Shown here in pieces: positions 1-64,000 of a stretch of 64,000 nt of DNA. The stretch covers positions 2,096,595-2,160,594 of the forward strand of contig NZ_CP025572.1 of assembly GCF_018336975.1 (NCBI RefSeq), in the 5' to 3' direction. Below the pieces are notes generated by a model. The model saw only the letters and a program-made list of their open reading frames with translations. It did not search any database and had not been told where the DNA came from. The translations under genes and the position numbers were made by a program. Each line of letters begins with the position of its first letter. Position 1 is the first letter of the stretch. The DNA comes from Marinomonas sp. CT5. Its GTDB lineage: Bacteria > Pseudomonadota > Gammaproteobacteria > Pseudomonadales > Marinomonadaceae.

Positions 1-1124
1 TCGTCAGTGCGGCCACAGACCCTGTCGCTGACAGGGTGAATCAGTCTTCGGAATCTGATTATCCGACGCAATCGGTGACAGAAAAAAAAACACTCCCTGA
101 GCAAGGGGAATCTGTTGTAACAGAGCCAATTGAGTCTGTTGATAACCAAGCGGATACAAAGCCAAAAGCTGAACAAACACCAACGTCAGCCAATGAACAC
201 CCGCCTTGGGAAGAGGCGCCAATATCGTCCGTTGCGGATGAAGTTAATAACGTTGAAACGATTAATGCTTCTAATGAGGTGGTTAAGGAAGAAACGACTC
301 ATATTGAGATGGCCGAACCTGCGAAAAATGCGGATTTAGCATCGACTGAGTTGTTGGCTGAAGAAGCCCCTGAGGTGCAGTTAGACACTAAATCAGAGCC
401 GAATATTGAGCAAGAATTGAGTCATCAGTCTGAGCCTGATTCTGCGTCACAACCTGAGCCGAGCTCCGCAGTTTTATCTGAAGAGACGCTGTCAGAAAGC
501 GCATTGGATGACGACGATGATGAGGACGAAGAGGAAGCAGAAGAACGCGCCATCGCGGATATTGTTGATCCTTTTAATCCTGCCGCGGAATTGGTCGAAG
601 CCTTAGGTGCAGAGCCAATTGAAGCGCCAGAAGTTGAGGAAGCGAAAACGCCTGATACCCGGCTATCTAAAGTGCCTGATAAGATTGCTCAACCCGCCTT
701 AGGCATGCCGATGCCAGAAGTAAGTCATTATAATGAATTGACGATGGAGTTGTGGTGGCTATTGGCACCGCGTTTGCCTTTGACAGGTTTGGTGCAAAAT
801 ATTTTAATGAATTCCAGCATGGTTGATGCCAGTGACCAAGGCGTTCGTTTGGAAGTGCCATTGGAATATGGCCATATGTTAAATCAAGTTCGTTATGAAC
901 AAATACAGGGAGTGCTGAGCGAATTTTTTGCTATGCATGTGCCCTTAATTATCGACACAGTGGAAGACACGACAGGTGTCACCGCAGAAGAGTTTGCTGC
1001 CAGCAAACGCGCTGAAGCGTTGCAAGTGGCTATCGAACATTTGAATTCACATCCGGTTGTGCAGGCCTTATCAGAAACGATGGGTGCACAGCTGGTATAC
1101 GATACAGTTAAAGTTAAAGCCTAA
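1..1124 (+). CDS. dnaX: DNA polymerase III subunit tau, C-terminal part (5' end outside window)
   Basis: The reading frame is open from base 3, so the gene begins upstream of the window; 373 codons are visible. DnaX is the clamp-loader ATPase (tau/gamma) that couples polymerase cores to the replicative helicase. The visible part starts with a long low-complexity linker rich in Glu, Asp, Ser and Pro, including a run of nine consecutive acidic residues near base 510. It ends in a folded domain (about bases 730-1120) that matches the polymerase-binding tau C-terminus: [11 protein letters not shown] followed by an [10 protein letters not shown] segment and a final QLVYDTVKV strand. It is followed 14 bases later by ybaB and then recR, the classical dnaX-ybaB-recR order, which supports the assignment. 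The ATPase domain and the gamma frameshift site cannot be seen. Confidence 0.9.
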
Positions 1125-1138
1125 ATTGGAGAGTAAAT

Positions 1139-1465
1139 ATGTTTAAAGGTGGTATGGGTAACATGATGCGCCAAGCGCAACAAATGCAGGAAAACATGCA
1201 GAAAGCGCAGGAAGAAATTGCCAATATGGAAGTAGAAGGGCAAGCCGGTGCAGGTCTTGTTAAAGTCCTAATGACTGGCCGTCACGATGTTAAACGCGTT
1301 TCTATTGATGATTCTTTGTTCGGCGATGATAAAGAAATGTTGGAAGATTTGCTTGCTGCGGCGGTTAATGATGCGGTTCGTAATATTGAAGTAACTCAGA
1401 AAGAAAAAATGTCAGCGGCGACAGCGGGCATGTCTTTACCTCCCGGTTTCAAAATGCCTTTCTAG
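1139..1465 (+). CDS. ybaB: YbaB/EbfC nucleoid-associated protein
   Basis: A 108-residue protein of the YbaB/EbfC family, a small dimeric DNA-binding protein associated with the nucleoid and often linked to recombination. The N-terminus is the typical Met- and Gln-rich amphipathic helix ([17 protein letters not shown]), followed by the conserved [12 protein letters not shown] strand and a C-terminal LPPGFKMPF. The length is typical of the family. A GGAGAG ribosome-binding site at 1128-1133 supports the ATG start. It sits between dnaX and recR with gaps of 14 and 9 bases, so the three genes are probably one transcript. Confidence 0.95.
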
Positions 1466-1474
1466 GAGAGCGCT

Positions 1475-2068
1475 TTGTTTAGTCCCTTAATTAAAGAATT
1501 GATTGAGTCTCTACGTTGTTTGCCTGGGGTTGGTCCACGATCCGCACAAAAAATGGCGTTGTACTTATTGGAACGAGATCATCAAGGGGCGGATAGATTG
1601 GCAGATGCTTTGCGAGAAGCGCTCGACAAAGTTGGGCGTTGCTCAAGTTGTCGGACGCTTACCGAAGAGTCTGAATGTGGGATTTGCAAAGATCCTGAGC
1701 GTGATGCTAAACGTTTGTGTATTGTAGAGACTCCAGCGGATGTCATTGCTATCGAATCGGCTGGAAGTTTCACCGGGCGTTATTTTGTATTGCTTGGACA
1801 TTTGTCTCCGATTGATGGTATCGGCCCTGAAGAATTGGGTTTGGATCGATTAGAAACCTTGGTCCAACACAATCAAGTAGAAGAGGCGATTATTGCCACG
1901 AATTCAACAGTAGAAGGCGAGGCGACTTGCCATTATATTGCTGAAAAATTAAAAACACTGAACATCAATGTCAGTCGTATTGCCCATGGGGTACCAATGG
2001 GTGGTGAGCTGGAATACGTTGATGGCAACACTCTGGCTTTAGCGCTAGAGGGACGGAAAAAACTCTAG
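1475..2068 (+). CDS. recR: Recombination mediator RecR
   Basis: A 197-residue RecR, which acts with RecF and RecO to load RecA on gapped DNA covered by SSB. It has the N-terminal helix-hairpin-helix region ([18 protein letters not shown]), a C4 zinc finger (CSSCRTL ... CGICKD, about residues 57-72) and a Toprim domain beginning at [14 protein letters not shown]. The C-terminal [20 protein letters not shown] segment is the family's Walker-B-like end. The start codon is TTG at 1475, supported by AGGAGAG at 1464-1470; no ATG is better placed. It is the third gene of the dnaX-ybaB-recR operon, and rnd starts one base after its stop. Confidence 0.95.
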
Positions 2069-2069
2069 T

Positions 2070-3212
2070 ATGAATGATCAAGATGATGCTCTGAATATTA
2101 TTTGGGTGGCTGATAATGCGGCGCTGGCTAGTTGGTGTGATTACTGGGCCGAGCTCCCCGTTATCGCAGTCGATACAGAGTTCATTCGTCGCACAACCTA
2201 TTTTCCTATTACAGGGCTCATTCAAATTAGTGAAGGTGAAAAGGCTGTATTGATTGATCCTTTGAGCATTGATGAGTGGGGACCACTCCGTGATTTGATG
2301 GTGAATCCTGGGGTGATGAAAGTGTTTCACGCTTGCTCTGAAGATTTAGATGTTTTTGATCGTTTATTAGGCGTTTTACCTGCACCTTTTTATGACACCC
2401 AAATTGGCGAGGCTTATGCCAGCGCGCAATGGTCACTGAGTTATGTGAAGTTGATTCATGAGTATTTGCAAATTGAAGTGGCAAAAGATGAGACTCGCTC
2501 TGACTGGGTTCAGCGACCTTTAACGGATGCGCAAAAGCGTTACGCTGCACTTGATGTTGTGTATTTAGCACAAGTTTATCCAATGCAAATTGCTCGTTTA
2601 GAAGCGAAGAATATGCTTGGATGGGTCATGGAAGATTGTGAGTCACTAAAATGGCAGTATCAGATGAATTCTGATCCTGAGCAAAACTGGGATGGTGTGA
2701 AAACCGCGTGGCGTTTGACTCCGGCAGGTTTAACGTTATTGCGTTTGTTGTTTATCTGGCGTGATGAGCAAGCTCGCAAAGAAGATGTTCCAAAAGGGCA
2801 GATCCTTAAAGATCGAACCTTATGGTCGCTGTCAAAAATCTTACCGACTCACCATAAAGCGATTTCCGAAGCAGAAGAATTAACCGGACGCCAACATCGT
2901 TTATACGGTGATGTTATTCTACAAAACGTTGCTTTGGTGAACGAACTGTCTCCTGATGAATATCAGTTGCCATTGGAAATTCCTTTGCCTTCGCAGGCTG
3001 GGGATTTAACCAAAAGTATTAAAGCGTTTGTGCGTGAACAGGCTGAGGCGTTGAATATAGCGCCAGAAGCTATGATGAAGCGCAAGTTATTGGAACCTTT
3101 AGTGCGTTATTTATTTGATGGTACTGAGGTGGATTGGACTAATCCGGCATTAAATGGTTGGCGACGTGACGTTATTGTTAATCCGGTCCTAGAGAAATTT
3201 AAAAAGTCTTAA
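2070..3212 (+). CDS. rnd: Ribonuclease D
   Basis: A 380-residue 3'-5' exoribonuclease of the DEDD superfamily that trims tRNA and other small RNA precursors. The three exonuclease motifs are visible: VIAVDTEF with the first Asp and Glu, VFHACSEDLDVF with the middle Asp, and YAALDVVYLAQVY with the Tyr and last Asp of the DEDDy type. An HRDC domain follows (about residues 210-290, starting around LTLLRLLFIWRDEQARKEDVP). The start is one base after the recR stop, so it is probably translationally coupled to the upstream operon. The rnd-ycgL-ycgN order that follows is common in gammaproteobacteria. Confidence 0.93.
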   Translation: MNDQDDALNIIWVADNAALASWCDYWAELPVIAVDTEFIRRTTYFPITGLIQISEGEKAVLIDPLSIDEWGPLRDLMVNPGVMKVFHACSEDLDVFDRLLGVLPAPFYDTQIGEAYASAQWSLSYVKLIHEYLQIEVAKDETRSDWVQRPLTDAQKRYAALDVVYLAQVYPMQIARLEAKNMLGWVMEDCESLKWQYQMNSDPEQNWDGVKTAWRLTPAGLTLLRLLFIWRDEQARKEDVPKGQILKDRTLWSLSKILPTHHKAISEAEELTGRQHRLYGDVILQNVALVNELSPDEYQLPLEIPLPSQAGDLTKSIKAFVREQAEALNIAPEAMMKRKLLEPLVRYLFDGTEVDWTNPALNGWRRDVIVNPVLEKFKKS

Positions 3213-3240
3213 CATGGCGTGTTAGCGCCAAGAGAAAATT

Positions 3241-3534
3241 ATGAAACAGCATTTAATCGTAGAAATATTCCGTTCTAGCAAGCATGATGAAATGTACTTG
3301 TATGTGGAAAAAAGCAAAGGGCTGAAGGACATTCCGGAAGAGCTTATGAGTCGCTTTGGCAAAGGCATTAGTGCGATGACGATGCTGCTCACCAAAGAGA
3401 GTAAATTGGCTCGAGCCACGCCTGAAACGGTAATTGAAGCGATTCGTGAAAAAGGCTTTTATTTGCAATTGCCACCAGCGAAAGATGACTACTTGTTGGA
3501 TTTGTATAAAGCACCAACAGAAGCCGTTTATTAA
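3241..3534 (+). CDS. ycgL: YcgL domain protein
   Basis: A 97-residue YcgL-family protein (DUF709), a small protein of unresolved function that very often follows rnd in gammaproteobacteria. The recognisable segments are the [11 protein letters not shown] strand, the [12 protein letters not shown] helix and the terminal [18 protein letters not shown] motif. It starts 28 bases after rnd and lies 16 bases before ycgN, so it is likely co-transcribed with both. No catalytic residues are known for the family, and no function is assigned here. Confidence 0.88.
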
Positions 3535-3550
3535 TTGGGTGATGTAGAGA

Positions 3551-4030
3551 ATGATCGCAAAGCGTTATGAGCCTTTTTGGAAAACCACTCCGTTAGAGCA
3601 GATGTCTCAAGCAGAGTGGGAATCTATATGTGATGGCTGCGGCAAGTGTTGTTTGCAGAAGCTACAAGATGACGAAACAGACGAGGTTTTTTATACCAAT
3701 CTGTCCTGTCATCAACTTAATATTGCATCTTGCCAGTGCAAAGTGTACGAAACTCGCCAAGAAAAGGTATCAACGTGCATTACGCTGACGCCAGATCAGA
3801 TTGATGAGTTTCATTGGCTACCAGATACTTGTAGCTATCGTGTACTACACGAGACCAAAGCGTTACCAGACTGGCATCCTTTGATTGTGGGTAGTAATAA
3901 AGAGATGCTTCGTCAAGGTCTGACCGTGACTCATTATGCGGTGAATGAAAATACGGTTGACGAAGAAGATTGGGAAACCCATATTATTAAGTGGGTTCAT
4001 GGCATGCCGGAGCCGTATGAAATAACATGA
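3551..4030 (+). CDS. ycgN: YcgN-family cysteine-cluster protein
   Basis: A 159-residue protein of the YcgN/UPF0260 family, which belongs to the CxxCxxCC cysteine-cluster proteins. Near the N-terminus CDGCGKCCLQK provides four cysteines, and further cysteines occur in SCHQLNIASCQC and CITL. This is a likely metal- or cluster-binding set; the biochemical role of the family is not established to my knowledge. The C-terminal HIIKWVH segment is also typical. It completes the rnd-ycgL-ycgN cluster and ends 52 bases before the next gene, so that gene may have its own ribosome-binding site but share the transcript. Confidence 0.88.
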   Translation: MIAKRYEPFWKTTPLEQMSQAEWESICDGCGKCCLQKLQDDETDEVFYTNLSCHQLNIASCQCKVYETRQEKVSTCITLTPDQIDEFHWLPDTCSYRVLHETKALPDWHPLIVGSNKEMLRQGLTVTHYAVNENTVDEEDWETHIIKWVHGMPEPYEIT

Positions 4031-4082
4031 GTTCGACAAACAGTCGCTAATCTCAGCAAAGTAGTTCAAGGAGTTCGCAAAC

Positions 4083-5951
4083 GTGAAGTGGTTGAAAATA
4101 AATACTGTGTTGTTAGTGGCTGTTTTATCCTTTTGGGTGCCATCTAGCCAAGCGGATACCCAATTCCGCGTTATTGTTGATGCCTCTGGCAGTATGTTGA
4201 TCAGTGACCCTGATAAATTAACGTCTGAGGCCTTACGACTCATTTCAAATCTTGCTCCTGAAGAAAAAGCTACTCTCGGCATCTGGTTGTTTGGTGAGGA
4301 GCCAAGAGTCTTATTACCAGAAGCTATTGTTAATAAAGCGAATAAAGCTAAACTTGCGAGCTATGTCGATAGCTATTTGACGCAAGATGTTAAAACCGAT
4401 TTAGAAGCCATTTTAAAGTTACTGCTAGATACACCGGATTCGGGAGATTTGAAGTCTGGGTTTAATCGCCATTGGATTTTAGTCACGGATGGCATGGTAG
4501 ATATCAGCTTGGATAATGAGGTAAATAAAGCGTCCCGGGATCGTATTCTGAATGAATTGAGCGCCAAGTTAGAAGAACGTGGAATTCATCTGCATACTGT
4601 TTCAATGACAGGTTACACAGACAAAGATTTACTTGAGTCTCTTTCATTGTTAACTAATGCAACCCATACCGAAGTGGCTATTCCAGAAGATTTGTTGGAT
4701 ACCTTTGACCGTATATTTACTCAAGCATCACCTTCTGATGAGTTACCATTTGATGGTAATTACTTTGATGTTGATGATTCTATTAAAGAGTTAACTTTGG
4801 TGGTGTTTCATGACGGGGATGTGCAGCCTCAAGTTGTAAAACCCGATGGATCCATTTTGCCATTGGAAACGACTAAAAATCTTCTGGTCTCTGTTTCAAG
4901 TCATTACACCCTTATCACGATTCGTAACCCTGCATCTGGGAAGTGGCAAGTTAATAATGCTGATCTTGAGAGAAGTAATATCAGAATTATTACCGATTTA
5001 AGTGCTCATGCTACACGTGTCCCCCCAGTCATCTTTCAAAATGAACCCATAAGTTCGACCATTGCTTTATTTCAAAAAGATCAAGTGATTAAAGATGAGA
5101 AAATACTAAATTTAGTGGATGTAAAACAAACTCTTGTGCGTTTAAGTGGAGAGCAAAAAGAAACGCTGTTTTCTCGTCAGATGGAAAAAACGAAAGGACA
5201 GTTTAAGCAGCGCTTAGGCGGGGTGACTGAGTCAGGTAATTATGAACTGGTTAGTGTGCTAGATGGTAAAACTTTCTCTCGTCAACTCAGTCAATTTTTT
5301 ACGGTACATCCAGCAATTAACTTTGAAGGAACGAACCCTAGCGGAAATTTGGTGGCCTTTTCTGCTAAGCCTGTGAACTTAAAATTGAATATGCTTCGTT
5401 CGAAAGTGAAGCTTGAATTTACTGACCAGAATGGCACAACTGAAATTGAAGACATGCCGCTTGTTGGTCAAGGTTATTGGGAAAAAATTGTTCCTGTTTC
5501 AGCAAATGATAACGTTAAAGTTCGTGCGCAGTTAATTGCTTTCACTCAAGCCGGAGTGCGTTTTGAGTATTGGACACCTATTTGGCACTTCAATCGGCAA
5601 GGAAATGACTCGCCAACGGTTGGGTTAGGCGATACTTCTTCTGATGAGATACTCATTCCCGTGGCTTCATCCAATAATGATGTGATGCCAGTATTGGTTC
5701 CACCTTCCATATCTGTGGTGAGTGAGTCAGAAGAAAGTATGACTGCTTCGCCAACAGATGAAGAGAAGCAGGAAGTCAAATCGACAACAGATGAGGTCTT
5801 GGATGAAGTAAGTACCTTATCGACAACAGAATGGATTATGTATGCGGTTTTAAATTTGGGCGGTATTTTGGTGATTGCTGGTGGTGTATTTTTATATCGT
5901 AGTATGAAGAAAAAACGATCCCTTAAAAGAGATGATGTAGACGATGTGTGA
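4083..5951 (+). CDS. Membrane-anchored VWA-domain protein (TIGR03503-like)
   Basis: A 622-residue type I membrane protein of unknown function. It begins with a signal peptide (residues 1 to about 24), then a von Willebrand factor A domain (about 28-210) with a MIDAS motif DASGSM and a second motif ILVTDGMVD. A long beta-rich extracytoplasmic region follows, then a Ser/Thr/Glu-rich stretch near residue 545-575 and a single membrane helix (about 585-608, YAVLNLGGILVIAGGVFLY) with a short basic tail. The start is GTG at 4083. Its last eight bases overlap the next gene, suggesting translational coupling. The VWA fold suggests metal-dependent protein binding at the cell surface, which is inference. 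I recall the same layout as the family named TIGR03503. Confidence 0.8.
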   Translation: MKWLKINTVLLVAVLSFWVPSSQADTQFRVIVDASGSMLISDPDKLTSEALRLISNLAPEEKATLGIWLFGEEPRVLLPEAIVNKANKAKLASYVDSYLTQDVKTDLEAILKLLLDTPDSGDLKSGFNRHWILVTDGMVDISLDNEVNKASRDRILNELSAKLEERGIHLHTVSMTGYTDKDLLESLSLLTNATHTEVAIPEDLLDTFDRIFTQASPSDELPFDGNYFDVDDSIKELTLVVFHDGDVQPQVVKPDGSILPLETTKNLLVSVSSHYTLITIRNPASGKWQVNNADLERSNIRIITDLSAHATRVPPVIFQNEPISSTIALFQKDQVIKDEKILNLVDVKQTLVRLSGEQKETLFSRQMEKTKGQFKQRLGGVTESGNYELVSVLDGKTFSRQLSQFFTVHPAINFEGTNPSGNLVAFSAKPVNLKLNMLRSKVKLEFTDQNGTTEIEDMPLVGQGYWEKIVPVSANDNVKVRAQLIAFTQAGVRFEYWTPIWHFNRQGNDSPTVGLGDTSSDEILIPVASSNNDVMPVLVPPSISVVSESEESMTASPTDEEKQEVKSTTDEVLDEVSTLSTTEWIMYAVLNLGGILVIAGGVFLYRSMKKKRSLKRDDVDDV

Positions 5952-6735
5952 GTTATTAGGCATGAGTGCGAATGTGCCAACCGATATATGTTTTAGTTTT
6001 TCAGGTTTACGTGCCCGTGGTGGACGTACAGGTCCCCATAAAGACGGTTGGGGGATGGCCATGTATCGTGATGGTGATGTTTGGGCGATTCATGACCCAA
6101 GACCAAGTGCTGATTCAGACATGGCGGAAGTTATCAGCAACACATCACTAAAGTGCGATATTGTCATCAGCCATATTAGACAAGCCAATGTGGGAGCGGT
6201 GAGTTTATTAAACACTCACCCATTCAATCGTTTGTTTTGGGACAAAACATGGACTTACGCCCATAACGGACAATTAGAATCATCAGAATCTTTACCGATA
6301 GAGCATTATCACCCATTAGGAAGTACGGATTCAGAGCGGGCATTTTGTTGGATTGTAGAGCAGCTGAAAGCAAAGTTTGGTGAGCAAGAGCCCTCGTTAG
6401 TATCACTGTCTGCGGCGCTTTCAGAGTTGGCGTTACAGCTGAAAGAGCGTGGTGTGTTTAACATGATGTTATCTGATGGTGTTCGCCTTTTTTGTTTCTG
6501 TACGACTAAGTTGCACTGGATTACTCGACGGGCTCCATTCAAAAAAGCCACCCTGTCAGACGAAGACGTCATCGTTGATTTTAAAGAAGTGACCACTGAC
6601 AAAGATGTCGTTACTGTCATCGCCACTCAGCCATTAACCCACGATGAGACTTGGCAGCAAATGACCGAGGGTGAGTTGTGTGTGTTTGAAGGTGGGGAAG
6701 TGGTTAGTCAGATTAAAGTAGATCATGCTAACTAA
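5944..6735 (+). CDS. yafJ: YafJ-type class II glutamine amidotransferase
   Basis: A 263-residue protein of the class II (Ntn) glutamine amidotransferase superfamily. The start MCELLGMSANVP places the catalytic cysteine at position 2, exposed after methionine removal. Further family features are RGGRTGPHKDGWG, ISHIRQANVG, the NTHPF segment and the YAHNGQL oxyanion-hole motif. Only the glutaminase domain is present; there is no synthetase domain, so the amino-acceptor is unknown, as for E. coli YafJ. The ATG overlaps the stop of the VWA gene by eight bases. Confidence 0.85.
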   Translation: MCELLGMSANVPTDICFSFSGLRARGGRTGPHKDGWGMAMYRDGDVWAIHDPRPSADSDMAEVISNTSLKCDIVISHIRQANVGAVSLLNTHPFNRLFWDKTWTYAHNGQLESSESLPIEHYHPLGSTDSERAFCWIVEQLKAKFGEQEPSLVSLSAALSELALQLKERGVFNMMLSDGVRLFCFCTTKLHWITRRAPFKKATLSDEDVIVDFKEVTTDKDVVTVIATQPLTHDETWQQMTEGELCVFEGGEVVSQIKVDHAN

Positions 6736-6773
6736 GTTTTTTCGATGACTGAGATCGAGATAAGGGAATTGGT

Positions 6774-7121
6774 GTGTACATTAATGAAGCATCGAAACGT
6801 TCTGGAGCAACGCAGCGAGCTATCCGTTTGTATGAAGCTCTTGGATTATTAAATGTCCCCAGGTCGGGTAAGTATCGTGTTTATAACGATAAGCATATTG
6901 AACTCATTAAAATTATTAGAGAAGCACAAACTCTTGGCATTCAATTATCGGATTTACTGATTCTTAAAAGCCAAGATGAAGATTTAGATTGGCAATTAGT
7001 AAGTGCCTTTCTGATTCAGCAGGAAGAGATAGTTGAAGACAAAATCCAGACGTTAATCGTACAAAAAAAACGGATTGCGGATTATCGTGAAACGATTAAA
7101 AAATGTCTTGAAGGAGATTGA
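6774..7121 (+). CDS. MerR-family transcriptional regulator
   Basis: A 115-residue MerR-type regulator with a GTG start preceded by AAGGGA at 6762-6767. The N-terminal winged helix-turn-helix is clear: YINEASKRSGATQRAIRLYEALGLL, then PRSGKYRVYNDKHIELI. A dimerisation coiled coil follows (about residues 75-112). There is no cysteine cluster or large effector domain, so the inducer cannot be predicted. Immediately downstream is a flavodoxin-fold oxidoreductase, and a MerR-type overlong-spacer promoter with a dyad lies between them. The likely job is control of that oxidoreductase. Confidence 0.85.
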   Translation: MYINEASKRSGATQRAIRLYEALGLLNVPRSGKYRVYNDKHIELIKIIREAQTLGIQLSDLLILKSQDEDLDWQLVSAFLIQQEEIVEDKIQTLIVQKKRIADYRETIKKCLEGD

Positions 7122-7149
7122 CTCTGACCTATAGGTGAGAGTGTAGACT
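7118..7149 (+). promoter_or_regulatory. MerR-type promoter with operator dyad in a long spacer
   Basis: A -35 hexamer TTGACT (7118-7123) overlaps the stop codon of the MerR gene, and a -10 hexamer TAGACT lies at 7144-7149, a 20-base spacer. Within the spacer is the dyad CTCTGACC-TATA-GGTGAGAG (7122-7141), whose arms match at 7 of 8 positions. An overlong spacer carrying a dyad is the hallmark of MerR-activated promoters. The downstream oxidoreductase starts 32 bases after the -10. Confidence 0.7.
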
Positions 7150-7180
7150 GCATTTTTCAAATAAATGGAGTCTTTTTGAC

Positions 7181-7756
7181 ATGAAAAAAGTGTTAGTCAT
7201 TAATGCTAATCCTAAGTCTAATAGCTTTTGTAAGTCTCTTGCTGATCAATACTGCGCTTCCTTGCCTGGCCATTATGCCAGCAAAATCATTCATCTTGGA
7301 TTATTGGATTTTGACAGTAATTTGCAGGAAGGTTACGACCAAATACAGCCATTAGAACCCGATTTAGTTGACTTTCAAGAGAGCGTAAAATGGGCAGAAC
7401 ATATTGTTATTATATCGCCTGTTTGGTGGGGGGGATTACCTGCAAAATTTAAGGGGCTAATTGATAGAACTTTTCTTCCTGGGTTTGCTTTTAAATACAT
7501 CAATGACAAATCCACCCCTAAGCAATTACTAGAAGGTCGCACTTCTGAGCTAATTATCACCCTTGATACGCCTGTATTTTGGTATAAGTATGTAAATGGC
7601 AATCCTATTTATAAAGAGCTAAAACGCTGTATGCTTGGCTTTTCAGGGATTAAAAATACATCGGCTACCTATTTTGCTCCCATAATTTCTTCGACAAGAG
7701 AGCAGCGCGAAAAGTGGTTAAATCAAGTCAGTAAAATCGCTAAAAAACTCAAATAG
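7181..7756 (+). CDS. NAD(P)H-dependent flavodoxin-fold oxidoreductase
   Basis: A 191-residue protein of the flavodoxin-like fold NAD(P)H:quinone oxidoreductase group (YwrO/KefF/MdaB relatives). The N-terminal FMN phosphate loop reads VLVINANPKSNSFCKSL. The VIISPVWWGGLPAKFKGLIDRTFLPGFAF segment matches the family's second flavin-binding region. It is cytoplasmic, without signal peptide. The typical activity is two-electron reduction of quinones or related electrophiles; the substrate cannot be read from the sequence. Its position behind a MerR gene and a MerR-type promoter suggests induction by an electrophile or similar stress. The ATG lies 60 bases after the MerR gene. Confidence 0.83.
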   Translation: MKKVLVINANPKSNSFCKSLADQYCASLPGHYASKIIHLGLLDFDSNLQEGYDQIQPLEPDLVDFQESVKWAEHIVIISPVWWGGLPAKFKGLIDRTFLPGFAFKYINDKSTPKQLLEGRTSELIITLDTPVFWYKYVNGNPIYKELKRCMLGFSGIKNTSATYFAPIISSTREQREKWLNQVSKIAKKLK

Positions 7757-7910
7757 TCTTGTCACTTTTCATATTGGTTCTTGCTGTTTGTGTAGCAATA
7801 ACGGGCTTTACCGCCAAGGTTTTATTTTTAGCTAGGCATTGGCATTGGTTTTTCACTCGTCTCGATAGCTGTTATCCTTACGCCATTATTGATGTAACAG
7901 AGTAGAACGA

Positions 7911-8159
7911 ATGATTAATGACAATGATGTGATCGAAACCTTAGACGAACTTGAAACTTTTTTGCGTTTAGTCGAAGTGGGTGGTTTGGGCCTTGATAAC
8001 GTATCTGGTGTGGCATTGGCGACGAACAATGCGAATGGCCGTCCTTTTGTGGCTGTGCTAGATGACAATCAGCAACTGGTCTTAGGGCGTTGGATTACGA
8101 CCGACGTATTTGAAAATGGTAAAGATATGGTGCGTTATGGCGCGAAGAAACCGCACTAA
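7911..8159 (+). CDS. Small acidic hypothetical protein
   Basis: An 82-residue acidic protein that I do not recognise. It begins with a charged helix (MINDNDVIETLDELETFLRLVE), followed by a Gly-rich segment and two predicted strands (GRPFVAVLDD and QQLVLGRWI). There is no signal peptide or membrane segment. The codon pattern resembles the flanking genes, and a strong terminator lies just downstream, so it is probably expressed. It starts 154 bases after the oxidoreductase. No Shine-Dalgarno-like run is conspicuous; the bases before the ATG read GAGTAGAACGA. Confidence 0.65.
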   Translation: MINDNDVIETLDELETFLRLVEVGGLGLDNVSGVALATNNANGRPFVAVLDDNQQLVLGRWITTDVFENGKDMVRYGAKKPH

Positions 8160-8182
8160 TAGCAGCCATGATCACTTAACAT

Positions 8183-8220
8183 AAAAATCCCCGCAAGGCT
8201 TAGGCCGTGCGGGGATTTTT
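8183..8220. terminator. Bidirectional terminator between converging genes
   Basis: A perfect 12-bp stem, AAAAATCCCCGC (8183-8194) with GCGGGGATTTTT (8209-8220), around a 14-base loop. The A-run and T-run flank the GC core on both sides, so it can end the plus-strand small gene and the minus-strand cysK. Confidence 0.92.
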
Positions 8221-8243
8221 GTGTTTTAGCGTTTTAATTAGGC

Positions 8244-9209
8244 TTATTGCACCAATTCGTTATCAGTGAACTCGCCTTCAAATAACGCAGTAGACAAATA
8301 ACGTTCGCCAGAATCCGGTAATACGACGACTATTTTCTTGTCTTTGAATTCATCCAATTGATTTAAACGCTCTGCTGCAACCATAGCGGCACCACAAGAG
8401 ATACCACATAAAATGCCTTCTTCACGCATCAAGCGTTTTGCCATGGCGATAGCGTCTTCGTTGGACACCTGCTCAACACGGTCGACTACCGAAAGATCGA
8501 GGTTTTTCGGTACGAAGCCTGCGCCAATGCCTTGGATTTTGTGTGGGGAAGGTGTTGGGTCTTCACCGTTAAGAGTTTGGGTAATAACCGGTGAACTAGT
8601 GGGTTCTACCGCGACGCTCACAATGGCTTTGCCTTGGGTGTTTTTGATGTAACGGCTAACACCTGTGATGGTGCCACCTGTACCGACGCCAGCAACGAAA
8701 ACGTCGATTTCACCATTGGTGTCTTGCCAAATTTCAGGGCCAGTGGTTTTTTCATGAATTTCAGGGTTGGCTGGGTTATCGAATTGCTGTAGCAGCACAA
8801 AGTTCTCGTCTTGAGCAATTTCTTCTGCTTTTGCAATCGCGCCTTTCATGCCTTTGGCTGGCTCAGTTAATACAATATTGGCGCCCAAGGCTTTCATAAC
8901 TTGGCGACGTTCCACACTCATGCTGGAAGGCATAGTGATGGTGATTGGATAACCACGAGATGCCGCAACAAAACATAAGGCGATACCTGTGTTACCGCTA
9001 GAAGGTTCAACGATGGATTTTCCTTTCGTTAGAATACCTTTCTTTTCGGCATCCCACACCATGTTGGCACCGATACGACATTTTACCGAGAAGGCTGGGT
9101 TACGAGCTTCGATTTTCGCCCAGATATTGCCATTACCGATGCGATTTAAGCGTACAAGTGGCGTATTGCCAATGGTAAGAGAGTTATCTTCAAATACTTG
9201 ATGAGACAT
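8244..9209 (-). CDS. cysK: Cysteine synthase A
   Basis: A 321-residue O-acetylserine sulfhydrylase, the pyridoxal-phosphate enzyme that makes L-cysteine from O-acetylserine and sulfide. The PLP lysine is K43 in [14 protein letters not shown]. The substrate loop [11 protein letters not shown], the phosphate-binding [14 protein letters not shown] and the late [10 protein letters not shown] segment are all present, and the SVKCRIGAN context favours CysK over CysM. The frame is open for 50 more codons upstream, but the start at 9209 is chosen because the protein aligns from [19 protein letters not shown] and AAGGAAAT lies just before it. It is divergent from hrpA. Confidence 0.93.
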
Positions 9210-9455
9210 ACCATTTCCTTTTTGTTGTAGATCTGTGTTGAATGGCAACATCCTATTAGATGCGCCGCGAATGACGTTCACTATAACCCTTACCTTGGGA
9301 TTGATGTTAGAATTTACAACTATATCGTTAGAGGTTTTCGTACATCCAATTAACTTCACTTGACGTACAGTATTAAAACTTCTTATACAAACGGCGCACT
9401 GTTTATTATTTCTACTTTTTCTGCGCCAAGTAAAAAGGATACAAGTTTACCTATC

Positions 9456-12400
9456 ATGCCGACAAATTCCGTAATGACGCGCGATCGTCATCTAATTGAT
9501 CAAAAACAAGCGCAGCTTAACAAGCGTCAAAAAGAAGGCTTGCCTTTTGACCGTATGCAATCTGAGCTGAACACGCTCATTGAAAAATCAGAAACCCTAT
9601 ATCAAGCACGTCAATCCCGTATGCCAAAGGTGACCTACGATGAAAGTTTGCCTGTTGCGGCTCGTGCCGATGAAATTATCAAGGCCATTCAAGACCACCA
9701 AGTAGTGATCATTGCGGGTGAAACGGGCTCAGGTAAAACCACGCAATTGCCTAAGATGTGTTTGCAAGCAGGTCGAGGAGTCGCTGGATTAATTGGTCAT
9801 ACACAACCAAGACGTATTGCCGCTCGCAGTGTGGCTGAGCGTATCAGTGATGAGCTGCAAGTAAATCTTGGTGAGCAAGTGGGTTTTCAGGTTCGTTTTA
9901 GTGACGAAAGTAATGAAGAAACCCTGATCAAGTTGATGACGGACGGTATTTTGTTGGCTGAAATTCAGCAAGACAAACGCCTGTACAAATACGACACCAT
10001 CATCATAGATGAAGCCCACGAGCGTAGTCTGAACATCGACTTTTTGCTTGGCTATTTGAAACAAGTCCTTGCCGCAAGACCCGATTTGAAAGTCATTGTC
10101 ACATCGGCGACCATAGACGTTGAGCGTTTTTCTGAGCATTTTGAAAACGCGCCTATTATCGAAGTGTCTGGTCGAACTTACCCTGTTGAAATCCGTTATC
10201 AGCCCTTGTTAAGCAAATCCGACTCGGAAGAATTAGACGAAGACCAGAGCATGGAGCAAGGCATTTTAGATGCCGTCGAGCTGCTTATCGCAGAGGAGCG
10301 CCAGTCAGGATACCGAGGCGCGGGTGATATCTTAGTGTTTTTACCGGGCGAGCGAGAGATTCGGGAAACCGCTGACATTCTCCGTCGTGCAGAACTTCGC
10401 AGTACCGAAGTTCTGCCTTTGTACGCGCGATTGAGTGCCAGTGAGCAACAGCGTATTTTCAAATCCCATTCTGGTCGTCGCATTGTGTTGTCGACTAACG
10501 TAGCGGAAACCTCCCTAACCGTGCCGGGCATTCGTTATGTCATAGATCCGGGCTTAGCGCGAATCAGTCGCTACAGTGTGCGTTCTAAAGTTCAGCAATT
10601 GCCGATTGAAAAGATCAGCCAAGCCAGTGCCAACCAAAGAGCAGGGCGCTGTGGTCGTGTGGCCGATGGTATTTGTATTCGTTTATATGACGAGGAAGAT
10701 TTTAATAATCGCGCTGAGTTCACCGATCCAGAAATTTTCCGTACCAATTTGGCGTCGGTTATTTTGCAAATGGCCAACCTAAAACTGGGGGCTGTTGAAA
10801 AGTTTCCATTTGTTGAAATGCCAGAAAAACGCATGATCAACGATGGTTATCGAGCCTTGACGGAACTCGGGGCGTTGCACAAAGAGCGCTTAACCCCTAT
10901 TGGTCGTCAACTTGCCAAATTACCTATTGATCCCAAGTTAGGGCGCATCCTGATTGCCGCTGAACAGCACAGCGTGTTGAAAGAGGTCGCTATCATTGTT
11001 AGTGCCTTGTCAATTGCGGACCCACGGGAGCGTCCACAAGATAAGAAAACGCAATCCGATCAAGCCCATGCGGTGGACAAAGACGAAGATTCGGACTTTC
11101 TTGTCTTTTTGAACTTATGGGACCGATTTGAAGAGCAACGCCAAGCCTTGTCGCAGAATCAATTGCGCCAATATTGTCGTAAACAATTCCTTAACTTCAT
11201 GCGCATGCGTGAATGGCGTGATATTCATCGACAAATCATGATTGCCTGCAAGCAGTTAGGATTCAAAGAAGTGAACCATGAAGAGCGTCATTACGAAGCG
11301 ATTCATCGTGCTTTATTGGCGGGTATGTTCACCCAAGTTGCGAACAAAATGGAAGACAGTAAAGACATGCTTGGCTGTCGTTCCCGCAAGTTGTCGATCT
11401 TCCCCGGTTCTATGTTATTTAAAAAGCCACCACAGTGGATTATGGCGGCAGAGCTGGTTGAAACCAGCAAACTCTACGCTCGTGTGACCGCGCGTATTGA
11501 TCCTGCTTGGATCGAAGAATACGCCGCGCCATTTGTGAAGCGTCAGTACTTTGATCCGCATTTTGAGCGTAATCAAGGCCGCATCATGGCGAATGAGCAA
11601 GTCTCGCTTTATGGTTTGATTATCGTAGCGAAACGACGTATTGATTACGGTCATGTGAACCCTGTAGAAGCCCGTGAAATATTCATTCGATCAGGACTGG
11701 TGGAAGGTGAGTTACGTAGCAAGCAAGCTTTCTATCGCAAGAACCAAGCATTGATTGAGTCTCTTGAAACCCAAGAAGCTAAGTTACGCACTCGTGATAT
11801 CTTGGTGGATGATGAAGCTGTGTTTGCCTTTTACAATGCGCGATTGCCTGGCGATGTTCGCAATCAAAAAAGCTTAGAATTTTTTGCTAAAAAGCATCCC
11901 GATACTCTGTTAATGACCCGAGAAGACCTGATCAATCAAGATGTGTCGGTGGATGATTATGCTTTTCCTGATTCATATGGTCTTAATGGCGTGGCATTAC
12001 CTATCGATTATACGTTTGATCCAGGTAAAGAGACCGATGGGGCCACACTAAAAGTGCCTGTTGGGTTATTGCGCCAATTGAGTTTAGAGGATCTAAGCTG
12101 GGCGGTGCCTGGTTTTATTAAAGAACGGTGCGAAGCCTTATTGCGCGCATTGCCGAAAGTATTACGCCGACGCTTTGTGCCTATTCCTCAATTCGTCGAT
12201 CGTATCTATCCGAATTTATCGAAAGATAAAGGGGACTTGTTAGAGCAATTAAGTTTGCAGATCAAACGAGAAACTCTGATTGATATTCCGCTGAATGAAT
12301 GGAATGCCGATAAGCTGGATTCTCATCTAACCTTGAATTTAGAAGTGGTAGATGAGCGTGGAAAAGTGCTTGGAGTCGGTAAGGATCTTGCTCAGTTACA

Positions 12401-13331
12401 GGCTCAATTCAGCGACATGGTGGAAGAGAGTTTTGCGAAATTTGGCACTAAGAAACATGAGCAAGAAGGTCTAACGGCCTGGCCTGATCAAGACATTCCT
12501 GAGCGTCAGCAGATTAAACAAGCGGGGATTAATGTTACGGCTTTTCCTGCGCTGGTGTCTCAAGGGGAGCAAGTGTCGTTAAAAATGTTTGATGACCAAC
12601 AAACGGCATTGGAAAATCACCGAAAAGGGGTGATTACCTTGCTTAAGCTGACTCTAAACAAAGAAATGCGTTATCTGCAAAAGAATCTTCCGCATCTAAA
12701 AGAATCTATGTTGATTTTTGCGCCAATTGGTCAAAAAGAAACGCTACTAGAAGACTTACTGAACGCGGTGTTGGATAAAGTGTTTTTAGATGGTCGACCT
12801 TTGCCGAGAACCAGAGCGGAATTTGATAGCAGCCTACAAAATCATAAAGTTAATTTGGTCAGTGTGGCTAACCATATGGCAGACCAGCTTTATCGTGTGC
12901 TGTCTTCGTACCAAGGCGTAGCGAAACGTATGAAGGGCAATATTCCCTTGCCGTGGACGCGTATTTACGGCGATATTAAGTTCCAATTACAGAACCTGAT
13001 TTATCCGGGTTTTATCGGTAATACGCCACTTTTTTGGTTGGGGCAATTACCGCGTTATTTCAAAGGGATTGAGGTAAGATTAGAACGCTTCCAAAATCAT
13101 TTGAACAAAGAGAACCAATACGTGTCTGAGCTGGAAGGCTTGTGGCAAACCTACATTAAGCAGAAAAAAGCCCATGATGAGAAAGCCTTATACGATCCAG
13201 AGTTGATAAAGTACCGTTGGATGTTGGAAGAATACCGTATTTCTTTGTTTGCTCAATCGGTTGGGACGCTGGAGCCCATATCGGCAAAGCGCTTGTCTAA
13301 GCAGTGGCAGGAAGTTAAGAAATTGGTTTGA
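9456..13331 (+). CDS. hrpA: ATP-dependent RNA helicase HrpA
   Basis: A DEAH-box RNA helicase of about 1291 residues, close to the roughly 1300 of E. coli HrpA, which helps rescue stalled ribosomes. Visible motifs: Walker A GETGSGKTTQ (about residue 88), DEAH in IIIDEAHERSLNIDFLLGYL, SAT in VTSATID, and motif VI QRAGRCGR. The long C-terminal part carries the HA2/OB region and the HrpA-specific DUF3418 region. The start is uncertain. The frame is open from a TTG at 9360, but family-like sequence begins around MPTNSVMTRDRHL, so 9456 is preferred; 9474 is also possible. No strong Shine-Dalgarno decides it. Confidence 0.92.
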   Translation: MPTNSVMTRDRHLIDQKQAQLNKRQKEGLPFDRMQSELNTLIEKSETLYQARQSRMPKVTYDESLPVAARADEIIKAIQDHQVVIIAGETGSGKTTQLPKMCLQAGRGVAGLIGHTQPRRIAARSVAERISDELQVNLGEQVGFQVRFSDESNEETLIKLMTDGILLAEIQQDKRLYKYDTIIIDEAHERSLNIDFLLGYLKQVLAARPDLKVIVTSATIDVERFSEHFENAPIIEVSGRTYPVEIRYQPLLSKSDSEELDEDQSMEQGILDAVELLIAEERQSGYRGAGDILVFLPGEREIRETADILRRAELRSTEVLPLYARLSASEQQRIFKSHSGRRIVLSTNVAETSLTVPGIRYVIDPGLARISRYSVRSKVQQLPIEKISQASANQRAGRCGRVADGICIRLYDEEDFNNRAEFTDPEIFRTNLASVILQMANLKLGAVEKFPFVEMPEKRMINDGYRALTELGALHKERLTPIGRQLAKLPIDPKLGRILIAAEQHSVLKEVAIIVSALSIADPRERPQDKKTQSDQAHAVDKDEDSDFLVFLNLWDRFEEQRQALSQNQLRQYCRKQFLNFMRMREWRDIHRQIMIACKQLGFKEVNHEERHYEAIHRALLAGMFTQVANKMEDSKDMLGCRSRKLSIFPGSMLFKKPPQWIMAAELVETSKLYARVTARIDPAWIEEYAAPFVKRQYFDPHFERNQGRIMANEQVSLYGLIIVAKRRIDYGHVNPVEAREIFIRSGLVEGELRSKQAFYRKNQALIESLETQEAKLRTRDILVDDEAVFAFYNARLPGDVRNQKSLEFFAKKHPDTLLMTREDLINQDVSVDDYAFPDSYGLNGVALPIDYTFDPGKETDGATLKVPVGLLRQLSLEDLSWAVPGFIKERCEALLRALPKVLRRRFVPIPQFVDRIYPNLSKDKGDLLEQLSLQIKRETLIDIPLNEWNADKLDSHLTLNLEVVDERGKVLGVGKDLAQLQAQFSDMVEESFAKFGTKKHEQEGLTAWPDQDIPERQQIKQAGINVTAFPALVSQGEQVSLKMFDDQQTALENHRKGVITLLKLTLNKEMRYLQKNLPHLKESMLIFAPIGQKETLLEDLLNAVLDKVFLDGRPLPRTRAEFDSSLQNHKVNLVSVANHMADQLYRVLSSYQGVAKRMKGNIPLPWTRIYGDIKFQLQNLIYPGFIGNTPLFWLGQLPRYFKGIEVRLERFQNHLNKENQYVSELEGLWQTYIKQKKAHDEKALYDPELIKYRWMLEEYRISLFAQSVGTLEPISAKRLSKQWQEVKKLV

Positions 13332-13401
13332 TTTTATACCTAAGGTTTTGTTTTTTAGTCAGGTGTGACCTGTGACGTTTTACCCTTTAAGGATAGTGAA
13401 A

Positions 13402-14298
13402 ATGTTTAAAGTAATGAGGACTTTACTGTTTGGCTCTATGTTATTGCTTGTGCAATCTTGTGCTCAAGTGCCAGTAGAAACCAAAGGCGATCCATGGGAA
13501 GGGTTTAACCGTTCGATGTTTGCCTTTAATGATGCCGTTGATGGGGCGATTTTAAAGCCAGTTGCGAAAGGTTATAAGGCGGTGACACCAACACCTGTTC
13601 AAAAAGGGGTGAGCAATTTTTTCTCTAACTTAGGCGAGATTGGCAATATTGCTAATAACTTATTACAAGGTAAGTGGGATGGAACAGCCTCTTCCACATT
13701 CCGCTTTTTAATCAATAGTACCGCTGGCTGGTTTGGTATTTTTGATGTGGCCAGCGAGTTGGGTTTAAAAGAATACGATGAGGATTTTGGCCAAACCTTA
13801 GGTTATTGGGGAGTCTCCTCTGGTCCTTATCTTGTTTTGCCTTTCTTTGGGCCTTCAACCGTTCGAGATGGATCCGGTTTGGTCGTTACTTATACCTACT
13901 TGGATGAGACGGAGTCTCTAAACTTGAATCAAGATGAGAAACTTGGTCTTTTGGCCTTGGATGTCGTGCAGACTCGTGCTCGTTTGCTTAATGCCGAAGG
14001 CATGATCATAGGTGACCGCTATAGTTTCATTCGCGATGTGTATTTGCAGAGCCGAGCTTATGACGTTTATGACGGTAATCCTCCAAAACAACAAGTTAAC
14101 AAAGAGGTAAACTCCGCGGATGATAGTTGGGGAGATGAGCCGGCTGAAGACAGTTGGGGGGATGATTCTACAAGCGACAGTTGGGGCGACGACTCTGCAA
14201 CGGATAGCTGGGGTGATGAAACAACAACGGATAGCTGGGGGGATGAATCTGCGACCACTCAAGAGGATATTTCTAGCGAAAGCAGTTGGTCTGAATAA
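13402..14298 (+). CDS. mlaA: MlaA (VacJ) outer-membrane lipoprotein with acidic repeat tail
   Basis: A 298-residue lipoprotein of the Mla pathway, which removes mislocalised phospholipids from the outer leaflet of the outer membrane. A signal peptide ends at a lipobox, LLVQSC, and the MlaA core follows: DPWEGFNRSMFAFND, then the LGYWGVSSGPYLVLPFFGPSTVRDG motif. The start at 13402 has AAGGA eight bases upstream. The oddity is the C-terminus: after the core, residues 241-285 consist of five 9-residue repeats of the form DSWGD(D/E)xxx, then a Ser/Glu-rich end. E. coli MlaA has no such tail. The rest of the Mla transporter is not in the window. Confidence 0.92.
   Translation: MFKVMRTLLFGSMLLLVQSCAQVPVETKGDPWEGFNRSMFAFNDAVDGAILKPVAKGYKAVTPTPVQKGVSNFFSNLGEIGNIANNLLQGKWDGTASSTFRFLINSTAGWFGIFDVASELGLKEYDEDFGQTLGYWGVSSGPYLVLPFFGPSTVRDGSGLVVTYTYLDETESLNLNQDEKLGLLALDVVQTRARLLNAEGMIIGDRYSFIRDVYLQSRAYDVYDGNPPKQQVNKEVNSADDSWGDEPAEDSWGDDSTSDSWGDDSATDSWGDETTTDSWGDESATTQEDISSESSWSE
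14122..14256 (+). repeat. Five 27-bp tandem repeats in the mlaA 3' end
   Basis: Units at 14122-14148, 14149-14175, 14176-14202, 14203-14229 and 14230-14256 encode DSWGDEPAE, DSWGDDSTS, DSWGDDSAT, DSWGDETTT and DSWGDESAT. The DNA differs between units at third positions and in the variable triplet, so the protein sequence rather than a very recent duplication is being kept. Each unit is in frame, so slippage changes only repeat number. Confidence 0.95.
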
Positions 14299-14304
14299 TT
14301 GACG

Positions 14305-15330
14305 ATGAAAAAGCAACTATTAAACTATCAATGGTTCAGTGACAACACGTTTAACAACTCTTTGCTTAACGCTTTCTTGCTTGTTATTGGCTGCTCTTGT
14401 GTATTTCTGATTACCCTTAATGTTTATGTAATGCAACTCCCAATCGCTCTCATTGAGTTGGGTATTTTGGCTTTTACTGTGGGTGTTTGGTTTTGTCCTA
14501 AAGACTGGCGTTACTATCAATTAGTGAAATTTATCTATGTTAGCCTTCTTTTTTGCTTGATTTTGATTGGGATTGCCGTGTCGCCTTTGTATTCTGGTCG
14601 GCAAGTGTGGGTGCTTATTTTTCCCATGGCGTCTTATCTTTTGCTGGGCAAGCGTGCGGGTTTTTGGTTGAGCTTTATTGGCTATAGTGTGGTTAGTGCC
14701 ATTCTCTTTGAGCGTTTCTACGCTGACTTTGGTGTGGCTCTTGTTCGTATCTTTGTTAACCTAACCTTTACTTATGCTTTCGTGTGGGGGTTAACCTATG
14801 GTGCAGAATTAACACATAGAAAGATGCTTAAGACCCTAAGAAAAATCGCTATTACAGATCCGTTAACTGGACTAGCTAATCGGCGTGGTATGGCTGTTAA
14901 CTATCCGCTTCAGCTTGCGACTCTTGAAGGTAAAGGCGATGATCTCGCGTTTATTTTGATTGATCTAGATGAGTTTAAAAAAATAAACGACCATTATGGT
15001 CATGATATTGGTGATGTGGTTCTAATTGATTTTGCAGAAAGACTTAGGGCTCACGCGAATGATAATGAGCATGTGTTTCGTCTAGGTGGAGAAGAGTTTT
15101 GCATTTTGATGTCGGCTGAACAAGCTAAAGACTGGGCATTAACGTTTTGCCAGTATGTGGATGGCACTATTTTGAAGTTTGAGGGGATAGATATTCACTA
15201 TACGATTAGTGTTGGCGTATCTTTTAGTCAAAAAGAGGGCCGAGACTTTAAGCTTTTGTATAAGGCAGCCGATCAGCGTTTGTATAAAGCTAAAAGCCTT
15301 GGCCGTAATTGTGTGGTATTAGCAGATTGA
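14305..15330 (+). CDS. Membrane-bound diguanylate cyclase (GGEEF)
   Basis: A 341-residue protein with about six predicted membrane helices in residues 20-170, followed by a GGDEF domain (about 185-340) that synthesises cyclic di-GMP. The catalytic signature is RLGGEEFCIL, preceded by the typical DPLTGLANRRG and FILIDLDEFKKINDHYGHDIGD segments. There is no RxxD inhibitory site five residues before the signature; the equivalent position reads NDNE. Product feedback inhibition through that site is therefore unlikely. The membrane input domain resembles no sensor I can name. A TTG at 14299 directly after the mlaA stop is an alternative start; ATG 14305 is preferred. A terminator follows. Confidence 0.88.
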   Translation: MKKQLLNYQWFSDNTFNNSLLNAFLLVIGCSCVFLITLNVYVMQLPIALIELGILAFTVGVWFCPKDWRYYQLVKFIYVSLLFCLILIGIAVSPLYSGRQVWVLIFPMASYLLLGKRAGFWLSFIGYSVVSAILFERFYADFGVALVRIFVNLTFTYAFVWGLTYGAELTHRKMLKTLRKIAITDPLTGLANRRGMAVNYPLQLATLEGKGDDLAFILIDLDEFKKINDHYGHDIGDVVLIDFAERLRAHANDNEHVFRLGGEEFCILMSAEQAKDWALTFCQYVDGTILKFEGIDIHYTISVGVSFSQKEGRDFKLLYKAADQRLYKAKSLGRNCVVLAD

Positions 15331-15347
15331 CGATTTTCGCTGAGGCT

Positions 15348-15382
15348 AAAAATCAGGAGCATGGTCTATGCTCCTGATTTTT
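15348..15382. terminator. Bidirectional terminator
   Basis: A perfect 15-bp stem (15348-15362 with 15368-15382) around the loop GGTCT, with A-run and T-run ends. It serves the plus-strand cyclase gene and the minus-strand sugar dehydrogenase gene, whose stop codon overlaps the stem end by one base. Confidence 0.92.
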
Positions 15383-16497
15383 TAATTGAGTTTTTTGTCT
15401 GTCGCGAGTGTTATTTTTAATAATTTGCCCGAATCTGTTCCTATATAAAGTATGCCCGATGTGTCTTGAGCAATGGAACGTAGGCGTTCATCTAGATGTT
15501 GCAGGTAACGCGTTTCAGTTGTTTTGCCATTCTTATCAATTTTGATTTTATTTAAGTGTCTTAATGCCAATGCCGTTGATAAGAAATCACCGCTCCAGTT
15601 TGAGAATAACATCCCTCGATAACGTATTAAGCTGCTTGGCGCGATAGAGGGGATAAATACTTTAGCTGGATTATCTATACCATCTTTTGTTTTGCCTTCA
15701 CCGACATTAATCGGCCCCCAATACTCTTTACCATAAGATACGATTGGCCAACCATAATTAGCACCAGGGCGAATCAGGTTAATCTCATCACCGCCTCTTG
15801 GGCCATGCTCGTTTGACCAAAGAGTATGGGTGTCCGTGTCATAAAAAAGACCTTGTGGGTTACGGTGACCATAGCTCCATATTTCGTTGCGTATGTTGGC
15901 ATGAGTAACAAAAGGGTTACCCGTTGGCACGCTGCCATCTAAATTTAAACGAATAATGCTGCCTGCATGATTGGTCAAATCCTGCGCATTTTCACGAACG
16001 CCGCGATCACCCACTGAAAAGAACACATGCCCTTTATCGTCAAAAGCAATACGGCCACCGAAGTGCTTAGACTCATTGGTAGCGGAATCGGTTACCAATA
16101 AATCTTGCCAATTCATTAATGTGTCACCGTCTAGTTTTGCTCTGGCTAATGTGGTTTTAGCGCCTTGGTCAGTAGGTTTCGAATAGGTGAAATACAACCA
16201 GCGTTGATCTTTAAATTGAGGGGATTGTGCGACATCCAGTAAACCGCCTTGGCCTCGGTTATCGACTTTGGGCAGTCCTTTCAAAGTCTGTTTTTTACCT
16301 GTTTGTAGATTGACCTTGTAAGCAGAACCTTTTTTGATCGTGACGATGGCTTCTTTGTCGTTAAGTAAAGCGATTCCCCAAGGAATACCATCAAATTGGG
16401 TGACGGTTTGAACGTTTAAAGAGTTATCTGTAATGGCGTCTGAGGCACTAACATTTAGCGCCATCAGGCCAGCTAAAAATAGAATCCAAGTTTTCAT
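15382..16497 (-). CDS. Periplasmic PQQ-dependent aldose dehydrogenase, YliI (Asd)-like
   Basis: A 371-residue secreted protein of the soluble glucose/sorbosone dehydrogenase family, the same length as E. coli YliI, which oxidises aldoses with PQQ. A signal peptide (MKTWILFLAGLMALNVSAS) is followed by a six-bladed propeller. The hallmark GHRNPQGL and NEHGPRGGDEIN motifs, which contribute PQQ and calcium ligands, are visible, as is GGRIAFDDKGHVFFSVGDRG. The frame is open 25 codons further upstream, but 16497 gives a clean signal peptide and has an AGAGG upstream. No PQQ biosynthesis genes are in the window, so the cofactor may come from elsewhere. Confidence 0.85.
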   Translation of the reverse strand: MKTWILFLAGLMALNVSASDAITDNSLNVQTVTQFDGIPWGIALLNDKEAIVTIKKGSAYKVNLQTGKKQTLKGLPKVDNRGQGGLLDVAQSPQFKDQRWLYFTYSKPTDQGAKTTLARAKLDGDTLMNWQDLLVTDSATNESKHFGGRIAFDDKGHVFFSVGDRGVRENAQDLTNHAGSIIRLNLDGSVPTGNPFVTHANIRNEIWSYGHRNPQGLFYDTDTHTLWSNEHGPRGGDEINLIRPGANYGWPIVSYGKEYWGPINVGEGKTKDGIDNPAKVFIPSIAPSSLIRYRGMLFSNWSGDFLSTALALRHLNKIKIDKNGKTTETRYLQHLDERLRSIAQDTSGILYIGTDSGKLLKITLATDKKLN

Positions 16498-16702
16498 ATT
16501 AGGCAACCTCTTACCGCGAATTTCTGCGAAGTATATAGAAAATAGTCGCCATATGAGGTTTTGGAAAGGCATTTCCTCAACAATTGCCGATTGCTTACCC
16601 AGTTGAATGAAGTATTCAACGAAGTGTTATTTAGGGCCTTAAAGTGTGTGTTTTGCAGGGATAATGCAAAGACTAAAGACGTAAGAATCCTGTCTGAAGA
16701 AG

Positions 16703-17224
16703 CTAACCAAAGTAGCGTTCATTGTCCGCTATGTTCCGTCTAACCACTGCATTGGCCGCAATAATGGCGTTGTTGCCAATGTTGACACCGGGGAGGATTT
16801 TCGCCCCGCCGCCAATCCAGACTTTATTGCCAATGTGAATCGGACGAGCAAAACATTCACCCGAAGCACGTAAATCGGCGTCTCTTGGGTGATCAACAGT
16901 ATAAAGGTGCACGCCAGGGCCAATTAAGACATCATCACCAATATGAATCGGCGCACCGTCTAAAAAGATGCATTGGAAATTGATAAAGACTCTATTGCCA
17001 AGGTGAATTTGTGAGCCGTAGTCACACTGAAATCCGGGTTCGATAATCGCGCTGCCGATGGAGCCAAATAAACGTGTGATATGACGCAAGTTGCCTTTAC
17101 TCGGGTGAGCATTGTATTTGGCACAAGCTAGGCGAGCGGTTTCGCGTCGTAATCTAAGGTCAAGGTCGATTCCATTGAAGGGCTCACCTCGAACCATCTT
17201 TTCAAATTCAGTTTGCTTGTTCAT
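16703..17224 (-). CDS. Maltose O-acetyltransferase-like hexapeptide enzyme, short C-terminus
   Basis: A 173-residue acyl-CoA-dependent sugar O-acetyltransferase of the LacA/Maa group. The N-terminal Maa cap (MVRGEPFNGIDLDLRLRRETARL) precedes a left-handed beta-helix with hexapeptide repeats, the conserved VFINFQCIFLDGAPIHIGD and the catalytic-histidine region VHLYTVDHPRD. Relatives usually end with a GxPA-R loop and a further helix. Here the protein stops shortly after the last coil at NERYFG, about 10-20 residues early. The other frames do not restore the missing end, so it is either a natural short form or slightly truncated. The acceptor sugar is unknown. Confidence 0.8.
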   Translation of the reverse strand: MNKQTEFEKMVRGEPFNGIDLDLRLRRETARLACAKYNAHPSKGNLRHITRLFGSIGSAIIEPGFQCDYGSQIHLGNRVFINFQCIFLDGAPIHIGDDVLIGPGVHLYTVDHPRDADLRASGECFARPIHIGNKVWIGGGAKILPGVNIGNNAIIAANAVVRRNIADNERYFG

Positions 17225-17258
17225 CGATTCACTATTTAAAAGTATGTAAAAAGCCTAC

Positions 17259-17286
17259 AAAAAACGCGACCTAAGTCGCGTTTTTA
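17259..17286 (-). terminator. Terminator downstream of talB
   Basis: An 11-bp stem, AAAAACGCGAC (17260-17270) with GTCGCGTTTTT (17275-17285), around CTAA. Read on the minus strand it ends in a T-run 28 bases after the talB stop. Confidence 0.9.
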
Positions 17287-17313
17287 AAGAGCGTGGTAAC
17301 GCAGTCGTGCTGA

Positions 17314-18264
17314 TTAAAGCATAGAACGTAGCGTTTCTTCTAGTTTACGCTGATCGGCAGCGAAGTTACGAATGCCCTCAGACAGCTTCTCAGTTGCCAT
17401 CGCATCTTCGTTCATTGCCCAACGGAATTCTGCTTCCGTGATAGCGGCTGGTGCAGCCTTGATGTCGCTTGCTGGCGTTAGTTTACGCTCAAGTTTGCCT
17501 TCGTCTTTCTTCAACTCTTCAAGCAAGTTAGGGCTGATAGTCAAACGGTCACAACCTGCTAGCTGCTCGATTTCACCGATGTTACGGAAGCTCGCACCCA
17601 TAACAACTGTGTTGTAGCCGTGCTGCTTGTAGTAGTTGTAGATTTCAGTAACCGATACCACACCTGGATCTGTTTCGGCTGTGTATTCTTGACCAGTAGA
17701 TTTTTTGTACCAATCAAGGATACGACCCACGAAAGGAGAGATCAGGTAAACACCGGCTTCGGCACAAGCTTGTGCTTGAGCGAAGGAGAAAAGCAGCGTT
17801 AGGTTACAGTTGATGCCTTCTTTCTCTAGCTCTTCTGCTGCCTTGATGCCTTCCCAAGTAGACGCGGCTTTAATAAGCACACGGTCACGAGACACGCCAG
17901 CTTCTTCATAAAGAGCAATCAATTTACGTGCTTTTGCTAGTGTCGCTTCTTTGTCAAAAGACAAACGCGCATCGACTTCGGTAGAAATACGGCCAGGGAC
18001 GTATTTTAGAATTTCAGTACCCACGATAACGGCAAGTTTATCGCCCGCATCCAAAACTTGTTGGTCTTTGTCATTACTTTGCGTTTTTGCCCAAGCTACG
18101 GCTTGATCTAGGAAAGGAGCATACTCTGGAATTTGCGCAGCTTTAAGCATCAAAGATGGGTTAGTGGTCGCATCTTGTGGTAAATAATCTTTGATCGCCG
18201 TGATATCACCGGTGTCGGCCACAATGGTTGTGAACTCTTTTAACTGAGATAACTTGTTGCTCAT
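17314..18264 (-). CDS. talB: Transaldolase
   Basis: A 316-residue class I transaldolase of the TalA/TalB type, a cytoplasmic enzyme of the non-oxidative pentose phosphate pathway. The Schiff-base lysine is K132 in [13 protein letters not shown], the same position as in E. coli Tal[11 protein letters not shown] near the N-terminus, [13 protein letters not shown] and [13 protein letters not shown] are further family motifs. The length is standard. It starts five bases after the dusA stop, so it is probably co-transcribed with dusA. Confidence 0.96.
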
Positions 18265-18269
18265 TGCTC

Positions 18270-19295
18270 TTATCCTTTGCGTTGATGATGTTTGACCAAT
18301 TCAATGGCCTCTAATAATACATTTACCTGTGCGTCAGCTTTATGACCGTTTTCAGACAGGTAGCGACGGAACTGTTTGCCGCCAGCTTCGCCCTGAAAAA
18401 TACCCAAAATGTGTCGGGTTAGGTGCATTAAGCGTTCGCCTTCATTGAGCTTGCGTTCCACATAAGGAACAAAAGCCTCTAGTGCTTCGTAGCGATCATG
18501 AACTAAGGCTTGACCGCCAAATAATACTTCGTCGACTTGGCTTAAAATCCAAGGATTATGGTATGCCTCACGGCCAACCATAACGCCATCTACGTGTGCT
18601 AATTGTTCTTTGCACTCATCTAGCGTTTTTATGCCACCGTTTATAATGATTTCAAGGTCAGGGAAATCTTTCTTTAACTGATGCACATAATGATATTTGA
18701 GCGGCGGTACTTCGCGATTTTCTTTCGGGCTTAAACCCTCCAAAATCGCATTGCGGGCATGGACAATAAAAGTCGTCACGCCAGTGGTGGCGACATCGCC
18801 AACAAAATCTCGTACTACGCTGTAATCTTCCTGATCATCCAAACCAATGCGATGTTTGATCGTCACAGGAATAGAGCAGTTGTCCTGCATAGCGCGCATG
18901 GCCTCTTTTACCTTGTCAGGGTGAGCCATTAAACAAGCGCCAATTAAACTGTTTTGCACTCTGTCACTTGGGCAACCGACATTAAGATTAACCTCATCAA
19001 AGCCAGCTTGCTCCGCCATTTTTGCGCATTTACCCAAGGCTACGGCGTCAGAACCGCCTAATTGCAACGCAATAGGGTGCTCACACTCATCATAACGTAA
19101 GAATCTTTCAGGATGATTGCCCTGAAGCAAGGCTCCAGTGGTCACCATCTCAGTATAGAGCAAGGTATTCTTGCTCAAGGTCCTCGCGAAAACTCGGTAA
19201 TCAGATGTGGTCCAATCCATCATTGGAGCAATGGAAAATCGACGATCAAGCCTATTGCTTGGGTTTACTGGGGTTGCCCCGTTTTCTAGTGACAT
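18270..19295 (-). CDS. dusA: tRNA-dihydrouridine synthase A
   Basis: A 341-residue flavoenzyme that reduces uridine in the tRNA D-loop (positions 20/20a). The FMN-binding start reads [16 protein letters not shown], the catalytic cysteine is C108 in [11 protein letters not shown], and IKHRIGLDD and [13 protein letters not shown] are the DusA-type motifs. The gene is intact. Its 5' end faces the accessory island that begins at 19296. This matters because the 5' part of dusA is a known integration target for a family of phage and island integrases. No integrase gene is present here. Confidence 0.95.
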
Positions 19296-19436
19296 GCTTC
19301 TACTATCGAATTAATTCAAAAAAGCGCCGCAACATAGGGAAATGTCCCCAGCGACTGATGAGTCACATTATGTCATAAAATTACAAGATAGCTAAGAGTC
19401 TAAGGGAAACATTGGGGTTTAAAAGGTGAAAGTGGC
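19296..19436. other. Boundary segment between dusA and the island
   Basis: These 141 bases hold the dusA promoter region on the minus strand and the start of the accessory DNA. I see no gene. No repeat of the dusA 5' end, as an attachment-site duplication would give, was found by eye near the far end of the island (22400-23233). Confidence 0.5.
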
Positions 19437-19662
19437 ATGAAAGGAGACTGGTCCATCGACAAAGTCACCGCACGAGGTGACAGCAAAAGCATCACCTATG
19501 CATCAACCATTAACCATCAACCTAACGCCAACAGGCAACCCAAGTTACAACCAACAAATAAGCGATCATGTGATAGAAAGACTCAAGGCTGAATTTGCAC
19601 AGGGCAATACGGACGTTGCCACAAGGGCCGATGGGAGCTTGACGGATAAGAGGGAAAGTTAG
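19437..19662 (+). pseudogene. Frameshifted remnant, possibly the end of a phage tail tape-measure protein
   Basis: Two overlapping short frames look like one protein broken by an insertion. The frame from ATG 19437 gives MKGDWSIDKVTARGDSKS then ITYASTI. The frame ending at 19662 gives INLTPTGNPSYNQQ, then a charged helix IERLKAEFAQGNTD and SLTDKRES. The junction (about 19499-19525) contains three near-identical heptamers, CATCAAC, CATTAAC and CATCAAC. Removing seven bases would join the frames as SITYASTINLTPTGN. A terminal segment of this style is common at the end of phage tape-measure proteins, but that is a weak family call. There is no preserved upstream part, so the gene is a fragment. 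Confidence 0.4.
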
Positions 19663-19754
19663 GTTTTATAATTGTCATTGGTTTGTAAGGTTTTTGCTGG
19701 AGTTAGATGAGGAAGGCATCTAGGATAAATATATATATATAAAAGGAAATACAG

Positions 19755-20504
19755 ATGTTGAATGAAAAGTTATTTGTCTCGCATTTTGTTGGTGAAGATA
19801 TTCCTACTTGGCCATGTCCTAATTGTGGTTCTTACTCATTGTCGTGCACGAAAGATCAATTTCAAAAAAGTTATAAAACCCCCATTGATCCAAATCATCC
19901 AAATTTTGACCCTGAATGGATTGAGTATGTTTTTAGTATGAATTTAAAGTGTTCAGTTGCTAAATGCTCAAGTCATGTCATGTGTGTTGGTAATGGAGGG
20001 GTATCGCAAGAATACCTTCATGATGGTTCGGGTAATTGGGATTGGTTTGATTCATTTGCAGTTACATTTTTTGAACCACCACTACAAATATTTGTACCAC
20101 CAAAAGAGACTCCACTTGATGTTAAAAAATCTCTTAAAACATCCTTTTCTACATTTTTCTCATCGCCAAGCACAAGCCTAACTCATTTACGTTCTTCTCT
20201 AGAGGTGCTTCTTGGTGAAATGGAAGTACCGTCAGTAAATGGAAAAGGGAGATTTTTCAAACTGGAAGAGCGTATTAAATTGCTTCCAGAAGAGTTTCAG
20301 GAAATTATAGAGCCAGCCAACGCTATTCGTTGGCTTGGTAATGATGGTACACACGCAGGTTGTCATGTACGTAAAAATGATGTACTTGATGGATATCGAA
20401 TTTTCGAGCATATACTTAAAGAACTTTATCCTGTACAAAATGCACCTATTGAAGAGTTGGTTAAACGTATCAATGATGCAAAAGGAATTGGTAAGAAAAA
20501 TTGA
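19755..20504 (+). CDS. DUF4145-domain protein with N-terminal zinc ribbon
   Basis: A 249-residue cytoplasmic protein. The N-terminal third has a zinc-ribbon-like set of cysteines: WPCPNCGSYSLSC, then LKCSVAKCSSH. The C-terminal half matches DUF4145: a helix LRSSLEVLLGEM, then RFFKLEERIKLLP, and the family motif AIRWLGNDGTHAG. I recall DUF4145 as one of the all-helical HEPN-related families, often found in defence or toxin loci; the exact activity is unknown. The start has AAAAGGAA seven bases upstream, and an AT-repeat tract (19729-19743) precedes it. Codon use is visibly more A+T-rich than in dusA or talB. It is the first of three plus-strand genes of the island. Confidence 0.75.
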   Translation: MLNEKLFVSHFVGEDIPTWPCPNCGSYSLSCTKDQFQKSYKTPIDPNHPNFDPEWIEYVFSMNLKCSVAKCSSHVMCVGNGGVSQEYLHDGSGNWDWFDSFAVTFFEPPLQIFVPPKETPLDVKKSLKTSFSTFFSSPSTSLTHLRSSLEVLLGEMEVPSVNGKGRFFKLEERIKLLPEEFQEIIEPANAIRWLGNDGTHAGCHVRKNDVLDGYRIFEHILKELYPVQNAPIEELVKRINDAKGIGKKN

Positions 20505-20532
20505 TATTAAAAATTACTTAATAAGGTAGTTT

Positions 20533-20601
20533 ATGAAGTTTGCGCTCGTGGATGAGGTTAGAAAAGAGCCCTTGAATTCTTTAGAAAATCAACGACTCTG
20601 A
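20533..20601 (+). pseudogene. Possible truncated CoiA-like N-terminus (22 codons)
   Basis: A short frame begins MKFALVDEVRKEPL, which resembles the start of the CoiA-like/HNH-associated family (MxFALVxGxRxEA), then stops after 22 codons. No continuation was seen in the next 66 bases. It may be the stump of a deleted gene or chance. A GCGTCA-ATTA-TGACGC hairpin lies at 20624-20639. Confidence 0.25.
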
Positions 20602-20667
20602 TCCCCTTGAATTTATAAAAATCGCGTCAATTATGACGCTCACAAGCTGTAAAGCTTCAGGATTACG

Positions 20668-21330
20668 ATGACAAATCAAAAAGTATATGATTTTTTTAGA
20701 GAGGGTGCTTGGAGTAGCTCATATGCATCACATTATAAGTGTGCTTGGCTATGTCTCTATGAATTTGAGAATATATTGGAAGCTCTCAAAGAGAAAGAAA
20801 TATCCCTTGAGAGTGAGGCAAAGAAAGTTCCCCCCGAGTTTTATAGCGCATTCATAAGACATGAAACGGATAATTTACACACGGATGCATACCGCTCAGC
20901 TACTTCTGCACACATTTATATATGTATGGCGATAGAGGGCTTTATCAATTTCTATGGCGTCAAACGGTTGGGTGAAACATATTACAAGCGTGTTTTAGAG
21001 CGTATTGGAATTACCGAAAAATTGATGTTGTTATATTTAGTTTGTTTTGATTATAAACTTGACCCTAATGAAGGGGTCGTAAAATTAATTAGGCAAGTAT
21101 TTGATCAAAGGAATTCACTGGTTCACCCTAAGACAAAAGAATTTACCTCTAAAAATTCCGACAAGTTTAACTATGTACACCCTTTTGAATTGGAAATTCA
21201 CCTTGCTTTTGAAGTAATGGAAGGTTTTATAAGTGAAATGTGTTCGAGGGATTCTCAAATAAATAAAGAGTTCCATTTTAAGAAACCCAACAAACCAATT
21301 CAGTCGAGTGCTGATGCATTAGCTTATTGA
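20668..21330 (+). CDS. HEPN-like hypothetical protein
   Basis: A 220-residue, mostly helical, cytoplasmic protein that I cannot place in a named family. Residues about 85-100 (SATSAHIYICMAIEGFINFYG) and 140-160 (VKLIRQVFDQRNSLVHPKTK) look like the two core parts of a HEPN domain; RNSLVH fits the R-x4-6-H signature of HEPN ribonucleases or pseudoenzymes. A long helix, EIHLAFEVMEGFISEM, follows. The gene lies between a DUF4145 and a DUF3644 gene on the same strand, 26 bases before the latter. It probably shares a transcript with the downstream gene. The HEPN call rests on the motif and context only. Confidence 0.55.
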   Translation: MTNQKVYDFFREGAWSSSYASHYKCAWLCLYEFENILEALKEKEISLESEAKKVPPEFYSAFIRHETDNLHTDAYRSATSAHIYICMAIEGFINFYGVKRLGETYYKRVLERIGITEKLMLLYLVCFDYKLDPNEGVVKLIRQVFDQRNSLVHPKTKEFTSKNSDKFNYVHPFELEIHLAFEVMEGFISEMCSRDSQINKEFHFKKPNKPIQSSADALAY

Positions 21331-21356
21331 AGCGTTAAATCAACGAAGGGGGTCTA

Positions 21357-22343
21357 ATGAAGTCACGTTCTCGATTAATGCTTGAAAAATCTATCGCTGC
21401 AATGCTGTCAGCAATTGAGATATACAACAAGCCTGACTTTAAATATCGTGAGGAGACATTTTCTGTATTATGCATTAATTCTTGGGAACTACTTTTAAAA
21501 GCTAAAGTTCTTAATCTGGCAAGTAACAAATTAGCTTCACTCTACTCAATGGAGCACAAAACACTTAAAACAGGAAAAAAATCGACTGTTTTAAGTCCCA
21601 AAAAAAACCGTTCTGGAAACCCACTGTCTATTAATATTTTTGAAGCATACAGGGTCACCACCGAGGATTATGGAGTAAAGATAGATAAGGCTGTATTCGA
21701 TAATTTGATTGCTCTTACCGAGATTAGGGATAACTCGATACATTTTGTAAATGATGACTTACTGTTGTCCTTAAAGATTCAAGAGCTAGGCAGTGCATCT
21801 CTTCAAAACTATCTTCATTTAGTATCTTCTTGGTTTGGTGATGTTCTATCAGGATACAATTTTTACCTTATGCCTTTGTCTTTTTTTAGAAATTTCAATG
21901 AGGCACCAGGTGTTTCGCTAAATTCAAGTGAAAAGAAAGTACTGGAATACATTAAAAAGTCAGAAGAGGGATATGATGGCACTGAGGACGTAGGCGATTA
22001 CAACTTAACTCTGAGAATCGATGTAAAGTTTCAGAAGGTTAAAAGTACATCAGGTCTTCCCGTTCAGGTTACGAATGATCCAACAGCGACATCAGTCTTC
22101 CTATCAGAAGAGGATTTTACTGATAAATACCCTTGGGACTACGATATTTTGAGTACTCGTTTATCAAAACGATATTCTGATTTCAAAATGAATGCAAAGT
22201 ATCACAGGTTAAGGAAGCAATTTGAAGGGGATAGGAAATTTGTATACGAACGGCTTCTGAACCCAAATAATCCAAATGGTGGGAAGAAGACTTTTTACAA
22301 CCCGAATATTCAAAAAGAGTTCGACAAACATTATAAAAAGTAA
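21357..22343 (+). CDS. DUF3644-domain (HEPN-like) protein
   Basis: A 328-residue protein whose N-terminal part matches DUF3644: MLEKSIAAMLSAIEIYNKP, YREETFSVLCINSWELLLKA, and the LTEIRDNSIHF motif with an R-x4-H signature typical of HEPN domains. A C-terminal extension of about 130 residues follows, charged and ending in PNIQKEFDKHYKK. The ATG at 21357 follows an AAGGGGG at 21345-21351. DUF3644 proteins are frequent in bacterial accessory regions, and I infer an RNA-targeting or abortive-infection type of role, not a demonstrated one. It is the last gene of the island's three-gene block; a small hairpin follows. Confidence 0.72.
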   Translation: MKSRSRLMLEKSIAAMLSAIEIYNKPDFKYREETFSVLCINSWELLLKAKVLNLASNKLASLYSMEHKTLKTGKKSTVLSPKKNRSGNPLSINIFEAYRVTTEDYGVKIDKAVFDNLIALTEIRDNSIHFVNDDLLLSLKIQELGSASLQNYLHLVSSWFGDVLSGYNFYLMPLSFFRNFNEAPGVSLNSSEKKVLEYIKKSEEGYDGTEDVGDYNLTLRIDVKFQKVKSTSGLPVQVTNDPTATSVFLSEEDFTDKYPWDYDILSTRLSKRYSDFKMNAKYHRLRKQFEGDRKFVYERLLNPNNPNGGKKTFYNPNIQKEFDKHYKK

Positions 22344-22364
22344 GTTAACAAGAGATTGAAGTCT

Positions 22365-22382
22365 ACAAAGTGCTAACTTTGT
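22365..22382 (+). terminator. Weak hairpin after the DUF3644 gene
   Basis: ACAAAGT (22365-22371) pairs with ACTTTGT (22376-22382) around GCTA, followed by a short T-rich stretch. The stem is only 7 bp and A+T-rich, so termination would be inefficient. Confidence 0.4.
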
Positions 22383-22518
22383 TGTTTACTCTTTCCACTC
22401 TCAAACAACTCTTGGTTTACTTTCTTCATTGACCCCACCACAATCTTGATCTAACACTCTTCTTGCATTGGCAAAATCCAGTGTCGGGATTGATCCCCCG
22501 TTCTAACCAAAGCGGCCT

Positions 22519-22542
22519 AAAACACGTACCGCGTGTTTTTTT
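22519..22542 (+). terminator. Small terminator-like hairpin before the C4 element
   Basis: AAAACACG (22519-22526) pairs with CGTGTTTT (22532-22539) around TACCG, and the T-run continues to 22542. It looks like an intrinsic terminator or the 5' hairpin of the adjacent structured RNA. Confidence 0.55.
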
Positions 22543-22670
22543 GTAGCCGAGATTCGGCTTTTATGGTAGGTCTTTGTTGGGCAACCTTCGGGTTGGCCGT
22601 TCCTACGGGCGGTAGTGCGAACCTGATTTAGATCCACCACCTTACTGAGATTCGAACCTCACGAGGTGGT
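22543..22670 (+). ncRNA. C4-type antisense RNA element (phage immunity RNA)
   Basis: A densely structured non-coding stretch. Hairpins: AGCCGA/TCGGCT (22545-22550 with 22554-22559); CAACC-TTCG-GGTTG (22582-22595); GTTC-CTAC ... GTAG-TGC-GAAC (22599-22622); ACCACCT/AGGTGGT (22636-22642 with 22664-22670) enclosing TGAG/CTCA. The primary sequence (CCTTCGGGTTGGCCGTTCCT, then GTAGTGCGAACCTGATTT) is what I remember from the C4 antisense RNA family of phages P1/P7 and many proteobacterial prophages, which represses a downstream antirepressor message. A remnant of an antirepressor-type gene follows, as expected. A covariance-model scan was not possible here. Confidence 0.62.
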
Positions 22671-22695
22671 CAACTTCATACACAGGAGGCCAAAC

Positions 22696-22865
22696 ATGGC
22701 TACGGACATTATTTCAAGCATTGACGCACCCATTGTACAAATCACTAACGATCAAACACTACTACCTCGACTGATCTTGCTAAATTCTTTGGCAAGCATC
22801 ACAGAAACGTTTTACGCAAAATAGTACTGCCTGGAGTTTGGGGTCAGATGAAAAATAGCGCCTAG
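22696..22865 (+). pseudogene. Frameshifted Rha-type phage regulator (antirepressor) remnant
   Basis: AGGAGG at 22684-22689 precedes ATG 22696. The first frame reads MATDIISSIDAPIVQITNDQT and then goes off-family. From about 22758 the next frame gives TTTSTDLAKFFGKHHRNVLR, which continues the Rha (pRha/phage regulatory) N-terminal domain exactly where the first frame leaves it. A single missing base near 22757 explains the break. The shifted frame stops at 22865, soon after the domain start, so the gene is both frameshifted and truncated. It lies directly behind a C4-type RNA, the usual antirepressor context. Confidence 0.7.
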
Positions 22866-23092
22866 TCTTCATCTACTCCAAACATCTCCGTGAGCAAAAC
22901 CAACCACAGACAACCTAGCACTAGCGGAAACAGACAGCTATATCCTCCAAAATAAGGCAACTGCTCAACAACAACGTCAAATCCATGCAGATACAAAGTG
23001 ATCCCGTTGCCCTTTTATCTAAAGAAGTGATCGAAATGATTCAAGCTATCTGCATTATTCTAGAAGTTCTGGGCCAGATAAATAATCCTTAG
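22866..23092 (+). pseudogene. Possible further broken phage reading frame
   Basis: No intact gene is present. One frame (to a stop at 22999) reads DSYILQNKATAQQQRQIHADT. A second frame, overlapping from ATG 22985 and ending at 23092, reads SDPVALLSKEVIEMIQ and ends in LGQINNP. A one-base shift at about 22996 would join them as a single helical segment. This resembles a decayed continuation of a phage gene, but the family is not recognised and chance cannot be excluded. Confidence 0.3.
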
Positions 23093-23121
23093 CTTCTTGA
23101 AATAATCAAACCAAACATCTC

Positions 23122-23149
23122 AAGCCCATCCCTGCGATGGGCTTTTTCG
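23122..23149 (+). terminator. Intrinsic terminator at island end
   Basis: AAGCCCATC (23122-23130) pairs with GATGGGCTT (23136-23144) around CCTGC, followed by TTT. It probably ends transcripts from the island before soxR. Confidence 0.85.
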
Positions 23150-23257
23150 TTTCTGTTTTCTATTCTTTCTAAGGGGTATTAATGTCTTTCGGAAGTTTGA
23201 GATAGGCGTTTAGACTGTTATCTTCATGATAGATTGAGTGAAGGTGGTAAGTATCAA

Positions 23258-23707
23258 ATGCAAAAAAAATTTATTCCAGAATGGATATCGGTGGGTGTGT
23301 TAAGTGAAAGGACTGGGGTGTCTGTGTCAGCTTTGCATTTTTATGAAAGGAAAGGGTTGATAAAGAGTCAAAGAAATACATCCAATCACCGGCAATATCC
23401 AAAACATGTTATTCGTATAGTCTCTCTGATTCAGGTTGCTCAGCGAACAGGGTTTTCATTGGAAGACATCTTGTTGGAGTTTGAAGAGTTGCCAAATCGA
23501 ACTCGTGTCACTCTTGAGGATTGGGAAGCATTGGGGTTGAGGTGGCAAAAAGAGTTGGATAGGAAGATTACTCAATTAACGGAGCTAAAAAGCATGATGA
23601 CCGATTGTATTGGTTGCGGTTGTCTTTCCCTTGAAAGGTGTAAGCTTCTTAATCCGCATGACGAATTGGCTGAAAAAGGGTCAGGACCAAGGCTTATGAC
23701 GGAATAA
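23258..23707 (+). CDS. soxR: Redox-sensitive regulator SoxR
   Basis: A 149-residue MerR-family regulator that senses redox-cycling compounds through a [2Fe-2S] cluster. The winged helix reads WISVGVLSERTGVSVSALHFYERKGL. The cluster motif C-x2-C-x-C-x5-C is intact as CIGCGCLSLERC, and NPHDELAEKGSGPR is the standard SoxR end. The frame extends to a TTG at 23234, but ATG 23258 with AAGGTGG ten bases upstream gives the usual length. No soxS is adjacent, as expected outside enterobacteria, and no SoxR-box dyad was recognised in the 100 bases upstream. Confidence 0.92.
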   Translation: MQKKFIPEWISVGVLSERTGVSVSALHFYERKGLIKSQRNTSNHRQYPKHVIRIVSLIQVAQRTGFSLEDILLEFEELPNRTRVTLEDWEALGLRWQKELDRKITQLTELKSMMTDCIGCGCLSLERCKLLNPHDELAEKGSGPRLMTE

Positions 23708-23885
23708 AAGCAATCGTCTTGTTAGGCTTATTTCTTCTCCAATATGTCTTTAATTTTTTAAATTGCAGGATGGCTGCTGAGTCCAGCAAGCCCCATGAGC
23801 CATTCTTTGACGCAGTGGTTTAAGAAGAGGGGATAAGTCGCTATATTGAAGAAAAATCAAAGTCATGGACAGGTCTTGAACTAAC

Positions 23886-24665
23886 CTACATTTGTTTGAA
23901 TAAATGCGCGTTATTTCGACTTACTGGTAATATTCTATCAATTCCTTTGAGTAAAACGTTTAAGTAACCGTTCTCGTCTTTGACCACTTGTTTTATATGA
24001 CTAACCTGAATGATAACTGAGCGATGAATGCGCCAGAACTCATTAGGGTCTAGCTCTTCTAACAATTGTTTGATCGATTTTTTAATTAAAAAGTTACCTT
24101 GTTCAGTCACTACCGTGGTGTATTTATCCTCCGCAATGAAGCAGCTCACATCACTGACTTTAATGACATGGATACCATTTCCCTGAGAAGCATTAATCCA
24201 TTGTAGTGACTGATGTGTATGTTGGGGGAGTAATTTAGTCAATTGTTTGGCGTCAAGTTCATATTTGACTGTTGTTTGCGAACGTTTCTTTAATCGCTGA
24301 ATGCACTCTAGTAAACGCTTTTCATCTACAGGCTTTAATAAATAATCCAAAGCTTCATGTTCGAACGCAGCGACCGCATGTTCATCATATGCGGTAACAA
24401 ATACCAGATTACCACTATAGCTCGATTCACGAAGTGCTTTGGCCGTTTCAATCCCGCTAATTCCGGGCATTTTTATGTCCATAAAAATAGTGTGAATATT
24501 AAGTTCATTCGCGACATTCAACGCTTCTACGCCGGAGCCAACCGCGATAGTTTGGTCAATATCTTCCCAAAGTTCTTGCAATAGCTTCTGTAGGTGAAAA
24601 CGTAATAATGGTTCATCATCTACCACCATAACATGTACCAAATTTTCTGATTTAGTGTCCGGCAT
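23886..24665 (-). CDS. LytTR-family response regulator
   Basis: A 259-residue response regulator. The receiver domain (about residues 10-125) shows VMVVDDEPLLRF, the phosphorylated Asp in TIFMDIKMPGISG and the VTAYDEHAV switch region. The C-terminal LytTR DNA-binding domain (about 155-255) shows ISCF-like strands, TTVVTEQGNFLIKKSIKQLLEEL and the WRIHRSVIIQVSHIKQV motif. The start overlaps the end of the kinase gene by 14 bases, so the two are translationally coupled partners. The target is unknown; autoregulation of this four-gene cassette is plausible. LytTR direct repeats were not identified by eye upstream of the cassette. Confidence 0.88.
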   Translation of the reverse strand: MPDTKSENLVHVMVVDDEPLLRFHLQKLLQELWEDIDQTIAVGSGVEALNVANELNIHTIFMDIKMPGISGIETAKALRESSYSGNLVFVTAYDEHAVAAFEHEALDYLLKPVDEKRLLECIQRLKKRSQTTVKYELDAKQLTKLLPQHTHQSLQWINASQGNGIHVIKVSDVSCFIAEDKYTTVVTEQGNFLIKKSIKQLLEELDPNEFWRIHRSVIIQVSHIKQVVKDENGYLNVLLKGIDRILPVSRNNAHLFKQM

Positions 24666-25761
24666 TTCCCATTCCTAACATGGCAGAAGGTTGCAAGTTT
24701 AATGGCCAACTAAGTTGAACTTGGCAACCTGAAATCTGTTTCTGTTCATTTAATACATTATTGATCTCAAAACGAGCGTGCTCCCCATAAATCAAGAGCA
24801 GCCTTTGGCGAATATTTTTTAAAGCTATACCATGCTTATTGTCTGTGGTATCGGATTCTTGCCAGTTCGGTTTTAATCCAGCACCCGTATCACGAATGGA
24901 GACATAGCAGTTTTCATCATCAATACGCACAGAGACGGCAATGAATCCTCCTTCTAAACTCGGTTCAATGCCGTGAACAATCGCATTTTCAACCAATGGT
25001 TGTAGTAGGAATGGAGGGCACTCGGCTTTTTCTATAGCTCCTAGTTTTTGTATTTGAAAATTTAGCCTATCCCCCATTCGCACCTTTTGAATAGATAGAT
25101 ACGCGGCGACTAGGTCCAATTCTTCAACTAATTTAATACGCGGCTGTTTTATCTTGCTCATAGAAACTCTTAGCAAGCTGGTTAAATCGTCTAGCATGCG
25201 TTTGGCATCATTAGGTCGAATGTCAATTAAGACCTGAATGTTAGCAAGCGTATTGAATAGAAAATGCGGCTCAATTTGAGATTGCAGCATTTGGTAATTA
25301 GATTCTGCCAGTTGTTTTTCTTGCATGAGCGCTTTCATTTTCTGCTCTTGCAGCTCTTGCTCTTTTCGACTGAGTCTATGAGCATTATAAAAAATGTAAG
25401 TTACCAGCATGCTAAAAAGCACTTTCAAAAGCAGGTCTGACCAAGACGCATTCAGCACAGCATCAACGGAGTCATAAACTTGGTATAGTAAATAGCACAT
25501 ACCAATAATAACGCCGCCTAAGTAGCCTAATATTGTCGCCTTAAGGATAGATAACTTATCTTTTAAGTAATAAAGACTCAGCCGAATACAGGAAAAACAG
25601 GCTGCACCAAATACCAAAGATATTTGCAAGGTCATCCAGAACTCACCCGCTTTGGTGATCCAAATAACCACGGCAATCAAGGTACAATAAATCAGTACGG
25701 TTAAAGTGTCTTTGAGTAATTCATGACGATGCCAAAACGTCTTAAAAGGAAGTTTATGCAT
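24652..25761 (-). CDS. LytS-like sensor histidine kinase
   Basis: A 369-residue membrane kinase. Four or five hydrophobic helices occupy residues 15-140, then a coiled-coil linker rich in Glu, Gln and Lys. The His_kinase (PF06580) dimerisation motif is QSQIEPHFLFNTLANIQ, with the phospho-accepting histidine in PHFLFN. The ATPase part shows NAIVHGIEPS, a D-x-G box in IRDTGAGL and a G-rich HGIALKNIRQRL. It overlaps the upstream membrane-protein gene by eight bases and the regulator by 14. The short sensing loops suggest signal detection within the membrane, possibly with the neighbouring membrane protein. Confidence 0.87.
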   Translation of the reverse strand: MHKLPFKTFWHRHELLKDTLTVLIYCTLIAVVIWITKAGEFWMTLQISLVFGAACFSCIRLSLYYLKDKLSILKATILGYLGGVIIGMCYLLYQVYDSVDAVLNASWSDLLLKVLFSMLVTYIFYNAHRLSRKEQELQEQKMKALMQEKQLAESNYQMLQSQIEPHFLFNTLANIQVLIDIRPNDAKRMLDDLTSLLRVSMSKIKQPRIKLVEELDLVAAYLSIQKVRMGDRLNFQIQKLGAIEKAECPPFLLQPLVENAIVHGIEPSLEGGFIAVSVRIDDENCYVSIRDTGAGLKPNWQESDTTDNKHGIALKNIRQRLLLIYGEHARFEINNVLNEQKQISGCQVQLSWPLNLQPSAMLGMGNAGH

Positions 25762-26443
25762 AAGCTATTTCTCGTTTGTATTTAACTAACTTATAACTGC
25801 CCATCACGAAAAACCATAGCATGCACCCAACCCCAAAAATGCCTCCCAAATACTCTAACATAGGTGCGGCTGTTAACACTCCTACACAGCCAAACACAAG
25901 AGCGATACTTCTTAATAAAGGCGCAAGTGAGCAATGTGTATTCAAACTGAGCCCCATTGCAATCAACCAAAGGCCACCAACAATTTCATTACCACCACCC
26001 ATACCATTAATCAGCATTTGTAGGTTGTACCATTGCGAAATAGCCAGTTCTTGATGTTGACCCATAAGCTCCAGAATCATATGAGTCCCCACGTTGGCTA
26101 ACATACCCGTAACAATGGTAATACCAGCCCAGAGATACCCTAAAATTAAGGCAAAGGACCGAAAAAAACCTGTTACTAGGTGTGTTTTTATACTGATTTG
26201 AAAGCCAATTAATGCCAAACCAAATAGAATATAAATAACAAAGTACCATACATAAAGTAAGGTTGAATAAGAGGCTATAAATTCCAACTGAGGTAGGACG
26301 GCTTGTGCAGTATCCCCATATGATACATACGAAAGTAAGGCTACATAAACAATCATTCCCACTAGAAAGCTAAGCCCAGCTATCCAACTTGTTGTGCCGG
26401 TTAATAAGTTATTTTTCATCTTGGTGCGCCTATTGTTATTCAT
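25754..26443 (-). CDS. Multi-span membrane protein of unknown function
   Basis: A 229-residue protein with about six predicted membrane helices (for example GLSFLVGMIVYVALLSYV, LLYVWYFVIYILFGLALIGF and GGIFGVGCMLWFFVMGSY). I do not recognise a family with confidence; it may belong to the DUF4386-like group of integral membrane proteins. The start at 26443 lies three bases after the stop of the mipA-like gene, without a clear ribosome-binding site. Coupling is therefore likely; ATG 26419 is an alternative. The overlap with the kinase gene suggests it takes part in the same signalling system, perhaps as accessory sensor or output. Confidence 0.7.
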   Translation of the reverse strand: MNNNRRTKMKNNLLTGTTSWIAGLSFLVGMIVYVALLSYVSYGDTAQAVLPQLEFIASYSTLLYVWYFVIYILFGLALIGFQISIKTHLVTGFFRSFALILGYLWAGITIVTGMLANVGTHMILELMGQHQELAISQWYNLQMLINGMGGGNEIVGGLWLIAMGLSLNTHCSLAPLLRSIALVFGCVGVLTAAPMLEYLGGIFGVGCMLWFFVMGSYKLVKYKREIAYA

Positions 26444-26446
26444 TGT

Positions 26447-27202
26447 TTAAAACTGATAAAAAACAGAGAACGCGCCACTCCAGTAATTCGAGCGCTTAAC
26501 GATTGGACTATCAGCGATTGCTTCTCCTAAATGGTCATACGCTACTCTTGTCGCAAGATGCCATTTAGCCGTAATCGGGTAAACATGCGTTAACGAAAGG
26601 TTGGTATTCGTTGCGGCTTCACCTTTGTAAGCTGAAAAACGGCTATTGCTTTCTTTGGAACTTACGCCGTAATAATAGTCCACTAACTCATCAGATTGAT
26701 GTTGTATCGCTGCAGCAGGGATGAATGTTCCTAATCTGGTTTGAAGCTTTTTAGAGAGCATGAGTTTAGCTTCATAGCCTTCGTGAGTATTAGATACATC
26801 CGTTGATATAGCCGTTGTGATATCTACAATGGGAGTGTAATGAGTCCATTGTAGTGCTAGTTCGGTCGCGTCATCACGTTTGTCAAAATGTTTTAGAAGG
26901 TCGTTATCCTCTTTATCAAAGACCGACTCTCGCATTAGAAATACACTGCTAAATTGATCGTTTGTGCCTACTTTTTTCGTTAAACCTATTCCTTCTGGTC
27001 CCACGATGAACATACCGTACTGAACATTCAAATACGGATGAATTTTGACATCATTGTCTTCGCCAATGACATGATTTTGTTCGCCTAATAATGAAAGCCC
27101 AAGGTTGGCATTTAACTCGGTTGCATTGGCAAACAGGCTAACACTTGCTAACAGAATAGGGGCACTCCATTTAGTCGTTGTTACTAAGGTACGCATTTTC
27201 AT
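26447..27202 (-). CDS. MipA/OmpV-family outer-membrane protein
   Basis: A 251-residue protein with a signal peptide (ending around SLFANA) and alternating strands of a small beta barrel. The C-terminal part fits the MipA/OmpV family: DYYYGVSSKES, LSLTHVYPITAKWHL, DSPIVKRSNYWSG and a final VFYQF ending in phenylalanine, the outer-membrane insertion signal. MipA scaffolds murein enzymes in E. coli, but OmpV-type members have varied roles. The frame is open 24 codons further upstream; 27202 or 27196 gives the proper signal peptide. It heads a coupled minus-strand cassette with a membrane protein, LytS-like kinase and LytTR regulator. Confidence 0.78.
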   Translation of the reverse strand: MKMRTLVTTTKWSAPILLASVSLFANATELNANLGLSLLGEQNHVIGEDNDVKIHPYLNVQYGMFIVGPEGIGLTKKVGTNDQFSSVFLMRESVFDKEDNDLLKHFDKRDDATELALQWTHYTPIVDITTAISTDVSNTHEGYEAKLMLSKKLQTRLGTFIPAAAIQHQSDELVDYYYGVSSKESNSRFSAYKGEAATNTNLSLTHVYPITAKWHLATRVAYDHLGEAIADSPIVKRSNYWSGAFSVFYQF

Positions 27203-27934
27203 CTCTTTACTCTTTTTTCTCTGTTGATGGGTATTTTTAAAGAATGCACTCCAAAAGTGCGGGCTAAAGATCACATAAAATAAACTGGGCGAAATGATCA
27301 GGTGACGAAAGGTCGTATTAAGAGATAAATGGAAAAATACGGGGATGAGATGTTTAACGGGAAAAGCTTTGATGTGTAGAAGACTCGAAAATTCGTATTG
27401 CTAACTTCATGCAGAGATGAGTCTGTATATTTTTTAATTTTCTTTATTTTTCAAATAATTAAAGTAGTCATGAAAGCAATAATTTCTTTGTGGGGCTTTG
27501 CAAATCATGATGTCAGGTGGCGATGAACTCTAAGGGAATAAGCTATTTTTATAAGAAGGTATTTGTGTACGCTCGTCTGGTAAAAAATTGATCATGAAGC
27601 GGTCGTTTTTAGTGCGTTATGTCAGAAATACGACTTGTTTTTTGGCTTTTTCATTACAGTTCTATATATCTTTTATTTTGTGAAAATACCGCTAGAGGTT
27701 GTTTTTTGTTCATTATTACGGTGTTTTTGTTGAAAAATTTACCAAAAAAGCCATTCTTGTGTGTTTATTATTTTATGGATTTTAGTGCTTCTTGGTTTTG
27801 GTAAGATTTTTGAATGTTAAACAAAACGTAAATATTTAGACTTGTAAGTAATAAAAATTATCACTATGCTAAATAAACGTTAAGTCGTTCTCCAACAATG
27901 ATTTACGCATTATGTTTAACAACAGAGAGCCGTT
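27203..27934. other. Long A+T-rich intergenic region
   Basis: About 730 bases without a supported gene, between the divergent mipA-like gene and proV. It is rich in A and T tracts. A 61-codon frame (27619-27804, plus) has no ribosome-binding site and a composition dominated by Phe and Leu, so it is not called. The right end holds the proV promoter. The left half presumably holds the mipA-cassette promoter and any LytTR sites, which I could not identify. Confidence 0.6.
27842..27870 (+). promoter_or_regulatory. Probable sigma-70 promoter of proVWX
   Basis: TTGTAA (27842-27847) and TATGCT (27865-27870) are separated by 17 bases, and the -10 lies 64 bases before the proV start. The surrounding sequence is very A+T-rich, as at osmotically controlled promoters. 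Confidence 0.55.
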
Positions 27935-29131
27935 ATGGTTACAAAACTCGAAGTTAAGAACTTATACAAAATTTTTGGTGAGCATCCGAAGAAAGCTCTG
28001 AAGATGCTAGACAAAGGCATAAACAAAGACGAAATTTTTCAAAAAACGGGTCAGACGGTCGGCGTAAAAAATGCCAGTTTGTCCATCGAAGAAGGTGAGA
28101 TTTTTGTGGTGATGGGACTTTCGGGTTCTGGTAAATCAACCCTTGTTCGTCTACTAAATCGTCTTATTGAACCAACACAAGGCCAAGTCCTCATTGATGG
28201 CCATGACATTACCAAAGTCGATGACAAGGCGTTACGTGATATTCGTCGAACTAAAATCAGCATGGTCTTCCAATCTTTTGCCTTAATGCCACATATGAAT
28301 GTGATTGATAATACGGCATTTGGTCTAGAGCTTTCTGGAGTCGACGTGAAAGAGCGTCATGAAAAAGCGCAAAGTGCACTTGCTCAAGTCGGCTTGGAAT
28401 CCCATGCGAATAGTTATCCCGATGAATTATCTGGTGGTATGCAGCAACGCGTTGGCCTTGCTAGAGCCTTGACAAATGATCCCGATATTCTACTAATGGA
28501 TGAGGCTTTTTCCGCCCTTGATCCTCTTATCCGAACTGAAATGCAGGACGAATTAGTTCGACTACAGTCTGAACATCAACGAACTGTCGTGTTTATTTCC
28601 CATGACCTTGATGAAGCAATGCGTATTGGTGATCGAATTGCCATCATGCAGGGCGGTGAGGTTGTGCAAGTCGGTACTCCTGATGATATTTTGCATAATC
28701 CGGCAAACGATTACGTTCGCTCCTTCTTCAAAGGGGTGGATGTCAGTAACGTATTTAGTGCTAAAGATATAGCTTCCAGATCAAGACTGACGCTTATTAA
28801 GAAAGATTCAAGCGAAGGTTTGCGTGCTGGTTTACAGCTATTGAATGATCACGATCGAGATTATGGTTATGTGATTGATAAAAGCCAACGCTTCTTAGGC
28901 GTCGTGTCGACAGGTTCGTTGCTTGATGTCATTAAGAATAAACAAACGCTTACCGAAGCCATGATTGATGAAGTTGAGGCGATTTCTGCGGATACGTCTA
29001 TTAGAGATATCATTTCTATCGTTGCTCACGCGCCATGTGCTGTGCCCGTCATTGATGATCAGCAGAAGTACGTAGGTGTTATCAGTAAAGCGCGTTTACT
29101 AGAAACATTGGATAGGGAGGCTTCTGTATGA
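27935..29131 (+). CDS. proV: Glycine betaine/proline ABC transporter ATPase ProV
   Basis: A 398-residue ATPase of the ProU/OpuA osmoprotectant importer. The N-terminus has the ProV-specific [15 protein letters not shown] and a helical insert before the core. Walker A is [10 protein letters not shown], the signature is [15 protein letters not shown], Walker B is [14 protein letters not shown], and the switch histidine is in [12 protein letters not shown]. Two CBS domains occupy the last 120 residues (ending in [22 protein letters not shown]). In related OpuA systems these act as ionic-strength sensors. It overlaps proW by four bases and begins the proVWX operon. Confidence 0.94.
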
Positions 29132-30195
29132 GTACTGATTCAAATCCATGGGCAACCACCGCTTCAGACGACACTGGGGCTGCAGAATCGACAGCCAGTA
29201 ATCCTTGGGGCGGTGCTGCTTCGACACAAAGTTCCGATGCGGCATCAATGTCTGCGAGTAATGTCCCCGTTGAACACACTGATTTTAGTTTACTTCATCC
29301 TTTCCAAGAAGTTTGGATCCCTCTTGATAACTGGATTGAAACGGGGGTGAATTGGGTTGTCACCAATTTCCGTCCTTTCTTTACTGCAGTTAAAGCCCCG
29401 GTAGACGCAACCTTGACGGCAGTTGATAGTGCATTTAATGCCGCACCACCGCTTCTCGTCATCATTTTGTTTGGCTTGCTTGCTTGGCAATTATCAGGAC
29501 GACGTTTGGCTATTGGCTCTGTCGTTGGCCTGTTAACGCTTGGTGCTATTGGTGCTTGGCAACAATCCATGACGACGCTGGCTTTGGTCGTAACGTCAGT
29601 GTTGTTCTGTATCATTCTGGGAATTCCGACGGGTATTGCGATGGCTCGAAGTGATCGCGCTGCCAAAGTGATTCGTCCAATTTTGGATATTATGCAAACC
29701 ACACCTGCATTTGTTTATTTGGTTCCAATCGTAATGCTTTTTGGTATCGGTAACGTACCTGGGGTCATTGTAACCATCATCTTTGCCGTTGCGCCTGTTA
29801 TTCGTTTAACCAATCTCGGTATTAGACAAGTGCCAGGTGATTTAATTGAAGCGGCTAACTCGTTCGGTGCGGATAAAAAACAGATGTTGTTCAAAGTCCA
29901 ATTACCTCTAGCGATGCCGACTATTATGGCCGGTGTTAACCAAACTTTAATGTTGGGTTTATCTATGGTGGTTATTGCATCGATGATCTCAGTCGGTGGA
30001 TTGGGTCTAATGGTATTGCGCGGTATTGGCCGTTTAGATATTGGACTCGCGACCATCGGTGGTATCGGTATTGTCATCCTCGCCGTTATTTTAGATCGCA
30101 TGACGCAATCACTTGGACAAGATGCTCGTCAGCGTGGTACTCGTCATTGGTATGAAACTGGACCAATTGGCTTATTACTTGCGCTTAAAAAATGA
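29128..30195 (+). CDS. proW: Glycine betaine/proline ABC transporter permease ProW
   Basis: A 355-residue inner-membrane permease. A long polar N-terminal tail (about 55 residues, containing two SNPW-x-x-x-A motifs) precedes several membrane helices and the permease core with the EAA-type loop [24 protein letters not shown]. The conserved PTAIMAG-like region appears as [25 protein letters not shown] long N-terminal extension is also a feature of E. coli ProW, but its sequence here is distinct. The ATG overlaps the proV stop (ATGA), indicating coupling, and the proX message follows directly. Confidence 0.93.
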
Positions 30196-30239
30196 AAACT
30201 AATACGTTTACAAAAAACTCATTCAAAGGAGATGTTCCA

Positions 30240-31226
30240 ATGAAAAAGGTAATTACACTAACTTCACTTGCCGCACTGTTTAGTGGTGCTGTTTTAGCAG
30301 ATGGTCACTTACCTGGTGAGGGTGTAAAAGTCACAGCTGTACAAAGTACGATTGCAGAAGAGACATTCCAGACTGTTGTTGTCAATAAAGCATTAGAGAA
30401 ATTGGGCTATGATGTTCAGCCTATCAAAGAAGTAGACTACAGTGCCGCTTACACTTCTGTTGCTAATGGTGATGCACAGTATCTTGCGGTGAACTGGTAT
30501 CCACTTCATAACACTATGTATAAAAATGCTGGTGGTGACGACAAATTTTATCGCGCCGGCTTCTATATTGAAGGGGCTGCACAAGGTTATCTTATTGACA
30601 AAAAAACCGCTGATAAATATGACATTACGAATATAGCGGATTTTAAAGATCCAAAAATTGCAGCCTTATTTGATACGAATGGTGATGGCAAAGCAGACTT
30701 AACTGGTTGTCAGGCTGGCTGGGGTTGTGAAGGTGTTATTGAACATCAGCTAGATGCCTTCGGTTTACGTGATAGGATCACGCATAATCAGGGACAATAC
30801 GCGGCGATTATTTCTGACACCATTGCGCGTTTCAATGAAGGTGAGTCGATCTTTTATTACACTTGGACACCGTATTGGGTATCAGGCAAACTCGTTCCTG
30901 GTCGTGATGTTGTATGGTTAGAAGTACCTTATTCTTCAAATCCAAATAACACTGATACAGCGCTACCGAATGGCAAAAACTACGGTTTTGACATCAACAG
31001 TGAGCGAATTGTTGCCAACAAAGCGTTTGCTGAAGCGAATCCAGCCGCTAAAAAATTATTTGAAATCATGAAGCTACCAATTAACGCAGTGAGTGCTGAG
31101 AATATGTTGATTGCTGATGGTGAAGATTCCCAGCGTGATATCGCTATCCATGCTGATAATTGGATTAGTGCTAACCAAGCGACGTTTGATGGCTGGATCT
31201 CTGAAGCTAAGAAAGCCGCTAAATAA
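30240..31226 (+). CDS. proX: Glycine betaine-binding periplasmic protein ProX
   Basis: A 328-residue substrate-binding protein with a signal peptide ([20 protein letters not shown]). The sequence follows Pro[19 protein letters not shown] near the start, then [12 protein letters not shown] and [15 protein letters not shown], which supply Trp/Tyr residues of the quaternary-ammonium binding cage. The pair of cysteines in [11 protein letters not shown] is also a ProX feature. The frame extends 16 codons upstream to an ATG overlapping proW, but AAGGA at 30226-30230 and the signal peptide place the start at 30240. A terminator follows the gene. Confidence 0.94.
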
Positions 31227-31295
31227 AAGCGCTTTGCTAACAAGGTTCCAGCTTTTTAACCTAATTGAATGTTGGAATTATAAGAAAGTAATACT

Positions 31296-31328
31296 AAAGG
31301 ATGCTGTATTTATACAGTGTCCTTTTTT
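31296..31328 (+). terminator. Terminator of proVWX
   Basis: The stem runs from AAAGG (31296-31300) through CTGTAT/ATACAG (31304-31309 with 31312-31317) to CCTTT, with two G-T wobbles, and ends in a run of six T. Confidence 0.85.
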
Positions 31329-31366
31329 ATTGTTAAGTGATGAATGACATAGAGTCATGATCATAA

Positions 31367-31403
31367 AAAATGCCTTTCATTGCTTGGTAATGAAAGGCAT
31401 TTT
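31367..31403. terminator. Second, bidirectional terminator
   Basis: A perfect 14-bp stem, AAAATGCCTTTCAT (31367-31380) with ATGAAAGGCATTTT (31390-31403), around a 9-base loop. It lies between the end of proX and the end of the converging GFA-family gene. Confidence 0.88.
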
Positions 31404-31445
31404 GCTGTCTTGTTTTCTAAATTATTCTTTTATTCTAATGTCCTT

Positions 31446-31847
31446 TTACACTATAGGACGTTCTTCATATTGCGGTTTGTCATCGCAGATATCGTACCAT
31501 TCCGCTTTAGACCCAACAAAAATGTGCGAGGAAGGCTTGCCATCAATTTTCGTATCGAGTGTGCCTATGCGTAGGCGAAGTAGCTCTGGCATATTTGGAC
31601 GTCGACTATAAAGTGGTGAGGCACACTGTTTGCAGAAGACTCGAAACACTCCAGGAGTAGATTCGTATTCCGCTAGTAGTTCTTTCCCTTTTAAAAGGGT
31701 AAAAGCTGTGGTTGGAATGGCCGCATTGGCAGCAAAGGCAGAACCGTTAGCTTTGCGACATTTTTGGCAGTGGCACTGCATTATGTCACCCAGATCGCCT
31801 TTTATTTCGTATTGAATGCCATTACATAAACAGCTTCCAGATAACAT
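31446..31847 (-). CDS. GFA-family (glutathione-dependent formaldehyde-activating-like) zinc protein
   Basis: A 133-residue protein of the GFA/CENP-V fold. The zinc ligands are visible: GSCLCNGIQYE, CHCQKCRKANGSAF and VFCKQCASPLYS. Members bind zinc, and a few were described as S-hydroxymethyl glutathione synthases; most have no confirmed substrate, and I give none here. It is cytoplasmic, and its length is standard. It is a single gene on the minus strand with terminators between it and proX. Confidence 0.85.
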   Translation of the reverse strand: MLSGSCLCNGIQYEIKGDLGDIMQCHCQKCRKANGSAFAANAAIPTTAFTLLKGKELLAEYESTPGVFRVFCKQCASPLYSRRPNMPELLRLRIGTLDTKIDGKPSSHIFVGSKAEWYDICDDKPQYEERPIV

Positions 31848-31949
31848 GCTCTTCTCCTAAATATCGGTGGGTTATAACTATGTTTAGCTGAAGTTTCAGG
31901 TTAAACCTTTTGTTCTTAACAGACAACTTACGTCTATTAAAAGGTATTT

Positions 31950-32876
31950 TTACCTCGAATCGTGCGTGTATTGACTGATTTTATTTTTTATTTCTTTTGC
32001 TTCTGCTTCCAGAGCCGTAATGAAATCGTCTAAGTGAGGATTAAAAGGGCGGTGCAGGGGCAAAAGGATATTGATGGTAAAAGCATAAGAGGTAGTAAGC
32101 GGCCTAATCTGCAAACCATGACCGATGAAATCTAAGGCTGTCAAAGGGTTAATGATTGCGATACCCGCACCTTTGCTGACGAGTTGGCATACCGATGCCG
32201 CCGTCGGTGTTTCAACCACGGTTTTTCGATGGACGCCAAGTTTATTGAGTTCATTATCTAATTTGATTCGATAGGGGTCGGTAGGTGATAAATTTACAAA
32301 AGGCTGACCTTCAAAGTCTCGTATATCGATGCTGTCTTTTGCCAATAATGGATGGTGATTCGGTAAAATACATACTTCATCAATATCCAATAAAGGTTTA
32401 AGTGCGGTACCGGAGGGTGAGTCATTGTTTTCTGTCAAACCGAGGTCATATTGCTGGTACGTTAAGCTTTGTTCTAAATAGGGTGGCTCTTGAACAGAAA
32501 TAGATATACCAACATTGTTGTTAGTGTCTAAGAATTTTAGACAAGCGCCAGGTAACAGTGATTGTGAAAACGCAGGTAGTGTCAGTACGGATAATCTTCC
32601 CGTTTGATTGGTGCGTAAATCCTCCGCAGTTGACCAAATTCGTTCTAAGCCAATATAAGAGCGTTTTACTTCCTCAAATAATGTATATGCCGCATTGCTG
32701 GGTTTAAGGCGGCCACGTACTCTTTCGAACAAGCTAAAACCTAAGATGTGTTCAAGTCTTGCTAATTCACGACTAATCGTTGGTTGAGATGTGTGCAAGA
32801 TATTGGCTGCGCTCGTCACACTTTCTGCTGTCATTAATGCATTGAATATTTCAATTTGTCGAAATGTTAATTTCAT
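31950..32876 (-). CDS. lysR: LysR, regulator of lysA
   Basis: A 308-residue LysR-type regulator that strongly resembles the E. coli LysR protein itself. The helix-turn-helix reads FRQIEIFNALMTAESVTSAA then HTSQPTISRELARLE, and FERVRGRLKPS follows. The effector domain keeps ETPTAASVCQLVSKGAGI and NPLTALDF, matching the corresponding E. coli segments. It is divergent from lysA with a 114-base gap, the same arrangement as in E. coli, where LysR with diaminopimelate activates lysA. Orthology and function are therefore inferred with good support from both sequence and context. Confidence 0.85.
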   Translation of the reverse strand: MKLTFRQIEIFNALMTAESVTSAANILHTSQPTISRELARLEHILGFSLFERVRGRLKPSNAAYTLFEEVKRSYIGLERIWSTAEDLRTNQTGRLSVLTLPAFSQSLLPGACLKFLDTNNNVGISISVQEPPYLEQSLTYQQYDLGLTENNDSPSGTALKPLLDIDEVCILPNHHPLLAKDSIDIRDFEGQPFVNLSPTDPYRIKLDNELNKLGVHRKTVVETPTAASVCQLVSKGAGIAIINPLTALDFIGHGLQIRPLTTSYAFTINILLPLHRPFNPHLDDFITALEAEAKEIKNKISQYTHDSR

Positions 32877-32990
32877 AAGTCATATCAAAAATGAATAGAA
32901 TTTGTATAAATGGATATTATTTGAATTTTTACCCGTGCGCTATGCTTGATTCATCTTTTACGAATTGAACATCTTTGGGAGCGTGACGAA

Positions 32991-34238
32991 ATGACTATCT
33001 TTAACCCTGATACCTTAAGAGAAATAGCTCAGCAGTATGGTACGCCACTCTGGGTGTACGATGCGCCGACTATTCGCCAGAAAATAGAATTGTTACGTGA
33101 CTTCGATGTTATTCGTTATGCACAAAAAGCCAGTTCGAATATACATATTTTACGTTTAATGCGTGAAGCAGGAGTGATGGTGGATGCGGTTTCTGCTGGG
33201 GAAATTGAAAGAAGCTTGGCGGCAGGTTATAGCAATCAAGATAATCCCGAGAGTATTGTTTTTACCGCCGATGTGATTGATCGTGAAGCGCTTGCCTTGG
33301 TTATTCAACATAATATTCCTGTGAATATCGGCTCTTTGGATATGTTGCACCGTATCGCAGAAGTGGATTCTCATCATCCTGTTTGGCTTCGTGTAAATCC
33401 GGGGTTTGGCCATGGCCATAGTGACAAAACCAATACTGGTGGGCCAAATAGTAAGCATGGTATTTCGCTAGAAGATTTGCCCGAGGTCGTTGCTTTACTT
33501 CAACAATATGGACTGGATTTAATTGGCATCCATATGCACATTGGTTCTGGCTCAGACTTCGCACATTTGTCTTTGGCTTGTCAGGCTATGGTAGAAATAG
33601 TGAAATTGGCCAATGTTGATATTAGAGCCATCTCCACTGGCGGTGGGCTTCCTGCACCTTATTTAAAAAATGACGTTGAATTAGATACCCATAGTTTTTT
33701 TCGATTATGGGATGAGGCACGTAAAGACATAGAAAATCATTTGGGACATGCCATAACATTAGAAGTGGAACCAGGGCGTTTTCTGGTGGCTAACGCCGGA
33801 GTTCTGGTCGCTGAAATTCATTGTTTGAAGTCGACAGCGCAGCATCGTTTTGTTTTGGTGGATGCAGGCTTTAATGATCTTTTACGACCCAGCATGTATG
33901 GAAGTTATCATAAAATTGAGGTTCTCCATAAAGCCGCAACACAACAGTCGGTAAACTCAATGCATGGTAAGCGTGAGTACGCAGTCGCTGGCCCTTTATG
34001 TGAATCTGGTGATGTGTTTACACAAGATGAGAATGGCGTAATTTGCCATCAGGCATTAGATAATCCAAGGGTTGGAGATATGTTGGTATTTAAGGATGCT
34101 GGTGGGTATGGCGCTGCTATGTCATCAAATTACAACAGCCGTCCATTGGCACCAGAGGTAATGATTGATGAAGGACAATATCGCTTGATTAGAAAACGAC
34201 AAACCATAAGAGATTTGCTGTCATTGGAAATGATCTAA
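32991..34238 (+). CDS. lysA: Diaminopimelate decarboxylase
   Basis: A 415-residue PLP enzyme catalysing the last step of lysine biosynthesis from meso-diaminopimelate. It follows the E. coli LysA subtype closely: the PLP lysine K46 in RYAQKASSNIHILRLMR, then VNPGFGHGHSDKTNTGG, the GIHMHIGSGSDFAHL loop, EVEPGRFLVA, the active-site GPLCESGDVFTQ, and AAMSSNYNSRPL near the end. The frame opens 15 codons earlier, but ATG 32991 has GGGAG nine bases upstream and matches the usual N-terminus. It is divergently transcribed from lysR, which is expected to activate it when lysine is scarce. Confidence 0.92.
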   Translation: MTIFNPDTLREIAQQYGTPLWVYDAPTIRQKIELLRDFDVIRYAQKASSNIHILRLMREAGVMVDAVSAGEIERSLAAGYSNQDNPESIVFTADVIDREALALVIQHNIPVNIGSLDMLHRIAEVDSHHPVWLRVNPGFGHGHSDKTNTGGPNSKHGISLEDLPEVVALLQQYGLDLIGIHMHIGSGSDFAHLSLACQAMVEIVKLANVDIRAISTGGGLPAPYLKNDVELDTHSFFRLWDEARKDIENHLGHAITLEVEPGRFLVANAGVLVAEIHCLKSTAQHRFVLVDAGFNDLLRPSMYGSYHKIEVLHKAATQQSVNSMHGKREYAVAGPLCESGDVFTQDENGVICHQALDNPRVGDMLVFKDAGGYGAAMSSNYNSRPLAPEVMIDEGQYRLIRKRQTIRDLLSLEMI

Positions 34239-34364
34239 TTTCGTTGGTAATTGAAACGGATTGAAATGTGGTTAAACAAGGAAGTGGATTGATTTTATTT
34301 TACTTAGCTGGTTAAACTGAAAGTATTAGCTGGTTAATTGAGAAATACAATCAAGGAGTAGTCG

Positions 34365-35072
34365 GTGGATATTACATTTGAGGCAATTTTCAAAGAGAAC
34401 ATTAAGCGGGCGCATTATCAAGTGGATGGGCTGAGTTCTGATAAAAGTCATATTCAAGTGGTGATTTGGCCGACATTTTCCGGTTTAACCGATTTTGAGA
34501 AAAGCATTGCTGATAAAATCGTATCATTAGGTTTTTCTGCCACAGCGATCGATTTGTATGGTGTCGACAATAATCCCGTCGAAATGGACCAAAAACGTGC
34601 CCGAATGGGCGCCTTGGTCGCTGAGGCTGAACCCTTACATGACTTGTTGAATGAATTGACTCAATCTGCTTGTGATGCCGAAGGTAAGACTATTGTGCAT
34701 GTTGGGTTTTGTCTTGGCGGTCGGTTGGCTTTGGAAGCCGGCTTGCATCTTGAAAACAGTGCCGGAGCGGTAAGCTTTCATGGGTTGATGAGTTTTTTCC
34801 GAGCGCAATCAGAAGATAAAGCCAATACTAGAGCCAAAATATTAGTATTAAATGGTCTCCAAGACCCTTTAATAACGGAAGAAGACGCTCAGGAAGCAAA
34901 ACGTTACTGGAGTGGTTTAGGGATGGATTTTCAGTTCATTGATTTCAGCAACACCATGCACTCGTTTATGTTGCCTAGCGCTGATAACCCCCAGCATGGC
35001 AGCCAATTCAATCCTCAAACCGCTCAGCGAGGGTATAACTATTTGGCCAACTTTTTAGATGAGTTTGTCTAA
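34365..35072 (+). CDS. Dienelactone hydrolase-family protein
   Basis: A 235-residue alpha/beta hydrolase of the dienelactone hydrolase family. The nucleophile motif G-x-C-x-G-G is VGFCLGGRLALE, with the acid Asp in NGLQDPLIT and the His in TMHSFMLPSA; all three members of the Cys-Asp-His triad are visible. The start is GTG at 34365 with AAGGAG six bases upstream. There is no signal peptide, so it is cytoplasmic. No aromatic-degradation genes are nearby, so the natural substrate is open. It stands alone between lysA and a strong terminator. Confidence 0.85.
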   Translation: MDITFEAIFKENIKRAHYQVDGLSSDKSHIQVVIWPTFSGLTDFEKSIADKIVSLGFSATAIDLYGVDNNPVEMDQKRARMGALVAEAEPLHDLLNELTQSACDAEGKTIVHVGFCLGGRLALEAGLHLENSAGAVSFHGLMSFFRAQSEDKANTRAKILVLNGLQDPLITEEDAQEAKRYWSGLGMDFQFIDFSNTMHSFMLPSADNPQHGSQFNPQTAQRGYNYLANFLDEFV

Positions 35073-35090
35073 ATACTAGGGTACTAGAAG

Positions 35091-35124
35091 AAAGGCCTCG
35101 CCTAGAAAATAGGCGAGGCCTTTT
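35091..35124. terminator. Bidirectional terminator
   Basis: A perfect 14-bp stem, AAAGGCCTCGCCTA (35091-35104) with TAGGCGAGGCCTTT (35110-35123), around GAAAA. It separates the hydrolase gene from the converging sugar ABC ATPase gene. Confidence 0.93.
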
Positions 35125-35128
35125 AGTG

Positions 35129-36232
35129 TTAACGGGCTGGAACAGGGCGATCTATTAAGGCCTCACCATTAGAATTAAACAAATAGCAATCAGCCGTTTT
35201 TATACCCACTGTCACTCTTTCACCATTTCGCGTTAGGTTTGCGCCACTGACTTCTATCGTCAATTTGCTACCTTGAAATTGGCCATAAAGGTAGGTGAGG
35301 CCGCCAAGGTGTTCCGCTACGTCAATGTCTAGATCTATCGTTAGGTCGGCATCTTCCGTGTTTTCTTTGATGTGTTCTGGTCGAATGCCGAGTTTGACTG
35401 TCTCGTTGACAGAGACTTTGGTGCCATCGACTTCTAGTTCAATACGTTGGCCATAGATATCGATAACGGCCAGATCTTTATTATCAATACTGATGACTTT
35501 GCCTTCCAAGAAGTTCATTTTGGGTGAGCCGATGAAACCAGCGACAAATTCGTTAGCTGGGTTGTGATACAGCTCTAGTGGTGAACCAACTTGTTCAACA
35601 TTGCCAGCCCGTAATACCACGATTTTATCGGCCAAGGTCATGGCTTCCACCTGATCATGTGTGACATAAATCATGGTGGCTTTTAAACGATTATGTAGCT
35701 GCGCGATTTGAATACGCATGTCGACGCGTAGTTCGGCATCTAGGTTAGAAAGAGGTTCGTCAAACAGGAATACTTCTGGCTGACGTACGATGGCACGTCC
35801 AATCGCCACACGCTGACGCTGGCCGCCAGAGAGTTGTTTAGGTTTGCGGTCCAGCAATTCATTCAATTGAAGAATATTCGCCGCATTGCTGACTTGCGCT
35901 TTGATCTTTTCTGGATCAACCCCGTTCATGCGTAAGCCAAAACTCATATTCTCTTCCACTGTCATATGTGGGTACAGCGCATAGGATTGAAATACCATAG
36001 CGACTCCGCGATCAGCGGGGGCTACGTCATTCATGTTGGTGCCATTGATTTCTAGCTTACCATCTGTGATTTCTTCTAGACCGGCAATTAAGCGTAGTAG
36101 GGTGGATTTGCCGCAACCAGAAGGACCTACAAAGACCACAAATTCACCGTCTTGAAGATCTAAATTGACGCCATGAATTGTTTCAATGTCATGAAACCGT
36201 TTGATGACGTTTGTTAGTTTTATCGTCGCCAT
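35129..36232 (-). CDS. Sugar ABC transporter ATPase (UgpC/MsmK type)
   Basis: A 367-residue ATPase of the MalK/UgpC/MsmK group that powers CUT1 sugar importers. Walker A is GPSGCGKSTL, the signature is LSGGQRQRVAIGRAI, Walker B is VFLFDEPLSNLDAEL, and the switch region is YVTHDQVEAM. A C-terminal regulatory TOBE/OB domain follows (about residues 240-367). The start at 36232 (MATIKLTNV) with GGAAAG upstream is preferred over a longer frame. It lies 16 bases after iclR on the same strand. The two permeases and the binding protein it should serve are in the divergent galactoside operon. Confidence 0.9.
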   Translation of the reverse strand: MATIKLTNVIKRFHDIETIHGVNLDLQDGEFVVFVGPSGCGKSTLLRLIAGLEEITDGKLEINGTNMNDVAPADRGVAMVFQSYALYPHMTVEENMSFGLRMNGVDPEKIKAQVSNAANILQLNELLDRKPKQLSGGQRQRVAIGRAIVRQPEVFLFDEPLSNLDAELRVDMRIQIAQLHNRLKATMIYVTHDQVEAMTLADKIVVLRAGNVEQVGSPLELYHNPANEFVAGFIGSPKMNFLEGKVISIDNKDLAVIDIYGQRIELEVDGTKVSVNETVKLGIRPEHIKENTEDADLTIDLDIDVAEHLGGLTYLYGQFQGSKLTIEVSGANLTRNGERVTVGIKTADCYLFNSNGEALIDRPVPAR

Positions 36233-36248
36233 AATGGACTTTCCTATG

Positions 36249-37031
36249 CTAGTTAGAGGCCATGGCCCCCATTCGAGTGGATATTTTCTGACAGGCATCT
36301 TTGACCAATGCTTGAAAGTGTTGGAAGCGCGCGTCGTCTACGCGAAACTTAGGTGCGGTAATACTAAGCGCGGCAATAGGTTCATTTCGGTGGTTTAGTA
36401 TCACGGAGGCAGCACATTGAATGCCTTCCTCATGTTCTTCTAAATCCAGTGAGATTTTGCTGTCACGAATTTTATTAAGATCGTCTCTTAACCTGTCTTC
36501 GTTAATCAGTGTGGTGGCTGTGTGCTGGACAAAGCGTTGTTCTTTAATGGCGGCCGCCAGCTGATCTTTACTCAGAAAGGCCATCATGGCTTTCCCCACA
36601 CCAGTGCAATAAGCGGGGCCTTTTTTGCCCACAGCCGAAAACAAACGCAAACTTTTTTGGCTTTCAAGTTTATCGATGTAAATCACATCACCGCGATCAA
36701 GAACGGCAAGGTGAATGGTTTCGCCGGTTTCATCCCATAACCGTTTCATTTGATCGGCGGCAATATCACGCACATCGATTTTTGACCAAGCTTGGTGAGC
36801 AAGTTCCAGTAAACCATATCCAGGGTGATACAGCTGAGTGGCTTCATCGAAGCGAACTAAGCCTTTGTCTGTTAATGAGGTTAGGGTTCGATGTGCGGTG
36901 GCTTTGGGCAAGTCTGTCTTTTCAACCAATTCCGCAAAGCGAAGCGGTACAGGGGTCATGCAAACCTCCTGTAGCAAGCTAATTGCTTTGTCTAATGATG
37001 AGCCTCCGCTTTTGGAATCTTGCTCGGCCAT
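36249..37031 (-). CDS. IclR-family regulator of the galactoside locus
   Basis: A 260-residue IclR-type regulator. The N-terminal winged helix reads LDKAISLLQEV ... LPKATAHRTLTSLTDKGLVR, and the C-terminal effector domain includes LAVLDRGDVIYIDKLES, AYCTGVGKAMMAFLS and CAASVILNHRNEPIAALSIT. It is divergent from the ten-gene galactoside operon and co-directional with its ATPase gene. A perfect TGGAA/TTCCA dyad lies in the divergent region, and two related sites flank a promoter inside the locus. The likely effector is a pathway intermediate such as galactonate or a keto-deoxy acid, by analogy with related IclR regulators; this is inference. Confidence 0.88.
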   Translation of the reverse strand: MAEQDSKSGGSSLDKAISLLQEVCMTPVPLRFAELVEKTDLPKATAHRTLTSLTDKGLVRFDEATQLYHPGYGLLELAHQAWSKIDVRDIAADQMKRLWDETGETIHLAVLDRGDVIYIDKLESQKSLRLFSAVGKKGPAYCTGVGKAMMAFLSKDQLAAAIKEQRFVQHTATTLINEDRLRDDLNKIRDSKISLDLEEHEEGIQCAASVILNHRNEPIAALSITAPKFRVDDARFQHFQALVKDACQKISTRMGAMASN

Positions 37032-37121
37032 TATCTCTTTTCCTTAATATCGGTTTTTATATTTTTTTAAGGTCGATTTTGCCCCAAAAACTAGGGCTGA
37101 AAAAATGATCTAATTTGAGTA

Positions 37122-37150
37122 TTGCAAAAAATGGAACTTTATTCCATTAT
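37122..37150 (+). promoter_or_regulatory. Promoter and IclR-type operator of the galactoside operon
   Basis: TTGCAA (37122-37127) and CATTAT (37145-37150) are 17 bases apart, 85 bases before the first permease gene. The 15-bp dyad TGGAACTTTATTCCA (37132-37146) fills the spacer; the flanking A and T extend its arms to AATGGAA/TTCCATT. Binding there would block the polymerase, fitting a repressor. Two sites of the same form occur upstream of the binding-protein gene. Confidence 0.65.
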
Positions 37151-37234
37151 TTTGTTGTGCAAGTTGCTCATGATTAAAAATGGGTGATCAGCAAGACAAT
37201 TTATAAACTAATAAAAATAAGAGGTAAGTGCGCC

Positions 37235-38110
37235 ATGCAAAAGTTGCATAGCAAGCAACAGCAATGGATGCCGGTTTTGTTCTTAGCGCCAGCAGTCATT
37301 TTGTTTGTGGTCTACGTTATCTTTCCTATTCTGCAAAGTATCTGGTTGAGCTTTTATGAATGGGATGGAATTGGTGAAAAAACCTTCGTAGGCTTTAGTA
37401 ATTATGTAGAACTCTTTGACGATTATCAGTTTTGGGTGGCGTTAAAAAACAATCTGTATTGGATGGTTTTCTTTATGCTGGCCCCGCCCATTGGACTGGG
37501 CATTGCACTGTTCCTCAATCAAAAAATCATGGGCATACGTTTAGTTAAATCCATGTTTTTCTTTCCTTTCGTTATTTCTCAAGTGGTTGTTGGCTTGGTT
37601 TTCTCTTGGTTTTATGACCCATCTTTTGGTCTTTTCAATAAGGCCATAGCATTATTTGGAATGGAACCGGTGGCGGTTTTATCTGATGAAAATTGGGTGA
37701 CCTTTGGCATTATCGTGGCAGGTCTTTGGCCACAAATTGCCTATTGCATGATCCTCTATCTCACAGGCTTGAATAATTTAAATCCAGATCAAATCGAAGC
37801 GGCTCGCTTAGACGGCGCGCACGGCTGGAAAATGTTACGTCATGTTATTTTGCCTCAACTGCGTCCCGCTACATTCATTGCAGTTGTGGTGACAGTGATC
37901 GGTGCGTTAAGAAGTTTCGACCTTGTTGCCACCATGACCAGTGGCGGGCCATTTGGGTCTTCTAGTGTTCTAGCTTACTTCATGTATGAACAATCCATCT
38001 TTAACTATCGAGCTGGTTACGGTGCAGCGATTGCGACTGTGTTGTTCTTGATAATGGATATTTATATCGCCTACTTCTTATGGCGTATGCTGAAGAGTGA
38101 GAAAGCCTAA
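37235..38110 (+). CDS. Sugar ABC permease, MalF type
   Basis: A 291-residue CUT1-family permease with six predicted membrane helices. The EAA loop that contacts the ATPase is EAARLDGAHGWKMLRHVILPQLRP. The N-terminal helix (WMPVLFLAPAVILFVVYVIFP) and the following SFYEWDGIG are typical of MalF/UgpA relatives. The start at 37235 has a GAGGT upstream; a longer frame from 37184 lacks one. It is the first gene of the operon and overlaps the second permease by one base (TAATG). Substrates are inferred to be galactosides from the alpha- and beta-galactosidases encoded downstream. Confidence 0.88.
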   Translation: MQKLHSKQQQWMPVLFLAPAVILFVVYVIFPILQSIWLSFYEWDGIGEKTFVGFSNYVELFDDYQFWVALKNNLYWMVFFMLAPPIGLGIALFLNQKIMGIRLVKSMFFFPFVISQVVVGLVFSWFYDPSFGLFNKAIALFGMEPVAVLSDENWVTFGIIVAGLWPQIAYCMILYLTGLNNLNPDQIEAARLDGAHGWKMLRHVILPQLRPATFIAVVVTVIGALRSFDLVATMTSGGPFGSSSVLAYFMYEQSIFNYRAGYGAAIATVLFLIMDIYIAYFLWRMLKSEKA

Positions 38111-38961
38111 TGTTTCCAACTCCTATAGAAAAAAGATCGTTACCTTTTAATTTAAGCTATCGCGTGGCTGTTTGGATCGCTTTGTTACTTTGGTTATTGC
38201 CTTTGATTGCCGTCATGATGACTTCCGCTCGCTCTATGGCGGATATTAACTCTGGTAATTATTGGGGGGTTCCAAGTGAATGGATGTTGTTTGAAAACTA
38301 CACCATGGTATTTACGCAAACGCCCATGCTGCGCTATCTCATCAATTCGCTGATCATTACCTTACCCGCGGTATTTGGCGCGGTTGCCTTATCGACCTTG
38401 GCCGGTTACGCCTTAGCTAAGTTTAAATTTCGCGGCAATGTTGCGCTATTTGCGACTTTTATCGCAGGTAACTTTGTGCCGTTTCAAATCTTAATGATTC
38501 CAGTGCGCGATCTCACTATTAGCATGGGGTTGTATGACACCGCCTCGGGCTTGATTTTGTTCCATATTGCTTTTCAAACAGGGTTTTGCACCTTGTTTAT
38601 GCGCAACTTTATCGTCGGTTTACCTGATGAATTAATTGAAGCGGCGCGGGTGGAAGGGGTGAGCGAATGGCAAATATTTTGGCATGTGGTTTTACCATTA
38701 GTTCGTCCCGCTTTGGCCGCCTTGTCTGTGCTGATTTTTACTTTTATTTGGAATGATTATTTCTGGGCGCTGGTGCTGGTGCAGAGTGATGAAGTGCGCC
38801 CGATCACAGCAGGGATTAGTGCTCTAAAAGGTCAGTGGATGGCGTCTTGGCAACTTATTGCTGCGGGTTCAATTGTCGCCGCGTTACCGCCTGTCATCTT
38901 GTTCTTCGCCATGCAGCGTCACTTTATTGCTGGCTTAACTTTGGGTGCTACGAAAGGATAA
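38110..38961 (+). CDS. Sugar ABC permease, MalG type
   Basis: A 283-residue partner permease with six predicted membrane helices and the EAA loop EAARVEGVSEWQIFWHVVLPLVRP. The sequence GNFVPFQILMIPVRD and the IWNDYFWALVLVQ segment near the C-terminus are typical of MalG/UgpE relatives. It starts within the stop codon of the MalF-type gene, so translation is coupled. Four bases separate it from the alpha-galactosidase start. With the divergent UgpC-type ATPase and the distal binding protein it completes a CUT1 importer. Confidence 0.88.
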   Translation: MFPTPIEKRSLPFNLSYRVAVWIALLLWLLPLIAVMMTSARSMADINSGNYWGVPSEWMLFENYTMVFTQTPMLRYLINSLIITLPAVFGAVALSTLAGYALAKFKFRGNVALFATFIAGNFVPFQILMIPVRDLTISMGLYDTASGLILFHIAFQTGFCTLFMRNFIVGLPDELIEAARVEGVSEWQIFWHVVLPLVRPALAALSVLIFTFIWNDYFWALVLVQSDEVRPITAGISALKGQWMASWQLIAAGSIVAALPPVILFFAMQRHFIAGLTLGATKG

Positions 38962-38965
38962 GACG

Positions 38966-41116
38966 ATGAAAAATGGATTGAACATAGGGTTTTATCGACA
39001 AGACTCAAAAGACCAAAGCAAGACCTTGGTGATTGCTTGCCCAAAACAAGGCTCGCCAGAGTTGCTCTACTTTGGTGATGCGTTACCAGTGCAGACGGAT
39101 TTAAGTTCGGTGTATATGTCGCAACAAGCAGGCATTCCGCAAGCCATGATGGACAAGCCTGTTCCTATGTCTTTACTCCCTGAAGCAGGGCGCGGTTGGC
39201 TGCAAACGCCAGCCGTGGAGGCCAGTGCAGAAGACCGCCCAACATGGGCTGCCTGTTGGAGCTTGCTTGATGTGGAAGCGCTAGAAAGCGGCTTTAAGAT
39301 TCGTTTGGAAGATAACGTGGCCCAATTGTCGGTGTCGCTGTCGATTGGTTTATTGCCATCTGGCGTCTTACGTCAACAACTGACCTTAACTAACCAAGGA
39401 CAGGGCGATGTGATGGTGCAGCGCTTGGCTTGTACCTTGCCTGTTGCTGCGCGTTTTACTGAGCGAATGGGTTTTTATGGTCGTTGGTGTCAAGAGTTTC
39501 AACAAGAGCGCAGTGATTGGCATGCTACTTGGTTGCAAGAAAACCGCAACGGCCGTAATTCTCAGGCGAACTTTCCCGCGGTGATGGTTGGTGAGCAAGG
39601 CTTTGGGGAGCAGCAAGGGGAAGTGCTTGGGGCACATCTTGCTTGGAGCGGAAACCACAGACTAAAAGCCGATTACACCGCAGAAGGTCATCGTTATTTA
39701 CAAGCGGAAGTCTTGTATTTATCTGGTGAAATTATCCTCGCCGCCAATGAGTCTATTTCGACCCCTGAATTCTTGGCGGCACACAGTGGCACTGGGCTAA
39801 ATGCCATGAGTCAGCAGTTCCACCAAGAAGCACGTGCTCGTTTGCAATTAGCTAAGCCTCGTCCAGTGCATTTGAATACGTGGGAAGCGTTTTATTTCGA
39901 TCACGATATGACCAAACTAAAAGCGCTGGCTAAAGCCGCCGCTGACGTTGGGGTTGAACGTTATATTTTGGACGATGGATGGTTTCGCGGTCGCAACAAT
40001 GACAAAGCCGCGTTAGGGGATTGGTTTGTTGATGAAAACAAATACCCAGATGGATTAATGCCTTTGATTAGCTATGTCAAAGAGGAACTGGGTATGGAGT
40101 TTGGTTTGTGGTTTGAACCTGAAATGGTTAACCCAGATTCCGATTTATTCCGTGCTCATCCTGATTGGGCTTTGCAACTTCCCCAATACGAACCCGCTCT
40201 CGCACGTAATCAATTGGTTCTGAATTTAGCGAAACCGGAAGCCTATCAATATATCCGCGAGCGTTTATTTTCACTCTTCACGGAATATCCCATTGATTAT
40301 GTGAAATGGGATATGAACCGAGATTATTCCCAGCCAAGTGGTGATATTGCCCCGCAAGCCCATGCTCAGGTTGAAGCCTTGTATCGCTTATTGGGCGACA
40401 TTAATGATGCTTTTCCCGCGATGGAAATCGAAAGCTGCTCCTCAGGCGGTGCGCGAGTGGATTTCGGTATCTTGAATTTTACTAAGCGTTTCTGGGCATC
40501 TGATTGTAATGATGCGTTAGAGCGTCAAACCATCCAGCGTGGCTTCAGTTATTTTTTACCGCCTGAAGTCATGGGATCCCATGTGGGACCAGATAAAAGT
40601 CATACCACCAGTCGCGTTCACGATGTGGCATTCCGTGCTGGCACGGCTTTGCTTGGTCATTTTGGTATTGAATGGAATTTATTAGAGGCTAATGACGAGC
40701 AAAAAGCGACGATTTCAAACTGGTTGTCTCATTACAAGCGCCATAGAGCCCTGTTGCATGACGGTAAGAATTGGCGTTTGCCAAGCGCTGACGGTCGGGC
40801 ACAAACCCAGTGGGCATTGAGTCAAGACCGACTACAAGGTTTGGCCGTTTATAGCCAATTGGCTATGCCAAAGCAGGCGCAAACTTTACCGCTTTGTTTA
40901 CCAAACCTATTGCCGGATCAGCTTTATCGAGTAGAGGTGCTAGAGCACAGTCCGCTACCCGGCCATCTTATGAAAGCCTTACCTGCGTGGTGGAAACAAG
41001 ACCTGATTTTGAATGGGGCGAGTTTGAGCCAAGTGGGTCTTCAATTACCGATTTTTGATCCTGAATCTCTTGTACTTATAGGGATTCAAGCCGTACCTGC
41101 TATGGAGAAACATTGA
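38966..41116 (+). CDS. GH36 alpha-galactosidase
   Basis: A 716-residue alpha-galactosidase of glycoside hydrolase family 36 (clan GH-D). The N-terminal beta-sandwich runs to about residue 310, then the catalytic barrel begins (NTWEAFYFDHDMTKLKALA). The catalytic nucleophile is D449 in YVKWDMNRD, and the acid/base lies in the SDCND motif (D512 and D516). ESCSSGGARVDFG and EPEMVNPDSDL are further family motifs. There is no signal peptide, so it hydrolyses imported alpha-galactosides in the cytoplasm. The start at 38966 has GAAAGGA seven bases before it. The next gene starts directly after its stop. Confidence 0.9.
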   Translation: MKNGLNIGFYRQDSKDQSKTLVIACPKQGSPELLYFGDALPVQTDLSSVYMSQQAGIPQAMMDKPVPMSLLPEAGRGWLQTPAVEASAEDRPTWAACWSLLDVEALESGFKIRLEDNVAQLSVSLSIGLLPSGVLRQQLTLTNQGQGDVMVQRLACTLPVAARFTERMGFYGRWCQEFQQERSDWHATWLQENRNGRNSQANFPAVMVGEQGFGEQQGEVLGAHLAWSGNHRLKADYTAEGHRYLQAEVLYLSGEIILAANESISTPEFLAAHSGTGLNAMSQQFHQEARARLQLAKPRPVHLNTWEAFYFDHDMTKLKALAKAAADVGVERYILDDGWFRGRNNDKAALGDWFVDENKYPDGLMPLISYVKEELGMEFGLWFEPEMVNPDSDLFRAHPDWALQLPQYEPALARNQLVLNLAKPEAYQYIRERLFSLFTEYPIDYVKWDMNRDYSQPSGDIAPQAHAQVEALYRLLGDINDAFPAMEIESCSSGGARVDFGILNFTKRFWASDCNDALERQTIQRGFSYFLPPEVMGSHVGPDKSHTTSRVHDVAFRAGTALLGHFGIEWNLLEANDEQKATISNWLSHYKRHRALLHDGKNWRLPSADGRAQTQWALSQDRLQGLAVYSQLAMPKQAQTLPLCLPNLLPDQLYRVEVLEHSPLPGHLMKALPAWWKQDLILNGASLSQVGLQLPIFDPESLVLIGIQAVPAMEKH

Positions 41117-42853
41117 ATGAGCGATAACAATAACAAAGATAAAAAACCATTACGCAGTCAGCAATGGTACGGAAAATTAGACAAAGACGGCTTTATTCAC
41201 CGCAGCTGGATGAAAAACCAAGGTTTGCCAGACCACAGTTTTGATGGTCGACCTATCATCGGCATTTGTAATTCATGGAGTGAGTTGACGCCATGTAATG
41301 CGCACCTTCGTGAACTGGCGGAATACGTAAAACGGGGAGTATGGGAAGCCGGCGGTGTGCCCCTTGAATTTCCCGTTATGTCGTTGGGTGAAACCCAAAT
41401 GAAGCCAACGGCCATGCTGTTTCGTAACCTGATGAGTATGGATGTGGAAGAATCCATGCGGGCTTATGGCATGGATGGCGTTGTGTTGTTAGGGGGATGC
41501 GACAAAACCACGCCAGCCCAATTGATGGGCGCATGTTCAGTGGATTTGCCGACTATCGTTGTCTCTTCTGGCCCTATGCTAAATGGTAAATACCGCGGCA
41601 AAGACATTGGTTCCGGCACGGATGTGTGGAAGTTCAGCGAAGCAGTACGCGGCGGCAAAATGAGTCTTGATGCATTTATGCGAGCCGAGTCGGGCATGTC
41701 CCGTTCCCGAGGCACTTGTATGACCATGGGCACCGCGTCGACTATGTCTTGTTTGGTGGAAGCCTTAGGCATGTCACTACCCGAAAACGGCACCTTGCCC
41801 GCGGTGGATGCCCGTCGTCAAGCGCTAGCGCATATGACAGGAGCGCGGATTGTCGACATGGTGAAAGAAGATCTAAAACCCTCTGACATTTTGACGAAAG
41901 CCGCGTTTGAAAATGCCATTCGAGCGAATGCGGCGATAGGTGGTTCGACCAATGCCGTTGTGCATTTACTGGCTATCGCGGGTCGTGTCGGGGTGGATTT
42001 AAGCTTAGAAGACTGGGATCGCATTGGCGCGGACATTCCTTGCTTGGTTGATTTGATGCCATCGGGCCGATTCTTGATGGAAGACTTCCATTACGCCGGC
42101 GGTTTCCCTGCGCTCATTCAGCGTTTGAGTCATCTATTTGATATGAACGCCAATACAGTATGTGGCGCTACCTTGGGCGAGATTACCGAAGGTGCAGAGT
42201 GTTTCAACGAGGACGTTATTCGTCCGTTAGACAAACCATTGCGAGAGAAAGCAGGCATTGCCGTATTGCGCGGTAACTTATCACCACAAGGGGCGATCAT
42301 TAAACCCAGTGCCGCTACCCCCGCTTTATTGCAACACACGGGCAAAGCCGTGGTGTTTGAAAACATTGAAGACTACAAAGCGCGCATCGATACCCCAGAA
42401 TTGGAAGTCGATAAAGACTCGATTTTGGTTCTTAAAGGTTGTGGGCCAAAGGGTTACCCCGGGATGCCGGAAGTGGGCAATATGGCATTACCGAGTAAGT
42501 TGCTAGAACAAGGCATTACCGACATGGTACGCATCAGTGATGCACGTATGAGCGGAACAGCATTTGGTACTGTGGTGTTGCATGTGGCACCGGAATCCAC
42601 TGTCGGAGGGCCATTGGCCTTGGTGCAAAATGGCGATGAAATCACCCTAGATGTAGAGGGGCGTGGTTTGCATTTGCATATTTCAGAGGAAGAAATGGCG
42701 CGCCGTAAAGCCGCATGGCAACCGGAAGAAAGCGACTATCAGCGTGGTTATGCCAAGTTGTATATCGACCATGTCATGCAGGCCGATCAAGGGGCGGACC
42801 TAGATTTCCTTGTTGGCAAAAGTGGATCGAAAGTGAGTAGGGAGTCTCATTAA
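41117..42853 (+). CDS. IlvD/Edd-family dehydratase, probable D-galactonate dehydratase
   Basis: A 578-residue iron-sulfur dehydratase of the IlvD/Edd superfamily, most like the sugar-acid members (L-arabonate dehydratase type). Seen are the N-terminal PIIGICNSWSELTPCNAHL, the cluster cysteines in LLGGCDKTTPAQLMG and SRGTCMTMGTASTM, NAAIGGSTNAVVHL, and the C-terminal KGCGPKGYPGMPEVG and RISDARMSGTAFG. Dehydration of an aldonate to a 2-keto-3-deoxy acid is known for this group. The surrounding galactose dehydrogenase, lactonase, DgoK and DgoA genes make D-galactonate the likely substrate here. No DgoD of the enolase type is present, so this gene probably fills that step. Confidence 0.87.
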   Translation: MSDNNNKDKKPLRSQQWYGKLDKDGFIHRSWMKNQGLPDHSFDGRPIIGICNSWSELTPCNAHLRELAEYVKRGVWEAGGVPLEFPVMSLGETQMKPTAMLFRNLMSMDVEESMRAYGMDGVVLLGGCDKTTPAQLMGACSVDLPTIVVSSGPMLNGKYRGKDIGSGTDVWKFSEAVRGGKMSLDAFMRAESGMSRSRGTCMTMGTASTMSCLVEALGMSLPENGTLPAVDARRQALAHMTGARIVDMVKEDLKPSDILTKAAFENAIRANAAIGGSTNAVVHLLAIAGRVGVDLSLEDWDRIGADIPCLVDLMPSGRFLMEDFHYAGGFPALIQRLSHLFDMNANTVCGATLGEITEGAECFNEDVIRPLDKPLREKAGIAVLRGNLSPQGAIIKPSAATPALLQHTGKAVVFENIEDYKARIDTPELEVDKDSILVLKGCGPKGYPGMPEVGNMALPSKLLEQGITDMVRISDARMSGTAFGTVVLHVAPESTVGGPLALVQNGDEITLDVEGRGLHLHISEEEMARRKAAWQPEESDYQRGYAKLYIDHVMQADQGADLDFLVGKSGSKVSRESH

Positions 42854-43626
42854 TGACCAATAATAAAAATAAAACCGTTTTTCCTAGTTTAAAAGGACGT
42901 CATGCGCTTGTTAGTGGCGGTGCATCTGGTATTGGCGAAGCCTTAGTTCGTGCCTTGGCGCAGCAAGGTTGCTTGGTCAGCTTTTTGGATATTGATCAAA
43001 CCGCAGGTGACAGTCTTGCCAAAGAGCTAAAGGATCAAGGTCTACAAGCGCATTTTAATTTGGTTGATTTAACGGATGTCGATAAGCTTCAAGCCGTGAT
43101 TAATGAACGCATGGCGGATTGGGGAGCGATTCGTATCCTAGTGAATAATGCGGCCAACGATCATCGTCATACTTTACAAGACATGACATCGGATGCGTTC
43201 GATCAATGCATGTCGGTCAATTTAAAACATCATTTCTTTGCTGCTCAAGCGGTGGCGCCCGCCATGGCGGAAGCAGGTGGTGGCAGCATTATCAATATGA
43301 GTTCCAATTCTTGGATGTTAGGACTTGCTGGCTATCCAGGTTACGTGACTGCAAAAGCAGGTATTTCCGGTTTAACCAAGGGCTTGGCCCGTGAATTGGG
43401 TGGTCAGAAAATTCGAGTGAATACCGTCTTGCCTGGTTGGGTTATGACCGAAAAGCAAAAGCGTCTTTGGCTAACGCCAGAAGCAGAAGCGGAACTGATG
43501 ACGCAACAAGCCCTGAAAGAAAAAATAGAACCAGAAGATGTAGCGGATTTGGTGTTGTTTTTAAGTGCGGATGACAGTCGCATGATCTCTGGTCAAAGTT
43601 TGGTTGTGGATGGAGGGCGCTTGTAA
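42853..43626 (+). CDS. SDR oxidoreductase, probable D-galactose 1-dehydrogenase
   Basis: A 257-residue short-chain dehydrogenase. The nucleotide-binding motif is VSGGASGIGEALVRAL, NNAAND follows at the N-N-A-x position, and the catalytic Ser with Y-x-x-x-K lies in MSSNSWM ... YPGYVTAKAG. The C-terminal ISGQSLVVDGGRL is standard. It starts within the stop codon of the dehydratase gene (TAATG) and ends the same way at dgoK. In this pathway context, oxidation of D-galactose to galactono-lactone with NAD(P)+ is the most likely role; sequence alone does not fix the substrate. Confidence 0.82.
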   Translation: MTNNKNKTVFPSLKGRHALVSGGASGIGEALVRALAQQGCLVSFLDIDQTAGDSLAKELKDQGLQAHFNLVDLTDVDKLQAVINERMADWGAIRILVNNAANDHRHTLQDMTSDAFDQCMSVNLKHHFFAAQAVAPAMAEAGGGSIINMSSNSWMLGLAGYPGYVTAKAGISGLTKGLARELGGQKIRVNTVLPGWVMTEKQKRLWLTPEAEAELMTQQALKEKIEPEDVADLVLFLSADDSRMISGQSLVVDGGRL

Positions 43627-44627
43627 TGACCTTATTTAATCCTGCTTCACAACCTGCTGGTGACCAAGCCAGCTTTATTGCTGTTGATTGGGGAACCACG
43701 AATTTACGTGCCTTTTTGATGAATCAGGATGGTCATATTCAAGCCCAGCGTGACAGTGATCGAGGCATGTTAAAACTTGGCTCAGCTGAATTTGAACGTG
43801 TCTTGGCCGATTTTCTGGGTGATTGGCTCACCTCTGATTTGCCCATCTATATGGCTGGTATGGTGGGCAGTCGTGGCGGCTGGCAAGAAGTCCCTTATCA
43901 ACAATGTCCGATGAAATTGGATGATTTGGCGGACAAGCTTCAGTGGCTAACAACCTCTTTGCCTAACCCTATTGCCATTGTGCCGGGTCTACAGGGTATT
44001 GGTATTGCTGGTCTTGTGGATGTTATGCGCGGCGAAGAAACTCAATTACTCGGGGCGCTTGATTGGCTAGAAGAACAAGGTCGAGCCGATGACACCCCCA
44101 TATTTTGTTTGCCAGGTACACATTGTAAATGGGCGCAAATTACACAGGGTGAAGTGAACCAGTTTTCCACTTCGATTACTGGTGAGCTGTTTGCACGGCT
44201 TAATGACGAGTCCAGTTTAGTAAAAGGCCTGCCTAAACCAGAGCAAATCAACGCTGCTGCATTCAATCAAGGCGTTTTGGCTAGTCAGCAAGCGGGTGGC
44301 ATTTTGCATCATTTATTTAGTACTCGAAGTCGCTTTGTTTGTGGTGATTTGGCGGCTGAAGAAGTGCGTGATTATTTGTCTGGCGTGGTGATTGGGCATG
44401 ATGTGAATGACACATTAGAGGCGTTAAAAGAGGCTTATTCAAATCACTCAATCAATTCGGTGATCATTATTGGCAGCCAAGCTTTAGCAGAGCGCTATCG
44501 GTTGGCGTTATCTGCTCACCATCTTAGCACTGAATTTTTACCTGCCAATGAAGCCAGTATTCGCGGTTTAAAACGTTTGGCGAATCGTCAAATTCGGTCG
44601 GAAATGAATCCGGCACAAGGAGCCTAA
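43626..44627 (+). CDS. dgoK: 2-dehydro-3-deoxygalactonokinase
   Basis: A 333-residue DgoK-family sugar kinase that phosphorylates 2-keto-3-deoxygalactonate at C6. The N-terminal phosphate motif is IAVDWGTTNLRAFLM. Also seen are MAGMVGSRGGWQEVPY, LPGTHCKWAQI, and FSTSITGELFARL near the middle, all recognisable DgoK segments. It starts within the SDR stop codon (TAATG) and precedes dgoA by five bases. It carries out the third intracellular step after galactonate formation in the De Ley-Doudoroff route. Confidence 0.92.
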   Translation: MTLFNPASQPAGDQASFIAVDWGTTNLRAFLMNQDGHIQAQRDSDRGMLKLGSAEFERVLADFLGDWLTSDLPIYMAGMVGSRGGWQEVPYQQCPMKLDDLADKLQWLTTSLPNPIAIVPGLQGIGIAGLVDVMRGEETQLLGALDWLEEQGRADDTPIFCLPGTHCKWAQITQGEVNQFSTSITGELFARLNDESSLVKGLPKPEQINAAAFNQGVLASQQAGGILHHLFSTRSRFVCGDLAAEEVRDYLSGVVIGHDVNDTLEALKEAYSNHSINSVIIIGSQALAERYRLALSAHHLSTEFLPANEASIRGLKRLANRQIRSEMNPAQGA

Positions 44628-44632
44628 TAAAA

Positions 44633-45280
44633 ATGAAACACTCTTTTGATGCACTGATGCAAGAGTTTCCTATGGTGGCGATACTTCGCGGTATTACACC
44701 GGAGGAAGTGGTTGAGCACACTCAAGTTTTAATTGATGCGGGCTTTCGTCTGATTGAAGTGCCGCTCAATTCTCCTGATGCCTTTACCAGTATTCGAATG
44801 CTACAAGACACATTTGGTCATCAAGTCTTGATTGGTGCCGGTACTGTGTTAACCATGGCTCAGCTCACGGAATTGGTTGCTACGGGCGCACAATTAATGG
44901 TGTGTCCGCATACTGATGTTGAGCTAATTAAAGCCGCGAAAGTAGCAGGCCTGTATGCCATGCCGGGCTTTTTTACCGCTAGTGAAGCCTTTGCCGCACT
45001 TCATGCTGGTGCGGATGCGGTGAAATTGTTTCCTGCCGAAGCCTTGCCGTCAATCAATGTTGTTAAAGCCTTGGGAGCTGTGATTCCCGCAAAAACTTGG
45101 TTATGTCCTGTTGGTGGCGTGAATCCAGAAAATGTCGCTGAGTATTTACAGGTGGGGGCTCGTGGTTTTGGTTTGGGTTCCGCCTTGTATAAAAAGGGTC
45201 AATCTGTTGCTACCACAAAAGCTAACGCTGAGGCCTTTATGGCGTCATGGAAGGCTTATCAAAACGAGTTAGGAGAATAA
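44633..45280 (+). CDS. dgoA: 2-dehydro-3-deoxy-6-phosphogalactonate aldolase
   Basis: A 215-residue KDPG/KDPGal aldolase-family enzyme that splits 2-keto-3-deoxy-6-phosphogalactonate into pyruvate and glyceraldehyde-3-phosphate. The catalytic Glu is in RLIEVPLNSPDAF, and the Schiff-base lysine is in ADAVKLFPAEALP. IGAGTVL and CPVGGVNPENV complete the family pattern. The EVPLNSPD context favours the galactonate-type DgoA over the Eda enzyme (which has EVTLR). It closes the catabolic chain started by the dehydratase and kinase genes just upstream. Confidence 0.92.
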   Translation: MKHSFDALMQEFPMVAILRGITPEEVVEHTQVLIDAGFRLIEVPLNSPDAFTSIRMLQDTFGHQVLIGAGTVLTMAQLTELVATGAQLMVCPHTDVELIKAAKVAGLYAMPGFFTASEAFAALHAGADAVKLFPAEALPSINVVKALGAVIPAKTWLCPVGGVNPENVAEYLQVGARGFGLGSALYKKGQSVATTKANAEAFMASWKAYQNELGE

Positions 45281-45285
45281 AAACA

Positions 45286-46164
45286 ATGAAGCAAATTAGT
45301 ACTCAGCGCCACCAATTAGCAGAGGGACCATTTTGGAGCCAGTCTGAACAAGCTCTGTATTGGGTCGATATTCCCGCTTGCAAAGTTTGGCGCTGGCATC
45401 AAGAGTCCAATGAATATCAGCATTGGACTCTACCGAAAAAAGTATCGGCGGTGTTCACCACGCAAAGCGATCGTTTGCTGGTGGCCTTGGCGGATTCCGT
45501 CGCGTATTTGGATAAAGCGACAGGCGAATTAGAGCATTTGTGCGACCTAGATACGGATATTCCGGGTAATCGCAGTAACGATGCTAAATGCGATCCCAAC
45601 GGTGTGCTTTGGTTGGGAACAATGGACGATGCGGAAGAAAACACATCTGGTCGACTATGGAAAATTACCCCAGAAGGTAAAAGAACACTCATGCTGGAAG
45701 GAATTGGCATTTCCAATACCTTGGCGTGGGACGAATCTCGCGGTCGCTTCTATTTTGGTGATACGACAACAGGTAAAGTGCATGCGTTTCCCTATCCAGA
45801 ATTCTATGACGTACGCAGCCAATCACCTTTTTTTGAAGTGAAAGAGGGGGTTGGAGCGGACGGTTCTTGCATTGATTCTGCTGGTTGTCTATGGAATGCC
45901 AACTGGGATGGTGCGCGTATTGTGCGATACAGCCCTGAAGGTGAAGTGCTGCAAACCATTGAGCTGCCTTTTTCAAAACCGACTAGTTGTGTGTTTGGTG
46001 GGCCTGCTGGCAATACATTGTTTATCACATCGGCCAGTGTGGCGACCAGCGAAGAAGCGTTAGCAGAACAGCCGCTTGCTGGCCATGTTATCGCTATTGA
46101 TTTGAAGGACGCACTGGGTCTTGATGTCACTGGCGAGCCAAGTCAGCCGTTTTCTGGAGCATAA
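45286..46164 (+). CDS. SMP-30/gluconolactonase-family lactonase
   Basis: A 292-residue six-bladed propeller of the SMP-30/gluconolactonase family. LAEGPFWSQSEQALYWVDI near the start supplies the metal-binding Glu, NDAKCDPNGVLWLGTMD carries the conserved N-D pair and GTMD motif, and GVGADGSCIDSAGCLWNANW the last metal Asp region. There is no signal peptide. Hydrolysis of galactono-lactone to galactonate is the role that fits the operon. The start at 45286 has AGGAGA nine bases upstream; a longer frame overlapping dgoA lacks such a site. Confidence 0.88.
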   Translation: MKQISTQRHQLAEGPFWSQSEQALYWVDIPACKVWRWHQESNEYQHWTLPKKVSAVFTTQSDRLLVALADSVAYLDKATGELEHLCDLDTDIPGNRSNDAKCDPNGVLWLGTMDDAEENTSGRLWKITPEGKRTLMLEGIGISNTLAWDESRGRFYFGDTTTGKVHAFPYPEFYDVRSQSPFFEVKEGVGADGSCIDSAGCLWNANWDGARIVRYSPEGEVLQTIELPFSKPTSCVFGGPAGNTLFITSASVATSEEALAEQPLAGHVIAIDLKDALGLDVTGEPSQPFSGA

Positions 46165-46166
46165 AA

Positions 46167-48140
46167 ATGAAATTAGGTGTGTGTTATTACCCTGAGCATT
46201 GGCCAAAAAGTCGCTGGCAAGAAGACGCTCAACAGATGCAGAAAATCGGTATTGAATATGTGCGTATTGGCGAATTCAGTTGGAGTACGATTGAGCCCAC
46301 GCCCGGTGAACTGCATTGGGAATGGTTGGATGAATCATTAGATATTCTGCATTCCCATGGTTTAAAAGTGATTTTAGGAACGCCCACGGCGACACCGCCA
46401 AAGTGGTTGGTGGACCGCAATCCTTCTATGTTGGCAAAAGATGAGCAGGGCCGTGTCCGTCATTTTGGTTCTCGCAGGCATTACACTTTTGCGAGCCTTG
46501 AGTATCGTGAAGAATGTCGTCGTATCGTTACTTTGATGGCGGAGCGTTATGGTCAACATCCTGCGGTGGCTTCTTGGCAAACCGATAATGAATTTGGTTG
46601 TCATGATACGATTTTGAGTTATGCGGAAGCGGATCTGGCGGCTTTTCGGCTATGGCTAGCGGCAAAATACGGTACGGTCGACGCCTTGAATAAGGCGTGG
46701 GGCAATGTGTTTTGGAGCATGGATTATCGCTCCTTTGATGAAATTGAACTGCCGAATTTAACCGTTACGGAAGCCAACCCTTCCCATCGTCTCGATTTCC
46801 AACGCTGCTGTTCAGATCAAGTGGTGGCTTTTAATAAGTTACAGGTCGATATACTGCGTGAATATTCCGCTGGTCGTGATTTAGTCCATAACTACATGGG
46901 ATTTTTCACCGCGTTTGATCATCATAAAGTGGGTCAAGATCTGGATGTGGCGAGTTGGGATACCTATCCCTTGGGCTTTCTTGATCAAGAAGCGATCTAT
47001 ACCGAAGAAGAAAAACACCAATATTTGCGGGTGGGGCATCCTGATTTCGGCGCTTTCCATCATGATTTATATCGTGGCTGTGGCAAAGGGCGTTTATGGA
47101 TCATGGAACAGCAACCAGGGCCTGTGAATTGGGCGCCGCATAATCCGACACCTGCTGATGGCGCCGTGCGTTTATGGACATGGGAAGCGTTTTCTCATGG
47201 TGCAGAACTGGTTTCTTACTTCCGTTGGCGTCAGGCACCATTTGGCCAAGAGCAAATGCATGCGGGTCTATTGCGCCCCGATGCTCAAGAAGCGGAAGCG
47301 GCTAAAGAAGCCGCGCAGGTTGCTAACGAAGTAAAACAATTGGCGCAATCGCTTGGTTTGGATGCTGAAGAGCTGGTGTCATTACCAAGTGCCGGAAAAG
47401 TGGCATTGATGTTTGATTATGATGCCTGTTGGTCGCTGGATATTCAGCCGCAATCCCGAGCCTATCGTTATCTATTTTGGTCTTATCGTGTATATGAAGC
47501 CTTGCGCGAGCTGGGGTTGTCGGTCGACATCATTCCAAGTGATGCTTCTTTAGATATGTATGAACTCTTGGTGCTGCCTGCTCAAGCTCATATTACGTCT
47601 GAATTGCAAGAAAAGCTCAACGCTTACGAAGGTGTCTTGTTAGCAGGACCACGAACCGGCAGCAAAACCGATACTTATCAAATCCCTGAAAATCTTGCTC
47701 CTGGCCCATTAGCAAACTTGCTTCCTTTAACGGTTGAGCGGGTAGATGCTTTGCCTGAGCATACTCAGCTGGCTGTTTCTGGAAAATGGGGGACAGGTAA
47801 GTTGAAGCATTGGCATGAACAGATCAAAACAAATTTGCCATGTGTATTAAAAGACGATGCTGGCAACCCCGTGTTAATGGGGGCTGATCGACATTTTTAC
47901 CTTGCTTCTTGTTTGGATAATAACTTGTTGAAACTCAGTTTGGCGAAGCTCGCAGAGAAGGCTTCTTTGCCCACTTATTACTTACCAAAAGGTGTTCGAA
48001 TTCGTGAACGTGGCAATGTGATCTTTGTTTTTAACTATGCTTCTCAGTCGGTTGTTTTTGAGCCGGAGAATGCCGAGTTATTACTGGGTAGTAAAACACT
48101 AGGAAGTGCTTGCGTAGCGATTTGGAAGAAAAATAAATAA
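46167..48140 (+). CDS. GH42 beta-galactosidase
   Basis: A 657-residue glycoside hydrolase family 42 enzyme. The N-terminus LGVCYYPEHWPKSRW and GTPTATPPKWLVDRNPSML are classic GH42. The acid/base is E142 in SWQTDNEFGCHD and the nucleophile E314 in LWIMEQQPGPVNWAP. The trimerisation domain and C-terminal domain follow. No signal peptide is present, so beta-galactosides must be imported first. It ends the enzyme block of the operon. The gap to the binding-protein gene contains a separate promoter with two operator copies. Confidence 0.93.
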   Translation: MKLGVCYYPEHWPKSRWQEDAQQMQKIGIEYVRIGEFSWSTIEPTPGELHWEWLDESLDILHSHGLKVILGTPTATPPKWLVDRNPSMLAKDEQGRVRHFGSRRHYTFASLEYREECRRIVTLMAERYGQHPAVASWQTDNEFGCHDTILSYAEADLAAFRLWLAAKYGTVDALNKAWGNVFWSMDYRSFDEIELPNLTVTEANPSHRLDFQRCCSDQVVAFNKLQVDILREYSAGRDLVHNYMGFFTAFDHHKVGQDLDVASWDTYPLGFLDQEAIYTEEEKHQYLRVGHPDFGAFHHDLYRGCGKGRLWIMEQQPGPVNWAPHNPTPADGAVRLWTWEAFSHGAELVSYFRWRQAPFGQEQMHAGLLRPDAQEAEAAKEAAQVANEVKQLAQSLGLDAEELVSLPSAGKVALMFDYDACWSLDIQPQSRAYRYLFWSYRVYEALRELGLSVDIIPSDASLDMYELLVLPAQAHITSELQEKLNAYEGVLLAGPRTGSKTDTYQIPENLAPGPLANLLPLTVERVDALPEHTQLAVSGKWGTGKLKHWHEQIKTNLPCVLKDDAGNPVLMGADRHFYLASCLDNNLLKLSLAKLAEKASLPTYYLPKGVRIRERGNVIFVFNYASQSVVFEPENAELLLGSKTLGSACVAIWKKNK

Positions 48141-48156
48141 TAGCAAAAATATAAAG

Positions 48157-48171
48157 TGGAACTTGGTTTCG
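48157..48171 (+). promoter_or_regulatory. Second copy of the IclR-type operator
   Basis: TGGAACTTGGTTTCG keeps the pattern TGRAACTYKRTTYC found in the divergent iclR region; the right arm is imperfect at one base and at the last position. It lies just upstream of the -35 of the binding-protein promoter. Confidence 0.55.
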
Positions 48172-48175
48172 TTTG

Positions 48176-48204
48176 TTGATTTTTTGATCTTTTTGATTAA
48201 TACT
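48176..48204 (+). promoter_or_regulatory. Internal promoter before the sugar-binding protein gene
   Basis: TTGATT (48176-48181) and AATACT (48199-48204) are separated by 17 bases, 46 bases before the start codon of the binding protein. An extra promoter at this position would raise binding-protein output relative to the permeases. Confidence 0.5.
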
Positions 48205-48218
48205 GAAACTCGGTTCCA
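48204..48218 (+). promoter_or_regulatory. Third copy of the IclR-type operator
   Basis: TGAAACTCGGTTCCA overlaps the last base of the -10 and the expected transcription start. It is 47 bases downstream of the second copy. Together the two sites bracket the promoter. Confidence 0.58.
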
Positions 48219-48249
48219 ATTAATAAAAAGAAAAAGAGGGCTTAGATTA

Positions 48250-49476
48250 ATGAAAAAAATACAATCCTTATTGGTAGGAGCAATGGCGCTAGGCGCTGTT
48301 TCTATCGCTAATGCTGGCACCTTGGTGATCAACTCAGATCAGGCTGACCCAGCACCTAAAAAAGCGTTTGCTGAAATCGTACAGAAGTTTGAAAGTGAAA
48401 ACCCAGATGTAACTGTTAAGTATAATTTGTACGACAAAGAAGGGTATAAAACCGCGATTCGTAATTGGTTATCAACAACACCACCTGATATCGTTTTTTG
48501 GTACGCGGGTAATCGCATGAAAACATTTGTTGATCGCGGCTTATTTGAAGACGTGAGCGACATTTGGAAAAAGCAAAACCTCAAAACGAATATGCCATCA
48601 GCCACGGCTGCTATGACGGTAAAAGGTAAACAATGGGGTGTTCCTTATACTTACTATCAGTGGGGCGTTTACTACCGCAAAGATATCTTTGATAAGTTAG
48701 GTTTGTCTGAGCCAAAAACTTGGGATGAGTTTTTAGCGGTAAACGCAAAGCTAAAAGCTAATGATATTACACCGATTACTATTGGTACTAAGTACCTTTG
48801 GACCGCAGCGGGATGGTTTGATTATCTAAACATGCGTACTAACGGCCTGGATTTTCACATTGATTTGATGGATGGCAAAATTCCTTATACTGATCCGCGT
48901 GTTCGTAAGACCTTTGAACATTGGAAAGAGCTGGTGGATAAAGGTTACTTCTTAAAAAATCATGCTTCTTATTCTTGGCAAGAAGCACAGCCATTCATGT
49001 ATAACGGTAAGGCGGCCATGTACCTAATTGGTAACTTTATTGTGCCAAACTTCCCGAAAGAGCTTGATGGAAAAATGGGCTTTTTCCAATTTCCACAAAT
49101 AAACAGCAAAGTGGGTATGGCGGAGGACGCACCAATGGATACAGTGCATATTCCTTCTAAAGCTTCCAATAAAAAAGATGCGCGTAAGTTCTTAGAATTT
49201 ATGGCGCGTCCAGATAATCAAACTCTTGTGAACGCTGCATTGTTGCAAATTCCACCTCATAAGAAAGCCAGTGCGCCAGATGACTATTTCTTAAACAAAG
49301 GTGTGGAAATGCTAAATAATGCCTCGGGTACGGCGCAATTCTATGATCGTGATACGGATCCAAGCATGGCTCAAGAAGGTATGAAAGGTTTCCAAGAGTT
49401 TATGGTAAAACCAGAACGCTTAGATGCCATCCTAAAACGTTTGGAAGGTGTGAGAAAACGCGTTTTCAAAAAGTAA
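48250..49476 (+). CDS. Extracellular sugar-binding protein of the galactoside ABC importer
   Basis: A 408-residue family 1 solute-binding protein (MalE/UgpB type) with a signal peptide (MKKIQSLLVGAMALGAVSIANA). LVINSDQADPAPKKAFAEIVQKFESENPDVTVKYN is followed by the usual PYTYYQWGVYYRKDIFDKLGL hinge region. There is no lipobox, so it is a free periplasmic protein. AGAGGG at 48235-48240 decides the start; a longer frame from 48163 would run through the promoter and operator. It is the last gene of the locus, far from its permeases, and is followed by a terminator. Confidence 0.9.
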   Translation: MKKIQSLLVGAMALGAVSIANAGTLVINSDQADPAPKKAFAEIVQKFESENPDVTVKYNLYDKEGYKTAIRNWLSTTPPDIVFWYAGNRMKTFVDRGLFEDVSDIWKKQNLKTNMPSATAAMTVKGKQWGVPYTYYQWGVYYRKDIFDKLGLSEPKTWDEFLAVNAKLKANDITPITIGTKYLWTAAGWFDYLNMRTNGLDFHIDLMDGKIPYTDPRVRKTFEHWKELVDKGYFLKNHASYSWQEAQPFMYNGKAAMYLIGNFIVPNFPKELDGKMGFFQFPQINSKVGMAEDAPMDTVHIPSKASNKKDARKFLEFMARPDNQTLVNAALLQIPPHKKASAPDDYFLNKGVEMLNNASGTAQFYDRDTDPSMAQEGMKGFQEFMVKPERLDAILKRLEGVRKRVFKK

Positions 49477-49529
49477 TGTGAGTTTCTGCTGATATTTAAT
49501 GCTTGAAAGATGGTCAAATACCGCTTTCG

Positions 49530-49566
49530 AAAACCAGTCCAATTTTTTTGGACTGGTTTTTTTTGG
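49530..49566 (+). terminator. Terminator of the galactoside operon
   Basis: AAAACCAGTCC (49530-49540) pairs with GGACTGGTTTT (49550-49560), followed by six more T. The 11-bp stem closes a 9-base loop. Confidence 0.92.
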
Positions 49567-49661
49567 TCTATATATCAATAAGGTACGTTATAAATCTCAA
49601 TTTATTGTACAAAAAATACACGGAGATGAAAATTGTTCTCAAATGATTGTTAGAATCAATT

Positions 49662-49684
49662 AATATGTTATATCATAACTTTTT
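49662..49684 (+). promoter_or_regulatory. Putative Zur box overlapping the promoter of the peptide/metal-type importer
   Basis: The core GTTATATCATAAC (49667-49679) differs at one defined position from the gammaproteobacterial Zur core GTTATANTATAAC, and with flanks AT on the left about 17 of 22 defined positions of the long consensus match. A -35 TTGTTA (49647-49652) and -10 TATCAT (49671-49676) place the dyad over the -10. The start codon lies 28 bases downstream. The match is to a consensus I remember; the region is A+T-rich, so a weight-matrix score is needed. Confidence 0.5.
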
Positions 49685-49706
49685 TGTTGTTATGGATAAT
49701 ATGAAT

Positions 49707-51263
49707 ATGAGAATAGTACCTTTTTTTAAGCGAATGCTTTTTTTCGCCTTGGTGTTGAGTGGGGCATTGGCTTTGACTGCCTGTTCGGGCCCGACGTCAT
49801 CAAATACCGTTTCAATCAGTGGGCCATTTGAATTTACCAGTTTAGCACCGTCCAAAAATGGCTTTGTTTTTAGCCGAATGCAGATATTAGAGACCCTGTT
49901 AGATGTCGATGATGATGGTGTACTTGTTCCGGCTTTGGCTGAAGATTGGCATATTAGTGAGGATGCGAAAGTTTGGACGTTTAATTTACGTGACAAGGTG
50001 CATTTTCACGATGGCGCTTTGATGGATGCAGATGCGGTTGTAAACAGCCTGATGATTGCTAAATCTAAGCACGGAGCATTACGTAAAGCACCAATCGAAA
50101 AAATCTTTGCTAAAGACGATCACACTGTCATTGTTACTTTGACTCGTCCATTTACGCCATTGGGTGCCGTTTTAGCGAATTACGCGAATGGTATTTTATC
50201 GCCAGCGGCTTATGACGATAAAGGAGAAGTGACTGAGCTGTCAGCCACAGGGCCTTATAAGGTATTCCAATTTGCACCACCACATAAATTAGTGGTTGAG
50301 CGATTTGATGATTACTGGGGCAAGAAAGCCAGTATCCAGTATGCCAGCTATTTAACCGGTCATCGTGCAGAAAGCCGAGTGTTGCAAGCGAAAAGTGGTC
50401 AAGTCGATATTGTATTTGGCTTGGACCCAGCCAGTTTACCGTCCCTTGAAAAAGTGGATGTTCTCACTGTGCATTCCAACCCAATTCCTAGAACCATTGT
50501 TTTGAAGTTAAACAGCGGTCATCGTTTTTTAGACGATGTGCGAGCACGTAAAGCACTGAGTTTAGCCATTGATAGAAAAGGCATTGCTAAAGGTGTTTTG
50601 CATATTCCTGGCTCTGAAGCCGAGCAAATTTTACCAGCGTCGATGACGAACTGGTATTTAGATAACGTTACTGATGAAACGGAAGCCACAGCGGGAACAC
50701 CTGAGTCACTACTGACTGAATTGGGTTGGAAGAAAAACGCACAAGGCAAGTTAGAAAAAGATGGCGAGTTGTTTGAGTTAACACTGATTACTTATGCGGA
50801 TCGACCTGAGCTGACAACGGTTGCCACCGCAATTCAAGCACAGTGGAACAAGATTGGTGTTAAGACCAACGTAGAAGTGACCAATTCCAGTGCGATTCCT
50901 ATGGGGCATCAGGATGGATCATTGGAAGCCGCTTTGATGGCGAGAAACTATGGTTTTATTGCTGATCCGCTGGGTGTGATGTTGTCCGACTACGGCTCTG
51001 ATGGCGGTGGTGATTGGGGCGCAATGAATTGGAACAATAAAGAATTAAGCGCTGATTTATTAGCCCTAGAGCAAACCTCTGATCCAGTAAAGTACAAAGA
51101 ACTTGCTCAGCGTAGTGCTCAAATAATTTATAACGAGCGTCCTGTCATTCCTGTGTCATCTTATGTGCAGCAAACGGCCGTAAATAAGCGAATTAAAGGT
51201 TTCCGCTTTGACCCATTTGAACGCAGTTATTTCTTGAATGAAATGGAGTTCGTAAATCCATGA
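49707..51263 (+). CDS. Family 5 solute-binding lipoprotein (DppA/NikA type)
   Basis: A 518-residue substrate-binding lipoprotein. The signal peptide ends in a lipobox, ALTACSG. The mature part follows SBP family 5 (peptide/nickel): PALAEDWHISEDAKVWTFNLRDKVHFHDG, then TGPYKVFQF and the late RSAQIIYNERPVIPV region. Alternative ATGs at 49692 and 49701 exist; 49707 leaves a GGA about ten bases upstream and a compact basic n-region. It is the first gene of a four-gene importer with ATGA overlaps throughout. The ligand is not readable from the sequence, but the Zur-like box suggests zinc bound to a carrier such as an opine-type metallophore or peptide. Confidence 0.87.
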   Translation: MRIVPFFKRMLFFALVLSGALALTACSGPTSSNTVSISGPFEFTSLAPSKNGFVFSRMQILETLLDVDDDGVLVPALAEDWHISEDAKVWTFNLRDKVHFHDGALMDADAVVNSLMIAKSKHGALRKAPIEKIFAKDDHTVIVTLTRPFTPLGAVLANYANGILSPAAYDDKGEVTELSATGPYKVFQFAPPHKLVVERFDDYWGKKASIQYASYLTGHRAESRVLQAKSGQVDIVFGLDPASLPSLEKVDVLTVHSNPIPRTIVLKLNSGHRFLDDVRARKALSLAIDRKGIAKGVLHIPGSEAEQILPASMTNWYLDNVTDETEATAGTPESLLTELGWKKNAQGKLEKDGELFELTLITYADRPELTTVATAIQAQWNKIGVKTNVEVTNSSAIPMGHQDGSLEAALMARNYGFIADPLGVMLSDYGSDGGGDWGAMNWNNKELSADLLALEQTSDPVKYKELAQRSAQIIYNERPVIPVSSYVQQTAVNKRIKGFRFDPFERSYFLNEMEFVNP

Positions 51264-52195
51264 AGGTAATGCTTTTTAAAAGATTGCTGCAGTTGATTAC
51301 GGTGATCTGGGGCGTTGGAACGCTGACCTTTATTTTGATGCGATCCTTGCCGGGCGACATGGCTTATCGAATCGCGGCCAGTCGGTATGGTCAAGATAAT
51401 GTGGATTCTCAGGCGGCCGCTCTTGTCCGTGAAGAGCTGAAATTGGACCAAAGTGCATTGACAGCATACTGGCATTGGTTAACGGATCTTATGCAGTTGA
51501 AGCTAGGCGACTCTTTAGTGAGTGGTCTGCCTGTTATGGACTCGATTCAGCACATGCTAGGGCATTCCTTGCTGCTAGCTTTTGCGGGATTGTTTGTGTC
51601 TATTTTGATTTCAGTACCATTAGGTTTATTGAGTGCGTGGCGAGGTAACCCTTTAGATTCTGTCTTGATGGGGTTGTCTAGCATGATTCGAGCAATGCCT
51701 GTTTTCGTGTTGGGTGTGTTGTTTGTTTTGCTGTTTGCATTGCATTTAAACTGGTTTCCTGTCGCTGGGTTTGGTTCGCCTGCGTATTTGGTGTTGCCCG
51801 CAATTACGTTGGCATTGAGTTTGGCGGCGATCTCTAATCGAGTCGTAAGAGATTCCGCTAAGACAACGTTTCAATCGGCGTTTTATCAGTTTTCACAGGT
51901 GAAAGGGTTGTCGTTGTGGCAAACCTTTCGTCGTCATGGTGCGCGCAATATTGCCTTGCCAGTGGTGGCGTTTTTTGGCATCCAGCTGGTGAGTATGATT
52001 GAAGGGATTGTGATGATTGAGTCGCTATTTTCTTGGCCTGGAATTGGCCATGGTTTAGCGCATGCGATTTTTGCTCGTGATATTCCGGTGATTCAAGGCT
52101 CTGCTTTGATGATGGGAATATTGTTTGTTTTGCTCAATACCTTGGTGGATATCATCTGCCTATGGATTGATCCAAGAGGAGTGAAAAATCAATGA
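51260..52195 (+). CDS. ABC permease, DppB/NikB type
   Basis: A 311-residue permease with six predicted membrane helices. The first helix and loop read WGVGTLTFILMRSLPGDMAYRIA, as in DppB/NikB. The ATPase-contact region is VKGLSLWQTFRRHGARNIALPVVAF, followed by EGIVMIESLFSWPGIGHGL, a strong DppB/OppB signature. The ATG overlaps the stop of the binding-protein gene and its own stop overlaps the next permease (ATGA at both ends), so the complex is made from one coupled message. Confidence 0.9.
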   Translation: MKVMLFKRLLQLITVIWGVGTLTFILMRSLPGDMAYRIAASRYGQDNVDSQAAALVREELKLDQSALTAYWHWLTDLMQLKLGDSLVSGLPVMDSIQHMLGHSLLLAFAGLFVSILISVPLGLLSAWRGNPLDSVLMGLSSMIRAMPVFVLGVLFVLLFALHLNWFPVAGFGSPAYLVLPAITLALSLAAISNRVVRDSAKTTFQSAFYQFSQVKGLSLWQTFRRHGARNIALPVVAFFGIQLVSMIEGIVMIESLFSWPGIGHGLAHAIFARDIPVIQGSALMMGILFVLLNTLVDIICLWIDPRGVKNQ

Positions 52196-52974
52196 AAATG
52201 AGATCTTCACAATGGCTTGGTTTCGGTATTTTACTGAGTCTTTTGGCGTTTTCTGTCTTGGGTGTTTCTTTGTCACCGTACAGTATGTCAGAACAAAACT
52301 TAAATGCGATTATGGAGGCGCCGTCGGCGGCTCATTGGCTTGGTACAGACCAGTATGGTCGTAGCATGTTGACACGTATGGCTCATGCCGTCGGCTTGTC
52401 TTTTGCGCTCAGTGTGATGTGTATGCTGACCTCATCCATAGTAGGGACGGCATTCGGAGTTTGGGCCGCTTGGGGTGGTAAAAAAGTCGATTCTGTCTTG
52501 GGTGTGGTGGTGAATATTTTACTCGCTCTACCTGGCTTGGTTGTTGTCTTGCTATTTGCTGCCATTGTTCCCGGGTCTTTCTTGATGTTGTACTTGGCGA
52601 TTTCGTTGGTGCAATGGGTGGAATATTTCCGTGTTGTGCGTGCCATAACACAAGGGGTTATTCAGAGCCCAGCTAGACAATCATCAGCGATGATGGGCTT
52701 TGGTCGTTGGTATCAGTTTAAACGTCACATCTGGCCTGCAATATCACCTTCCGTTTTTACCTTGGCTGCTTTTGGCGGTGCAAGCGCCATCTTAACCATG
52801 GCGTCATTAGGTTTTGTTTATGTTGGCATACAGCCGCCATTGGCTGAGTTGGGTTTGATGACGGTTGAGTTATTCCCGTATTACAGTGATGCGCCTTGGC
52901 TATTAGCACAACCTTTAGTGGTGATTGCTTTGATGGTGTTTGCATTTCATTTATTGGCGGGGAAACGAGCATGA
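52192..52974 (+). CDS. ABC permease, DppC/NikC type
   Basis: A 260-residue partner permease. HWLGTDQYGRSMLTRMAHA is the DppC/NikC signature near the N-terminus, FGRWYQFKRHIWPAISPSVFTLAAF the ATPase-contact loop, and ILTMASLGFVYVGIQPPLAELGLM the conserved late segment. Five or six membrane helices are predicted, ending in a short basic tail. Both ends overlap neighbouring genes by four bases. Confidence 0.9.
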   Translation: MKMRSSQWLGFGILLSLLAFSVLGVSLSPYSMSEQNLNAIMEAPSAAHWLGTDQYGRSMLTRMAHAVGLSFALSVMCMLTSSIVGTAFGVWAAWGGKKVDSVLGVVVNILLALPGLVVVLLFAAIVPGSFLMLYLAISLVQWVEYFRVVRAITQGVIQSPARQSSAMMGFGRWYQFKRHIWPAISPSVFTLAAFGGASAILTMASLGFVYVGIQPPLAELGLMTVELFPYYSDAPWLLAQPLVVIALMVFAFHLLAGKRA

Positions 52975-54359
52975 GTGTGTTGCTGAAATTAACCAATGTG
53001 GCCGTATACGCAGATAAAACCTGTTTGCTTGAACCCATGTCTTTAACGTTACATCAAGGCGAGCCATTAACGATTCTTGGTCAAACTGGATCAGGTAAAA
53101 GCTTGTTAGCACAAGCCATTATGGGCTTGTTACCAGAAAATTTAACGGTTTCTGGTGACGTGGAAGTTTTCGGTCGTACGATGACAATCGACGAACGTAA
53201 AGCTTTGTGGGGGCGGGATTTGGTTATGCTGCCCCAGGAGCCTTGGAACTCGCTTGACCCTCTAATGAAAGGCGTCGATCAAGTAAAAGAGGTGTATAAC
53301 TTCGTTAGGGAAAAAACGGACGAAGAGTCACTTTCACTGGCTGAAAATGACTTACAGCATGTTGGCTTAGCGGATAATGGCCATAAACGACCTGGTGAAT
53401 TGTCAGGAGGCATGGCGCAGCGTCTTGCTATTGCCGCAGCAACGGCAGGCGGTGCGCATGTGATTTTGGCCGATGAGCCAACCAAAGGTCTGGATGTATC
53501 ACGTCGTGATGGCATTGTGAGTTTGTTGCAAACTCGCTCAACCTTAGGAAGTTTATTGACCATCACGCATGATGTGGCGGTAGCTCGACAGCTGGGTGGC
53601 CTGCTTTTGGTAATGAAAGAAGGTCGTTTGGTGGAGCAGGGTGAAGCGAGTCAGGTGCTGGATTATCCAAAAGATGATTACACGCGAGAATTGATTGCTG
53701 CTGAGCCTAGTGCTTGGACAGATATGGCTCCATCGGTACGCAAAGACAGCGCTGAAAACATCTTAGTAGCGGATAAACTCAGTCTTAAACGTGGCGGTCG
53801 CACTTTATTTGATGGCCTATCTTTTTCTATCAAAAAAGGGGAAGTGGTCGGCGTTGTTGGTGATAGTGGCTGTGGTAAGTCATCACTTGGTGATGCTTTA
53901 CTTCACTTTTTGCCTATAGCGTCGGGAAGCATTACTCGTTTGGATAAAGCGGCTAAACCGCATCAATGGCAGAAACTGTATCAAGATCCGCCATCTGCTT
54001 TTTCGGCTAGTGTCACCCTCGGCAAGTTATTGGATGATTTGGTTAAATTGCATGGTATTGATAGAGCACGTATCGTGCCTTTGATGGATCGTTTGTCTTT
54101 GCCAAACGTCATTCTAGAACGTAATTGTTTGGGCGTGTCAGGTGGTGAGTTGCAGCGCTTTGCTATTTTACGAGCCTTGCTATTGGATCCAGTGTTTTTG
54201 TTTGCCGATGAGCCGACTTCACGACTTGATCCGATCACAGCAAAAGAAGTGACGGCTTTGTTAGTGGAATTGGCCAGTGAAGCCAATTGCGCTGTTTTGT
54301 TGGTGAGTCATGATCCGGCCTTAGTCGAAAAAACTTGTCATCAGGTTATTAGCCTTTAA
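52971..54359 (+). CDS. Fused double ABC ATPase (DppD-DppF type)
   Basis: A 462-residue protein containing two complete ABC domains in one chain. The first (about residues 5-240) has Walker A GQTGSGKSLL, signature LSGGMAQR and Walker B VILADEPTKG. The second (about 255-462) has Walker A GDSGCGKSSL, signature VSGGELQR and Walker B FLFADEPTSR. In most peptide or nickel importers these are two separate proteins. The domains are compact and lack the usual C-terminal oligopeptide-transporter extension with its cysteines. The ATG at 52971 overlaps the permease stop. No further gene follows in the operon. Confidence 0.9.
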   Translation: MSVLLKLTNVAVYADKTCLLEPMSLTLHQGEPLTILGQTGSGKSLLAQAIMGLLPENLTVSGDVEVFGRTMTIDERKALWGRDLVMLPQEPWNSLDPLMKGVDQVKEVYNFVREKTDEESLSLAENDLQHVGLADNGHKRPGELSGGMAQRLAIAAATAGGAHVILADEPTKGLDVSRRDGIVSLLQTRSTLGSLLTITHDVAVARQLGGLLLVMKEGRLVEQGEASQVLDYPKDDYTRELIAAEPSAWTDMAPSVRKDSAENILVADKLSLKRGGRTLFDGLSFSIKKGEVVGVVGDSGCGKSSLGDALLHFLPIASGSITRLDKAAKPHQWQKLYQDPPSAFSASVTLGKLLDDLVKLHGIDRARIVPLMDRLSLPNVILERNCLGVSGGELQRFAILRALLLDPVFLFADEPTSRLDPITAKEVTALLVELASEANCAVLLVSHDPALVEKTCHQVISL

Positions 54360-54372
54360 ATAAAGCAGATAG

Positions 54373-54430
54373 CTTGTTACGGCATTGAGTTGATTTTATT
54401 TTGATGAGTTAACTCAATGTTCGTAACAAG
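54373..54430. repeat. Large imperfect inverted repeat after the importer operon
   Basis: CTTGTTACG and CATTGAGTT (54373-54391) pair with AACTCAATG and CGTAACAAG (54411-54430), 18 base pairs with one small internal bulge around a T-rich loop. No long T-run follows, so it may be an mRNA-end stabiliser or weak terminator rather than a standard one. Confidence 0.65.
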
Positions 54431-54555
54431 GTGTTTGTCTTAAGCACCTAGTGATTTAAAGATGTAAATCCATCTATCTTCTCTCGCTTTCGGTTTCACT
54501 TTGATTTTTTCTATGGTCTAATTTTTCTAATCTAACGCCTATCAAGGAAATTTTC

Positions 54556-54807
54556 ATGTTGTTTAAGAACTTATTCACTGGTGCTTTGGTCAGTGCAGCC
54601 GCACTTTTGTCTTCTACTAGTGCTTTAGCGTTTGATGATTATTGCACTCCTAAGTTGAATGCTTATTTAGGCAATGTTCAAAAAACGGTGGAGTCAGAAT
54701 ACATTTCAGATCGTCAAAAAGAAGTGGCACAAAAGATTTTAGACAAAGTCAAAGCAAGCCGTAATGACACGAAAGATTGTGTTTTGATAGATAAATTGTT
54801 GCCATAA
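54556..54807 (+). CDS. Small secreted protein, unknown
   Basis: An 83-residue protein with a clear signal peptide (MLFKNLFTGALVSAAALLSSTSALA). The mature part is about 58 residues, helical and charged, with two cysteines (in DYCTPKL and KDCVLI) that could form a disulfide. AAGGAAA precedes the ATG. I do not recognise a family. It stands alone between the importer operon and the hybrid kinase, and its small size and single disulfide suggest a periplasmic helper or binding protein, but no function is assigned. Confidence 0.65.
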   Translation: MLFKNLFTGALVSAAALLSSTSALAFDDYCTPKLNAYLGNVQKTVESEYISDRQKEVAQKILDKVKASRNDTKDCVLIDKLLP

Positions 54808-54915
54808 TTATTTTTTATCTTTTTCCAGCAGATTCTGTAGAATTTGATATGTTTTATTAAGGAGCAGAGAGTTTGTTAATGGTTTTTTGATGTCATCAGC
54901 CAAGAGGTAAAATGA

Positions 54916-57900
54916 ATGGGTCAATTTGAAGCTGCTTTAAAAGTAGCTAGATCTTTATTTGGAGTGTCTTGTGCGGCTTTGTTGTTTCGAAGTGGTCGAG
55001 TAATTTTATCTGGTGAGCTTGGCTCTTTTTCTCGAAATGAGCTTCTAAATCGGCTTACTCATCTTATTGATTCCTCTCCATGCCGTCATCTTAATATAAA
55101 AAATGACTTACCTTCATACTCCTTTCCTTCTATCTTACCAGACTTATCTGCTTGTATTATTGAAGCTTTTTCAGTAGATGAAATTCGCTTATGTTTATTA
55201 AGCGACTCTCCTTGCTTAGTCGAACCGCAGCAGGTTGAAGAACACCTTTCTAGCTTGGTTGATTTATTTACCACCATTGCGTTGTCCTCTCATGATTCTT
55301 TGTCTTCTTGTTCTGATATAGACGTAAATGCCCGAATGTCTGTTAGGGACAGTGAGGATAAGCAAAAAAGAACGTTGCAAACCTTAAAAAACTTGCATGA
55401 AGTGACCGCGAATTCTGATCTGTCCTTGGACGAGAAGTTACAAAATATTCTGCGAGTGGGGGTAGAGCATTTTTCATTACCAATCGGCCTTATTAGTTCT
55501 ATTAACGGGGATGTTTATCAAGTTGAGTATAGTTGCACCCCAAATGGAGAAGTGCTTCCAGGAGCACAGTTTGAGCTAGGCAACACTTATTGTGTACATA
55601 CGCTTGATAGTGATTTGCCGACATCGTATTTCCACACGGCCATTAGCGATATAAAAGAGCATCCCTGTTATAAAAATTTTGGCTTAGAGGCTTATATTGG
55701 CATTGTTCTTTATGTTGATGGTAAACGATGGGGCACGCTTAACTTCTCAAGTCCAGAGCCCATGTCTCAACCTTTCGGCGAAGATGACTATGAAGTGATG
55801 AAGTTGCTTTCGCAATGGGTGGGAAATGAGATGACACTTTCTCACGATCGTCATTTGCAAGTTAAATATGAAAATGAGTTGCACGAACAAAAAGTATTTT
55901 TTGAATCGCTTTTTGAGCATGCGCCAGAAGCTATTGTGCTGGTTGGGGCTGATCGTGAAATAAAAATGCTGAACCCTGCTTTTACCGATTTATTTGGTTA
56001 TCGTCTGGAAGACTTAAAAGGAAAGACAACTCAAGTTTTGTATGCGGAACAAAATGACTTTATTCAAAAAGGTAAAGCTTACAAAGATGACGCCGAAGAT
56101 GTTTTAAACCGTTATCGCGTTAGTTATAAAACCAAACAAGGCAAAATAATCCACACCGAAACCATTGGCAGTATGATAAGAAACCCAGATGGAACTCTGG
56201 GGGGTTATATTGCCCACATTCGTGATGTGACAGAACGTTTAGAGGTTGAGCAGAAAATGAGAGACACCAACTTGCGTCTCTCGATTGCTGCCGATGCGGC
56301 TGGAATCGGTGTTTGGGAGTTTGACCTTCATGACAATAGTTTGCATTGGGATGACTGGATGTATCGGCTTTATGGCTTTACGGCGCATGAGCGAGATCAG
56401 CCTCACCAAGTTTGGGAAGATTGTGTTTATCCAGTAGATAAAGAAAGATTAGAACGTGTTTTTGCTGGACTAGAAGGAAGTGGCTCTTATTTTCCTAATA
56501 AAAAAGAGGCTTCACATATCTCTAAAGATTTAGACTTTGACTTTCGGATCATGAGGAAGGATGGTCAGGTGCGTTATTTGAAGTCTAATGCCGCCATTGT
56601 TTTTGATAAACAGGGAAATGCATCACATCTTGTTGGTGTGAATATGGACATCACCTCTATAAAAGAAACCGAAGTTTTGCTGAGAGAAGCAGGAGATCAG
56701 GCTGTTGCTGCAAGCAAGGCAAAAAGTGATTTTCTAGCGACAATGAGTCATGAAATAAGAACGCCATTAAACGGCGTTTTAGGTATGGCTGAATTGTTGA
56801 ATACGAGTAAATTAAATTCGGAACAGAAAGAGCAACTGCGTATATTAAAAGAGTCTGGTGAAGGCCTTTTAAGCCTCATTAATGACTTGTTGGACTTCTC
56901 AAAAATAGAGGCCGGACACCTCTCTATTGAGCGTGTTGATTTTAGCCTAGAAAAGGCGATTTATGATGTCGTGCGCATGCTTATTATCCGAGCAGAAGAA
57001 AAAGGCATCGACTTACTGGTTCAATATGATGAGAGTTGTCCAAAATTTTTTGTGGGAGACGTTTTTCGGATTAAACAAATACTGACCAATTTAATCAGCA
57101 ATGCAATTAAATTTACCCGTAGTGGCCATGTTTTAGTGAATGTAACAGGTGCTTCTGATAACCAGGGGATAGTCACTATTAATATGAGCGTTTCGGATAC
57201 CGGCGTAGGTATTGCCGAACACATACAACCTTTGCTGTTCAGTGCTTTTGTTCAAGCTGATAGTTCAACTACGCGCCGATTCGGTGGTACGGGGTTAGGG
57301 CTGGCAATAACCAAACAGCTGGTAGGCTTGATGGGGGGAGAGATATCGCTTTCAAGTTCATTGGATGTCGGCTCTACGTTTACGGTGGAATTGGCTTTAC
57401 CAGAAAGTCATGCCATATCTCATATTGAATCCGTTGTTGATGAAAGCCTATTAGTTGGTAAAAAAACGTTAGTTATTGATGACAGTGAAACGAATTTAAC
57501 CATCTTGAAAAACCAGCTTAATTCATGTGGTATTTGTGCCGAGACAGAATTAAATCCCGAAACGGCTTTAATGCTCTTTAAGCAATCCGTTGACGAAAGG
57601 GTGCCTTACCAATTGATTGTGATTGATTACATGATGCCTGAATTGGACGGTGTAATGCTATCTCGGTCTATACGAGAAATAAGCGGTTCTTTGTATGCTC
57701 CCATTATTTTGATGACATCCTCGGCCGGTGTGTTAAACCATGATGAGTTGACTGCGGCTGGGGTTAATGTGTGCATTGCGAAGCCTGTAAGCGCTTTGGA
57801 TTTGAAGCGAGGCTTAGTTAAGGGGCTGTCTTTTAATACCCTTGGTCATCAATTGTCAAATACTGATAGTAATGATGAGTTGTCTGAAATTATTGACCAG

Positions 57901-58692
57901 GAAGAAACCAATAGAAAAGGTTTGATTCTGGTCGTTGAGGATATGAAGGCGAATATGGCGGTGGCCCAGGGAATTCTTTCTCAAATGGGGTATGATGTTA
58001 TCGGTGCAGAAAATGGTGAGTTGGGCATTGAAATGTGGGCTTCCCATCAACCAGACTTGATTTTTATGGATTTGCATATGCCTGTTATGGATGGATTATC
58101 GGCTATGCGTCGTATTAGGCAAGCGGAAAAAAATAGTGATCATGCTCGTGTACCTATTGTGGCACTAACGGCGGATGTGATGAAAGAAACCTTACCAGAA
58201 GTGTTGCGTGCTGGTGGTGATGGTTTAGTGCCAAAACCGTTTAAGCAAAAGGAGGTAATTGATATGTTGAATGAGTGGCTACCAAACAATAGTCGATTGC
58301 AAGATAAATTAGAGGACAGTAATGACTCTGCTTTTTCAGTAGGATCACTCAATGTCATAATTGATGAATCTGTTTTAATCGAGTTGAAAGCTTTATTAGG
58401 TGATGACTTTGTTTTATTAATTGAGGCCTTTTTTGATGACGCAAATAAAATTATGGCTTCATTTGAAGAAATGCTAAATCAAGAAGATCAAGTAGATTAC
58501 GAATCCATTGCGCGCTTAGCTCACAGTCTTAAATCCGTTAGTCAAAATGTAGGTGCTACGTCGATGTCTTCTATGGCAGCTCAGCTTGAACTAGAAGGTC
58601 GTGATGGCAAGGTGCCGGATCTAAACACCAAACTAAGAGAAATCCTAGCGATGTATCAAGACATTAAGAATAAATTGAAAGGCATGTTGTAA
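54916..58692 (+). CDS. Hybrid sensor histidine kinase (GAF-PAS-PAS-HisKA-HATPase-REC-REC-Hpt)
   Basis: A 1258-residue cytoplasmic phosphorelay protein with no membrane helix. After an unassigned N-terminal 150 residues come a GAF domain (about 165-310), two PAS domains (about 330-450 and 455-590), and a HisKA domain with H612 in MSHEIRTPLNGV. The HATPase has an N-box around 727 (NLISNAIKFT), DTGVGI and GGTGLGL. Two receivers follow, with D904 (VIDYMMPELDG) and D1052 (FMDLHMPVMDG), and then a C-terminal Hpt domain with H1203 in LAHSLKSVSQNVGA. All phospho-acceptor residues are present. The ATG at 54916 has GAGGT seven bases upstream. The stop overlaps a REC-GGDEF gene, its likely output. Confidence 0.9.
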   Translation: MGQFEAALKVARSLFGVSCAALLFRSGRVILSGELGSFSRNELLNRLTHLIDSSPCRHLNIKNDLPSYSFPSILPDLSACIIEAFSVDEIRLCLLSDSPCLVEPQQVEEHLSSLVDLFTTIALSSHDSLSSCSDIDVNARMSVRDSEDKQKRTLQTLKNLHEVTANSDLSLDEKLQNILRVGVEHFSLPIGLISSINGDVYQVEYSCTPNGEVLPGAQFELGNTYCVHTLDSDLPTSYFHTAISDIKEHPCYKNFGLEAYIGIVLYVDGKRWGTLNFSSPEPMSQPFGEDDYEVMKLLSQWVGNEMTLSHDRHLQVKYENELHEQKVFFESLFEHAPEAIVLVGADREIKMLNPAFTDLFGYRLEDLKGKTTQVLYAEQNDFIQKGKAYKDDAEDVLNRYRVSYKTKQGKIIHTETIGSMIRNPDGTLGGYIAHIRDVTERLEVEQKMRDTNLRLSIAADAAGIGVWEFDLHDNSLHWDDWMYRLYGFTAHERDQPHQVWEDCVYPVDKERLERVFAGLEGSGSYFPNKKEASHISKDLDFDFRIMRKDGQVRYLKSNAAIVFDKQGNASHLVGVNMDITSIKETEVLLREAGDQAVAASKAKSDFLATMSHEIRTPLNGVLGMAELLNTSKLNSEQKEQLRILKESGEGLLSLINDLLDFSKIEAGHLSIERVDFSLEKAIYDVVRMLIIRAEEKGIDLLVQYDESCPKFFVGDVFRIKQILTNLISNAIKFTRSGHVLVNVTGASDNQGIVTINMSVSDTGVGIAEHIQPLLFSAFVQADSSTTRRFGGTGLGLAITKQLVGLMGGEISLSSSLDVGSTFTVELALPESHAISHIESVVDESLLVGKKTLVIDDSETNLTILKNQLNSCGICAETELNPETALMLFKQSVDERVPYQLIVIDYMMPELDGVMLSRSIREISGSLYAPIILMTSSAGVLNHDELTAAGVNVCIAKPVSALDLKRGLVKGLSFNTLGHQLSNTDSNDELSEIIDQEETNRKGLILVVEDMKANMAVAQGILSQMGYDVIGAENGELGIEMWASHQPDLIFMDLHMPVMDGLSAMRRIRQAEKNSDHARVPIVALTADVMKETLPEVLRAGGDGLVPKPFKQKEVIDMLNEWLPNNSRLQDKLEDSNDSAFSVGSLNVIIDESVLIELKALLGDDFVLLIEAFFDDANKIMASFEEMLNQEDQVDYESIARLAHSLKSVSQNVGATSMSSMAAQLELEGRDGKVPDLNTKLREILAMYQDIKNKLKGML

Positions 58693-59618
58693 TGCCAATG
58701 AAAGTGTTAATTGCAGACGATGCAAATTCTGATCGATTATTGTTGAAGCTTCATCTATCTAAACTAGGTTATAAAACAATAGAAGCAAGTAATGGGCAAG
58801 AGGCGATAGATCAATTTGTCGCGCATTCACAGGATTTGGATTTGATTCTTATGGATGTTCAAATGCCTCGTGTTAATGGCTTCGAGGCCGTGAGAGCGAT
58901 CCGTACAATACAAGAAGAGCAGAAACAAGAGTGGCTCCCCGTTATTTTTTTGAGTGCCAGTGCTGAAGATGAAGATATAGAAGGGGGGATTTTGGCTGGT
59001 GGCGACGACTACCTGATGAAACCTATTAGCCAAAAAGTGTTGTCAGCAAAGATGCTGGCCATGCAGCGTATAGCAGATATGAGACGGCGACTTGTTGAAT
59101 CAAACTTGGTACTTGAACAGTTAGCATCAACGGATTATTTAACAGGTGTTGCTAACCGTCGTGCGTTTGAAATGATGTTAGACAGAGAAATTACCTTCAC
59201 TCGTCGTTATGGATCACCTATGGCGTGCGCTATTTTTGATTTAGATAAATTTAAAATAGTTAATGATACCTACGGACATGATGCTGGAGATGCGGTCCTC
59301 GTTGAAGTGGTTAGTCGAATTAAAAGTATTTTAAGGCGTGGGGATACTATTGGTCGATTGGGCGGGGAAGAGTTTGGGGTTATTTTACCCAAAGTAAGTG
59401 AGACTGAGCTTTTAGATATATTTGAAAGGTATCGTATTGCTGTCGCAGAGCAACCAGTGAAATATGAGAGCATAGAAATACCTGTTACGATTAGTGTCGG
59501 TGTAACTTTATATACAGGTTATTTAGAAGACAGAATCGCTCTTTTAAAGCGTGCGGACCAGTCGTTGTATGAAGCAAAAGAAACTGGACGAAATAAGGTA
59601 GTTTGTAATCCTATATAA
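58692..59618 (+). CDS. REC-GGDEF response regulator, diguanylate cyclase
   Basis: A 308-residue response regulator. The receiver has VLIADDANSDRL and the acceptor Asp in LILMDVQMPRVNG; the GGDEF domain has DYLTGVANRRAFE, FDLDKFKIVNDTYGHDAGD and the active-site RLGGEEFGVI. An RxxD product-inhibition site (RRGD) lies exactly five residues before GGEEF, so feedback control is likely. It starts inside the stop codon of the hybrid kinase gene (TAATG). It is presumably phosphorylated by that kinase's Hpt domain, linking the signal to cyclic di-GMP. Confidence 0.9.
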   Translation: MPMKVLIADDANSDRLLLKLHLSKLGYKTIEASNGQEAIDQFVAHSQDLDLILMDVQMPRVNGFEAVRAIRTIQEEQKQEWLPVIFLSASAEDEDIEGGILAGGDDYLMKPISQKVLSAKMLAMQRIADMRRRLVESNLVLEQLASTDYLTGVANRRAFEMMLDREITFTRRYGSPMACAIFDLDKFKIVNDTYGHDAGDAVLVEVVSRIKSILRRGDTIGRLGGEEFGVILPKVSETELLDIFERYRIAVAEQPVKYESIEIPVTISVGVTLYTGYLEDRIALLKRADQSLYEAKETGRNKVVCNPI

Positions 59619-59636
59619 TTCAGTAAAAGATCTATT

Positions 59637-59671
59637 AAAAAGCCGAAAATCTAAACGATTTTCGGCTTTTT
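59637..59671. terminator. Bidirectional terminator
   Basis: A perfect 15-bp stem, AAAAAGCCGAAAATC (59637-59651) with GATTTTCGGCTTTTT (59657-59671), around TAAAC. It lies between the converging cyclase gene and leuA. Confidence 0.93.
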
Positions 59672-59688
59672 AATTTCAACTTAATGAA

Positions 59689-61362
59689 TTATGCAACGGC
59701 TGAATCTTTGCTCTCTGTGACTTTCTGGTTCACAGTGGCTAATAGAGCCTGAATAGACGCAGAGACAATGTCGTTATCGATCGCAACACCGTTGAATCGA
59801 TCACCGTCGATGTTTGCCTGAACATAGGCAATAGCTTGGGAATCGCTACCAACATTTAATGCATGCTCTTGGTATTGGATAATATCGACACGCATATTGA
59901 AATGTTTGCCTAGTGCTTCGCTAAACGCTGACAATGCTCCATTACCACTACCGCTGATTTTAACAGCAGAGTTATTGCCAATAAGCTCAGCGTGAACGGT
60001 ATCTACATCATCTTTGGCTAGGTCATATTTGCCTAATTGATAAGGGGTAGTACCCGTCATGAAGCTCGTTTCGAACAACTCTTTCATTGACTCAGCGTTT
60101 ACAACGCCACCATCGTTTTCTGCGAATTGTTGAACGATAGGGCTAAATTCGACTTGCAACCAGCGTGGTAAAGCCAAACCGTATTCTTGTTCAAGAGTAT
60201 AAGCGACTCCGCCTTTACCAGATTGGCTGTTTACACGAATGACTTCTTGGTAGCTGCGACCCACATCACGAGGATCAATTGGCAAATAAGCAACGTCCCA
60301 TGGCTTATCGTCTGTTTGGTTTGCCAAGCATTTTTTAATCGCATCTTGGTGAGAGCCGGAGAAGGCGGTGAACACTAATTCGCCTGCGTATGGGTGACGC
60401 GGGTGAACTTGTAGCAAGGTGCAGGCTTGAACCACACTTATGATGCGGTCCATATCGCCTAACGCCAACTCTGGATCAATGCCTTGGCTGTATATGTTCA
60501 TAGCCATGGTAACTATGTCCATATTGCCGGTTCTCTCGCCGTTTCCTAGCAATGTGCCTTCGATACGATCAGCCCCAGCCATAACGCCCAATTCTGCTGC
60601 CGCTACACCACAGCCACGGTCGTTGTGTGTGTGTAAGCTAACGATCATACTGTCACGTTTTTTTACATGACGGCAGAAGTATTCAATTTGGTCTGCATAA
60701 CGGTTAGGCGTAGAAACCTCGACGGTAGCAGGCAAATTGATAATGGCTTTGTTTTCTGGTGTCGGTTGCCAAACATCGATAACGGCATCAACAACTTTGA
60801 CGGCGTAATCGATTTCTGTTCCAGTAAAACTTTCAGGGGAGTATTGAAATACCCATTCTGTTTCTGGGTGTTTCGCTGCATGCTCTTTTACACATTTTGC
60901 TCCATTTATCGCGATTTGCTTAACGCCTTCCATATCCAAACGGAATACTTGCTCACGCTGGGTAGTGGAAGTGGAGTTATAAACGTGAACAATGGCTTTT
61001 TTGGCTCCTTTTAGTGATTCATAAGTGCGCTCAATCAATTCTGGCCGAGCTTGAGTCAACACTTGGATGTATACATCGTCAGGCACTTGATCTTCTTCAA
61101 TCAACCAACGAACAAAATCGAAGTCTAGCTGAGAGGCAGCAGGGAAGCCCACTTCAATTTCCTTGAAGCCAACATCAACAAGTAGGGCAAAAAATTGTTT
61201 CTTTTGTTCAACCGTCATTGGTTCTACCAATGCTTGGTTGCCATCACGCAGGTCAACACTAGACCAGATAGGAGCTTTAGTGATTTCGTTGTCAGGCCAA
61301 GTTCGGTTAGCGATGGCAACAGGCTTAAATGGCGTATATTTAGTGTGATCAAAAGATGACAT
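59689..61362 (-). CDS. leuA: 2-isopropylmalate synthase (long form)
   Basis: A 557-residue enzyme of the LeuA type 2 group, which condenses acetyl-CoA with 2-ketoisovalerate in leucine synthesis. The catalytic barrel starts with APIWSSVDLRDGNQALVEPM; VSLHTHNDRGCGVAAAELG holds metal-binding histidines and NGERTGNMDIVTMAMN the cysteine-free active-site loop of this group. The C-terminal regulatory domain (from about residue 430, including VKISGSGNGALSAFSEAL) should bind leucine for feedback control. The ATG at 61362 has an AAGGAC upstream. It is divergent from an Lrp-family regulator. Confidence 0.94.
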   Translation of the reverse strand: MSSFDHTKYTPFKPVAIANRTWPDNEITKAPIWSSVDLRDGNQALVEPMTVEQKKQFFALLVDVGFKEIEVGFPAASQLDFDFVRWLIEEDQVPDDVYIQVLTQARPELIERTYESLKGAKKAIVHVYNSTSTTQREQVFRLDMEGVKQIAINGAKCVKEHAAKHPETEWVFQYSPESFTGTEIDYAVKVVDAVIDVWQPTPENKAIINLPATVEVSTPNRYADQIEYFCRHVKKRDSMIVSLHTHNDRGCGVAAAELGVMAGADRIEGTLLGNGERTGNMDIVTMAMNIYSQGIDPELALGDMDRIISVVQACTLLQVHPRHPYAGELVFTAFSGSHQDAIKKCLANQTDDKPWDVAYLPIDPRDVGRSYQEVIRVNSQSGKGGVAYTLEQEYGLALPRWLQVEFSPIVQQFAENDGGVVNAESMKELFETSFMTGTTPYQLGKYDLAKDDVDTVHAELIGNNSAVKISGSGNGALSAFSEALGKHFNMRVDIIQYQEHALNVGSDSQAIAYVQANIDGDRFNGVAIDNDIVSASIQALLATVNQKVTESKDSAVA

Positions 61363-61574
61363 GATTTTGTCCTTATTAATATGAGGTCGATAAACCTCGT
61401 TTTTATTAATGCGTCTCTGATTGGCGCTTTTTAGATTGTCTGTTTCTTTGTTTGTTTCAGTTTCTATAGTCTAACCAAAAAATATGAGTAAAAGATTGCG
61501 TTTTTTATAGAAAATTAAACCCAAATGGCATTATATTGCGTAAAGTAAGGTGAAATTGGTTTTTAGGGGTGGTT

Positions 61575-62051
61575 ATGTTGAGGTTTGATAAAATCGACTT
61601 GAATATTTTGCGAGAATTACAGCAAGATTCTAGCTTAACAAATCAAGAGTTGGCAGATCGGGTTGGGCTTTCTGCCTCACCATGTTTACGAAGGGTAAAG
61701 GCGCTTGAAGAAATTGGTGTTATAGATCGTAAAGTGACTATTTTGAAAAAGTCGAGTTTAGGCTTAAAGTTGACGGCGTTTCTACAAATTAGTATGGACC
61801 GACATACTCCAGATCGTTTTAGTGTATTTGAAGATCAGGTTGACTGTTTTCCAGAGGTAAGGAATTGTAACTTGGTGACAGGACAAAACTGTGATTATTT
61901 ATTAGAAGTCGTGGTTGAGGATATGGAAAAATACCATGATTTTTTATTGGGTAAGTTAACGCGTATTCCTGGGGTTACTGGCGTTCAATCAAGTTTTTTA
62001 TTGCGTAGCGTAAAAGAGAGTACTTCTTTGCCTCTAGATCATTTGCTTTAG
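61575..62051 (+). CDS. Lrp/AsnC-family transcriptional regulator
   Basis: A 158-residue Lrp/AsnC regulator. The N-terminal helix-turn-helix reads FDKIDLNILRELQQDSSLTNQELADRVGLSASPCLRRVKALEE, and the C-terminal RAM domain includes LQISMDRHTPDRFSVFE and NLVTGQNCDYLLEVVVEDME. ATG 61575 is preferred, with AGGGG five bases upstream; GTG 61569 is an alternative. It is divergent from leuA with a 212-base gap. It may respond to an amino acid and control leuA or itself. It is not obviously the global Lrp, which has a more conserved sequence. Confidence 0.87.
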   Translation: MLRFDKIDLNILRELQQDSSLTNQELADRVGLSASPCLRRVKALEEIGVIDRKVTILKKSSLGLKLTAFLQISMDRHTPDRFSVFEDQVDCFPEVRNCNLVTGQNCDYLLEVVVEDMEKYHDFLLGKLTRIPGVTGVQSSFLLRSVKESTSLPLDHLL

Positions 62052-62105
62052 AGTGTTATTTCATTATTTAACATTGATATTTTAGCTTTTGGCTAAATAA
62101 ATGAA

Positions 62106-62114
62106 TGTTATACT
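62106..62114 (+). promoter_or_regulatory. Extended -10 promoter before ribA
   Basis: TGTTATACT is an extended -10 element (TG-n-TATACT) 35 bases before the ribA start. No good -35 is present at 16-18 bases upstream. The same bases form part of a partial dyad, GTTATACTGTTAC (62107-62119), that weakly resembles a Zur core. Confidence 0.5.
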
Positions 62115-62148
62115 GTTACAATAAAAAATCCCTAGTAGAGAAGTAGTT

Positions 62149-62757
62149 ATGAGTGATTTAACAATTAAGCGTCGTGTAATGATTCCCGTGAGGGCGGGCG
62201 ACGTTATGGCCGAATTCATTTCCTTTAATGGTGATGATTCCGGTAAAGAGCACATAGGGATATTTTTTGAAGGTACAAAAGCTAAGGATAATGAAAGCAT
62301 TCCATTGGTCCGTTTGCATTCGGAATGTTTAACGGGAGATGTGTTTGGTTCTGGCCGTTGTGATTGTGGCGAGCAATTAGACGAGGCTATTGACCTTATT
62401 AATGAGCAAGGCGGCTATATTTTATACCTTCGTCAAGAAGGTCGTGGCATTGGGTTGTACGCTAAGCTAGAGGCTTATGCGTTACAAGATCAAGGTTATG
62501 ACACTTATCAAGCAAATGAAATGCTGCATTTGCCTGATGATGGTCGTGATTTTGGTATTGCTGCAGAAATGTTGCGCGCTCTTGGTGTGACTAAGGTTCG
62601 GCTATTAACCAATAATCCTGATAAGGCCCAGCAACTAAAAGAGCATGGTATTGATGTTGTAAAATTGGTGCCTACTAAGGTTCATGTTAATCAACATAAC
62701 CGCAATTACTTAGAAACCAAAGCTAAGCGTAAGCAGCATACTTTAAAGTTTGATTGA
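62149..62757 (+). CDS. ribA: GTP cyclohydrolase II
   Basis: A 202-residue RibA, which converts GTP to the first riboflavin intermediate. The zinc site is [23 protein letters not shown] (three cysteines), then the catalytic [13 protein letters not shown], the [23 protein letters not shown] segment and [12 protein letters not shown]. It lacks a fused RibB domain, so it is the single-domain type. The bases GSGRCDC differ from the more usual GSxRCDC only at variable positions. It stands alone, without other rib genes, behind its own promoter. It may be a paralogue next to a main riboflavin operon elsewhere. Confidence 0.92.
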
Positions 62758-62771
62758 TGGTGAAAAATTGT

Positions 62772-62831
62772 CATTTAACGATAAACAAGAAAGGCGCCAT
62801 AAAAGGCGCCTTTCTTGTTTATCGTTAAATG
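62772..62831. terminator. Perfect 27-bp inverted repeat, bidirectional terminator
   Basis: Bases 62772-62798 pair without a mismatch with 62805-62831 around the six-base loop ATAAAA. The loop-proximal part is GGCGCC next to AAAGG/CCTTT. It lies between the stop codons of ribA and the converging helicase gene. It is much longer than the other terminators in the window. Confidence 0.85.
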
Positions 62832-62836
62832 GATAC

Positions 62837-64000
62837 TTACTTCTTAGCAGAGGCTGGTTTCTTCTTTTTCTTTTTATTGCTTGAGGAACGAGCTTTAGTT
62901 TTAGGTTCTAAACCTTCGATACGGCCAAATTTAATATTGGTTTGCATAAAACGCTGAATTTTTTCGATCATTGGCAAGTCATTAATGTCTATCAATGATA
63001 TACACTCACCTGGTGCGCCTTCGCGAGAAGCACGTCCAGCTCGATGAATATAAGAGTCTGCTTTGCGAGGTAAACGTAAGTTAATCACCGTATTGATTTC
63101 TGGAAGGTCAATGCCTCGAGATGCGACATCGGTGGCAACAAGCACCTGCAAACGGCCACGCTTCATCTGCTTCATGTGCTCACTACGATCACCTTGTTTC
63201 ATTTCGCCATGTAAACCATCACACATCAAGCCCATTTTACGAATACGCTGCACCCAAACATCGACATGTTCGCGGTTAGAAACAAACAAAACGGCTTGAT
63301 GGACACGTTCTTGGGTTAGCAAATGCTTAAGTACGGCTTCTTTATGTTCTTCATTATCTACACGATAGGCAATTTGACGAATCTGATTTGGTACTGCACG
63401 TGATGATTCGCCAAGACGAACTTGCTGTGTTTCCTTATTTAAGAGGGCGCTAGCGAAGCGTCCCATTTTTTCGCCTTCTAATGTTGCCGAAAACATCAAT
63501 GTTTGATGTTCTTGTGGTAACTCACGCGCAATTTGCTTGATAGCATTCAAAAATCCCATATCCAACATGCGATCAGCTTCATCAATGACGAAATAAGACA
63601 CATCCGTTAAATCAAGCCATTGTTTTTCATCTAGTTCGACTAATCGCCCGGGTGTCGCCACTAAGATATCGCATGGTTCGCTAAGTTGCTGCTGCTGCAT
63701 GCCATAAGGTGTGCCACCAATAATAAGTTGAGATTGAATGCGAGTATGCTGCGTAAGTTGTTCTACTAGGTTAAAAATTTGACGTGCTAGCTCGCGGCTA
63801 GGAGCCAAAATCAATACTTTAGGTGCGGTTGTGGATGGTTCATCTCGATCGAGGATGTGTTGAATGGCTGGCGCACAAAATGCGATGGTTTTTCCTGTGC
63901 CTGTTGGTGCGGTTGCAAGTAGGTCTGATCCATCTAAGGCAATTGGGATGGCATGTTCTTGGATTTCTGTTGGGGTTTCAAAACCAAGGTCGCTTATAGC
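62837..64000 (-). CDS. srmB: SrmB-like DEAD-box RNA helicase (5' end outside window)
   Basis: The frame is open to the window edge; 387 codons of the 3' part are visible. The Q motif GFETPTEIQ and Walker A APTGTGKT lie at the right edge, then PSRELARQI, DEAD in VIDEADRMLDMGF, SAT in FSATLEG, and motif VI in HRAGRASREG (where most relatives read HRIGRTGR). The C-terminal tail is strongly basic (SSNKKKKKKPASAKK). FSATLEG and the overall order resemble E. coli SrmB, a helicase of 50S ribosome assembly, but other RhlE-like helicases cannot be excluded without a tree. The missing part is about 20-40 residues. Confidence 0.82.
   Translation of the reverse strand, partial: AISDLGFETPTEIQEHAIPIALDGSDLLATAPTGTGKTIAFCAPAIQHILDRDEPSTTAPKVLILAPSRELARQIFNLVEQLTQHTRIQSQLIIGGTPYGMQQQQLSEPCDILVATPGRLVELDEKQWLDLTDVSYFVIDEADRMLDMGFLNAIKQIARELPQEHQTLMFSATLEGEKMGRFASALLNKETQQVRLGESSRAVPNQIRQIAYRVDNEEHKEAVLKHLLTQERVHQAVLFVSNREHVDVWVQRIRKMGLMCDGLHGEMKQGDRSEHMKQMKRGRLQVLVATDVASRGIDLPEINTVINLRLPRKADSYIHRAGRASREGAPGECISLIDINDLPMIEKIQRFMQTNIKFGRIEGLEPKTKARSSSNKKKKKKPASAKK

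Follow-up and report, generated by a model that had tools for sequence, protein, structure and literature searches.

Genes and phage pieces beside dusA

The window (the whole 64,000-nucleotide stretch of Marinomonas sp. CT5 DNA that was analysed) has three intact plus-strand genes, A, B and C, which lie between phage pieces in a block at 19296-23184 (Table 1). The block stands beside dusA, a gene present in all 48 genus genomes searched. The three genes have a GC content of 35-36%, and genes B and C are separated by 26 bases. The full frames, each with a purine-rich stretch ahead of its start, are as the earlier note described them. A scan ahead of gene A gave 3 promoter sites, whereas shuffled sequence averaged 10.1; therefore, there is no sign of a promoter before this gene. 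Inspection of the block ORFs by eye revealed no integrase gene, and a dusA query over 18270-40000 matched dusA alone, with no second dusA 5' end. The whole block, used as a blastn query, had no match in phage records.

Table 1. Features of the block and of the adjoining dusA gene, with positions in the window.
Feature	Position	Strand	Evidence or remark
dusA	18270-19295	-	ORF; block adjoins its 5' end
P2-like gene D stub, codons 307-326 of 338	19431-19490	+	tblastn 85% identity, E 5.6e-5
Tape-measure gene T 3' stub, codons 770-821 (last 52)	19513-19659	+	tblastn 83% identity, E 1.8e-19
Gene A, DUF4145 protein, 249 aa	19755-20504	+	PF13643, E 1.4e-10
Gene B, 220 aa, predicted HEPN fold	20668-21330	+	structural matches; 30 relatives
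GTTAAAT, cassette-core-like letters, uncertain status	21334-21340	+	stretch before (between B and C): no attC fold, z -0.45
Gene C, DUF3644 / PADLOC PDC-S19 protein, 328 aa	21357-22343	+	PF12358, E 3.9e-50
TAACAAG, attC-left-arm-like letters, uncertain status	22346-22352	+	directly after C stop; fold z -1.9
isrK small RNA	22465-22541	+	Rfam RF01394, 54.2 bits
Broken rha, 5' part, two overlapping frames	22533-22823	+	tblastn 68% and 37% identity
C4 antisense RNA	22559-22644	+	Rfam RF01695, 53.2 bits
Broken rha, 3' part	22958-23089	+	tblastn 36%, E 6.7e-4
Pre-U sequence (precedes gene U in relatives)	23104-23184	+	blastn 82-90%, 6 relatives' stretches

The flanks are phage-derived, which agrees with the proposal that remains of a prophage adjoin the dusA 5' end. 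What had been read on the left as a frameshifted tail-like fragment consists of two stubs of P2-like tail genes. The first is 20 codons out of the C-terminal part of gene D, which is PF05954-like (28.7 bits, slightly below the Pfam cut-off of 30.1). The second is the end of gene T, whose full-length relative carries PF10145. On the right are isrK, C4, rha and the pre-U sequence; the C4-type RNA and the rha pseudogene reported there before are both confirmed. The full-length relative of rha carries PF09669. The phage parts are far above chance; for 22424-22824, the blastn E against a relative is as low as 1e-144. The pre-U sequence contains a terminator-like hairpin (23122-23144) and runs slightly past 23150, the end of the block as first marked.

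Gene A has four N-terminal cysteines (C21, C24, C66 and C71) that are invariant in 34 aligned sequences (alignment A2). In the same sequences the motif G195-N196-x3-H200 has an invariant glycine at position 195, and R192 is nearly invariant. The available part of the HEPN survey files DUF4145 under HEPN, with the motif in about 80% of DUF4145 (PMC3710099). An HEPN-type assignment of gene A is supported by its Pfam family and by this part of the survey. The earlier note had pointed to DUF4145 and R-x4-H features; the family holds for gene A, but the arginine closest to H200 is R192, seven residues ahead of it (R-x7-H), and an R-x4-6-H spacing is absent. PADLOC PD-T7-4 is a possible match over residues 111-209 only, with an E of 0.005. 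The gene has relatives in 116 plasmid records, at 30-36% identity among the 20 matches listed, and among phages only Salmonella phage SEN8 matches (30%).

Gene B matches no Pfam family. The structural model has a pLDDT of 89.8, and HEPN chains occupy the top rows of the structural comparison of this model, as expected for the HEPN helical fold. The protein contains the motif RNxLVHPK, which includes R148-x4-H153; both residues are conserved in 90% or more of 30 sequences (alignment A1). By its predicted fold and R-x4-H motif, gene B is HEPN-like. Searches of phages, plasmids and viral contigs gave no match to this gene.

Gene C matches the PADLOC PDC-S19 model PDLC04954 over its full length (E 3.7e-146). 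PDC-S19 is itself a candidate only, and no paper on it was found in the literature collection used here. R124-x4-H129 is invariant in 30 aligned sequences (alignment A3), and residues 1-165 of the model are HEPN-like, with HEPN chains at the top of the structural comparison. Gene C is HEPN-like by this predicted fold and the R-x4-H motif, as its DUF3644 assignment had suggested before. It is found in 5 plasmid records. Solved structures searched by sequence with all three proteins gave nothing convincing.

The intact frames had been taken to suggest selection on the cargo. Between distant relatives, pN is 0.231 against a pS of 0.689 for gene A, and 0.109 and 0.193 against saturated pS values of 0.90 and 0.86 for gene C. 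Since pN is far lower than pS in these comparisons, it is the A and C families that are constrained, and the suggestion does not extend to this copy specifically.

The cargo slot at dusA in relatives

Phage pieces of the same kind are found upstream of dusA in 15 of 20 hand-chosen stretches from the same genus, with other cargo between them. The rha region (22831-23062) recurs in relatives at the DNA level. In 12 of 23 cases the match to D ends at most 5 bases from the D stop codon and unrelated cargo follows. Among eight seam-bearing loci scanned, isrK was present in all and C4 in six. Slot cargo elsewhere includes cytosine methylase, TIR, DitA-like and ABC-3C genes among the matches listed. 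The cargo set (alignment A4) holds 66 proteins out of 86 references, leaving out 15 of L064 (intact prophage body), 4 of the L055 lytTR block and one of L070; its family matches are the best 25 of 189 PADLOC and the best 25 of 42 Pfam families.

One relative, G018, has a complete-looking P2-like prophage at dusA with the seams inside its boundaries. The phage body includes integrase, gpA-type terminase, capsid E and sheath genes. After it come U, D, a T stub 17 bases past D, an HNH/ABC-3C gene and a DUF2326 gene. The isrK-C4-rha unit and a pair of D stubs follow, and then a second copy of the dusA 5' end, which lies 50 kb away from dusA. The D of G018 is only 32% identical to the query whereas the T stub is 93% identical, so the block and the phage body have different histories. 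Since the same pieces stand beside dusA in so many of the stretches and also inside this prophage, the flanks are, on sequence comparison, recurrent borders of a prophage cargo slot and not only the product of decay in place.

The block is likely to be what remains of the cargo compartment in a family of P2-like prophages whose integration site in this genus is dusA, and to hold three single-gene cargoes stacked by exchange. The phage body would have been lost, leaving as seams the D and T ends on one side and isrK, C4, rha and the pre-U sequence on the other. The cargo left would be two predicted HEPN proteins with R-x4-H and one DUF4145 protein. Stacking may have occurred by recombination at gene ends, through exchange between phages that share the seam genes. 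The seams (the 3' ends of D, T and rha, and isrK-C4) could serve as probes to collect defence-like cargo across genomes of the genus.

P2-like phages and P4 satellites are described as having defence hotspots with exchangeable genes, often anti-phage, in the available part of Rousset et al. (2022, PMC9122126). The exchangeable cargo is similar here, and inter-phage recombination is proposed in that part as the exchange route. However, the hotspot reported for P2 of E. coli is next to cos, in the interval from gpA to gpQ, a position not found here; in this genus one slot position is the T-U interval and another follows D, and the slots carry isrK-C4-rha and are bordered by stubs of the T, rha and D 3' ends in repeated copies. 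In the accessible portions of their sources, dusA-associated islands (PMC4482086) and the P2-like Smhb1 (PMC8537503) integrate at the dusA 5' end and displace it, as in G018. The window differs from these in that no integrase and no second copy of the dusA 5' end turned up in it; both are present in G018.

A possible integron source of the cargo

The three genes could be stand-alone integron gene cassettes that the prophage slot has taken up and whose attC sites have eroded. This reading is tentative and falls short of likely. In G126, a relative of gene C has a divergent IntI-like integrase on its upstream side and a strong attC-like hairpin on its downstream side (dG -29.3, z -8.2; the fold z-scores in the window are against single-base shuffles). 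Downstream of a 63% relative of gene A in G026, of the same genus, stand attC-like letters whose ends pair (dG -16.2, z -2.4). The letters GTTAAAT lie 23 nt ahead of gene C in the window and 20 nt ahead of its relative in G126, and TAACAAG comes right after the C stop. TAACAAG, a motif picked after viewing an alignment, also occurs upstream of isrK, at a distance of 109-129 bases, in 4 of 10 seam places against a background of 1.7%. The L054 cargo contains attC-like hairpins.

However, no attC in the window folds, either between B and C or after C, and the flanks of L078 and L071 have no attC-like letters that fold. The attC arms do not separate cargo ORFs (8 of 76) from controls (8 of 99), and folded attC candidates number 7 of 76 in cargo against 11 of 99 in controls. 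At z of -3 or below there are 3 cargo candidates, all in L054, against 3 controls, two of which are one terminator hairpin. A strict attC scan gave a single match over 20 stretches, compared with 2 matches elsewhere in the window, away from the block. Among 20 stretches beside IntI-like genes, several of which are cut at contig ends, there were too few clean sites for an attC model. The bacterium's own genome had no integrase match at an E of 1e-40 or below, and gene B has no cassette evidence. A cassette origin of genes A and C is a less secure lead, drawn from relatives in integron-like settings and faint cassette letters at the borders of C; motif controls taken across the genome did not discriminate.

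The fuller scenario is somewhat unlikely. The slot of a P2-like prophage family in this marine genus would be loaded with single-gene HEPN cassettes from the integron pool, placed between the conserved T, rha and D gene ends under isrK-C4-rha as a regulatory unit, and moved between hosts at dusA. If so, phages would carry integron-stored defence genes, linking two gene reservoirs, integrons and prophages. Integron-borne phage defence is the topic of published papers.

Decay, linkage and function

Ordinary decay of one P2-like prophage with three morons, with the likeness among relatives being shared descent of a single event, is unlikely. It would fit the broken rha and the dusA-to-D-stub junction that is common to G433 (19200-19487, 94%), but not the different cargo of relatives or the several copies of stubs per locus; DNA of the D stub (19437-19487) is repeated in relatives' loci, for example several times in L054. 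The stubs are also part of the complete-looking prophage, the body of which is divergent. The earlier picture changes accordingly: the phage genes around the cargo are broken, but not just through decay.

The earlier note took the three genes as a three-HEPN set, and named a lack of co-occurrence elsewhere as an outcome that would refute this. Such a lack is what the comparison shows. No two of them are found together in any of 59 outside loci (13 brought in with B, 7 with A and 39 with C). The same holds for the other genomes of the class sample (E thresholds: A, 1e-30; B, 1e-3; C, 1e-50) and of the genus, where A was sought in 48 genomes and B and C in 35 of the 48. The scope of this result is the outside loci, the class sample and the genus; protein-database matches carry no genome context. 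An undescribed three-HEPN defence system with parts acting together is very improbable and was dropped: the genes are intact, on one strand, closely spaced in the case of B and C, and all HEPN-type (by Pfam and survey for A, by predicted fold for B and C), yet no two co-occur in the other loci and genomes covered, a genome that has a relative of one gene is without the other two at the thresholds applied, and relatives in the protein database differ in abundance (74 for A, 30 for B and 3470 for C). The best reading is that A, B and C are three independent single-gene cargoes. The apparent new three-gene system becomes a group of three candidate genes, each independent of the others, in a slot that can be defined and searched.

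Judged from families, motifs and models, the three proteins are probably abortive-infection RNases. Each would most likely act alone, as an infection-triggered abortive-infection or translation-arresting RNase with an anti-phage role. The families of A and C are listed in the available text of the HEPN superfamily survey (Anantharaman et al. 2013, PMC3710099), and B and C share the R-x4-H motif; gene B, in no Pfam family, and gene A, lacking the R-x4-6-H spacing, differ. Tha of S. aureus is likewise an HEPN protein in a prophage, according to the part of its description available (PMC11087260). HepS of Gifsy-1 (PDB 9oik, as far as the available record goes) is similar at the level of an HEPN protein in a prophage. 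By analogy with such prophage-borne HEPN defence, it is plausible that gene B senses phage tail proteins. Gene B represents an HEPN-like family that no Pfam model covers.

Phage-derived seams around the cargo genes

The block beside dusA has three plus-strand cargo genes, A, B and C, with phage pieces on both sides. The earlier note reported these three reading frames and both flanks, and all were found where it placed them. The window was compared with 20 stretches upstream of dusA, each of up to 20 kb, from 48 genomes of the same genus; the stretches were picked by hand, mostly from genomes with the closest dusA. Window segments 19437-19487, 19480-19735, 22427-22824, 22831-23062 and 23104-23184 are repeated in the relatives. 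In G428 (locus L054), the recurring segments fall within longer genes, which encode a tape-measure protein (PF10145), Rha (PF09669), P2 GpU (PF06995) and a P2 gpD-like protein with a PF05954 match of 28.7 bits, slightly below the cut-off of 30.1. These four proteins were the tblastn queries for the phage pieces in the table, where a stub is the leftover 3' end of the gpD-like gene (D) or the tape-measure gene (T). At least one seam piece is present in 15 of the 20 stretches; none was found in L060, L062, L065, L066 (1,037 bases only) and L067.

Features of the cargo block in the window
Feature	Position	Identification
D stub	19431-19490	tblastn
T stub	19513-19659	tblastn
gene A	19755-20504	DUF4145, PF13643, E 1.4e-10
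gene B	20668-21330	no Pfam family at E <= 1
gene C	21357-22343	DUF3644, PF12358, E 3.9e-50
isrK + C4	22465-22644	Rfam
rha 5' part, two frames	22533-22823	tblastn
rha 3' part	22958-23089	tblastn

The broken flanks had been read as decay. Their phage origin stands, but for seams that recur decay alone is the less likely reading. L054 has a full D with cargo and four more matches to the D end behind it, and two copies of the rha 3' end have cargo in between. At the DNA level, 12 of 23 D matches, L054's own stubs included, end within 5 bases of the D stop codon. D is matched in 28 of the 48 genus genomes. Among the 76 D matches listed, 48 share a contig with dusA, 43 (in 18 genomes) lie no more than 60 kb from dusA on the 5' side, and 28 are on other contigs, many from fragmented assemblies. 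Against a strict link to dusA are a second weak match in G000 (858 kb away), a match in G010 (2.65 Mb away) and both matches in G029 (about 0.9 Mb away).

On the right, isrK was detected in all eight loci scanned and C4 in six, the loci having been chosen for matching the window there. From the known biology of C4 RNAs, rha may be controlled by isrK-C4. In L051, Rfam sRNA-Xcc1 (2349-2433, 67.4 bits) replaces isrK-C4 ahead of a rha copy.

A probable prophage cargo compartment at dusA

G018 has a complete-looking prophage of about 50 kb at dusA. An integrase adjoins dusA, and the first 29 codons of dusA are repeated where the prophage ends on the far side. Pfam identifies a gpA-type terminase, capsid E and sheath genes; further structural genes were named by eye. 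Its U (GpU gene) and D products are only 29% and 32% identical to the query proteins; much closer are its rha, at 83%, and its T stub, at 93%, which lies 17 bases past the D match. Between D and the dusA copy are the T stub, an ABC-3C-type HNH gene (PF20277 and PF13391), a DUF2326 gene, isrK-C4, rha, two D stubs and an endonuclease I gene. The seam block moves within a prophage whose tail genes differ, which is the main reason for reading the window block as a cargo compartment. The D-end/T-end junction of the window resembles that of G018, and the window has probably lost the intervening phage body, from dusA to the D end. The G018 cargo (L118, 2106-4691), between T stub and isrK, comprises the HNH gene with its ABC-3C C-terminal domain and the DUF2326 ATPase gene.

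Scanned singly, 8 of 20 relatives' cargo proteins match PADLOC models at E <= 1e-3. The matches are to PDC-S15, PDC-S32, PDC-S31, DitA, a Ppl-type ATPase and a TIR protein, and weakly to LmuB and SIR2. Among ten chromosomal window proteins two match, both ABC ATPases on generic ATPase models. The L052 cargo also includes a cytosine methylase, and one cargo protein has a DUF4238 domain; therefore, the slot appears defence-rich relative to this small control (10 proteins). One DUF4238 protein of the E. coli P2 hotspot was shown to block T7 (PMC9122126).

L054 has two more HEPN-looking cargo genes (8755-9225 and 13764-14354); one matches HEPN_Cthe2314 weakly, below the cut-off (E 7.9e-4), and the other, without a Pfam match, looks HEPN-like by eye only (RLRNLVAH). 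A HigBA-like pair, named by eye, occurs in L051 (10415-10989) and L061 (9014-9585), and its near-identical starts are a sign of a recent swap of single cargo units.

The three cargo genes and their relatives

The proposal that A, B and C form a three-HEPN system is not borne out by the loci and genomes examined. Outside the window, 59 loci were compared (13 obtained through B, 7 through A and 39 through C), and none contains two of the three genes; the local profile missed its own hit in one of them only, B locus L015. Of 369 genomes sampled from the class, three have A, three have B and two have C, own genome counted each time; the other carriers are all different genomes. Within the genus, A has a 63% identical relative on another contig of G026 and a weak match in G007, B has a weak match in G027, and C was not found in the other genomes searched. 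Database relatives number 74 for A, 30 for B and 3470 for C, as protein entries without gene context.

PADLOC assigns gene C to PDC-S19 (E 3.7e-146) and matches gene A marginally to PD-T7-4 (E 0.005). Each gene most likely acts alone. Infection would release or activate a putative HEPN RNase, which would cleave host or phage RNA and halt the burst; the prophage would benefit from a host shielded against rival phages. For gene B, tail-protein sensing as in Tha (PMC11087260) may be one option for the trigger.

The P2-type Salmonella phage SEN8 carries a relative of gene A (30%) next to dinI (L050, 272-1012). An 83% relative of gene C is beside endolysin-like and tail-like genes on viral contig L078 (3410-4402).

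Cassette-like signals and neighbouring genes

In G126, a relative of gene C stands after a divergent integrase (PF00589 and PF13495), presumably IntI, and has a strong attC-like hairpin on its 3' side at the contig end (dG -29.3, z -8.2). Behind the relative of gene A in G026 stand attC-like letters whose ends pair (dG -16.2, z -2.4). Gene C in the window has GTTAAAT 23 nt upstream and TAACAAG downstream, both in regions that do not fold (z -0.45 and -1.9, single-base shuffles). TAACAAG, a motif picked after inspection of the alignment, is 109-129 bases upstream of isrK in 4 of 10 places (background 1.7%, binomial 1.5e-5). General attC tests did not distinguish cargo from controls. Given the non-folding letters, the post-hoc motif and these tests, loading of the slot from integron cassettes is kept as a bold reading and not a conclusion.

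A soxR gene (23234-23707, TTG start; TIGR01950, 174 bits) comes immediately after the pre-U sequence (23104-23184). Nothing in the 20 stretches from relatives matches it, and it may therefore be cargo or chromosomal. The response-regulator/kinase block at 23886-27346 is 98% identical in G026 (L055, 14811-18274), where a divergent rha stands on one side of it and a D stub on the other; the block itself may have moved with the island.
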